Part shown: positions 1-28,978 of the stretch, piece after piece
Layout of the letters: each line of letters starts with the position of its first letter
Position numbering within the stretch: the first letter of the stretch is position 1
From: a virus
Strand: one strand, 5' to 3'
IMG/VR virus record: IMGVR_UViG_3300012930_000025
Location: 1 to 28,978 of that record
DNA length: 28,978 bases
Notes under the pieces: generated by a model
Seen by the model: the letters and a program-made list of their open reading frames with translations, nothing else
Told to the model about the DNA's origin: nothing
Databases searched by the model: none
Program-made: the position numbers and the translations under genes

Positions 1-718
1 CCGCTGCCGGTCCTGTGAGGACACGGCAAGCGCCGGTCCCTACCCCGGTCACGGTCCAAGAGCCAACGGCGACATTGGCCGCCAGCGCCGCCAGATCGCT
101 ATCGAAAGCTTGAACGTTGCTGCCCGGCGTCAGGCCCAAGGTCGTCTGCATCGCCGCCTGATTGGCGTCATCGACCAGTGTTCGCGCAAACGCCGTGAAG
201 TCCGCCAAGGCGGCAGCGCCCGATCCGGTGAAATACGGCAGCTTGTCGGCGGCTGAGACCAGCCCGCCCAATGCGAGAATTTCGGGATCGGTCACCGCGA
301 CCGTGGGATTGCCCGCCACGCCATCGCCATTGGTGACGCCGAGCAAGGCCCCCGCCGCAAGGTTGCGCTTGGTGAAGGCATCGACGCCGGTCTGCACCAC
401 AAGGCCCGGCGTTCCATCCAGCGCCGCCAGCGCGGTCAAGGTCGGATCGGCCGGCTGGAAAATCCCGCCCGCCGCGATATCGGCCTTGAAATTCGTGATG
501 TTCATCCGCGCGTAAGAGTTGGCGGTGCTCTCCCATGTTGCAAAATAAGTCGTCGGCTCCAGCGCGTCGGGGATGGCCGTGATCGGCGCGAGGTCCGAAT
601 AATCCAGATCGAAGTAAAAATTGCCGTTCTCTTGGCGCACGGCAATGCCAGTGCCGCCGAAAACGGCGGCCGGAAAACTCACAACGGTTTTGAGTTTGAC
701 CTTGGGGATCAGCGTCAT
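1..718 (-). CDS. Tail fibre protein, 3' part beyond the window
   Basis: The frame is open from an ATG at 718 to the left edge (239 codons, no stop), so the C-terminus is missing. The first 40 or so residues (KLKTVVSFPAAVFGGTG, then VRQENGNFYFDL) are a near copy of the 77-residue protein encoded just upstream. Beyond that the sequence is low in charge and rich in Ala, Gly and Thr, with phrases such as QTTLGLTPGSNVQAFDSDLA, which recur in phage tail fibres ahead of the receptor-binding part. The start overlaps the stop of the upstream gene by ATGA, so the two are translationally coupled. Role inferred: virion-attached fibre that contacts the host surface. The C-terminal tip that would determine host range is not visible. 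Confidence 0.8.
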   Translation of the reverse strand, partial: MTLIPKVKLKTVVSFPAAVFGGTGIAVRQENGNFYFDLDYSDLAPITAIPDALEPTTYFATWESTANSYARMNITNFKADIAAGGIFQPADPTLTALAALDGTPGLVVQTGVDAFTKRNLAAGALLGVTNGDGVAGNPTVAVTDPEILALGGLVSAADKLPYFTGSGAAALADFTAFARTLVDDANQAAMQTTLGLTPGSNVQAFDSDLAALAANVAVGSWTVTGVGTGACRVLTGPAA

Positions 719-948
719 GATCGCAGCCACGCCACCGGAACGAGGACGTAGGTTTTTGAAACCGTGTTGAAGGACAACACGTAATAATTTGTGGCGTCAG
801 GCAGTGACGCGACCGTGGCGAATTCCTCATAGGCCAGATCGAAATAGAATTTGCCGTTCTCCTGACGCACCGCCAACCCGGTGCCGCCGAACACCGCCGC
901 CGGGAAACTGACCAGTGTCTTGAGTTTCAGATCGGGAAAATCCGTCAT
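715..948 (-). CDS. Short tail-fibre-module protein, paralogue of the next gene's N-terminus
   Basis: This 77-residue protein consists almost entirely of the module KTLVSFPAAVFGGTGLAVRQ followed by ENGKFYFDLAYEEF, which is repeated with few changes at the start of the downstream fibre gene. It ends with a short beta-rich tail (NYYVLSFNTVSKTYVLVPVAW). It has no signal peptide or membrane segment. It is joined to its neighbours by ATGA overlaps on both sides. It could be a free fibre-base or adaptor subunit, or the remnant of a duplicated fibre gene that lost its C-terminal part. The duplication is seen directly; the role is inferred from position. Confidence 0.75.
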   Translation of the reverse strand: MTDFPDLKLKTLVSFPAAVFGGTGLAVRQENGKFYFDLAYEEFATVASLPDATNYYVLSFNTVSKTYVLVPVAWLRS

Positions 949-1289
949 GTCGAAGGCACCACGCCGTCAACAATGTTGAGCGGGCCAACGCTCAATTGAA
1001 CGGTCTGCGTGCCGTCGTCATTGGTCAGGGTCAGGCCGGTGTCGCATTGCGCGGCGCAAAGCCCTTGCATGTCCTGCAAGGTAAAGAACCAGCGGAAGGT
1101 GCCGAGCCCGACGATGGTCAGTTTGCCGTTGTCCGTCGAGGCTTCCAGCACCTTGCCATTGCGGTCGCGGATCACGAACACCAGCGAGCATGCTGATAGA
1201 TCAATCGGGTTGTCGTCGAGATCGGTCACCAGTCCGATGAACACCCACGAAGCGCGATTGCTCTGCGGGGGGAATGTGATCTGATACAT
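945..1289 (-). CDS. Tail/fibre-associated beta-rich protein
   Basis: The protein has 114 residues, is predicted mostly beta, and starts MYQITFPPQSNRASWVFIGL. The pattern 'DLDDNPIDLSACSLVFVIRD..GKVLEASTDNGKLTI' resembles the small immunoglobulin-like or baseplate-upper-protein N-terminal modules found beside phage fibres, but I cannot name a family with certainty. It begins two bases after the stop of the collar fibre and overlaps the following gene by ATGA, so it belongs to the fibre operon. A structural or fibre-assembly role is inferred from context only. Confidence 0.7.
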   Translation of the reverse strand: MYQITFPPQSNRASWVFIGLVTDLDDNPIDLSACSLVFVIRDRNGKVLEASTDNGKLTIVGLGTFRWFFTLQDMQGLCAAQCDTGLTLTNDDGTQTVQLSVGPLNIVDGVVPST

Positions 1290-1291
1290 GG

Positions 1292-2257
1292 CTAAAGCTT
1301 CATGTAGAAGGTGCAGAGCTTGCGCGGACCGAGCGTGCGATGCGCCTGACCACCGCCCGCCGTCACGCCAGAGAAGGGATGTTGATGCCGCGCGCTTGCG
1401 CCGCCGGTGTTCGATCCGCTGGTTGACACGCCGGCCACCGAGCCCGGTGTCACGTCCGAATTATTGCCGCTTTGCGAACCCAGCGTGTAACCGTGCGTAT
1501 GATCCGGGCTGTCGTTACCGGTGGTGCCGCTGAACGTAAGCGGCGGGATTTCCGAGACGCCAAGGGCCACGCTTTGGCCGCCGCCGACCGCCCCCAGCAC
1601 AATCGGATTTCCGCCGAAGAAGGCCGCTGTCAACCGGCCGGATGGCGTGTTGCCCATGTCGTCGAGCGCACCGAGCGCGTAGCCGCGCCAGTCCGGTAAC
1701 GACAATTGCTTGTTGGCGGTCCAATCCGCCAAGGCGGTTGCGCCGCGTCCGCCGCTGACGGCGAGCGTCGGATCGATGCCCCACAGATAGAGAAACAGCG
1801 CTTGGCAATCGGCGTTGGCGCGTTCGGTCGCGCCCGAAGCCGCCGAGCCAATCGTCATATTGTTGAGCCGCACATAACCCGCAACCGCACCAAAGCCGTG
1901 GCGGAAAATCATGTTGCCGGTCTGGATCAACTGTGTGGGATCGACCGTCGAGCCACCACCGCCACCGCCAGCCGACGGCCCGATCACCAGCACGCTATCG
2001 GAAGCAAGTTGCACGACGCCGGTTTTATCCTGTAGACGAATTTTGACCGTGCCATCGGCGACGAAAAATTGCGGCACGCGTCCGGCGGCATCCAATGGCA
2101 TGGGATACGGCATCTTGATCGTCAGCCCGGTGTCCTGAAAAGCATCCTGCGGCGTCGAAACCGTGCCGGCTTGAATGATGTACAACTGGCCACCAGAAAG
2201 CGGTTTGCCGTAGACATCGAATTGCTGCGTCATCGAAAGCGGAATGGTGCCTGCCAT
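1292..2257 (-). CDS. Tail fibre with C-terminal collar-like domain
   Basis: The protein has 321 residues. Residues 1-95 (MAGTIPLSMTQQFDVYGKPL..., with 'AAGRVPQFFVADGTVKIRL') resemble the virion-binding N-terminal domain of podophage fibres. A six-glycine linker lies near residues 97-102. The C-terminal half carries features of phage tail-collar/short-fibre tips: an LPDWRGYALGALDDMG core, the His motifs DHTHGY and RHQHPF, and a final LGPRKLCTFYMKL strand. Such His clusters bind metal in T4 gp12-type tips. The start is the ATG at 2257, behind GGGGCG. A strong terminator lies between it and the ejection genes, so this gene probably begins a separately controlled fibre unit, though no promoter is obvious. 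Confidence 0.85.
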   Translation of the reverse strand: MAGTIPLSMTQQFDVYGKPLSGGQLYIIQAGTVSTPQDAFQDTGLTIKMPYPMPLDAAGRVPQFFVADGTVKIRLQDKTGVVQLASDSVLVIGPSAGGGGGGSTVDPTQLIQTGNMIFRHGFGAVAGYVRLNNMTIGSAASGATERANADCQALFLYLWGIDPTLAVSGGRGATALADWTANKQLSLPDWRGYALGALDDMGNTPSGRLTAAFFGGNPIVLGAVGGGQSVALGVSEIPPLTFSGTTGNDSPDHTHGYTLGSQSGNNSDVTPGSVAGVSTSGSNTGGASARHQHPFSGVTAGGGQAHRTLGPRKLCTFYMKL

Positions 2258-2266
2258 GTTCGCCCC

Positions 2267-2292
2267 AATAAAAAACCCGCCAAAGGCGGGTT
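2267..2292 (-). terminator. Rho-independent terminator after the ejection genes
   Basis: On the minus strand, AACCCGCC, a TTT loop and GGCGGGTT form an 8-bp GC-rich stem followed directly by a T run (TTTTTTATT). The stop codon of the 549-residue ejection protein overlaps the stem. It separates the ejection module from the fibre module. Confidence 0.9.
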
Positions 2293-3940
2293 ACTGAATT
2301 CCTGTTTGCGGGATGCGCCCGGTCTGTCGCAAGGCCTCCAGCGTCGCGCGCTTGGCTGGAATGCGCTCGCCCAAACGCTGCAACGCCGTCGCCGGTCGGG
2401 TTAGCGCGCCACCGTAATAGGCCGCATTGCCAACCACGCGCGGCGAGGAAGCCGCCAAGCCTGCGCCCGCGCCAAGCGCGGCCAATGGCGAGGCCAACGC
2501 CGCACCGGCCGCTAAGCCGCCGCTGCCGATGATCGGCGCGGCCACCCGCGCCAGCCCGCGCGGCTCCCATGTCGAGAGCGCCTGACCGGCGAGCTTTTCT
2601 CTCAAATGCGGAGCGCCGTGCTCCGCCAGCACATCGGCCAATTGGCCGCGCCGTCCATAATTGGTTTGGACGTTGTTGCGCATCACCGATTGCAGCTTGC
2701 GAATGGTGGTGTCGGGCGAAGCTTTCTCGCCGAGCGAGAAGGTCTTTTCGATTTCGCCGATCTGTTGGGAGGCCGAACGATAGTCCGCCATCATGCGATC
2801 ATAGATCGGCGCTTGCTTACGCACGGTGTCGCCAATCGCCTTGTACATTTGGTTGGCCACCACGCGATCCGGCGTGTGCGGCTGGGTGGTGTCGCGGATG
2901 TCGCTGACGCGCTTTTTCAGCGCGTCAAACCCTTCCGGTGTCCAGAACTCGGAGGCGCGCAAATTCTTCCAATCGGCGACCACCGCATTAATTTCGTTGC
3001 GGACATTGGCCGTCGAGGGCGAAAGATTTTGTCCCTTGTAGCGCGCCACCTTATCCATATCCTGCAACGCGATATCGACATCGTTCCATGACAGGATGGT
3101 CTTGTCGCGCGCCAGCGCCCGCGCGTCCTGACGATAGGTCGCACCGCGATCCTGACGCATTTGCTCCAGCGCGCCGCGTGCATCGGAAACCACTTCATCA
3201 ATCGGGATTTCGCCGCGCTTGGCCCGTTGAAAGGCTTCCGCCGCTGCGCCGCCTTCCCGGCCTGCGCTGGCGGCGGTCTGAATGGCTTCCCGGCCCACCC
3301 CGGAGGTGACGCCGGTTCCTGCCGTGGCCAGCGTGCCAGCGGCCTTGACGGGCACGGTCACGGCCTTGGCGGCAATGTTCAAGGGATCAACCGCGCGGCC
3401 TGCCATCGCGGCAATTTCGCCAACCCGGCCCGCAATACCTGGTGCCCGCGCCAGCGCCCCGCCGCCGCCCGTGAGCGGCACCGAGATATCACCAGCGACG
3501 CCAACCGGATCGCTGGCCAAAGAGCGCTTGAACTCTTCAACGCCACCGTAGCGGTTGGCAAAATGCTCGCCAATCGCTTCGGCCACCGGCACATAGGTTG
3601 TATCGATGCCCGGCAAGCCCGCCGCCTGTCCGGCCTTCTGCACGCCGCCGGCAACCGCCTTGGCCACATTGGTGGCGGTGTCGATGGGATGCAAAAACGG
3701 CTGTGCGATATCGCTGCCGAATTGAACAGCGCTACTCCCAAGGTTGCGCTTGGCCTGCAACGCGACATCCGACCACGCCATCGGCTGGTTGACCGCCTCG
3801 CCGGTTTCCAACCGCCGTTCGCCCTCGCGCTGCAAATTCGCTTCGGTCAGTTTGGGTTGGTCATCGCCCCATGACATTTCCCACGGATTTTGCTGCGGCG
3901 CTTGCTCAGTCGCGCCCCATGACATTTCCCACGGGTTCAT
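2291..3940 (-). CDS. Internal virion / DNA ejection protein (gp16 position)
   Basis: This 549-residue protein is the last of three consecutive ejection-type genes, the position of gp16 in P22. It opens with two copies of NPWEMSWG (residues 2-9 and 18-25), then has long Ala-rich amphipathic helices, a Lys/Arg/Glu-rich middle (about 230-430) and a hydrophobic Gly/Ala stretch near residues 465-500 that could insert in a membrane. I start it at the ATG at 3940, which overlaps the upstream stop (ATGA); a TTG three codons upstream is less likely. Such proteins leave the virion and help DNA cross the cell envelope. Family assignment rests on position and composition, not on a recognised motif. Confidence 0.75.
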   Translation of the reverse strand: MNPWEMSWGATEQAPQQNPWEMSWGDDQPKLTEANLQREGERRLETGEAVNQPMAWSDVALQAKRNLGSSAVQFGSDIAQPFLHPIDTATNVAKAVAGGVQKAGQAAGLPGIDTTYVPVAEAIGEHFANRYGGVEEFKRSLASDPVGVAGDISVPLTGGGGALARAPGIAGRVGEIAAMAGRAVDPLNIAAKAVTVPVKAAGTLATAGTGVTSGVGREAIQTAASAGREGGAAAEAFQRAKRGEIPIDEVVSDARGALEQMRQDRGATYRQDARALARDKTILSWNDVDIALQDMDKVARYKGQNLSPSTANVRNEINAVVADWKNLRASEFWTPEGFDALKKRVSDIRDTTQPHTPDRVVANQMYKAIGDTVRKQAPIYDRMMADYRSASQQIGEIEKTFSLGEKASPDTTIRKLQSVMRNNVQTNYGRRGQLADVLAEHGAPHLREKLAGQALSTWEPRGLARVAAPIIGSGGLAAGAALASPLAALGAGAGLAASSPRVVGNAAYYGGALTRPATALQRLGERIPAKRATLEALRQTGRIPQTGIQ

Positions 3941-5733
3941 TTTGCCCAACTCTTCGGATCGTTGGGATTGCCGCCAAGGTAGCGAAAACCATTGACGGTT
4001 TTGCCGACTTCCGGCGCACCGCGCGCCGGTTCGCTGGCGAGCGCGGTGCCGCCGCCCTGTGCCTTCTGCCGCGCGTTGTCGCGCAGCGTGATCACATGCT
4101 GGCGGAATTCTTTCGCCGCTGCGTTGAATTCCTTTTCCGACGACGCCGTTGTCATGCGGTTATAGGCAGCGGTCGCGGCCTTGCCTTCCTGTTCGGTGAT
4201 CTGACCAGCGCCGCGCAACGCATCATAGGCAGACAGGAACGCTTGGCCTTTGACCTGTTCCAGCCGGGTTTCAAAGCCATGCGCGGGCGAGCCGCGCACG
4301 GTCGGCAAATAGCTGGCCGCGCCGAGCGCATCCGCCTTGCCCGGATGCGTTGCCAGCGCATCGAGATTGGAAAGAATTTCTTTCGCATTGGTTTCGACCA
4401 TCGGGAGCGCCGTCTTCGCCGCCGCCGTGGTTTCGCCGGTGGCCTTGGCTTCGGCCGCACCCGCCACATCCTTGGGGATGCTCTTGACCAAATTCCCGGT
4501 GCGTGGATCGCGGAATTCGGTCGCGGTGCCGGTATCGACCTGCACCGGCTTGGAGGGACCAGCGCCCGCAATCTCGCGGCCGGTCTCCGGTTCGATCAAG
4601 CGCTGCTCAACGCCGACCACAACCGGTTTGGTGTCGGAAGCGATCAAGGTGTGAGCCCCAGTACGATCATTGATGCGGTACAGTTTGCCGCCGACTTCCT
4701 TGAAATCAAACTTGCCGGGATCGAATTGCTTTTGCAGGAATGCGGTCGCGAGCGGTCGCGTGATCGGGTTGCGATAGAGTTCGGCGAGTTGATTGCGATC
4801 AAGGCCGACCGATTGCGCCGGCTCCCCGGAGGCCAGATTGGCCTTCACCGCCGCAGCGGCGGCCGGGGCCGATGCCGGTTGTGCAGCCGGCGGTGCAGCT
4901 TGTGCGAATTGCGCAGGCGCTCCCACCGGCCCATGCGGCCATGGCGCGGTATCCAGCGGCGAGGGCGCATTAAGGTCCTGTTCGGTTTGCGGCGCGGCAC
5001 GGTCAATCGCTTGCGGCCCCGCCAAATTGCGCTTGAATTGTTCGGCATAGCTGGCAACCGAGGTGCCAAGTTGATCGCGCGCGTTCGGATTTTTCATGCC
5101 GCGCTCGCCCGCGAACCATGCTTTCGCGGCGTTCTCCGGGCCATATTTTTGCGCGTAGTTGCCGAACCGATGCTCGAACACCGCTTCCTGTGCTTCCGGA
5201 TTGTTGCGGAATTCTTCCGGCGTCATCTCGCGGCCCACGGCGGCCTTGGTCCAAGATGGCACGTTGGCACCCATCACCTGATATTTGCCAATCGCCTGAT
5301 CACCGCTCTTGGTCTTTGGTCCCAACAGATCGTAGCGGCCACCGCTTTCGATGCTCGCAACCGCCTTCTTGTAATTCCCCATCTCATCGCCGGCCGGTGC
5401 CGTGATGCCCGGCCGAAACGTGACCGGTGCAGCACCGGGCGGCGGCGGTGGCGTGTAGGAAGCCTGATCCGACGGAAGACCTTGGGATGGTGCGGCTTGT
5501 GGTGCGGCTTGTGGTGCGGCTCCCGGCACCAGACCGAGCTTGCGGCCAAGCCCCATCAAAAAACTTTCCTGTTGCGGCGGGGCCTGCCCCCCAAAGTTCT
5601 GACCGATCAACCGCGCCGCTTCATCGGTGTCGCGCTGTTCCTTGATGATTTGGCCAATCCGCTCCAGCGGCGAGAAATCAACACCACCACTGAAAGCTTG
5701 CTGCGGCTGATAGGAGATCGGTGCGATGGCCAT
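3937..5733 (-). CDS. Ejection protein with lytic-transglycosylase-like domain
   Basis: The protein has 598 residues. The segment at about 120-235 looks like a lysozyme-fold/SLT-type murein hydrolase: GNYKKAVASIESGGRYDLLG with a candidate catalytic Glu at 129, then QAIGKYQVMGANVPSWTK, the substrate-groove signature of these enzymes. It is flanked by a Pro/Ala/Gln-rich N-terminal linker that includes the repeated AAPQ unit, and by a long helical C-terminus. It would open peptidoglycan locally during DNA entry. The start is the ATG at 5733 behind AGAGG; the codon just before it is GTG. It lies between the two other ejection genes in the P22 gp7-gp20-gp16 arrangement. Confidence 0.85.
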   Translation of the reverse strand: MAIAPISYQPQQAFSGGVDFSPLERIGQIIKEQRDTDEAARLIGQNFGGQAPPQQESFLMGLGRKLGLVPGAAPQAAPQAAPSQGLPSDQASYTPPPPPGAAPVTFRPGITAPAGDEMGNYKKAVASIESGGRYDLLGPKTKSGDQAIGKYQVMGANVPSWTKAAVGREMTPEEFRNNPEAQEAVFEHRFGNYAQKYGPENAAKAWFAGERGMKNPNARDQLGTSVASYAEQFKRNLAGPQAIDRAAPQTEQDLNAPSPLDTAPWPHGPVGAPAQFAQAAPPAAQPASAPAAAAAVKANLASGEPAQSVGLDRNQLAELYRNPITRPLATAFLQKQFDPGKFDFKEVGGKLYRINDRTGAHTLIASDTKPVVVGVEQRLIEPETGREIAGAGPSKPVQVDTGTATEFRDPRTGNLVKSIPKDVAGAAEAKATGETTAAAKTALPMVETNAKEILSNLDALATHPGKADALGAASYLPTVRGSPAHGFETRLEQVKGQAFLSAYDALRGAGQITEQEGKAATAAYNRMTTASSEKEFNAAAKEFRQHVITLRDNARQKAQGGGTALASEPARGAPEVGKTVNGFRYLGGNPNDPKSWAK

Positions 5734-5743
5734 CACGCCCTCT

Positions 5744-6520
5744 TTAGGAGAACTTCGGGAAAGACTGGCTGCCGATATTCATCACACCTGCGGTGCCGCC
5801 GCCGCCCAAGCCGCACAACAGACTTCCGAGGCCGGCACCGCCGCCAAAACCGCCGAGCGCCAGCGAGCCGAGCGAGAGGCCCGCGCCAAGCAGATTTTTC
5901 GCGCCCGCCGCCTCGCCGGCCGCCTGTAGATTGTTGGCGTTGACTTGACCGCCAAGCACGTTGCCCGCCACGCCGGTTTGGCTCTGCGCATATTGCTGCG
6001 CCAGATCGGACAGGGAGCCGTAGGTCGCCGCCTGTCCCTGTGCGGCGCCGGTGGTCGCCGCCAAGGCTTGCTGGTTGACGCCCGACAGATTTTGCAGCCA
6101 ATTATTGTATTGCTGATTTTGCGTGTTCTGTCCGAACGTCAGCGCGTCGATATCGGCATTGCCGCTAGCTGCCATGCCTTGGCCCGCGCGCCGTCGATTG
6201 AGCACATCAAGGCCCGCCGTAATCCCTTGTTCATAGCCCGGCGCGTTGGTGAAGGCGGCTTTCGAAGCCGCGATCTGTTCCGGCGTGCCGACGCCAAGCG
6301 CGCCCAAATAGGTGTTGGTGCCTTGACGATATTGCCCGGCGAGATCGGACAAGGGCGACCATGCACCAAGCGCCTTGCCGAGATTTTCCTTGCCGGTGCC
6401 GTAGCCGGTCGAAAGATAACCCTGCGCTTCGTTGCCATAGCCTGTCGTGAGCGCGCGGTTTTTCTCTGCCGCTTCCTTTTCGGCACCGCCGCCGAACAGC
6501 GTATCGAAAAAGCCTGCCAT
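5744..6520 (-). CDS. Virion DNA-transfer protein (gp7-like)
   Basis: The protein has 258 residues and begins MAGFFDTLFGGG, an opening common in podophage DNA-transfer/pilot proteins. The body is rich in Gln, Asn, Ala and Tyr (NQQYNNWLQNLSG), and the C-terminal 50 residues are a Gly/Leu/Ala-rich hydrophobic segment (about 205-243), as expected for a protein that enters membranes when the phage injects DNA. It is the first of three ejection genes in a row, matching P22 gp7. It follows the upstream gene by 4 bp. The functional call is from position, the N-terminus and composition. Confidence 0.75.
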   Translation of the reverse strand: MAGFFDTLFGGGAEKEAAEKNRALTTGYGNEAQGYLSTGYGTGKENLGKALGAWSPLSDLAGQYRQGTNTYLGALGVGTPEQIAASKAAFTNAPGYEQGITAGLDVLNRRRAGQGMAASGNADIDALTFGQNTQNQQYNNWLQNLSGVNQQALAATTGAAQGQAATYGSLSDLAQQYAQSQTGVAGNVLGGQVNANNLQAAGEAAGAKNLLGAGLSLGSLALGGFGGGAGLGSLLCGLGGGGTAGVMNIGSQSFPKFS

Positions 6521-6524
6521 GGGA

Positions 6525-7079
6525 TTAATCCACTGGATAGAAGAATTGCAGGGAGAGCGTGCGGCTCACATTGTTGAAGTCGCCGCACGTCAGCGCCACG
6601 ATGTTGACCTTGGAGCCGGATACGGCCTGTTGCAGCAAGGGCGCGGTCACCGCGCCAGCCGCCAGACGCACCAGACAAATCCCCTCTGTCCCGGCATTGG
6701 CGAAGGTGCCGGCGACTTCCACGCCGCCGAGACTATCGGCCGCGACCGGTAGCGGCAGCGAGATCGACAATTGCTGTGCCCCGGCCCCCGGCGTGCCGCC
6801 TGCGACGTTATTGCCGCCGACGTTCATGAACACCAGTTTGCCGATCTTGGAAAAATTCGATGTCAGCGCTGGCGCGGTGAATGTCGGCGGCGTGCCCCCG
6901 GAGGACGACATCGCAACATTCGGATAGGTCGAAGATGAATAGGCCTGTGCGGCGAGCAATTGAAACCGTTCGTACCAGATCGGATCGACGCCGCCGGTTG
7001 GCGTGTCCACATCGACGGTTTGCGCCGGCAGAACGATTTTCCGGGTCAGTTTAACTTGTCCACTTGCATGTCGATCCAC
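6525..7079 (-). CDS. Tail structural protein in the tail-needle position
   Basis: The protein has up to 184 residues. It lies between the gp10-like hub gene and the ejection genes, where P22 carries the needle gene gp26, but it lacks long coiled coils and is predicted beta-rich (GKLVFMNVGG, QQLSISLPLPV, RTLSLQFFYPVD). It may be a different tip or knob protein. The first possible start is GTG at 7079, inside the end of the hub gene; no ATG occurs until residue 56. A CTG just after the upstream stop is another possibility. The frame is clearly coding, but the exact start is unsure. Confidence 0.7.
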   Translation of the reverse strand: MDRHASGQVKLTRKIVLPAQTVDVDTPTGGVDPIWYERFQLLAAQAYSSSTYPNVAMSSSGGTPPTFTAPALTSNFSKIGKLVFMNVGGNNVAGGTPGAGAQQLSISLPLPVAADSLGGVEVAGTFANAGTEGICLVRLAAGAVTAPLLQQAVSGSKVNIVALTCGDFNNVSRTLSLQFFYPVD

Positions 7080-8791
7080 ATGAAGGCGAACGAGAGCGGC
7101 GCGCTTTCTCTTAGGCGCCAGCGCACGCCCTGATTTTGCGCCTGTCCCCAGATCGCCGAACGCACCCGCTCATCGGTGATCGATTGGCGGCCGATCTTGA
7201 CCACGCGCGGATTGCTCCATGTCTGGCCGCCATCGCGCGAAATCATGATCGAAATATCCGGATCGGTTTCCAACGGGTCCAACCCAATCGCGCGGCCGAC
7301 GCCCTTGGTCAGATACAGTTCAATGCCGTTGATGCGGATTTTATTTGGGAAGGCGCCCATCGGGCCGGTTTCGATCTGGATCAGGATCGGGTTGCCCGCC
7401 ACGCCCGCTGTGACAGCCGCCACAACTATGGCTGGGTTGCTGCCGCCAGTCAGGGTGTAAGCCACGGTCATCAATGGCAGCGGACGCGCGGCGAGCCTAT
7501 CCTTGAAGGTGACGTTGATGGCGGTGCCGAGCGGGCCGCCGGTACAGGCGACATTGCCCACACCAATGCAGGATAACGCCTCCAGCGAGGTCTGCACCTG
7601 TGCCGCCGTCGCGTTGTAAGGCAATGTCCCCGTGGTCTTGCCGTCAAAGGTCAGCGTGAAGGTGCCGCCGGTCGGCACGCCGTTGCTGCCGACCAATTGA
7701 ATGGCGTTGGTGCCGAATTCGGTATTTTTCAGACCATCGATCACCGCCAGATTGCCGCTTTCCTTGTCGCCGCAAATCCATTGCCCGAACGCCAAAATCG
7801 GAAACTTGCCGCGCCAGTAGTTTTGCAGATGGCTCTTGCGCTCATGCCACGTCTGCAAGGTGGTGTCGTATTCCCAGCACCATTGCGGTCCCTGCACCAC
7901 GACGACGCCATGGCCCTGACTGACATAGACCGAAAGCGTCAGGATGGTTTTGTCCGGCTCTTTCTCAATCAACAGATCAAGGTCCGGCGTCGAGATCGGG
8001 ACCGGGGTGTAGCTGTCGAGGGTCGAAACCTTGAAATCGTCGCCGATCAGAAAAATTCCCTTGCCGAACCCGTCATCATGACCGGCAATCGCATTAATGC
8101 CGACGATGCCGCGCGCGATGGTGGCGACATAGGAGAACGGATAGCCGGTGTCATTGATGGTGCCGCCCCATACTTCGATTGAATTCGAGCCGCACAACAG
8201 CAACTGACCGTTGCCGAGCGGAATGGGGTGATAGAGCGTGTCGGGCTTGCTTTCGGCGGTGGCGAAATTCAGCGTGTTGATGTTGGTCGAATTGACATCC
8301 GACGAACGCGTGGTGCCATCGCCATAGGTGAAGATGAAGAAACCGCGATGGAACACCACCGCGTTGGGTTGCCCGACATCGACATCGGGATAGGAGGCCA
8401 CGATGGTCGGCGCGGTGGGATCGATCCAGAACGCGCCATCACCGGGCGCAACGATGACGATGTCCGGCGATGGCTTGTTGTTGCGCGCCATCGTCACCGG
8501 CGCCGTACCCAGCACGCTACCGCTCAAGGCGGTGCCGACGCCACCGATCACCGAAAACGAATAAACCACGGTGTTGATGACGCAATACATCAGATTGTTG
8601 ACGAGCAGCGCGCCGCGATAGTTGGTGCCCGGCGAGGTGCCCCATGGCCGCAGTCCCGGCGTTCGCCAGTAGGCATGCGGCTTGCCAGCGGTCGCCGGCA
8701 GCTTCTCCGGATAGGTGTTGATCAGGCGGCCCCCTGCGGCCTGCGGGAGCCGGCCCGGCGCGGTCAAGAGTGGCAGCGGGACATCGACCAT
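7046..8791 (-). CDS. gp10-like tail hub / packaged-DNA stabilisation protein
   Basis: The protein has 581 residues and resembles the beta-propeller hub of the P22 tail machine, which plugs the portal and carries needle and spikes. Supporting phrases are the N-terminal INTYPEKLPATAGKPHAYWR and LRPWG region, CGSNSIEVWG, and the C-terminal SRDGGQTWSNPRVVKIG. It is longer than P22 gp10 (about 470 residues). The excess sits at residues about 361-465 (TGGTFTLTFDGKTTGTLPYN, then ATAAQVQTSLEAL) and resembles a small beta domain common in phage structural proteins, apparently inserted between two propeller strands. The start overlaps the upstream stop by one base (TAATG). The hub assignment is strong from sequence and order. 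Confidence 0.85.
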   Translation of the reverse strand: MVDVPLPLLTAPGRLPQAAGGRLINTYPEKLPATAGKPHAYWRTPGLRPWGTSPGTNYRGALLVNNLMYCVINTVVYSFSVIGGVGTALSGSVLGTAPVTMARNNKPSPDIVIVAPGDGAFWIDPTAPTIVASYPDVDVGQPNAVVFHRGFFIFTYGDGTTRSSDVNSTNINTLNFATAESKPDTLYHPIPLGNGQLLLCGSNSIEVWGGTINDTGYPFSYVATIARGIVGINAIAGHDDGFGKGIFLIGDDFKVSTLDSYTPVPISTPDLDLLIEKEPDKTILTLSVYVSQGHGVVVVQGPQWCWEYDTTLQTWHERKSHLQNYWRGKFPILAFGQWICGDKESGNLAVIDGLKNTEFGTNAIQLVGSNGVPTGGTFTLTFDGKTTGTLPYNATAAQVQTSLEALSCIGVGNVACTGGPLGTAINVTFKDRLAARPLPLMTVAYTLTGGSNPAIVVAAVTAGVAGNPILIQIETGPMGAFPNKIRINGIELYLTKGVGRAIGLDPLETDPDISIMISRDGGQTWSNPRVVKIGRQSITDERVRSAIWGQAQNQGVRWRLRESAPLSFAFMWIDMQVDKLN

Positions 8792-9129
8792 TAGAAGTAA
8801 TTCGTCGCCAGAACTTCATAGGTCGGCGACAGCGCGATCAAATAGCGCAGCCGCATTTCGTGGTTGTTGATCGCAGCAAGATCGAGCGGCTGGTTGGAAA
8901 AATCCGCCGCCGCATAGATCGCGCACAACCGGCACACCGTTTCGAAATAAATATTCGGAATTTGTTCGCGGTCGATCACGATAATTTTTGCGATTTCCGC
9001 CAGCACGTCATCGATGCAGCGGCTGATGGTGTCGTGCTCCACCGCTCCGAGCGCTTCGCCGGGGACATACTTGCCGAGCAGCGCGGCACTGCGGTTGATC
9101 GCTTCTTCGCTAGTGTGCGTCAGCGCCAT
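8791..9129 (-). CDS. gp4-like head-tail connector (tail accessory factor)
   Basis: This 112-residue, mostly helical protein (EEAINRSAALLGKYVPGEAL, RCIDDVLAEIAKIIV, YFETVCRLCAIYAAADF) lies between coat-associated genes and the gp10-like hub, as P22 gp4 does. gp4 assembles under the portal ring and lengthens the tail channel. The ATG at 9129 with GGAGCGG upstream is preferred over an in-frame start four codons earlier. It follows a terminator hairpin, so its level may be reduced relative to coat. P22 gp4 is about 166 residues, so this is a short version. The call relies on gene order and helical character. Confidence 0.65.
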   Translation of the reverse strand: MALTHTSEEAINRSAALLGKYVPGEALGAVEHDTISRCIDDVLAEIAKIIVIDREQIPNIYFETVCRLCAIYAAADFSNQPLDLAAINNHEMRLRYLIALSPTYEVLATNYF

Positions 9130-9138
9130 GGTCCGCTC

Positions 9139-9165
9139 CAAAAGAAAAGGGGCCTAGCGGCCCCT
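9139..9165 (-). terminator. Terminator or attenuator between coat and tail genes
   Basis: On the minus strand, AGGGGCC-GCTA-GGCCCCT makes a 7-bp stem followed by TTTCTTTT. The stop codon of the small basic gene at 9154-9288 lies inside the stem. Tail genes follow without an obvious promoter, so partial read-through is likely, giving less tail than coat transcript. Confidence 0.8.
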
Positions 9166-9288
9166 CTTGGCTTTCTTTTTTGAGTGCTTCACCGGCTCAT
9201 GCTTGAGCTTAGGTTTGGAGAAAGGTGCGGCTGGGTTCTTCCCGTGCCTCCCTTTGGCCTTCAGACGCTGGATCGTGCGCGGTTTCAT
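9154..9288 (-). CDS. Small, strongly basic protein overlapping the upstream gene
   Basis: This is a 44-residue reading frame starting MKPRTIQRLKAKGRHGKNP and ending KHSKKKAKRGR. It overlaps the last 80 bp of the 135-residue gene in another frame. A good ribosome site (GGGGAGGG) precedes the ATG at a normal distance, and the frame continues past the upstream stop into the terminator stem. About 40% of residues are Lys or Arg, so a nucleic-acid-binding or head-packaged role is possible. The upstream overlap and small size leave doubt; the unusually basic composition could be a by-product of the Glu-rich frame on the same strand. Confidence 0.5.
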   Translation of the reverse strand: MKPRTIQRLKAKGRHGKNPAAPFSKPKLKHEPVKHSKKKAKRGR

Positions 9289-9616
9289 CTGGCTTGCCCT
9301 CCCCCTCTTCTTCTTCCGGTTCAATCGGGTGGACGTAGCCCCGGCCCGGACCGGGCGGGGTCTGTGCCGCCTTCTTGTCGGCTTCCTCCCGTTCGATCCG
9401 TTCCTTTTCGGCTTTTTCCTTTTCCGGATCAGCCGGCTTGTCGGCGGCGTCGGTGGGTTCGCCGCATTTGAAATTCTTGTTGCCTTGTAGCTTGGCCAAG
9501 GTGCGATCATCGACGTCGATGGTTTCTTCCTTGCCGTCAAAGAAGGTGTGGCCGAACACTTCGGTCACCTTGCTGTCGCCGGGCGGGGCCTTGTAGGTCA
9601 CAGATACCTGTTTCAT
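9209..9616 (-). CDS. Virion-region protein with acidic low-complexity C-terminus
   Basis: The protein has 135 residues. The first 55 form a compact beta domain (KQVSVTYKAPPGDSKVTEVF, then TIDVDDRTLAKLQGNKNFK), similar in style to small head-completion proteins of this region. The rest is a disordered Glu/Lys/Pro-rich tail (ADPEKEKAEKERIEREEADK). The ATG at 9616 is preceded by CAAGGGAA, a one-base-shorter form of the box that precedes the cassette genes further right. It lies between a decoration-type gene and the gp4-like gene. The function is unknown; it could be a head decoration or stabilising protein. Confidence 0.7.
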   Translation of the reverse strand: MKQVSVTYKAPPGDSKVTEVFGHTFFDGKEETIDVDDRTLAKLQGNKNFKCGEPTDAADKPADPEKEKAEKERIEREEADKKAAQTPPGPGRGYVHPIEPEEEEGEGKPDETAHDPASEGQREAREEPSRTFLQT

Positions 9617-9648
9617 TGGGTCAGTTCCCTTGTCGTACTGGTTAGGAC

Positions 9649-9664
9649 TGTTTCATGTGAAACA
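9649..9664. promoter_or_regulatory. parS-like palindrome
   Basis: TGTTTCATGTGAAACA differs by one central base from the widely conserved bacterial chromosome partition site TGTTTCACGTGAAACA. It lies in the 56-bp gap between two virion genes, outside any coding frame. Host ParB, or a phage ParB, could load here. In RNA it would also form a 7-bp hairpin. No parA or full-length parB is visible in the window. See findings. Confidence 0.6.
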
Positions 9665-9672
9665 TCCGAAAA

Positions 9673-10089
9673 TTACGCGTAGATGAACCCCCGGAAGTAG
9701 AGTTCAAGCGTGCCAGCGGCCGGGGCCGACGACTGCGTGGTCACCGCCAACTGGATTTCGGTGTCCTGCGTGGTGCGGAAAAATGTTCCGGTCGCCGCCA
9801 TCGCTGGCAACGCGCCGCCTGCCGCCATGTTGGGGATGGTGGCGGCATAGCGGTTGTTCAAGCCAGCATCGCCGAGCGCTGCAACCAAGGCGGTGCCGAA
9901 TGCGGGCATGAGAGGGCCAACCATGTCCACCACACAGAAGTTCGCTGGCAACATGAACAGACCGACCACGTTGCCGGTCAGGGCCACGTCGGCGGCGAGG
10001 ATCGGAATTCGGCCGCCATAGACTTTTTGCGTGCCAAAAAACCCCTGACCGCCACCCTGCGGCTGTAGCCATGCTTTACGATAAGGCAT
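9673..10089 (-). CDS. Probable head decoration / virion structural protein
   Basis: This 138-residue beta-rich protein (NVVGLFMLPANFCVVDMVGP, TQDTEIQLAVTTQSSAPAAG, LELYFRGFIY) lies directly downstream of the major coat gene. Position and composition fit a head decoration or head-stabilising protein, which clamps the coat lattice. The start is the ATG at 10089 behind GGAGAGA; an upstream in-frame non-ATG start would overlap the coat gene. No catalytic motif is visible. I do not recognise a named family. Confidence 0.7.
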   Translation of the reverse strand: MPYRKAWLQPQGGGQGFFGTQKVYGGRIPILAADVALTGNVVGLFMLPANFCVVDMVGPLMPAFGTALVAALGDAGLNNRYAATIPNMAAGGALPAMAATGTFFRTTQDTEIQLAVTTQSSAPAAGTLELYFRGFIYA

Positions 10090-10112
10090 TGTCTCTCTCC
10101 ATCCAAAAGGGG

Positions 10113-11306
10113 TTAGGCGTTCGGCGGCGTCGCGACGAAACCCGTCACCATGCCCCAATCGACCAGATCGCCGGCTGTCGCACCCGTCACGCTTTGCGGC
10201 GCCTTGGCAATTTTGGCGGTGCCGTATTGGGTTTCGATGCCGAGGCCGGTGACGAAATCATAGTCGCCGTCTTCCAAGGTGGTTGGACGGGGCAACTGGC
10301 CCATCGCATAGGCCATCGCCGCCTGACCGCACATGAAGAACGGCTCGCAATCGACCGGACCGGCACCGGCATTCTTCAACAACAGCCGCTGGGTGATTTC
10401 CGGAATGTTCTTGTAGAGGATGCCGTCATACTTGAGCGCGCCGCCCGTGAAAATCGGGTTGTTGTTGGTCGGCGCCGCCTCGCGCTCGCGCGCATCGCGG
10501 TTGGCCTGATACATCGGAGGATCGGCCTGCAACTGCGCAAAGGCGCGGTCGCCGATGAAGCAGACGTACATCTCCTCGTCGAGTTCCTCGATTTCCCACG
10601 GCGTGATCTTGGGCCGTCCATTATACTGGCCGGGGTTGGACGGATCGACGCCGGACTGTTTCGCGAGTTGCTTGGCAAGAGAACCTACCGCCGCCGTCAT
10701 CTTGTCGGCGGTGCTATCGACGTTCAACATCGCCGTGGCCCATGTGGTGGAATAATTGCCGAGTGCCGAGCCGAACAACACGCGGTCGAAATTGGCCGCC
10801 GTCCACGCGTTCTTTTGCGCCGAGGTGGCTGCGCTCCATTTGACGCCGTTGACACGGTTGCCCGGTGCCACCAAGCGGCCGGCCTGAATGGCCGAGGTCG
10901 GGATCGACAACAGCGTGTCGGTCAGATCGTCGCGAACGATGCGACGGCCCCAACCCCTCAACAGATCGCGCGCGGTGCTTCGCACGTTGAACGAACTCTC
11001 CTTGTTGGACGCGCGGTTGTTGGCCACCGCGTTGCGGCCCCAATCCGCCCAGATCGGGAAGCCGTAGCTGTCCAGCGCTTCTTCTGCGCCCCGTAGGGTG
11101 CCGGCGCCGACGCCGGGGCCGGACAATTGATTGACCAAGGGCACGTTGATTTCCTTGCCGTCGCTTTCCAGATCGGCAAGGCGGACGATGACGCTGGTCG
11201 AACTATCGCCCATGAACGGATCGAAGCGCGACCGCCGCAAAAAATCAGAGATCACCTGACGCCGGAATTTGATCAGTTCGTTGTTGACTTGGTTGGTGGT
11301 AAGCAT
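10113..11306 (-). CDS. Major capsid protein (N4-gp56 / DUF4043-like)
   Basis: The protein has 397 residues and lies in the coat position between scaffold and decoration genes. The sequence resembles the N4-gp56/DUF4043 capsid group: an N-terminal helix with RRSRFDPFMGDSSTSVIVRL, then KEINVPLVNQLSGPGVGAGT, a central VCFIGDRAFAQLQADPPM and the late TPWEIEELDEEMYV stretch. About 400 residues is normal for an HK97-fold coat. The ATG at 11306 has AAGGGG upstream. It forms the icosahedral shell around scaffold and later around DNA. Confidence 0.88.
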   Translation of the reverse strand: MLTTNQVNNELIKFRRQVISDFLRRSRFDPFMGDSSTSVIVRLADLESDGKEINVPLVNQLSGPGVGAGTLRGAEEALDSYGFPIWADWGRNAVANNRASNKESSFNVRSTARDLLRGWGRRIVRDDLTDTLLSIPTSAIQAGRLVAPGNRVNGVKWSAATSAQKNAWTAANFDRVLFGSALGNYSTTWATAMLNVDSTADKMTAAVGSLAKQLAKQSGVDPSNPGQYNGRPKITPWEIEELDEEMYVCFIGDRAFAQLQADPPMYQANRDAREREAAPTNNNPIFTGGALKYDGILYKNIPEITQRLLLKNAGAGPVDCEPFFMCGQAAMAYAMGQLPRPTTLEDGDYDFVTGLGIETQYGTAKIAKAPQSVTGATAGDLVDWGMVTGFVATPPNA

Positions 11307-11351
11307 AGCCGCAAACCCCTTCGGTTAGCGGCGCGTCGAAATTTATTCGGA

Positions 11352-12215
11352 TCAGCGCCGCTTGGCTGTGACTGCGGCCCGGAAAAGCTGTTCGTCGGAG
11401 GGTTCGATGACTTCGCTGTCAGTGCCACCCGCGCCGATGTTTCCGAGCGATGGAGAAGAGGCGACCGATGGCTTGACGGGACGCGCGACGTTGTTGTTCG
11501 TCACGCTCGCTTGACCTTTCGCAGCGTCAAAAACCCGCTTCTGATATTCCGGGTCTTTCAGCGCTTCTTCGAGAATGCGGATGCGGTAGGCGTTGAGATC
11601 GCCACCAATCGAGCGCAGCGTTTCACCGTCTGCATGCCAGCGCACAATCACCCCGTAGGGATCATGGCTGGCCATCGCGCGATTGTAGGCGGCCCATGCG
11701 CCTTGATCGTTGCGCGCCATGCTTTGCTCCAAGCTTGCGCGCGCCGCCGATACTTTTTCCTCACCGTGATTTCGCAGCGCCCAATCCAGCGACATGTTTT
11801 CGCGCTGGGTTTGGAAATCATTGCGAATTTGATCAAGAAACGGCTTCAACTCCTGTTGCACAAACCCTTCCGGGTTCGAGAACAGATCGAGCTTTTCAGG
11901 CTCTTTCGGCGGTGGCCGCGAGGCCGCCTCCAACCGTGCCTGCAATTCATCGGCCCGCCGCTCTGCCCTTCTGCGGGCTTCGCTTTCCTCCCGAAACCGC
12001 CCCGAGGGCACCGGGCCTTCCGGCTCCGTTTTGTCGGCGGGCTTGTCCGCTGGCGCATCGGCTGGTTTGTCAGCCGGTTTATCAGCGGGCTTGTCAGCCG
12101 GTTTCTCAGGCGGCAATTCGGGATTTTCGAATTTTTCGAGCGTCGATGTTGAGGTCGCTTCGTTGAACAACGCACTATCGTTAGGGGCATCTTGCCCCTG
12201 CGTCAGATCAGTCAT
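11352..12215 (-). CDS. Scaffolding protein
   Basis: The protein has 287 residues, is highly charged and mostly helical, and lies between portal and coat genes, the usual place for a scaffold. Residues about 39-62 are a PADK tetrapeptide repeat, matched by a 12-bp tandem repeat in the DNA. A coiled-coil-like Arg/Glu stretch follows (72-100). The C-terminal end is short and basic (AAVTAKRR), and P22-type scaffolds bind coat through a basic C-terminus. The start is the ATG at 12215 with GGAG upstream; a longer in-frame extension lacks support. It guides procapsid assembly and then leaves or is degraded. Confidence 0.82.
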   Translation of the reverse strand: MTDLTQGQDAPNDSALFNEATSTSTLEKFENPELPPEKPADKPADKPADKPADAPADKPADKTEPEGPVPSGRFREESEARRRAERRADELQARLEAASRPPPKEPEKLDLFSNPEGFVQQELKPFLDQIRNDFQTQRENMSLDWALRNHGEEKVSAARASLEQSMARNDQGAWAAYNRAMASHDPYGVIVRWHADGETLRSIGGDLNAYRIRILEEALKDPEYQKRVFDAAKGQASVTNNNVARPVKPSVASSPSLGNIGAGGTDSEVIEPSDEQLFRAAVTAKRR

Positions 12216-12275
12216 GTCATGGTCTCCGGACGTGTCGTGTCCAAACGTGGCGCAGCTATCGCGCTGTGCGGCGTG

Positions 12276-12294
12276 GCGATTGAACCTCAATCGC
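12276..12294 (-). repeat. Inverted repeat in the portal-scaffold gap
   Basis: GCGATTG, AACCT and CAATCGC form a perfect 7-bp stem with a 5-nt loop, in the 105-bp gap between the portal stop and the scaffold start. No T run follows in the direction of transcription, so it is more likely an RNA-processing or translation-level hairpin than a terminator. The rest of the gap holds only a weak second hairpin. Confidence 0.45.
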
Positions 12295-12320
12295 TAAGGT
12301 GCCGAGATGTCGCTCGCGGA

Positions 12321-14369
12321 CTAGCGTGGTGCGCCGTTTCGTGGCGCGGACGTAGCTTTGAGTTGGGCCTGCCGCTCTTGCGAGGCGCGGTCCCGATCCC
12401 GGTGCACGCCCTCAAAAGAGCGATCCGCGATCTTGTTGACGGTGGTGGTGAAGCGGTCGGCATCGCGCGAGGCGTGTTCGGCCATCAATTGCAGCGGCGA
12501 AACCCGGTTCTGGGTTTCGATCTGCCTTGTGGACGCCCGCTTGTGCATGGCGGTGGCCTGCGTTTCCTCGATATCGGCCATCTGTTGCATGACATCGAGC
12601 GGGCCTTTCGGCTCCGGTGGCGCGTCGGGTGCGCCTTCGGTCTGTACCCGCGCCAGATTTAAGAGGCCGGCGGTCTGCGCCTTGCCGGCTTCGGCCTGCA
12701 ATTTGGCGGCTTCGGCCTGCGTCTTCTGGATGATCGCCGCCTGCGCCGCCTGCTTTTCCGGATCGGGTTGCGACAGCATGCCAATCAGCTTTTTCTTTTC
12801 CGAGAGCGGTAGCCCCGACGCCTGAATGATCACGGCCGGCGGTACCGGCACGTTGTTCTGGCTCAGGCCCATCAACAGATCGAAGATGTCGCTCATCACG
12901 GTCTCGGTGTCGCGGCCCTCATCGATCTTGATTTCAACGTCGATATTGCCGAGCATGTTGACCAGTTGCGGACGGCCCCACGGGTCCAGTTCGACGCCGT
13001 TGATCTGCATGAATTGCGCCACGCCTTCGTCATCGGTGACGCGCAACATCCGCTCTGCGGTCCAATGCTCTTGCGCGGCCACCCAGCACGCCCGGTAGCG
13101 CTCCAGCTTCCACATCCGGAAATTTTTCAGGAACGGCCCGAGTTCGGCCAGCCCCGCCTGTTGCAGCATGTTGGCCGCCCGCCCGGAAACGTTCTGGCCG
13201 AATTCCTGGATCAATTGCTGGTTGGGGCCAAAGCTGTCGATTTCGCCCTTGGCGTCTTCGTAATATTTGGTCTGTTGTAGAAATTCGCTCTCAGGCTGAA
13301 TGACTTCGAGATTGTTCTTGTCGCCGCGATAGACCAGCGTGCCATCGGGCCGGGCAGCCTCTCTGCGGGTCACTTCGATATCGTCCACCGCGCCCTCTTG
13401 GATTTTAAGCTGGCGGGTGTTCATGATGTGGATGGCCTTGGAACGATGCTGGTTCATCGCATCCTGCGGCCCGCGCAAGCGCCGGACATAGCCGTAGTGA
13501 TCGCCGTCGATGTCGATCATGTTGGCGAACGCGTTGTATTTCGAGATCGACATGCCGCGCTCGTTCCTGAACGGGCTTTCGCCGGACAGGATTTCGACAT
13601 TGCCGGTGTGCAGGCACCAACGCCAGATGCTGCCCCTTTTGTACCAGTGATCGATCAAGCGCACCCTGCGGCGGCTATCCACCCAGAGGTTTTCGCGGTC
13701 GGTGTCGAACGCGGTCCAGTAACCGCCGTCGCTGTCGATGGCGTCCTTGACCAGATCGGAGGCGCCTTCCACCACGCTGTCGAGTTCATCGATATCGGCC
13801 CATTTGTAGACGCCATGGAAGCGCCAATCGGCGAAATTGCTGCGCAGACTGCGCGGATCATAGAAAAAGGTTTTCGGATCGACATAGGCGAAGCGCAAAT
13901 CCGGATCGCCCTTGTCGCCGGTGGTCAGCACCAGTTCATCGACGCCAATGCCGTGGATCAATCCGTCACGGCAGCACTCGACTTCCAAATCTTCGGCGAA
14001 CGAGGCGTCATTGATGGTGCGGATCACTTGGGTGGCGACTTCAGCGCCTTGCTCGCCCTTCGGCGTGTTGGGGTAGGCTTTCGGATCGGTGCGCAGGCGG
14101 CGGATGGTGCCTGACAGACTGTCGATCTTTCTGCCCGTGCGATCAAAGGTGATCGGCGGCTGATGCCGTTTCGAGAGCACTTTGAGTTGCGCTGATGTCC
14201 ACTGGTCGATGTGGTAGTAGCGCCAGCTTGACCGCTGTTCATCGATTTCGCGCGATTTGACGCTAGCGTAATCCTCGAATTCACGGCGACGTAGGGTCAG
14301 CTTCGGCGCGTTGTCGGCATCATAGGTATTGTTGCCGATGTCGGTGCGTTCGGCTTCCAACGTGATCAT
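12321..14369 (-). CDS. Portal protein (P22-like)
   Basis: The protein has 682 residues, close to P22 gp1 (725). The N-terminal region (EFEDYASVKSREIDEQRSSW, then RYYHIDQW, RQPPITFDRTGRKIDSLSG-like text, and RTDPKAYPNTPKGE) is typical of the P22-type portal family. A long Gln/Ala-rich helical C-terminus (AAQAAIIQKTQAEAAKLQAE) could form the barrel. It makes the dodecameric ring at one head vertex through which DNA enters and leaves, with terminase docking during packaging. The start overlaps the terminase stop by ATGA, so translation is coupled. Confidence 0.92.
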   Translation of the reverse strand: MITLEAERTDIGNNTYDADNAPKLTLRRREFEDYASVKSREIDEQRSSWRYYHIDQWTSAQLKVLSKRHQPPITFDRTGRKIDSLSGTIRRLRTDPKAYPNTPKGEQGAEVATQVIRTINDASFAEDLEVECCRDGLIHGIGVDELVLTTGDKGDPDLRFAYVDPKTFFYDPRSLRSNFADWRFHGVYKWADIDELDSVVEGASDLVKDAIDSDGGYWTAFDTDRENLWVDSRRRVRLIDHWYKRGSIWRWCLHTGNVEILSGESPFRNERGMSISKYNAFANMIDIDGDHYGYVRRLRGPQDAMNQHRSKAIHIMNTRQLKIQEGAVDDIEVTRREAARPDGTLVYRGDKNNLEVIQPESEFLQQTKYYEDAKGEIDSFGPNQQLIQEFGQNVSGRAANMLQQAGLAELGPFLKNFRMWKLERYRACWVAAQEHWTAERMLRVTDDEGVAQFMQINGVELDPWGRPQLVNMLGNIDVEIKIDEGRDTETVMSDIFDLLMGLSQNNVPVPPAVIIQASGLPLSEKKKLIGMLSQPDPEKQAAQAAIIQKTQAEAAKLQAEAGKAQTAGLLNLARVQTEGAPDAPPEPKGPLDVMQQMADIEETQATAMHKRASTRQIETQNRVSPLQLMAEHASRDADRFTTTVNKIADRSFEGVHRDRDRASQERQAQLKATSAPRNGAPR

Positions 14370-15808
14370 AATGTCATCGCGTCCACCGTTTTAGGCTCGC
14401 GGCGGCGGTAGCCGTCATCGGGCAATTTGAAACTCTGCGGCCGTCCGGCCCGTCCCTTGACCATCTTGTCCAGCAACTGACCGGCCAAGCCCATCGCGTC
14501 GCACTGATCATCGTATTTCGAGGCCGGGAAATTCAGCACTTCGGCCAGCCAGTCGGCGGCCCACAAGGCATTCTTCGGATAGTACAGCCCGTCCAAGGCC
14601 ATGCGGCCTTGCATCGATCTAGCTCGCACCGCCTTGTCGCCGCGCGTCGGGAATTGCTCGCGGTTGACATAGACGTGGCGCTCGGCCATGCGCTTGATCA
14701 GGAACGGACCGATGCCGCTTTTGATCTGGCCGCCCTCTTCGGCCCATGCCAAGGGTCGGTATTTCGCCACCAGATCGCAGAACACCTCAATCCAGACGTC
14801 GGACGCTTTTTGCCCGCGCCACAGATCGAGCAAGTACAAATTATTCAGGTAATCGACGCCGAACACCACATGCACGGTGTAGTCGCCGCCGTCCGCCGTC
14901 ACCGCGTAATCGCTAGCCCCATAGGTCCGCATCATATTGTGCGCGGGCATGATATCGAGCGGATGCAGCCATTCCTCCTTGAAGAAATCGCCTTCCTCCG
15001 GGGCCGGGGCTTGCTGGTACAAGGCGCTCCAGACGCGCGGCGGCGTGGTCTCCTTCAACTCTTGGAGTTGCGCGCCATAGCCGTAATCATCGTCATCCCA
15101 CAACCATTCGCCGGGTTGCCGTCCGAGTTGATCCTCGGTCTTGGCTTCCGCCGGCAGCGAGATCACTTCCCACGGCATGTGGTTGAGAGCCCTGCCGGCC
15201 AGATCGTCTTCATGCCAGCGGGTCTGGATCAGGAGTTGCCGTGCATGCGGAATGAGCCGGGGCCGGAAATCATTCAGATACCAGTCCCACAGCCGATCCC
15301 GGATCAACAGGCTCTCGGCATCCTGCCTTGACCGTAAGGGATCATCGATCACGCCGAACAAGGCACGAAAGCCGGCGATGCCGACGCCGGCCCCGGCCGC
15401 CAGATACTCGCCGCCCTCGTTGAGTTGCCACCTTCCCGCCGCCTGAATGTCGGGATGCAGCGAGATTTGCAGCTTGTGGCCTTTTTCGGCGATGATGTTG
15501 CGAACGCGCCGTCCCCAGCGTTCCGCCAATTCGGTGGTGTGCGAGGCGGCAAGGAATTGCGCCTTGGGATGCTGGCCCATGCACCACGGCGGAAACAACA
15601 CGCTGGCATAGGTCGATTTGGCCGAGCCGGGCGGCATGAACACCGCCAGCCTCAAGATGTCGCCATGACACAGCGCTTCGAGTTTCTGGATCAACAGCCG
15701 GTGGTGACGGGCGGGCGTGTAATCGTTGGCTTTGCACCATCCCGAGAGCGAGGAACGGAGCTGCTTCCGGCGTAGGATTTCACCGGCCGCTTCTTCGGCC
15801 GAGATCAT
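14366..15808 (-). CDS. terL: Terminase large subunit
   Basis: The protein has 480 residues. The ATPase half carries a Walker A variant FMPPGSAKST (about 57-66), a Walker B-like LFGVIDDP (150-157) and TRWHEDDLAGR (196-206). The nuclease half shows the expected acidic residues: Asp300 in YGASDYAVTADGGDY, Glu357/358, and Asp433/434/437 in KYDDQCDAMG. It pumps DNA into the procapsid and cuts the concatemer. The ATG at 15808, 8 bp after the upstream stop, is preferred to an in-frame GTG at 15853 inside the preceding gene. Its usual partner, the small subunit, is not adjacent but about 5 kb away at 20657-21130. Confidence 0.95.
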   Translation of the reverse strand: MISAEEAAGEILRRKQLRSSLSGWCKANDYTPARHHRLLIQKLEALCHGDILRLAVFMPPGSAKSTYASVLFPPWCMGQHPKAQFLAASHTTELAERWGRRVRNIIAEKGHKLQISLHPDIQAAGRWQLNEGGEYLAAGAGVGIAGFRALFGVIDDPLRSRQDAESLLIRDRLWDWYLNDFRPRLIPHARQLLIQTRWHEDDLAGRALNHMPWEVISLPAEAKTEDQLGRQPGEWLWDDDDYGYGAQLQELKETTPPRVWSALYQQAPAPEEGDFFKEEWLHPLDIMPAHNMMRTYGASDYAVTADGGDYTVHVVFGVDYLNNLYLLDLWRGQKASDVWIEVFCDLVAKYRPLAWAEEGGQIKSGIGPFLIKRMAERHVYVNREQFPTRGDKAVRARSMQGRMALDGLYYPKNALWAADWLAEVLNFPASKYDDQCDAMGLAGQLLDKMVKGRAGRPQSFKLPDDGYRRREPKTVDAMTL

Positions 15809-15816
15809 CTCAAGAT

Positions 15817-16044
15817 TTATTCTTCCCTGTAGTTCTGCCCCAACCAATTCCACAATTTGATTTCGGCCGCATGTCGGTTCGAGGGCGTGTCGTCGAATTG
15901 ATAGGCGATGCGCTTGCCATCGTTGAGTTCGAGGCCAAGCCCGGTGCGGTTGTTGATGTCGGGTTCGCCGTCGCCATTGAGGTAGAGCACCTTGGCGGTG
16001 GGATAGACTTGGCGGACGGTGCGCTCAAAGCGCTTGAAGGTCAT
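15817..16044 (-). CDS. Small protein of unknown function (75 aa)
   Basis: The protein starts MTFKRFERTVRQVYPTAKVL, followed by a beta hairpin containing LYLNGDGEPDINNRTGLGLEL and an acidic C-terminus (KLWNWLGQNYREE). The start overlaps the upstream stop (ATGA). It is the last gene of the small-gene chain before terminase. I do not recognise a family. Regular codon use and tight coupling support it as real. Confidence 0.65.
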   Translation of the reverse strand: MTFKRFERTVRQVYPTAKVLYLNGDGEPDINNRTGLGLELNDGKRIAYQFDDTPSNRHAAEIKLWNWLGQNYREE

Positions 16045-16244
16045 TTCACAGCGTCCCTGATCTTGTCAGTGACATCGCGTACCAGTTGATCTGGATCATA
16101 GTTCGGGCTGGCCTTGGCCGATTGCACCATCAGCGCGAACAGCGCTGTCATCACCTCGCCCGTGGTCAGTCGCGTGCGCCTCGAAAACGCATCGATGGTG
16201 TCGAGTAGTTTATCGGCCAATTGGGCAATGGTTTCATCGCTCAT
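16041..16244 (-). CDS. Small helical protein of unknown function (67 aa)
   Basis: An all-helical sequence (SDETIAQLADKLLDTIDAFS, then LTTGEVMTALFALMVQSAKA) without membrane segments. ATGA overlaps join it to both neighbours. It could be a partner or regulator of the SLOG-domain protein encoded just upstream, but only proximity suggests this. Confidence 0.65.
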   Translation of the reverse strand: MSDETIAQLADKLLDTIDAFSRRTRLTTGEVMTALFALMVQSAKASPNYDPDQLVRDVTDKIRDAVK

Positions 16245-16594
16245 ACCGGCTCCGCCAGATCAATCACCTTAACGCCAGCCGCGCGGGCCTGCCGCACCAT
16301 GTTGGCGGTGCCGGGGCCGCCCTTGAAGGCGATCACCAGCGCCGGGTCTTTGCGAAGCATTTCCGAATTGCGGATTGGACCTGCCGAGCGGTTGCCGTAC
16401 CGTTTCCACTGTGCCGGAATTTTTTCGACATCGAGATGGCGGGATTGCGCCCAGTGTTCGGCGAAGCTATCGGCGCCACGGGCACCGCCGTGGATGACGA
16501 GTGAGAAGCGATGTTGCGCGTGTAGCGCATCCAGTTCTCTTTCGAGCATTTCATAGTCATCGAAGGTTCTTCCACCGCAGATGATCACGCGCAT
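16241..16594 (-). CDS. DUF2493 / SLOG-domain protein (YspA-like)
   Basis: The protein has 117 residues. MRVIICGGRTFDDYEMLERE (1-20), VIHGGARGADSFAEHWA (33-49) and AFKGGPGTANMVRQAR (89-104) match the DUF2493 group of the SLOG Rossmann-like superfamily, whose glycine-rich loops bind nucleotides or nucleotide-derived ligands. Phages and plasmids carry this family widely. Its molecular job is not settled, and sensing or processing of a nucleotide signal is the common suggestion. It lies in a chain of small coupled genes and overlaps the next start by ATGA. It follows the previous gene by 14 bp with a weak ribosome site. Confidence 0.88.
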   Translation of the reverse strand: MRVIICGGRTFDDYEMLERELDALHAQHRFSLVIHGGARGADSFAEHWAQSRHLDVEKIPAQWKRYGNRSAGPIRNSEMLRKDPALVIAFKGGPGTANMVRQARAAGVKVIDLAEPV

Positions 16595-16608
16595 CGGATT
16601 TCATCGCT

Positions 16609-16878
16609 TCAAGAGTTTCCCGAAATCGGCTTGCACGGCAGCGTGACCTTGCGCGGATCATCCGCCCGCCCGGCGGTGGTGATCAGGGCGTTGGTGCCGC
16701 ACGTTTTACATTCTACGAGATAGGCCCCGATCCGCTTGGCCGGATAGGGCAGATCGACACTACAGGCGCGGCGCTGGTTGCGGGCGCGGCGCAGATCAAT
16801 CTCGACGCCGTTGGGATAGGCCGGATTGGGTGCGCATTGCGCTTCAACGCCGGCATCAAGCCAATCGACGGTGATCAT
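16609..16878 (-). CDS. Putative zinc-binding protein (89 aa)
   Basis: The C-terminal half has YLVECKTCGTNALITTAGRA followed later by LPCK, and the first half has two more cysteines (QCAPN, RRACSVDLPY). A CxxC pair with additional Cys suggests one zinc site. It begins MITVDWLDAGVEAQC and overlaps the upstream stop by ATGA. No named family is recognised. It may bind nucleic acid or act as an adaptor. Confidence 0.68.
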   Translation of the reverse strand: MITVDWLDAGVEAQCAPNPAYPNGVEIDLRRARNQRRACSVDLPYPAKRIGAYLVECKTCGTNALITTAGRADDPRKVTLPCKPISGNS

Positions 16879-17129
16879 TGCAGCCGCTCCACCGTCAGCA
16901 CCCGGCGCCGCCGTAAGCCGCTGGCGGTGCGATTGCGTAAGCTATGCTCCAAGGAAGCCAGATCGCCGCGCGCCAGCTTGGTAAACAGCCGGTCGATGAA
17001 TTGCTGCTCCATCGGCGAGCGGAATTTGGTCAGATTGTCGATCAGTTTGAGATAATGCTGCGCATCGTGCGTGGCGCTGCGCACCGCGTCGGTGGTGACG
17101 CTGGTTCTAATCGCGGCCGGGCGGTTCAT
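16875..17129 (-). CDS. Small basic protein of unknown function (84 aa)
   Basis: MNRPAAIRTSVTTDAVRSAT, a helical middle with PMEQQFIDRLFTKLARGDLA and a very basic end (RNRTASGLRRRRVLTVERLQ). The start at 17129 has a strong GGAGG seven bases upstream and lies 23 bp inside the preceding gene; a longer in-frame extension has no such support. ATGA coupling links it to the following zinc-binding gene. A DNA- or RNA-associated role is possible from charge only. Confidence 0.65.
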   Translation of the reverse strand: MNRPAAIRTSVTTDAVRSATHDAQHYLKLIDNLTKFRSPMEQQFIDRLFTKLARGDLASLEHSLRNRTASGLRRRRVLTVERLQ

Positions 17130-17316
17130 GCGCCACCTCCTTGACGAGCGAGGCCCGCCAGCCCTTTGCCGCGATGATCCGCCGCGCTTCGTCGTCGCTC
17201 TTGCCCAGCAAGGCGCGACGCAGGATCGGCGCGCAATTTCGCACCATCCCGTCGCTCTCAAAGCCCGCCACGAAGTGCGGCGCGACCACCCGAACCAGTT
17301 TCAGCGGCGCGCTCAT
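17107..17316 (-). CDS. Small protein of unknown function (69 aa)
   Basis: MSAPLKLVRVVAPHFVAGFE, then CAPILRRALLGKSDDEARRI and IAAKGWRASLV. The start at 17316 overlaps the upstream stop by ATGA. The C-terminal half is helical and basic. No family is recognised. It is part of the uninterrupted chain of small coupled genes leading to terminase. Confidence 0.65.
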   Translation of the reverse strand: MSAPLKLVRVVAPHFVAGFESDGMVRNCAPILRRALLGKSDDEARRIIAAKGWRASLVKEVAHEPPGRD

Positions 17317-17489
17317 TTTTGGTCCCACCGTGTCGCGTACAGGATGGCTTCCGCCAGCCGGTGCAGATCGAGCGGGCCGGTGACCAGAAAAGTATCCGGC
17401 GTGTCGGTGGCGGCCACCGTCAGATCGTCCCTGTCCTGATTGAGGAGTTCGCGGCGCAGGATGTTGATCAGATGTTCGCGGGTGATCAT
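17313..17489 (-). CDS. Small protein of unknown function (58 aa)
   Basis: A short frame starting MITREHLINILRRELLNQDR and containing DTFLVTGPLDLHRLAEAI. ATGA overlaps tie it to genes on both sides, which is the main evidence that it is real. It is helical, with a short beta pair, and has no membrane segment or known motif. Confidence 0.65.
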   Translation of the reverse strand: MITREHLINILRRELLNQDRDDLTVAATDTPDTFLVTGPLDLHRLAEAILYATRWDQK

Positions 17490-17803
17490 TTCAGATGCCT
17501 CCGCGCTTCCGGCACCGTATAGCCTTCCCGCAGCAAGCGCAGCGTGATCGCCCAGCCGTTGATCTTGGCGAGATGGCGCCAGTCCACCGTCAGCCGCTCC
17601 ATCAGGAAATCCACGGTGGGTTGCGGCAGATCGGCAATTTCAACCTTCTTGAGGAAATTCTTCACCGCCTCGATGCTGTCGAGTTGACCGGTGGTGCGGA
17701 TTTCGCCGCCGAGCGCCGCCATGACGAAGGCTTCCAGCGCGACCATACGATTTTCAATCGAGATGATCTTGTTACGCAGTGCGGCGGTGGCGTTTGAATT
17801 CAT
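17486..17803 (-). CDS. Helical protein of unknown function (105 aa)
   Basis: The protein has a heptad-like N-terminal helix (ALRNKIISIENRMVALEAFV) and a C-terminal region with VDWRHLAKINGWAITLRLLR that could be a winged or simple helical fold. The start at 17803 uses a GGGGAA ribosome site nine bases upstream. That site is one arm of a perfect hairpin (TTCCCC/GGGGAA), so translation of this gene, and of the coupled chain behind it, may be regulated at initiation. Confidence 0.7.
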   Translation of the reverse strand: MNSNATAALRNKIISIENRMVALEAFVMAALGGEIRTTGQLDSIEAVKNFLKKVEIADLPQPTVDFLMERLTVDWRHLAKINGWAITLRLLREGYTVPEARRHLK

Positions 17804-17812
17804 GGCGTCAAG

Positions 17813-17829
17813 TTCCCCGTATAGGGGAA
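17813..17829 (-). promoter_or_regulatory. Palindrome enclosing the ribosome site of the small-gene chain
   Basis: The 17-bp element has 6-bp arms TTCCCC and GGGGAA around a 5-base centre. Read on the minus strand, the GGGGAA arm is the ribosome site of the gene starting at 17803, so an RNA hairpin would hide it. As DNA it could be an operator. Either reading suggests control of this unit. Confidence 0.5.
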
Positions 17830-17864
17830 GCTAGACCGATTTCGCCCCTTCGTAAAGAGTACGC

Positions 17865-18050
17865 CTAATCTTTTATCGCCTCTTCGCGCTTCCGGATGCG
17901 ATACGAGCGCATATAGAGGGTCTTTTGCGGGCGCTTCGGCGGCGGTTTTTTCTCGCTGAGATGCGCGTCCAGCACGTCGGCAAGGTGGCCCATCTCGCGG
18001 ATGGCGCGGCGCAGATGGTGGCTCAACTGCACCATCTGGGATTTTCTCAT
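17865..18050 (-). CDS. Small basic helical protein (61 aa)
   Basis: MRKSQMVQLSHHLRRAIREM, a second helix (GHLADVLDAHLSE) and a strongly basic tail (KKPPPKRPQKTLYMRSYRIR). The ATG at 18050 overlaps the preceding stop by ATGA; an upstream TTG is less likely. Composition suggests nucleic-acid binding. No family is recognised. A 61-bp gap with the palindrome at 17813 follows. Confidence 0.62.
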   Translation of the reverse strand: MRKSQMVQLSHHLRRAIREMGHLADVLDAHLSEKKPPPKRPQKTLYMRSYRIRKREEAIKD

Positions 18051-18427
18051 AGCGTTCGCCAAGACGCGGCTTCTTTGGCCTTGTCTTTTTCCTTGGCGCG
18101 GCGCTTGCGCATCAGATCGCGCTGGTAAGCCTTCTTGTCGAATTTCAGCTTGGCTTGCGGCGGCGTTTCTTCTTCAGGCGCTTGCGCTTGATGATGTTGC
18201 TCAACTTCCGAGGGACGGGCAGTTTCGGCTTCATCGGGGTCCTCCTTGACGGGGGTCACGGGCTGTTGGATTGGAGGTTTGGGCGTGACCGTTGCCACCG
18301 GCTCCGCGCGCGCCGGTCCCGTCATGGCCCGCAACCAGCGCCGCCGTTCGCTGGCCGGATCACCGAACTTGGGGCAGAAGCCCAAGCGGTGGCGCTCGCC
18401 ACAGATTTTACAAAGCGGTAAATCCAT
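18047..18427 (-). CDS. Zinc-knuckle-like protein with disordered middle (126 aa)
   Basis: The N-terminus LCKICGERHRLGFCPKF has a C-x2-C-x4-H-x4-C spacing, the zinc-knuckle (CCHC-like) pattern used for binding single-stranded nucleic acid. A long Pro/Glu-rich stretch (about 45-95) and a Lys/Arg-rich helix (KAYQRDLMRKRRAKEKDKAK) follow. It is the first gene of the minus-strand chain and faces the plus-strand mini-operon across a 62-bp gap. There is no clear ribosome site before the ATG, so initiation may be weak or the true start may differ. Confidence 0.65.
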   Translation of the reverse strand: MDLPLCKICGERHRLGFCPKFGDPASERRRWLRAMTGPARAEPVATVTPKPPIQQPVTPVKEDPDEAETARPSEVEQHHQAQAPEEETPPQAKLKFDKKAYQRDLMRKRRAKEKDKAKEAASWRTL

Positions 18428-18489
18428 CAGGGGATGTTAGACATTTCGTAATTTTTTGGATAAGCTATGGGAACCCAACCCAAGGGAAT
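18428..18489. promoter_or_regulatory. Divergent control gap
   Basis: This 62-bp, AT-rich gap separates the minus-strand small-gene chain from the plus-strand mini-operon. It must hold at least the plus-strand promoter. TTCGTAATTTTTTGGA at its centre resembles TTCGCAATTTTTCGGA upstream of the gene at 25344, hinting at a shared weak promoter or operator type. A short CAAGGGAA ribosome box precedes the plus-strand start. No confident -10/-35 pair could be picked. Confidence 0.4.
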
Positions 18490-18717
18490 ATGATGCAGTT
18501 CGAACAATCCCCGGCCGTTGAGAACCGCCGATGCATCGACTGCGGCGGCTTCCTGTTCCGGCCCGGTCCGTGTGGCGGCATCTGCCAGAACCTCGAATGC
18601 GTCGGCTGCGGCGCGCGCTTCAACGTCACGTTCTGGCGCGGCCAATGGGCGTTTGCCGAGCGCATCCCGAGCCATGGCGAATGGCGCGAGGATTTGTTTC
18701 CGAAGGTGCTGCAATGA
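18490..18717 (+). CDS. Zinc-ribbon-like protein (75 aa)
   Basis: Cysteines are arranged as RRCIDCGGFLF, PCGGICQNLEC and VGCGARFNVTFW, a treble-clef or zinc-ribbon-like pattern, followed by a conserved-looking aromatic stretch. The start is an ATG (ATGATG doublet) behind CAAGGGAA, a variant of the CAAGGGGAA box. It is the first gene of a four-gene plus-strand unit and overlaps the next by ATGA. The function is unknown; a DNA- or protein-binding adaptor role is possible. Confidence 0.72.
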   Translation: MMQFEQSPAVENRRCIDCGGFLFRPGPCGGICQNLECVGCGARFNVTFWRGQWAFAERIPSHGEWREDLFPKVLQ

Positions 18718-19133
18718 TCCAAGAGAAGGCCATACGACCGCTGATCCTGTCGAATTTCGACCCGGCCACCGATCTGGTAATATTTAATAACGACTGGGGA
18801 AGCTGGAACGTTTGCCGGGCGCTGCGCGACTGTGCGGCCGGGAAGCACCGGCTCTACACCGATGATGTGGAAGCCTGCTATGCCCACAACAAGAAATGCG
18901 AGACAGAACCGGCCAAGGTCAGGTTCTTCATGCGGCGGCCGGACATTCTGCAACTACCGCTGCTAGGCATCATCGAGGACGGCAAGACGTGGTTGATCGA
19001 CGGCCAGCACCGCCTCAAGGCGATGCATCGCCTCAAACGCAAGACCTACCGGCTTTATCTGATCGAGGAAGCGGACGCCGCGCCGTATCGCATCTGGTAC
19101 AACGGGCAGCGGCTGCCCCCGTTCAAGCTATAA
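18714..19133 (+). CDS. DGQHR-type ParB/sulfiredoxin-like protein
   Basis: The protein has 139 residues. GIIEDGKTWLIDGQHRLKAM, with DGQHR at 96-100, matches the core of ParB-N-terminal/sulfiredoxin-like folds (D-G-x-H-R), where the Arg and His contact a nucleotide phosphate. ParB family members use CTP or act as nucleases or ATPases; this short stand-alone version lacks a ParB DNA-binding domain. It may bind a nucleotide or modify a target. It lies in the small plus-strand unit, coupled by ATGA upstream and a TAATG overlap downstream. A relation to the parS-like site at 9649 is an attractive guess but unsupported. Confidence 0.78.
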   Translation: MIQEKAIRPLILSNFDPATDLVIFNNDWGSWNVCRALRDCAAGKHRLYTDDVEACYAHNKKCETEPAKVRFFMRRPDILQLPLLGIIEDGKTWLIDGQHRLKAMHRLKRKTYRLYLIEEADAAPYRIWYNGQRLPPFKL

Positions 19134-19456
19134 TGATCGACATCGCCAAGGTGGAAGCCGCGTTGGCGCGGGCGGCCTACAAGGCGGTGCACGGCACAAG
19201 GGAAGAACGGCAAGGACGCTTCACGATGACAGCCTATCTGGTCTGGTCGAACGAACATCAAGGCTGGTGGAAAGCCAACCGCCACGGTTACACCACGCGG
19301 ACGGACCGGGCGGGGTATTTCAGCTTCGACGAAGCCCGTGCGATATGCCTGCACGCCAACCGCTTCACGCCTCAAGCGTCTGGCCCGCAGGAAGTGATGG
19401 TGAATGCGCCCTCACCCGAGCAGATCAAACTCGATTTGGAGTTTCCCGACCGATGA
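19133..19456 (+). CDS. Protein of unknown function (107 aa)
   Basis: MIDIAKVEAALARAAYKAVH, then a beta-rich region with AYLVWSNEHQGWWKANRHGY and a helix with SFDEARAICLHANRF. The phrase 'W...GWWKANRHGYT....AGYFSFDEA..IC..AN' resembles small phage proteins of unknown role that accompany zinc-ribbon genes. It overlaps its neighbours by one and four bases. No catalytic motif can be named. Confidence 0.68.
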   Translation: MIDIAKVEAALARAAYKAVHGTREERQGRFTMTAYLVWSNEHQGWWKANRHGYTTRTDRAGYFSFDEARAICLHANRFTPQASGPQEVMVNAPSPEQIKLDLEFPDR

Positions 19457-19686
19457 TCGAACTGATCTGCATGCGATTGGCGGACATGATCTACGTTCAC
19501 CCGGACCAGATCACAGGGCACTGCCGGCTGTGCGGCCATGTCGTCGGGATTTACCCGTCCGGGCAAAGTATCATGGCGCAGCATCCCGATGTCGAACTGG
19601 TCTGTGCGGTGTGCCGGACGCCGAGCCCCAACGCGGCGCTGGCGCCGGGCGCGTGGCGTGAACGGTTTCAGTCGCGGCGCAAGTGA
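19453..19686 (+). CDS. Zinc-ribbon protein (77 aa)
   Basis: Two CxxC knuckles, GHCRLCGHVVG and LVCAVCRTP, about 30 residues apart, form a clear zinc ribbon. The C-terminus is basic (AWRERFQSRRK). It is the last gene of the plus-strand unit; its stop abuts the stop of the convergent small minus-strand gene at 19687. No terminator hairpin is evident at the junction. It is likely a nucleic-acid- or protein-binding factor. Confidence 0.7.
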   Translation: MIELICMRLADMIYVHPDQITGHCRLCGHVVGIYPSGQSIMAQHPDVELVCAVCRTPSPNAALAPGAWRERFQSRRK

Positions 19687-19878
19687 TCAGTCGGCATCCC
19701 ACGCCACGTTCCAACTTGCCTTGGGCTGTTGCGAGAAGCGGTCGAGATGCTGGCCCGAGAGCAGCGGGATCGCCGCTTCCACCAGCGGCACCACCTCGCG
19801 CATGATCTGCGCTATCGGAATGCCGGGGCGGTCGATAAAATTCGGAACGTCGATGACAAGCGTGAATGTCGTGCTCAT
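19687..19878 (-). CDS. Small protein divergent from the HTH regulator (63 aa)
   Basis: MSTTFTLVIDVPNFIDRPGI, then QIMREVVPLVEAAIPLLSGQ and SWNVAWDAD. The ATG at 19878 has GGAGG eight bases upstream; a longer in-frame extension lacks support and would cross the operator-like palindrome at 19897. It is transcribed divergently from the HTH gene at 19965 and could be controlled with it. A minus-strand promoter TTGCAA-N17-TAGTTG overlaps the palindrome. The function is unknown. Confidence 0.65.
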   Translation of the reverse strand: MSTTFTLVIDVPNFIDRPGIPIAQIMREVVPLVEAAIPLLSGQHLDRFSQQPKASWNVAWDAD

Positions 19879-19896
19879 GGGCGGCCCTCCAACTAG

Positions 19897-19919
19897 GTTG
19901 TAATCGCCTAAATTGCAAC
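19897..19919. promoter_or_regulatory. Operator-like palindrome between divergent genes
   Basis: GTTGTAAT and ATTGCAAC form 8-bp inverted arms with one mismatch around a 7-bp centre. It overlaps a possible minus-strand promoter and lies 46 bp upstream of the HTH gene. It is a good candidate for autoregulatory binding by that HTH protein. Confidence 0.5.
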
Positions 19920-19964
19920 GCGGTTCCACTTGTGGCAGGTTGACGGCCTTGCAAGGGGAACAGG

Positions 19965-20375
19965 ATGGTCAAGAAGCCCAAATACTGGAAGAACCTTGTC
20001 GGCGATTGGCCGCGAAGCTGGAAAACCGATGCCGACCGCGACGCCTTTATTAGGCGGCTGCAAATCCTCCGCGCCATCACCGGCGACAATCAAACCGAGT
20101 TCTCCAAGCGATTTGGCCTAGAGCATGGCCGATGGTCGCGCTATGAAACCGGCTACCCGATCCCGCGCGAACTGGCGTGGCTGATCCACGACAAATTTCC
20201 CGGCATGTCGATTGAGTGGCTTTGGTTCGGCTCCACCGCCAGCCTGTCGCCGAAATACCGCGATGCCATCGCCCTCGAAACCAAACGCCTTGAAGATCGG
20301 AACCGGATCGAGGCGGAATTTCAACAGGCGAAAGCCAAGCTCGAAGCCTTCGACGCCAAGGCAAAAAAGCGTTGA
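19965..20375 (+). CDS. Helix-turn-helix transcription regulator (Cro/CI-type)
   Basis: The protein has 136 residues. The region 30-88 (RRLQILRAITGDNQTEFSKR, RFGLEHGRWSRYETGYPIPR, ending at ELAWLIHDKFPGMSIEWLWFG) is a classic HTH of the XRE/Cro type. The C-terminal part (98-136) is a charged helix suited to dimerisation, with no peptidase domain as in CI/LexA. The ATG is preceded four bases upstream by the CAAGGGGAA box seen in the early cassettes, which links it to that system. It is a candidate regulator of the shared AGGGCTT/AAGCCCT operators, of the palindrome at 19897, or of both. Confidence 0.85.
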   Translation: MVKKPKYWKNLVGDWPRSWKTDADRDAFIRRLQILRAITGDNQTEFSKRFGLEHGRWSRYETGYPIPRELAWLIHDKFPGMSIEWLWFGSTASLSPKYRDAIALETKRLEDRNRIEAEFQQAKAKLEAFDAKAKKR

Positions 20376-20656
20376 TGGGACCGAACGACGGGATGGCGGA
20401 TTTTAAAAGTTGGCGGTGATGTGGAACAGAAGGCCACGGCGGTTTTAAAAATTGGGCGGTGATGTGGGGGGTGGTGTTGAAATAAGCATGCTTACGCCGG
20501 ATATTTTCCCTGCCCCGGCCCCCGGCCCGCGCTCCCTACCCCCGTACCGTGTGATCGCTGTCACGCACCATAGATAGAGCTAAGTCATTGATATCATTAC
20601 ATGTGCAGTGCAACCGCTACCTGGTAGCACGTTAGCCTGCAACACGCTGACGTTCG
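20376..20656. other. Non-coding convergent region
   Basis: This 281-bp stretch lies between the HTH gene and the convergent terminase small-subunit gene. It contains a 29-bp direct repeat, the perfect palindromes TAAGCATGCTTA (20483-20494) and GCTACC-T-GGTAGC (near 20618), and a TGTGA-N6-TCACG element. No protein or RNA gene is evident. Position beside the small terminase gene makes it one candidate place for a packaging signal. Confidence 0.5.
20396..20467. repeat. 29-bp direct repeat, two copies
   Basis: Copies at 20396-20424 and 20439-20467 share a TTTTAAAA core and the 3' block CGGTGATGTGG, differing only by one substitution and two compensating one-base indels. The spacing is 43 bp. They lie just after the HTH gene stop. 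Confidence 0.75.
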
Positions 20657-21130
20657 TTAGTCTGTGTCAGCCTCAGGCTCTACTCGACTGAAATCCCCAT
20701 CGATCACAGCGCCAGCCTGCCCCGCAATCGCATACAACTGCGCATCTGACAGGGTTTCGACGGTCAGGTGGTGGTTGTGCTCCTGATGCTTGACATCGCG
20801 CCATTCATTCGGCGCTGCGTTCTTTAAAGCGAACATAGCCGCGCTGGTTTCCGCGCCTTTTCGGCTGCGCATCAGCTTCAATTCCCACCAAAGCACGCGC
20901 GATGGGTTGCCGCGTGAGACCGCATCGGAAAAGTCTGGATGCGACTTGATCCACTGATAAATCGTGTCCGCGCTGACCCGAATGAACCCGGCAAACGCCG
21001 TTAGACTGATGCCTTCTGCCATCTTGTCGATAACCAATTGACAGTATTCCTGTCGGAACTCGCTGGGCCTGCCGAACGTCTGGCCGTTCTGGTAGTGCGC
21101 GGGGATCGTGGTGCGCTTGAAGGGGGCCAT
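20657..21130 (-). CDS. terS: Terminase small subunit
   Basis: The protein has 157 residues. The N-terminal GRPSEFRQEYCQLVIDKMAE, then GISLTAFAGFIRVSADTIYQ and WIKSHPDFSDAVSRG make an HTH of the type found in small terminases, followed by a helical middle (WWELKLMRSRKGAETSAAMF) and the frequent NEWRDVKHQEH ending. It recognises the packaging site and recruits the large subunit. The ATG at 21130 is chosen although the ribosome site is modest; a longer in-frame extension overlaps the upstream gene. It is unusually far from terL, with about 15 small genes between. Confidence 0.85.
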   Translation of the reverse strand: MAPFKRTTIPAHYQNGQTFGRPSEFRQEYCQLVIDKMAEGISLTAFAGFIRVSADTIYQWIKSHPDFSDAVSRGNPSRVLWWELKLMRSRKGAETSAAMFALKNAAPNEWRDVKHQEHNHHLTVETLSDAQLYAIAGQAGAVIDGDFSRVEPEADTD

Positions 21131-21132
21131 GG

Positions 21133-21339
21133 CTACGGCTTTGCCTCGTTGACGCTTAAGCGGGCTTGGCAAAGGGAATGCGAGCCCATCGGTCCGCGTT
21201 CCATCCGCTCCCGATCCCGCGCTAACGCCTGCCGGCCACGCCGCGCCGTGGCATCCGTCCGCTTGCTCAAATCCCGGTAATGCGCCGCGCGCTGCGCTTG
21301 GCTCTTGAACCTGGGAACTTTGGCACAAAGTTTTTTCAT
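21133..21339 (-). CDS. Small basic protein upstream of terS (68 aa)
   Basis: MKKLCAKVPRFKSQAQRAAH, then RRGRQALARDRERMERGPMG and a less structured end. It is rich in Arg and Lys. The ATG at 21339 follows a purine-rich stretch; two bases separate its stop from the terS start, so the two are co-transcribed. It might assist packaging or be an HNH/ribosome-associated-like fragment, but no motif allows a name. Confidence 0.6.
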   Translation of the reverse strand: MKKLCAKVPRFKSQAQRAAHYRDLSKRTDATARRGRQALARDRERMERGPMGSHSLCQARLSVNEAKP

Positions 21340-21362
21340 GATCAGCACACTTTTCTTTCTGT

Positions 21363-21398
21363 TAGGGCTTGACAGCCTATGGCGTGAGACCCTATCTA
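21363..21398 (+). promoter_or_regulatory. Cassette promoter 1
   Basis: TTGACA (21369-21374), an 18-bp spacer and TATCTA (21393-21398). The flanking inverted repeat TTAGGGCTT/GAGACCCTA is imperfect. It drives the first cassette, four genes ending at the terminator at 22445, with a short leader hairpin (AGGC/GCCT) before the CAAGGGGAA box at 21422. Confidence 0.8.
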
Positions 21399-21437
21399 TG
21401 ACATCAGGCAACATCGCCTAGCAAGGGGAAAATCATC

Positions 21438-21647
21438 ATGTGTCCGTGGCACACCATTCTAACCGCCGAACAAATCGAAACTTTCTACACCATCAAGGCG
21501 ACCATCGATCCGGCCTTCGCCCGTCGCGACCGCGCGTTCTGGACCAGCCGCACCAAAAAGGAATTGAAAAACCTCAAGGCCGGCGCATGGAATGCCAATG
21601 ACGCCACCGTGTACCAGATGGCCGCAAGCTACCTCGCGCGCATCTGA
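21438..21647 (+). CDS. Early cassette protein of unknown function (69 aa)
   Basis: MCPWHTILTAEQIETFYTIK, then RRDRAFWTSRTKKELKNLKA and YQMAASYLARI. It is helical, with aromatic and basic residues. The start is 7 bases after the CAAGGGGAA box at 21422-21430. It is the first gene of cassette 1, behind the promoter at 21363. No known domain is visible; its size and early position resemble host-takeover proteins. Confidence 0.75.
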   Translation: MCPWHTILTAEQIETFYTIKATIDPAFARRDRAFWTSRTKKELKNLKAGAWNANDATVYQMAASYLARI

Positions 21648-21665
21648 CCTAACCGACATCGGTTC

Positions 21666-21696
21666 TAAGCCCGGCTCCGCAAGGATACCGGGCTTA
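21666..21696 (+). promoter_or_regulatory. Intercistronic hairpin
   Basis: TAAGCCCGG and CCGGGCTTA form a perfect 9-bp stem with a 13-nt loop carrying CGCAAGGATA, itself similar to the ribosome box. No T run follows, so a processing or stability element is more likely than a terminator. It lies 18 nt before the next CAAGGGGAA box (21715). Confidence 0.6.
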
Positions 21697-21729
21697 AGCC
21701 AGTAGAAGCACACGCAAGGGGAAAACCAG

Positions 21730-21900
21730 ATGTATCAAGTCATGAACTTCCACACCGGCTGCATCATCGGCGAATTCGAAAAATTCGAAAGCGCCATCGG
21801 CGAGGCCCATCATTGGGCCATGCGCGAAAAGGAAATTTTCGCAGTCATGCGCGGCGACCAAATCATGTGGGACACGCACAATGGGCGTAGCAAAGTCTAA
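21730..21900 (+). CDS. Early cassette protein of unknown function (56 aa)
   Basis: MYQVMNFHTGCIIGEFEKFE, then EAHHWAMREKEIFAVMRGDQ and MWDTHNGRSKV. A compact alpha-beta peptide. The start is 6 bases after the box at 21715-21723. It is the second gene of cassette 1 and is translated from its own box rather than by coupling. No family is recognised. Confidence 0.7.
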   Translation: MYQVMNFHTGCIIGEFEKFESAIGEAHHWAMREKEIFAVMRGDQIMWDTHNGRSKV

Positions 21901-21961
21901 CGCCAATCACATCGCTTTCACGGCTGGCGCGGGAAACCGCTACCAGCCTTGAGGCATTAGA

Positions 21962-21995
21962 AGGGCCTGCAATCCGCAAGCCCTCGCAAGGGGAA
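21962..21995 (+). promoter_or_regulatory. Leader hairpin abutting a CAAGGGGAA box
   Basis: AGGGC-c-TGC, loop AATCC, GCA-a-GCCCT forms a stem with one internal mismatch and ends two bases before CAAGGGGAA (21987-21995). The gap before it (21901-21961) holds no gene. Confidence 0.55.
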
Positions 21996-22000
21996 AATCA

Positions 22001-22348
22001 ATGGCTCAAGTCACCATCCAAATTCCGACCAAACCCAAGCACGCGCGCAAGGTCCATTTTAAAGAGGCAACTGGCACCGTTGCGTTTTTCGAGATCGGCG
22101 GGCAGAAAGTGAAATTCGTTTTGCAGCATGGTCACGACGGCAAGCCGGAAAGCCTTGTCCATTATGCAAGCGGTTATGTGTTCGGCCGTCTTAACCGCCC
22201 AAAACTGATGCATGCGGTTTCACGCGGTACGTATACAAGCCTAAATGATCGCGAAGCGGCTTGGACCTTGATCCATGACGCCGTTGACGCCAAGGGCGCC
22301 GCTACCTTGCTGCAAATCCTCGCCAGCGTTCCAGTCATCAACCCATGA
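22001..22348 (+). CDS. Early cassette protein of unknown function (115 aa)
   Basis: MAQVTIQIPTKPKHARKVHF, a beta-rich middle with FEIGGQKVKFVLQHG and a helical C-terminus (AAWTLIHDAVDAKGAATLLQ). The start is 5 bases after a CAAGGGGAA box. It overlaps the next small gene by ATGA. It is soluble by appearance. No family can be assigned; it is the largest product of cassette 1. Confidence 0.75.
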   Translation: MAQVTIQIPTKPKHARKVHFKEATGTVAFFEIGGQKVKFVLQHGHDGKPESLVHYASGYVFGRLNRPKLMHAVSRGTYTSLNDREAAWTLIHDAVDAKGAATLLQILASVPVINP

Positions 22349-22458
22349 AACGCAAACGCCTGCGGCGCATCCTGTCGCATCGCAAGCGCAAGCCGCTGGA
22401 TGCGATTTTCACCAAACTACGCACCATCAACAAGCGCCCAATGCAAACCCGCCGTTAG
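22345..22458 (+). CDS. Highly basic miniprotein (37 aa)
   Basis: MKRKRLRRILSHRKRKPLDA, then IFTKLRTINKRPMQTRR. Nearly half the residues are Lys or Arg, so it is expected to bind nucleic acid or ribosomes. It is coupled to the upstream gene by ATGA, and its stop codon lies inside the terminator stem that ends the cassette. It is too short for domain assignment. Confidence 0.6.
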   Translation: MKRKRLRRILSHRKRKPLDAIFTKLRTINKRPMQTRR

Positions 22459-22472
22459 GCGGGTTTTTCTTT
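22445..22472 (+). terminator. Terminator of cassette 1
   Basis: AAACCCGCC, loop GTTA and GGCGGGTTT, then TTCTTT. A 9-bp GC-rich stem with a T-rich tail of the TTTTTCTTT type shared by the other cassette terminators. Confidence 0.9.
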
Positions 22473-22496
22473 GGCTATTTCTCAAAATAATTTTGG

Positions 22497-22534
22497 TATA
22501 GGGCTTGACGCCATAGGATATAAAGCCCTATAAC
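22497..22534 (+). promoter_or_regulatory. Cassette promoter 2 with perfect inverted repeat
   Basis: TTGACG (22505-22510), 18-bp spacer, TATAAC (22529-22534). TATAGGGCTT (22497-22506) and AAGCCCTATA (22523-22532) are perfect 10-bp inverted arms 16 bp apart, covering both promoter boxes. This is the best copy of the shared operator-promoter. It drives the ardC-like gene. Confidence 0.88.
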
Positions 22535-22558
22535 CCTTGTATCGCAACACAAGGGGAA
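22534..22558 (+). promoter_or_regulatory. Leader hairpin that covers the ribosome box
   Basis: CCCTTGT (22534-22540), 8-nt loop, ACAAGGG (22549-22555) form a perfect 7-bp stem whose 3' arm is most of the CAAGGGGAA box (22550-22558). Folding would block ribosome access to the ardC-like gene. Confidence 0.6.
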
Positions 22559-22563
22559 CGCAA

Positions 22564-23439
22564 ATGGCTACCAATCTTCACGAGCAAGTCACCGCTCGCA
22601 TTCTGCAATCGCTGGAGGCTGGCGTCGCGCCTTGGATCAAGCCATGGTCGGCAACGCCCGGTCGGAACGTGCCGCTCAATGTCATCAGCGGCAACGCCTA
22701 TCAGGGCGTCAACGCAATTCTGTTGTGGGGCAACATCGGCCGTTTCACCACGCCGCATTATCTGACCTACAAGCAGGCGATGGACCTTGGCGGACACGTG
22801 CGCAAGGGCGAGCATGGTTTCCAGATTTGCAAGGTGCTGCAACTCGTTGCCAAGCCGAAAGAGCCGGACGCAGAAGGCCGCGCGTTTTCCACCATGAAGT
22901 TTTTCACCGTGTTCAATGTGGATCAATGCGAGGGCCTGCCCGCGCGCGTGTTCGAAACACCCGAGATCAAGCTCAACAATCCCGACGAACGCGACGCGAC
23001 CATTGACGAATTCATTGCCGCCACCGGTTGCGACTATCGCGAAAACGGTGGCGACCGCGCTTTCTACCGCGCATCGGCTGACTTCGTGGCCATGCCGGAA
23101 TTCGTCTCTTTCAAATCGGCCGCGCTGTACTACTCGACCGCGTTTCATGAATTGGGCCATTGGACCGGAAGCGCCAAGCGGCTTGATCGCGCGTTCGGCA
23201 AGCGCTTCGGAGATCGCGCCTATGCCGCTGAAGAATTGGTGGCCGAACTCACATCCGCTTTCCTGTGCGCCGAGTTCAACATCGACGGCGCCTTGCAGCA
23301 TGCCGAATATGTCGGCAACTGGATTGCGCTTCTCAAGGATGACGCCAAGGCGTTCTTTACCGCCGCCAGCGCCGCACAAAAGGCCGCTGACTTCTTGCGC
23401 CAGCGCGCGCTAGCCGAACCGCTCCCGATAGCCGCATGA
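22564..23439 (+). CDS. ardC: ArdC-type antirestriction protein
   Basis: The protein has 291 residues. The N-terminal part (about 1-130) matches the ArdC N-terminal single-stranded-DNA-binding domain: HEQVTARILQSLEAGVAPWI, NVISGNAYQGVNAILLW, YKQAMDLGGHVRKGEHG. The C-terminal zincin-like metallopeptidase carries HELGHWTG (195-202) and the downstream acidic helix EELVAELTSAF (223-233) that supplies the third metal ligand. ArdC proteins protect incoming single-stranded DNA from restriction and occur on plasmids and phages. It is alone in cassette 2. The ATG follows the CAAGGGGAA box by 5 bases. An early anti-defence role fits. Confidence 0.93.
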   Translation: MATNLHEQVTARILQSLEAGVAPWIKPWSATPGRNVPLNVISGNAYQGVNAILLWGNIGRFTTPHYLTYKQAMDLGGHVRKGEHGFQICKVLQLVAKPKEPDAEGRAFSTMKFFTVFNVDQCEGLPARVFETPEIKLNNPDERDATIDEFIAATGCDYRENGGDRAFYRASADFVAMPEFVSFKSAALYYSTAFHELGHWTGSAKRLDRAFGKRFGDRAYAAEELVAELTSAFLCAEFNIDGALQHAEYVGNWIALLKDDAKAFFTAASAAQKAADFLRQRALAEPLPIAA

Positions 23440-23461
23440 CGAAAAGCGAGCTAACCAAAGG

Positions 23462-23488
23462 ACCCGCCACGTTGGCGGGTTTTTCTTT
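23462..23488 (+). terminator. Terminator of cassette 2
   Basis: ACCCGCCA, loop CGT and TGGCGGGT, then TTTTCTTTG. An 8-bp GC-rich stem preceded by CTAACCAAAGG, a short phrase repeated before the next terminator and at the end of the recombinase gene. Confidence 0.9.
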
Positions 23489-23518
23489 GCCCAAAATTTA
23501 TTTCAGAAATGTTTGCTG

Positions 23519-23554
23519 TAGGGCTTGACGCCCTCGGACATAAAGCCCTATGTT
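23519..23554 (+). promoter_or_regulatory. Cassette promoter 3
   Basis: TTGACG (23525-23530), 18-bp spacer, TATGTT (23549-23554), with 8-bp inverted arms TAGGGCTT/AAGCCCTA. The leader carries the perfect 6-bp hairpin CAACGC/GCGTTG (23563-23580) four bases before the box at 23585. Confidence 0.85.
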
Positions 23555-23599
23555 GATTTCGACAACGCAATACCGCGTTGCCAGCAAGGGGAAATCACA

Positions 23600-23941
23600 A
23601 TGAACGCCACCATCATGGCCAATCTGCAAACCGAACTTTGCATTGCGGTCAGTCAGATCAAAACCGCCAAGCCGGCACAGACCTTCACATTCCATTCCGA
23701 CAATTCGCACGGCTGGTTACAGGTTGAACGCGCCGATGCGCTGGCGCTTGGCCTCACCGCTGCCGACTTCTCGAAATATTCCTACATCCGGGACGGCGGT
23801 ACGCTGTTCCTTGAAGAGGATTGCGACGCCAACAAGTTCTTTGCCCGCTACATCGCCAAGCATGGCGCGTTGCCGATCATCATCGACAAGCACATCGACG
23901 GCGCGAGCCACATCCGCCGCTATCGCCGCATCGGCGCCTGA
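23600..23941 (+). CDS. Early cassette protein of unknown function (113 aa)
   Basis: MNATIMANLQTELCIAVSQI, then TFTFHSDNSHGWLQVERADA, FLEEDCDANKFFARYIAKHG and a short basic C-terminus (SHIRRYRRIGA). It looks like a compact alpha/beta protein without membrane segments. The start is 6 bases after the CAAGGGGAA box. The 29-residue membrane miniprotein follows through a TGATG overlap. The family is unknown. Confidence 0.75.
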   Translation: MNATIMANLQTELCIAVSQIKTAKPAQTFTFHSDNSHGWLQVERADALALGLTAADFSKYSYIRDGGTLFLEEDCDANKFFARYIAKHGALPIIIDKHIDGASHIRRYRRIGA

Positions 23942-24030
23942 TGCTGGAACCATTCGCCCTCGTACTCGGCGGTATCGTTCTCGGCGCCTGTCTGATGGCG
24001 CTGTTTCGATACTGGCGCGGCACGCTCTAA
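23941..24030 (+). CDS. One-helix membrane miniprotein (29 aa)
   Basis: MLEPFALVLGGIVLGACLMA followed by LFRYWRGTL. A single hydrophobic helix with a basic C-terminal end suggests an inner-membrane peptide. It is coupled to the upstream gene (TGATG) and lies directly before a strong terminator. It could modulate a host membrane protein or be a holin-like or toxin-like peptide; none of this is shown by sequence. Confidence 0.6.
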   Translation: MLEPFALVLGGIVLGACLMALFRYWRGTL

Positions 24031-24032
24031 CC

Positions 24033-24066
24033 AAAGGCCCCGGTGTTTTACGGGGCCTTTTTCTTT
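24033..24066 (+). terminator. Terminator of cassette 3
   Basis: AAAGGCCCCG, 8-nt loop, CGGGGCCTTT, then TTCTTTT. A 10-bp stem with a conserved-style T-rich tail. Confidence 0.92.
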
Positions 24067-24098
24067 TGCGTAATAATTGCGAATTGGCTAACCAGATC

Positions 24099-24136
24099 AC
24101 GCCAATCATGGCGTTTCAAAACCAAGTCAAGGGGAA
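24099..24136 (+). promoter_or_regulatory. Leader hairpin and box before the secreted peptide gene
   Basis: ACGCCA-ATCA-TGGCGT is a perfect 6-bp stem (24099-24114), followed 13 bases later by CAAGGGGAA (24128-24136). A TTGCGT-N17-TAACCA pair (from 24067) is a weak promoter candidate; no copy of the shared AGGGCTT promoter is present here. Confidence 0.5.
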
Positions 24137-24141
24137 CGATC

Positions 24142-24279
24142 TTGAAAAAACTGTTGTTCGCGCTCGCTGCGCTGTCGCTGCTTTCCACCGTTATCCCGGC
24201 TGATGCCGGATGCATGCCCTACTGTCGGCAAGTGCCGAACGGCGCGGGCGGTTATGTAACGGTCTGCACCTGCATGTAA
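24142..24279 (+). CDS. Secreted cysteine-rich peptide, TTG start (45 aa)
   Basis: The frame starts at TTG, 5 bases after the CAAGGGGAA box, and reads MKKLLFALAALSLLSTVIPA followed by DA|GCMPYCRQVPNGAGGYVTVCTCM. Residues 1-22 form a textbook signal peptide with an ADA cleavage site. The mature product of about 23 residues has four cysteines (C-x3-C, C-x-C), compatible with two disulfides in the periplasm. It sits between two terminators as a single-gene cassette. The function is unknown: an envelope-acting or secreted effector peptide is possible. A lipobox is not convincing (DAGC). Confidence 0.72.
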   Translation: MKKLLFALAALSLLSTVIPADAGCMPYCRQVPNGAGGYVTVCTCM

Positions 24280-24315
24280 ACGACCAGCCCTTTCATCACC
24301 TGAAAATTTTCAAGC

Positions 24316-24346
24316 AGCCCGGCAGAAAATGCCGGGCTTTTTCTTT
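24316..24346 (+). terminator. Terminator of cassette 4
   Basis: AGCCCGGCA, loop GAAAA, TGCCGGGCT, then TTTTCTTT. Almost identical in sequence to the terminator at 25562, indicating duplication. Confidence 0.92.
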
Positions 24347-24389
24347 GCCCATTCCCCGCAAAACTACCGGCTCAATAGGAAGCCCGCCC

Positions 24390-24512
24390 ATGCGTTATTT
24401 TTGCAAAGTTGATGTCAGCTATGGCGGGAAAATACGCGCATCAGCGGGCTCGCCAGCGCGTCAAGCGATTTCTTTGCCTGTTCACTGCGGAATTCCGCAC
24501 CATAGGGCTTGA
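24390..24512 (+). CDS. Possible small protein (40 aa)
   Basis: MRYFCKVDVSYGGKIRASAG, then SPARQAISLPVHCGIPHHRA. AGGAAG stands nine bases upstream, and the stop lies within the -35 box of the following promoter. The second duplicate unit has a matching but divergent frame beginning MRYF from GTG. Because the two frames agree only in the first four residues, coding is uncertain; the conserved part may be regulatory. Confidence 0.35.
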   Translation: MRYFCKVDVSYGGKIRASAGSPARQAISLPVHCGIPHHRA

Positions 24513-24538
24513 CGCCCGAGGGCTTTACGGCCTTGGAC
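24504..24538 (+). promoter_or_regulatory. Degenerate copy of the cassette promoter
   Basis: AGGGCTTGACG is intact (TTGACG 24509-24514) but the -10 position reads TTGGAC and the right arm of the inverted repeat is lost. No ribosome box or clear gene follows. It is probably a decayed or weak copy. Confidence 0.6.
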
Positions 24539-24546
24539 ATTCGTAA

Positions 24547-24573
24547 TGATTTGGAATATCATTTTCCAAATCA
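24547..24573 (+). repeat. Perfect 10-bp inverted repeat
   Basis: TGATTTGGAA (24547-24556), 7-bp centre, TTCCAAATCA (24564-24573). AT-rich, with no T run after it. It sits between the two duplicated cassette fronts and could be an operator or an RNA hairpin. Confidence 0.6.
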
Positions 24574-24712
24574 GATCCATCGCAGCATAAAACTAGCGTC
24601 TATTGGGAAGCCCGCTGGTGCGTTATTTTTACAATTCCGACCCTAACCCAGTGAAAAAATTGCGCCTCTCCGTGAGGCTGCCAGCGTGTCAATCGAAAAG
24701 ATTTGTTATACC

Positions 24713-24747
24713 GGGCTTGACACCATAGGGCGTAAAGCCCCTATGTG
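24713..24747 (+). promoter_or_regulatory. Cassette promoter 5
   Basis: TTGACA (24717-24722) followed after 18 bp by CTATGT, or after 19 bp by TATGTG. Arms are GGGCTT/AAGCCC. The leader has a perfect 6-bp hairpin CGGCGC/GCGCCG (24753-24770) two bases before the CAAGGGGAA box at 24773. Confidence 0.82.
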
Positions 24748-24787
24748 AAGGACGGCGCACTCTCGCGCCGCGCAAGGGGAAACTGAA

Positions 24788-24886
24788 ATGCAAGATCAAG
24801 CTGCCGACTGGTTAGCCGCCGTGGTGCTGACCCTGTTCATCGGCACCGTGCTGTACGGTGCCGTCGCTATCCGCACACTGCTTTAA
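24788..24886 (+). CDS. One-helix membrane miniprotein (32 aa)
   Basis: MQDQAADWLAAVVLTLFIGT followed by VLYGAVAIRTLL. One transmembrane helix with an acidic N-terminus. The start is 6 bases after the box. Inside the coding region a perfect 9-bp hairpin (CGGCACCGT/ACGGTGCCG, 24841-24863) lies upstream of the next box. It is the first gene of cassette 6. The membrane role is unknown. Confidence 0.65.
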   Translation: MQDQAADWLAAVVLTLFIGTVLYGAVAIRTLL

Positions 24887-24900
24887 CGCAAGGGGAAAAC

Positions 24901-25314
24901 ATGAAACCGAAACTGATCAAGGCCATCCTCATCGATCCGTTCGCCTGCAAGGTCGAACCGGTGGAATTGGAACGCGATAATCTCGATAGCTATTACGCCG
25001 CGCTGTCGCATGAGAGCATGCCGGTCCGCTTGTTCGAAGTCGCCGCGCGTCCCACCTTCCATGGTCGCGACGCGCTGTTCTTTGACGAGGAAGGCAAGTT
25101 CAAGGCCGCCGACCGTTGGTTCATCATGAACGGCCTGCACGAACCGATTGCTGGCAAAGGCTTGATCGTCGGCGCCGACAACCACGGCCACTCGGCTGAC
25201 GCACAAACCCCGCTTGTCGAGATCAAGGTCCGGGTGTTTTTCCTGCACCGCATCCCCGGTCTGCCCGGCTTTCACGAAACCCGCGACCCTTGGCAACCAC
25301 CCAAAACCAACTAG
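24901..25314 (+). CDS. Early cassette protein of unknown function (137 aa)
   Basis: MKPKLIKAILIDPFACKVEP, then LFFDEEGKFKAADRWFIMNG, LVEIKVRVFFLHRIPG and a Pro-rich end. The central FFDEEGKF...WF...GLHEPIAGKGLIVG pattern resembles small phage proteins of unknown role (DUF3846-like at best). The start is only 3 bases after CAAGGGGAA (24889-24897), the shortest working spacing of the series. Soluble alpha/beta protein. Confidence 0.75.
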   Translation: MKPKLIKAILIDPFACKVEPVELERDNLDSYYAALSHESMPVRLFEVAARPTFHGRDALFFDEEGKFKAADRWFIMNGLHEPIAGKGLIVGADNHGHSADAQTPLVEIKVRVFFLHRIPGLPGFHETRDPWQPPKTN

Positions 25315-25343
25315 TTCGCAATTTTTCGGAAAGGTGTTAGACT

Positions 25344-25538
25344 ATGGCCATGACAGACACATCAGAAAGCCTCGATATCCGTGAGAAGCTGGCGCATATC
25401 GATCAAATGCTCGCCGACCATGACCGCAAGCGGCAGGAAATCCGCTTTGCGCCTTGGGCCATGCTGGCCAGCGGGTTAACCGCTGGCGCGGCAATCTTTG
25501 CGGCTGGCGCGGCGTTCATGAAAATTCTGGGTGGTTGA
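25344..25538 (+). CDS. Small membrane protein with coiled N-terminus (64 aa)
   Basis: MAMTDTSESLDIREKLAHID, a charged helix (QMLADHDRKRQEIRFAPWA) and one C-terminal transmembrane helix (MLASGLTAGAAIFAAGAAFM). Similar layouts occur in small phage membrane proteins often labelled holin-like, but nothing here shows lysis function. It lacks the CAAGGGGAA box; a simple AAGG precedes it, and TTCGCAATTTTTCGGA upstream resembles the 18.45-kb control gap. Confidence 0.65.
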   Translation: MAMTDTSESLDIREKLAHIDQMLADHDRKRQEIRFAPWAMLASGLTAGAAIFAAGAAFMKILGG

Positions 25539-25561
25539 TCCTGATTACCAGCGCTTTGCGG

Positions 25562-25593
25562 AAGCCCGGCAGAAATGCCGGGCTTTTTCTTTT
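25562..25593 (+). terminator. Terminator of cassette 6
   Basis: AAGCCCGGCA, GAAA tetraloop, TGCCGGGCTT, then TTTCTTTT. A 10-bp stem, near-identical to the terminator at 24316. Promoter 6 begins five bases later. Confidence 0.93.
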
Positions 25594-25597
25594 CGGC

Positions 25598-25633
25598 TAG
25601 GGCTTGACACGCTAGGGCTTTATGTCCTAATCC
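25598..25633 (+). promoter_or_regulatory. Cassette promoter 6
   Basis: TTGACA (25604-25609), 18-bp spacer, TAATCC (25628-25633). TAGGGCTT occurs twice as a direct repeat within the element, and the right inverted arm is partial (TGTCCTA). No leader hairpin is visible here. The box is at 25648-25656. It drives the recombinase operon. Confidence 0.8.
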
Positions 25634-25661
25634 AAATCCACACAACGCAAGGGGAAGTCAA

Positions 25662-25823
25662 ATGAAACCATGGAAAGAACAGGAACAGGAACGCTTGCTG
25701 CGCACCATCGATGATGTGGCGCGGCTGTCACGCCGCCATTCAAAGGACCATTCCAGCGATGTCCGCAGCGAAATTCTGAAATTGTATCGCTTCCTCATCG
25801 ACCTTCAGAAAAAAGCGAAATGA
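25662..25823 (+). CDS. Small helical protein preceding the recombinase (53 aa)
   Basis: [20 protein letters not shown], then [20 protein letters not shown] and [10 protein letters not shown]. Charged and entirely helical. The start is 5 bases after the box, and it is coupled to the recombinase start by ATGA. It could be a recombination-directionality or accessory factor by position, as such factors are small, basic and adjacent; this is a guess. Confidence 0.68.
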
Positions 25824-26485
25824 AACCCATCATCGCCTATCGACGGGTTTCGAAAGAGCGTCAGGGCCGTTCCGGCTTGGGCTTGGAGGCGCAAGCCGCC
25901 GACAATCAGCGCTTTGCCCATGTTGAGGGCTTCGAGATCATCGTCGATTTCATCGAAGTCGAAACCGGCAAGGGCTTCGATGCCTTGGACAAGCGGCCAC
26001 AGCTAAAGGCCGCGCTGGAGATGGCGCGGAAACTCAAGTGTCCCGTTCTGGTCGCCAAGCTGGATCGATTGTCGCGCAACGTCGCGTTCATCGCGGGCCT
26101 GATGACCCAGCGCGTACCGTTCATCGTCGCCAATATCGGCATGAACGCTGATCCATTCATGCTGCACATTTACGCGGCGTTTGCCGAAAAAGAGCGGCGC
26201 GACATCGCCGAGCGCACCACCAAGGCATTGCAGGCCGCCAAGGCGCGCGGCGTCAAGCTTGGCAATCCCGCGCAAGCCAAAGCCAACGAGAATGCCGCGC
26301 AAGCGTTTGCCGAAACGTTGCGCGATCACGTCATGCCGATCATCAATCTGTCATCGCGGGCGATTGCCGCCATCCTCAATGGGCGCGGCATCAAAACAGC
26401 GGAAGGCAAAAGCTGGCAGTCCGCGCAAGTGATCCGACTTTGCCAGCGACTAACCAAAGGAAAGCAACTTGACCAAACCAGCTAA
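25820..26485 (+). CDS. Serine site-specific recombinase (resolvase/invertase type)
   Basis: The protein has 221 residues. The N-terminal catalytic domain has [20 protein letters not shown] with Ser11 as nucleophile, [20 protein letters not shown] (77-96) and [20 protein letters not shown] (116-135). The C-terminal [20 protein letters not shown] followed by [12 protein letters not shown] is a helix-turn-helix/recombinase tail. It is too short for a large serine integrase and fits the resolvase/invertase size class, though some phages use such enzymes for integration. It is the only recombinase in the window. Substrates could be attachment sites, invertible fibre DNA, or resolution sites; none could be identified. 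Confidence 0.92.
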
Positions 26486-26720
26486 GCGCACCACCAAGAA
26501 AGCCAAGCCGGACGGCATGTCCGGTGACAAACTGAAAGCCAACATCGAAAAGATTTACGGCAACGATCAAAGCCAAGGCGCCTTCTCGCGCTTGATCGGC
26601 GTTCATGATCGCACCGTGCGCGCATGGATCGGTGGCCGCTTCCCGGTGCCGCGCTATATCGCCATGCTCGTCAACCTGATGATCGCGACCGAAACCAGCC
26701 CGGAGGATTTGAAGCCATGA
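26469..26720 (+). CDS. Small Cro-like HTH protein (83 aa)
   Basis: A Lys-rich N-terminal arm ([20 protein letters not shown]) and a helix-turn-helix at about 36-56 ([20 protein letters not shown]). Residues RTVRAWI are typical of recognition helices in Cro/CopG-like phage regulators. It begins at TTG, 16 bp inside the recombinase end, with AAGGAAA upstream; an internal ATG at 26517 would remove the basic arm. It is co-transcribed with the recombinase and may control it or the cassette promoters. Confidence 0.78.
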
Positions 26721-26827
26721 CAATTTTTGTTTGCATAGAATGTCAATTCGAGGGAAACGTCGATATTATTTGTGCGTTCACAAATGAGGACCGCGCCATC
26801 AAATCGAAATGGGATTTGAAGCCATGA
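26717..26827 (+). CDS. Miniprotein bounded by direct repeats (36 aa)
   Basis: [20 protein letters not shown] followed by FTNEDRAIKSKWDLKP. One CxxC-like motif (CIEC) occurs near the start, with another Cys at 19. Its ends are two copies of a 16-bp repeat that each supply a stop-start overlap (CCATGA), so the ORF looks inserted or duplicated as a unit. Codon use is more AT-rich than neighbouring genes. The function is unknown. Confidence 0.6.
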   Translation: MTIFVCIECQFEGNVDIICAFTNEDRAIKSKWDLKP

Positions 26828-26937
26828 TCGTCGCCATCGTCATCAGCGCTTTTGTCGCATTGTGGGTTGTCGAATGGTGCCGTCAGCGCGAGCTAGACCG
26901 CGAGATCGAGGCATGGAAGCGACGTTTCGAGGATTGA
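26824..26937 (+). CDS. One-helix membrane miniprotein (37 aa)
   Basis: MIVAIVISAFVALWVVEWCR, then QRELDREIEAWKRRFED. An N-terminal transmembrane helix followed by a charged cytoplasmic helix, like spanin-free phage membrane peptides of unknown function. It is coupled to the preceding miniprotein by ATGA and is the last gene before the cassette 7 terminator. Confidence 0.62.
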   Translation: MIVAIVISAFVALWVVEWCRQRELDREIEAWKRRFED

Positions 26938-26946
26938 AAATGTCAA

Positions 26947-26979
26947 AGGCCCCGCAGTGCAAACTACGGGGCCTCTTTC
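26947..26979 (+). terminator. Terminator of cassette 7
   Basis: AGGCCCCG pairs with CGGGGCCT; the interior AGT/ACT pairs and a GCAA tetraloop complete the hairpin. The T-rich tail is weaker (CTTTCATCTTT) than in the other cassettes. Confidence 0.82.
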
Positions 26980-27016
26980 ATCTTTCCGGCCCGCTCGCGT
27001 GGCGCTGGCCATGGCG

Positions 27017-27025
27017 CAAGGGGAA
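27017..27025 (+). promoter_or_regulatory. Orphan CAAGGGGAA box
   Basis: A perfect box lies after the last cassette terminator. A TTG follows only one base later and opens a 58-codon frame (27027-27203) that runs antisense into the gene at 27103. The spacing is too short for translation as in the other boxes, and no shared promoter precedes it. It is probably a relic of a lost cassette. Confidence 0.5.
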
Positions 27026-27102
27026 CTTGATCCACAGGGCTTCCGGCGAGCGGCGGGAAGATAGCGAAACCTTGTGCAAAATCGCCCCTCTGTCAATCGT
27101 GC

Positions 27103-27621
27103 TCACGCCCCCGCGCGCAAGCTTTCCCAAAATATTCCGAGCCGGTGGCCGGCATCCGAGAGGATTTCCGCCGCCCGCGACCGCCCCCGGTAGGGCGATC
27201 TGAAGCCGAGCGCCTCCCCGGTTTCGGTTAAGCCCCGCCCAAAGCACGCTACTTGATCGGCGACGAATGACGGGCGGAACCCTATTTCGGTTTTCGCCCG
27301 GTAGTACAATCGCTTATGATCTAATTGCGCTTCGCTTCGCGCCAGCCCGGACATTTGCGCGGGATCGAACGCATAAATTCGGTTGAGATCAACGCTGCCC
27401 AAGGGGGCCTGTAAGCCGCCAGCGACCCAGTGGAGCGCGTAGCGCCTAAGCGCCGAGTATTCCATCACTGATATGATTTGACGCATCCACGCCTTCCCTA
27501 GCGCGTCATCGAGCATGGTAATTCGGCGCGTCGAGCGCGAGCGGCCAGCGACCGTGAAAAACTGTTCGGCTTTTTTGAGACGTTCCGCTGTGGGTCCGGC
27601 GTCATCGACGGGGAGTTGCAT
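27103..27621 (-). CDS. Protein of unknown function (172 aa)
   Basis: MQLPVDDAGPTAERLKKAEQ, a basic stretch (RSRSTRRITMLDDALGKAWM), then a helical middle (VMEYSALRRYALHWVAGGLQ) and a C-terminus with LGFRSPYRGRSRAAEILSDA. It may contain a helix-turn-helix-like fold, but I cannot point to one confidently. Its start is about 190 bp from the end of the DUF1376 gene, across the ATGCAA repeat patch, which could be its operator. A regulatory or replication-associated role is possible from this position. Confidence 0.68.
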   Translation of the reverse strand: MQLPVDDAGPTAERLKKAEQFFTVAGRSRSTRRITMLDDALGKAWMRQIISVMEYSALRRYALHWVAGGLQAPLGSVDLNRIYAFDPAQMSGLARSEAQLDHKRLYYRAKTEIGFRPSFVADQVACFGRGLTETGEALGFRSPYRGRSRAAEILSDAGHRLGIFWESLRAGA

Positions 27622-27814
27622 CAGCGACTTCCGCTTGAGGATGCGGCAACGCTACTGCCGAGTTCTCCACATTGGCAAGCCTCTTGCTACGCGCAGCAAC
27701 AGAGAAGGTAGAAGTTATATCTTTCTTATTTTAGTAGCATTGCACAAGCCTATGCAAAATCGATGCAAACGGTATGCAACAGCAATGCATATGCATCGTA
27801 TCTGTTTAGGATTT
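27622..27814. other. AT-rich non-coding gap
   Basis: This 193-bp gap is clearly richer in A and T than the flanking genes. It contains the ATGCAA repeat series and a TTATTTTAGTAG stretch. No small gene is convincing. It could hold a promoter for the gene at 27621 or an origin-like element. Confidence 0.5.
27738..27796. repeat. ATGCAA repeat series with 11-bp spacing
   Basis: ATGCAA begins at 27752, 27763 and 27774, and ATGCAT at 27785 and 27791, with a related TTGCAC at 27740-27745. Four members are exactly 11 bp apart, so they face the same side of the helix. This is typical of iterons or of cooperative operator sites. Confidence 0.7.
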
Positions 27815-28159
27815 TCAATGCTTTAGGCCGTTGATCCGTGCCCATCTTTTATTCGCAGCAAGCGCACGTTTCTCTCTCAAATTTTGCACGTTTATGCGCG
27901 TATCGGTTAGGCGCTTTTGTGAGATCGAACCGCCTGCAATTGTCATCGGCCGCATGACCTTTGCTTTGATTTTGCGCCAGCGCGGTAATGTCACGCCGCT
28001 GATCCGCGCCAGTTCCCTATCGTCATCAATCAATCGTCCGCCCTGCAACCACATCGTGAACAACAAACGACAATAAACTCCAAATTCTTCCGCCGACATA
28101 TGCCATGTGTCAGCAAGCAAAACTTGCGGCCTGAGTGGCAGGATCGGAAATTCTGCCAT
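27815..28159 (-). CDS. DUF1376-type (YdaU-like) protein
   Basis: The protein has 114 residues. LRPQVLLADTWHMSAEEFGV, then YCRLLFTMWLQGGRLIDDDR and ELARISGVTLPRWRKIKAKV match the DUF1376 domain, a winged-helix-like module found in phage replication-initiation regions (YdaU type), usually followed by a longer C-terminus. Here the protein ends soon after (REKRALAANKRWARINGLKH), so it is a short version. It follows the nuclease gene by 7 bp with GAGGCG as the ribosome site. The role in DNA replication is an inference from family context. Confidence 0.82.
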   Translation of the reverse strand: MAEFPILPLRPQVLLADTWHMSAEEFGVYCRLLFTMWLQGGRLIDDDRELARISGVTLPRWRKIKAKVMRPMTIAGGSISQKRLTDTRINVQNLREKRALAANKRWARINGLKH

Positions 28160-28166
28160 GGCGGCG

Positions 28167-28706
28167 CTACGCCTCCCAGAAAGCGACTTTGACCTTCAAT
28201 GCGCAAATGTCTGCATATAAAAAGATGTCCGAGCCAGTGAACCGAAATACAGCTAGACCAGCCCGCAACATTTTTCTGTCGCGTCGGCGATCCTTTGCAA
28301 TCTGATCTTTAGAACTATGATATGGAGCCCCATCACATTCGACGACTGCGATTTTTCCGTTTGGTTTTCTGACTATCCAATCGGCGCGGTATCGTTCCCA
28401 TTTCCATCCCGGAATGATTTCACATTCGTTCGCAAAAATTTCGTTCGCAAAAATTTCATAAAGCGCGACGCCCATTTGCGTTTCAATGGGGCTTTCGGTG
28501 AGTTTATCGATGCTTTTGGTAAACTTTGACGTGGCAACTGCAACTCTTCTGTCAGCGCACGCCCTTTGTGCTTTTGCTACAGCAAGCGCTCTTTCAAGTT
28601 CAAGACGGCGCGCTTTTACAATGTCCGGCCACACTCGCGAAGCAATCACTTGACCAATGGTCACCGGCCTGAATTCGCCTTCGACTTTTGCATCAGGAAA
28701 AATCAT
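28167..28706 (-). CDS. DUF559/Vsr-like nuclease
   Basis: The protein has 179 residues. The C-terminal 110 residues look like the restriction-endonuclease-like fold of DUF559/very-short-patch-repair proteins: ESPIE (71-75), WERYRADWIV with Asp109, AVVECDGAPYHSSKDQIAKD with the E-x-D pair at 123/125 and His130, then RRRDRKMLRAGLAVFRFTGS. These supply the metal-binding acidic residues of a PD-(D/E)xK nuclease. A 15-bp tandem duplication in the DNA creates EIFANEIFANE (84-94) just before the core. The start overlaps the upstream stop by ATGA. Confidence 0.82.
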   Translation of the reverse strand: MIFPDAKVEGEFRPVTIGQVIASRVWPDIVKARRLELERALAVAKAQRACADRRVAVATSKFTKSIDKLTESPIETQMGVALYEIFANEIFANECEIIPGWKWERYRADWIVRKPNGKIAVVECDGAPYHSSKDQIAKDRRRDRKMLRAGLAVFRFTGSDIFLYADICALKVKVAFWEA

Positions 28707-28978
28707 AGTTGATCGCCATTATCCACAATCCGCAGCCAGCTATATTTCCTGATTTTGCTTTGCCGCTTGGAGCTATCGAGAATGCTGTGCCGGATGATCA
28801 GGGTTTTGGCGGCCAGCCCATCCAACACCGGCTGCGGATTGCCATCGACTTGGGCAAGCTCCACATCGTGATCTGATCCATACTCACGGCCCCAGATCGA
28901 ATAGCGCCTCATGGCCTTGGCTCTTTTTCTTGAAGCCAGCGCTCCGCGATTGGCTTTGGCTCTTTTTCTTGAAGCCAG
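28703..28978 (-). CDS. Partial protein with 13-residue basic repeat, 5' end outside
   Basis: The frame runs from the right edge to a stop at 28703. An ATG at 28912 would give a 69-residue protein, but the frame stays open to the edge and the upstream part encodes LASRKRAKANRGA followed by LASRKRAKA, so the real gene probably starts beyond the window. The visible C-terminus has VELAQVDGNPQPVLDGLAAK and SSKRQSKIRKYSWLRIVDNG. No family is recognised. It is coupled by ATGA to the nuclease gene. Confidence 0.6.
   Translation of the reverse strand: MASRKRAKANRGALASRKRAKAMRRYSIWGREYGSDHDVELAQVDGNPQPVLDGLAAKTLIIRHSILDSSKRQSKIRKYSWLRIVDNGDQL
28917..28978. repeat. 23-bp repeat at 39-bp period reaching the window edge
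   Basis: Identical 23-bp copies at 28917-28939 and 28956-28978, beginning TTGGCTC and ending GAAGCCAG, form part of a 39-bp tandem unit (13 codons). The second copy ends exactly at the last base, so more units may lie beyond, or the assembly may have broken here because of the repeat. Confidence 0.85.

Follow-up and report, generated by a model that had tools for sequence, protein, structure and literature searches.

Helically phased short repeats next to a phage DUF1376 gene as the probable iterons of a replication origin

What is the function of four copies of a short repeat, set 11 bp apart, between two genes of a phage genome? The repeats lie in a stretch of viral DNA of 28,978 nucleotides (IMG/VR record IMGVR_UViG_3300012930_000025), which we call the window. 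On one side is a gene of the DUF1376 family and on the other a gene encoding a protein of 172 residues. The original prediction offered two readings, a phage replication origin or an operator for the gene starting at 27621. The layout and the phasing in company with DUF1376 favour the former and disfavour the latter. From sequence comparison we give a probability of roughly 0.7 to the reading that the repeats are iterons of a replication origin belonging to the adjacent DUF1376 gene. Computation places the array at a usual position beside DUF1376 across divergent phages, with helical phasing and an AT-rich neighbour, and associates it more closely with DUF1376 than with the gene for the 172-residue protein.

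Table 1. Coordinates of the features discussed, numbered along the window
Feature	Position	Strand	Basis or remark
Gene for 172-residue protein, frequent downstream neighbour of DUF1376	27103..27621	-	ORF and relatives
Candidate promoter-like hexamers TTGCCA and TAGCGT, 18 bp apart	27649..27678	-	Ahead of the 172-residue gene; by eye
AT-rich stretch, candidate unwinding element	27700..27739	.	40 bp, 70% AT
AACTTCTACCTT block	27705..27716	-	Within the AT-rich stretch; 0-2 mismatches in some relatives
Degenerate copy TTGCAC	27740..27745	+	12 bp ahead of the first ATGCAA; by eye
Repeat copy ATGCAA	27752..27757	+	TTGCAT on the DUF1376 coding strand
Repeat copy ATGCAA	27763..27768	+	11 bp after previous copy
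Repeat copy ATGCAA	27774..27779	+	11 bp after previous copy
Repeat copy ATGCAT, palindromic	27785..27790	+	11 bp after previous copy
Fifth copy, ATGCAT, abutting the fourth	27791..27796	+	Absent from the original prediction
DUF1376 gene, 114 residues, predicted winged helix, proposed initiator	27815..28159	-	Pfam, PHROGs, AlphaFold
40-nt element, six copies	21356-21395, 22492-22531, 23512-23551, 24496-24535, 24704-24743, 25591-25630		

The four ATGCAA/T copies do indeed follow one another at exact 11-bp steps (Table 1). ATGCAW occurs 27 times in the whole window, below the chance mean of 47.15, so that it is the clustering alone that is remarkable. Four identical 5-mers in phase form the sole such run in the window at periods of 7–15; among 4-mers there is another run of four, with a period of 12, at 12070. 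When the whole window was shuffled 200 times with its dinucleotides preserved, the longest 5-mer run (periods 8–14) was three in 55 shuffles and two in 145, and a run of four was reached in none of 5000 shuffles of the 193-base gap. The array begins 18 bp beyond the DUF1376 stop and is noncoding. It spans about +363 to +419 from the DUF1376 start, in agreement with the distance of about +350 looked for in a lambda-type layout. Along the coding strand DUF1376 is followed by the array, then by the AT-rich 40 bp, the promoter-like hexamers and finally the 172-residue gene.

The gap had been described as AT-rich, and this is true of a part of it. The whole (27622–27814) is just 54% AT, whereas the stretch listed in Table 1 reaches 70%. 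That stretch lies on the side of the array away from DUF1376 and adjoins the repeats as a lambda-type origin requires. In the 43 DUF1376 loci described below, the AACTWCTWCCTT block (at most two mismatches) occurs at 1.09 per kb between +300 and +620 of DUF1376 and at 0.04 per kb elsewhere, the motif having been chosen by eye from the same loci in which it was later counted. The 15 sites are spread over 15 of the 43 loci, and 11 of these loci also have the 172-residue gene. A stretch resembling the hexamer region is also present upstream of relatives.

The window contains other repeats. A 40-nt element (TAGGGCTTGAC...AAAGCCCTA) is present in six copies that are 60–100% alike, with one similar site in each of the relatives L011 and L014. 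By eye it resembles a promoter −35 element within an inverted repeat, and a family of phage operators or promoters is possible. The record ends in a near-perfect 28-nt direct repeat (28912–28939 and 28951–28978), which may be an effect of assembly. The site of the array is itself at the end of a possibly incomplete record, and GC skew is therefore uninformative on the origin.

The gene beside the repeats had been assigned to DUF1376, correctly so, since PF07120 matches with E=1.6e-13 and 51.3 bits (curated cut-off 30.1). At E≤0.1 Pfam lists DUF1376 alone and no plasmid Rep family, and the protein matches PHROG families called primosomal protein. The AlphaFold model (mean pLDDT 86.4) shows a winged helix, followed at the C terminus by a long helix. 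Searching with this model, Foldseek gave no match at E≤0.001 and RepA-type matches at E about 0.1; in a structure comparison eight of 1000 chains reached Z≥5 and none Z≥8. The weak matches include proteins titled initiator or Rep, among many winged-helix proteins. They also include, among many others, 4pql, 5kbj, 4pt7 and 4pta (Z 4.7–5.2), which we take to be N-terminal domains of plasmid RepA. From ORF lengths, the 114-residue protein lacks a C-terminal part that is found in longer relatives. DUF1376 adjoins an annotated helicase loader, a DnaC-like or DnaA-like protein or a helicase in seven of 13 named regions, and one E. coli phage record annotates its DUF1376 copy as replication protein O. 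Adjacent to the DUF1376 gene of the window, on the same strand, is a gene for an MTES_1575-type endonuclease-like protein (28167–28706, E=1e-12).

The gene starting at 27621 had been called unknown, and our searches agree: neither Pfam nor PHROGs (E≤0.1) nor NCBIfam (E≤0.01) gives a match to it. The model of its product has a mean pLDDT of 57.5, too low for interpretation. The protein is encoded at 60–80% identity in fourteen IMG/VR loci. A DUF1376 gene lies upstream in 12 of these 14, and also in L016. In the 11 of those 12 that were aligned (L006 was left out) DUF1376 drops to 18–34% identity to that of the window, while the 172-residue protein keeps its 60–80%; the DUF1376 protein of L016 is 67% identical. 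The short repeats upstream of 172-residue relatives differ, being for example of GAAGCAAA types in L003 and L008 and of GCAATTGCG types in L007. At L104 and L105, which encode a distant 172-residue relative, no DUF1376 was detected; the upstream frame is DnaA-like by eye, and is perhaps another type of initiator in the same slot.

The DUF1376 subtype of the window is found in fourteen loci (L016–L020, L022, L023, L025, L027–L029, L031, L033 and L035; 59–79% over the domain), which hold 3–10 TGCA in the 305 bases past the domain against 0.9–2.4 expected. No 172-residue homologue was found in the locus DNA examined for nine of them. TGCA arrays also accompany two distant DUF1376 subtypes (L052, L055), which counts against the origin reading. 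The array is inside the DUF1376 gene in several longer relatives; in L036 and Pkon1 the repeats are translated within the longer protein. In L006 an insert of about 1.1 kb (about 2020–3131), transposase-like by eye and with 8 bp shared by both ends, lies between the array and the 172-residue gene. It cuts off the proposed origin from the AT-rich DNA at its side; except for the insert, L006 is almost the same there as L007. Comparison of 26800–28978 with named phages gave no DNA similarity, and in pattern scans of genome contigs 46 and 121 stretches matched with no relative confirmed.

To which gene does the array belong? If the repeats were an operator, a regulator bound to them would control the 172-residue gene. 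We consider this unlikely. The array does lie upstream of that gene, with the promoter-like hexamers recognized by eye between them. Where other DNA separates DUF1376 from the 172-residue gene (L002/L062, L004/L064 and L071), the array adjoins the 172-residue gene and not DUF1376 in L071, and weakly so in L064, as an operator would; L062 has no clear array beside the 172-residue gene. A second TGCA cluster (e.g. GATGCACATGCATTCGCA) is found past the AT-rich stretch in L016, L020, L022, L023 and L025, about 60–120 bp beyond the first array and nearer the start of the 172-residue gene, which would also suit an operator. Against this, no 172-residue homologue was found in the locus DNA of 26 of the 43 DUF1376 loci, and many of these carry arrays nonetheless.

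The trees also speak against control of the 172-residue gene. We compared 17 loci that have both genes, the TGCA type being defined by at least five TGCA where the other loci have 0–3. On the DUF1376 tree the type requires one change (97/100). On the 172-residue tree it requires three, of which at least two are forced by strong branches, and there the window falls within a strongly supported set of eight whose other seven members are non-TGCA. L007 and L008 are sisters on the 172-residue tree (97/95), yet unlike in DUF1376 and in repeats, so that the repeats change while the 172-residue protein stays alike. Judged from these trees, the repeat type tracks the DUF1376 subtype and not the 172-residue protein. 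It could do so merely as neighbouring DNA; because adjacent DNA is inherited together, trees alone are no proof of binding. The recurring place and the phasing, across unrelated repeat sequences, are the stronger argument.

A wider set, apart from the 43 loci, bears on the same question. Of its 46 loci, 23 have DUF1376 near (the window was added to these), 10 are without it and three have it far away. Dropped were L072–L074, L083 and L099 for short upstream DNA, the near copies L087, L095, L098 and L104, and also L066. The original prediction held that loss of the repeats from relatives keeping both flanking genes would refute it. In fact 22 of the 24 loci with DUF1376 within 700 bp retain at least one 11- or 12-bp pair, which from the shuffle rate we estimate to occur by chance in about half of loci; 18 of the 24 have a 12-bp pair. 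What is not retained is the exact ATGCAA sequence, where DUF1376 is of another subtype. The ten loci with the 172-residue gene in which no DUF1376 was detected in at least 1.4 kb upstream have few phased repeats, which counts against an operator of that gene: a pair is present in three, a single 11-bp one each, and none at 12 bp. One-sided rank tests of DUF1376 near versus absent gave p=0.014 (11 bp), 0.00016 (12 bp) and 0.0084 (6-mer score). A point against the origin reading is that in L011/L072 an array is present and DUF1376 was not found in its 511 upstream bases; the same holds for L073 over 365 upstream bases.

A combination of the two functions seems to us less likely still. In that case the DUF1376 protein, bound to the iterons of an origin, would in addition modulate how the 172-residue gene is transcribed. 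The second TGCA cluster past the AT-rich stretch in five relatives would fit such a dual element, but no second cluster is seen in the window.

How widespread is the arrangement? Its recurrence across the DUF1376 family was no part of the original prediction. We collected 43 DUF1376 loci, with obvious duplicates removed, that are not phylogenetically independent. They include named phages of Rhizobium, Bradyrhizobium, Acetobacter, Azospirillum, Paracoccus, Pseudomonas, Microcystis and Leptolyngbya, and also ydaU of E. coli K-12. Left out were repeat entries for contigs already present (L021, L024, L030, L034, L038–L041), near copies (L026, L032, L045, L046, L048, L056; L047, which is similar to L044, was kept), L006 with its insert between array and AT-rich DNA, and L011 and L012, where DUF1376 was not found. 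For the repeat profile, 6-mers recurring within an 80-bp window were counted without reference to any motif. Repeat density is highest 320–440 bp from the DUF1376 start, with a mean of 7.61 in the +360 bin against about 1.9 elsewhere. This place is strictly the best of its locus in 18 of the 43 (1.3 expected) and is not so in 25, and 25.3% of all control blocks reach the score of the target in their own locus. Eleven loci (L004, L005, L010, L015, L017, L019, L020, L022, L027, L042 and L051) score at the target no higher than the mean of their own controls; among these, L017, L019, L020, L022 and L027 still hold 4–6 TGCA there against 0.9–2.4 expected. Mean AT across the 43 loci is highest at +350 to +449.

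Spacing was counted in the same loci. At 11 bp there are 107 pairs of identical 5-mers, spread over 27 of the 43 loci, where shuffles give 11.4 and control blocks 8.0; at 12 bp there are 117, against 11.1 and 25.2, respectively. Thus both spacings are about tenfold over the shuffles, and spacings of 6, 22, 23 and 24 bp are likewise raised. In the noncoding 160 bases past the stop of 24 short genes there are 33 pairs at 11 bp where shuffles give 3.5 (at most 12 in any of 300); 19 long DUF1376 genes contain 68, against 3.9 in shuffles (at most 15). Because the phasing is present both in noncoding DNA past short genes and inside long ones, protein coding alone does not explain it. As controls, the 210 bases upstream of DUF1376 show no excess (5 against 9.1), and the first 210 bases of the DUF1376 genes have 33, compared with 9.6 in shuffles and at most 21 in any of the 300, an excess that we take as shared ancestry. 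It is very improbable that the arrays are due to chance, or are low-complexity repeats arising from coding bias at the 3′ end of DUF1376: by eye, linkers rich in N, A and Q occur there in some longer relatives, but the window array is noncoding, short genes have their arrays past the stop, 11 bp is no codon multiple and shuffles fail to reproduce the array. DnaA boxes were rejected as a general part of the putative origins, a scan with the DnaA box consensus finding four sites in only three of the 43 loci (L005, L031, L033); their density is 0.171 per kb at the target and 0.041 elsewhere.

How might an origin of this kind work? Because of the 11-bp step, the DUF1376 protein would bind with one unit per helical turn, its winged helix contacting successive repeats along one face of the DNA. 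The assembly would then strain and open the adjoining 40 bp of AT-rich DNA, and a host helicase could be loaded onto the opened strand. We infer that the helicase comes from the host because neither PF01695 nor PF03796, profiles covering the DnaB and DnaC families, has a match in 14 possibly fragmentary records, the window included. The C-terminal part of lambda O contacts the loader. The 114-residue protein has no counterpart of that part, which counts against reading the repeats as an origin.

A close parallel is with lambda, where O binds repeats in its own gene, next to about 40 bp of AT-rich DNA, and opening admits the helicase (PMC5043065, PMC7466680). Among lambdoid phages, iteron origins inside the initiator gene are known (PMC7466680). 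When the same count was applied to the lambda O region its maximum was at +345, the annotated iterons lying at about +348 to +432. The window shares with lambda the distance of about 350 bp between initiator start and array, and the AT-rich DNA, some 40 bp long, that comes next. There are several differences. The annotated iterons of lambda are of 18 bp (19-bp inverted repeats in PMC5043065), whereas the copies here are short and 11 bp apart; the lambda array is inside the O gene, whereas the window protein ends before its array; and no loader was found here in 14 possibly fragmentary records. In the Pfam (E≤0.1) and PHROG listings the window protein is recognized as DUF1376 or primosomal, not as a homologue of O.

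YdaU, encoded next to YdaV in the Rac prophage of E. coli K-12, is likewise a DUF1376 protein, and has TGTTCAAAC-type repeats that score best in the window at +335, counted from where the domain starts. In contrast to the phage protein studied here it is longer, its array is inside the gene and the repeat sequence is another. An active origin, oriJ, is present in the Rac prophage (PMC3945230); the portions of the literature that our search reached gave no exact position for it. Iteron plasmids also have helix-phased repeats and AT-rich DNA in the origin (PMC5043065), features shared by the window; the RepA-type fold match is weak. However, plasmid iterons are about 20 bp (PMC2647930, on a plasmid-like island), so that the repeats here are much shorter, and Pfam detects no plasmid Rep family.

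In the parts of papers covered by the literature search, including PMC5795418, nothing was found that ties DUF1376 to a replication origin. A role in replication was nevertheless already suspected, since PHROGs use the name primosomal protein for some of the family and an E. coli phage record that of replication protein O. Iteron origins inside phage initiator genes are already known; what would be new is that DUF1376 proteins own iteron origins. A broader view, which we hold tentatively and at somewhat less than even odds, is that DUF1376 proteins are widespread origin-binding initiators, from YdaU of Rac in E. coli to cyanophages. Each would have iterons of its own at much the same distance, in an 11/12-bp layout that persists while the repeat sequence diversifies. 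In this phage group the initiator would have been reduced to one winged-helix domain, which would need nothing but the host machinery to start replication.

If the repeats are indeed iterons, DUF1376, a domain of unknown function, gains a concrete job that can be tested, and a single gene would by its position mark the origin in many phage and prophage genomes. An initiator of one domain, with its origin just past the stop codon, would make a very simple replication system of the lambda kind, and the swapped repeat types would lend themselves to the study of a recognition code.
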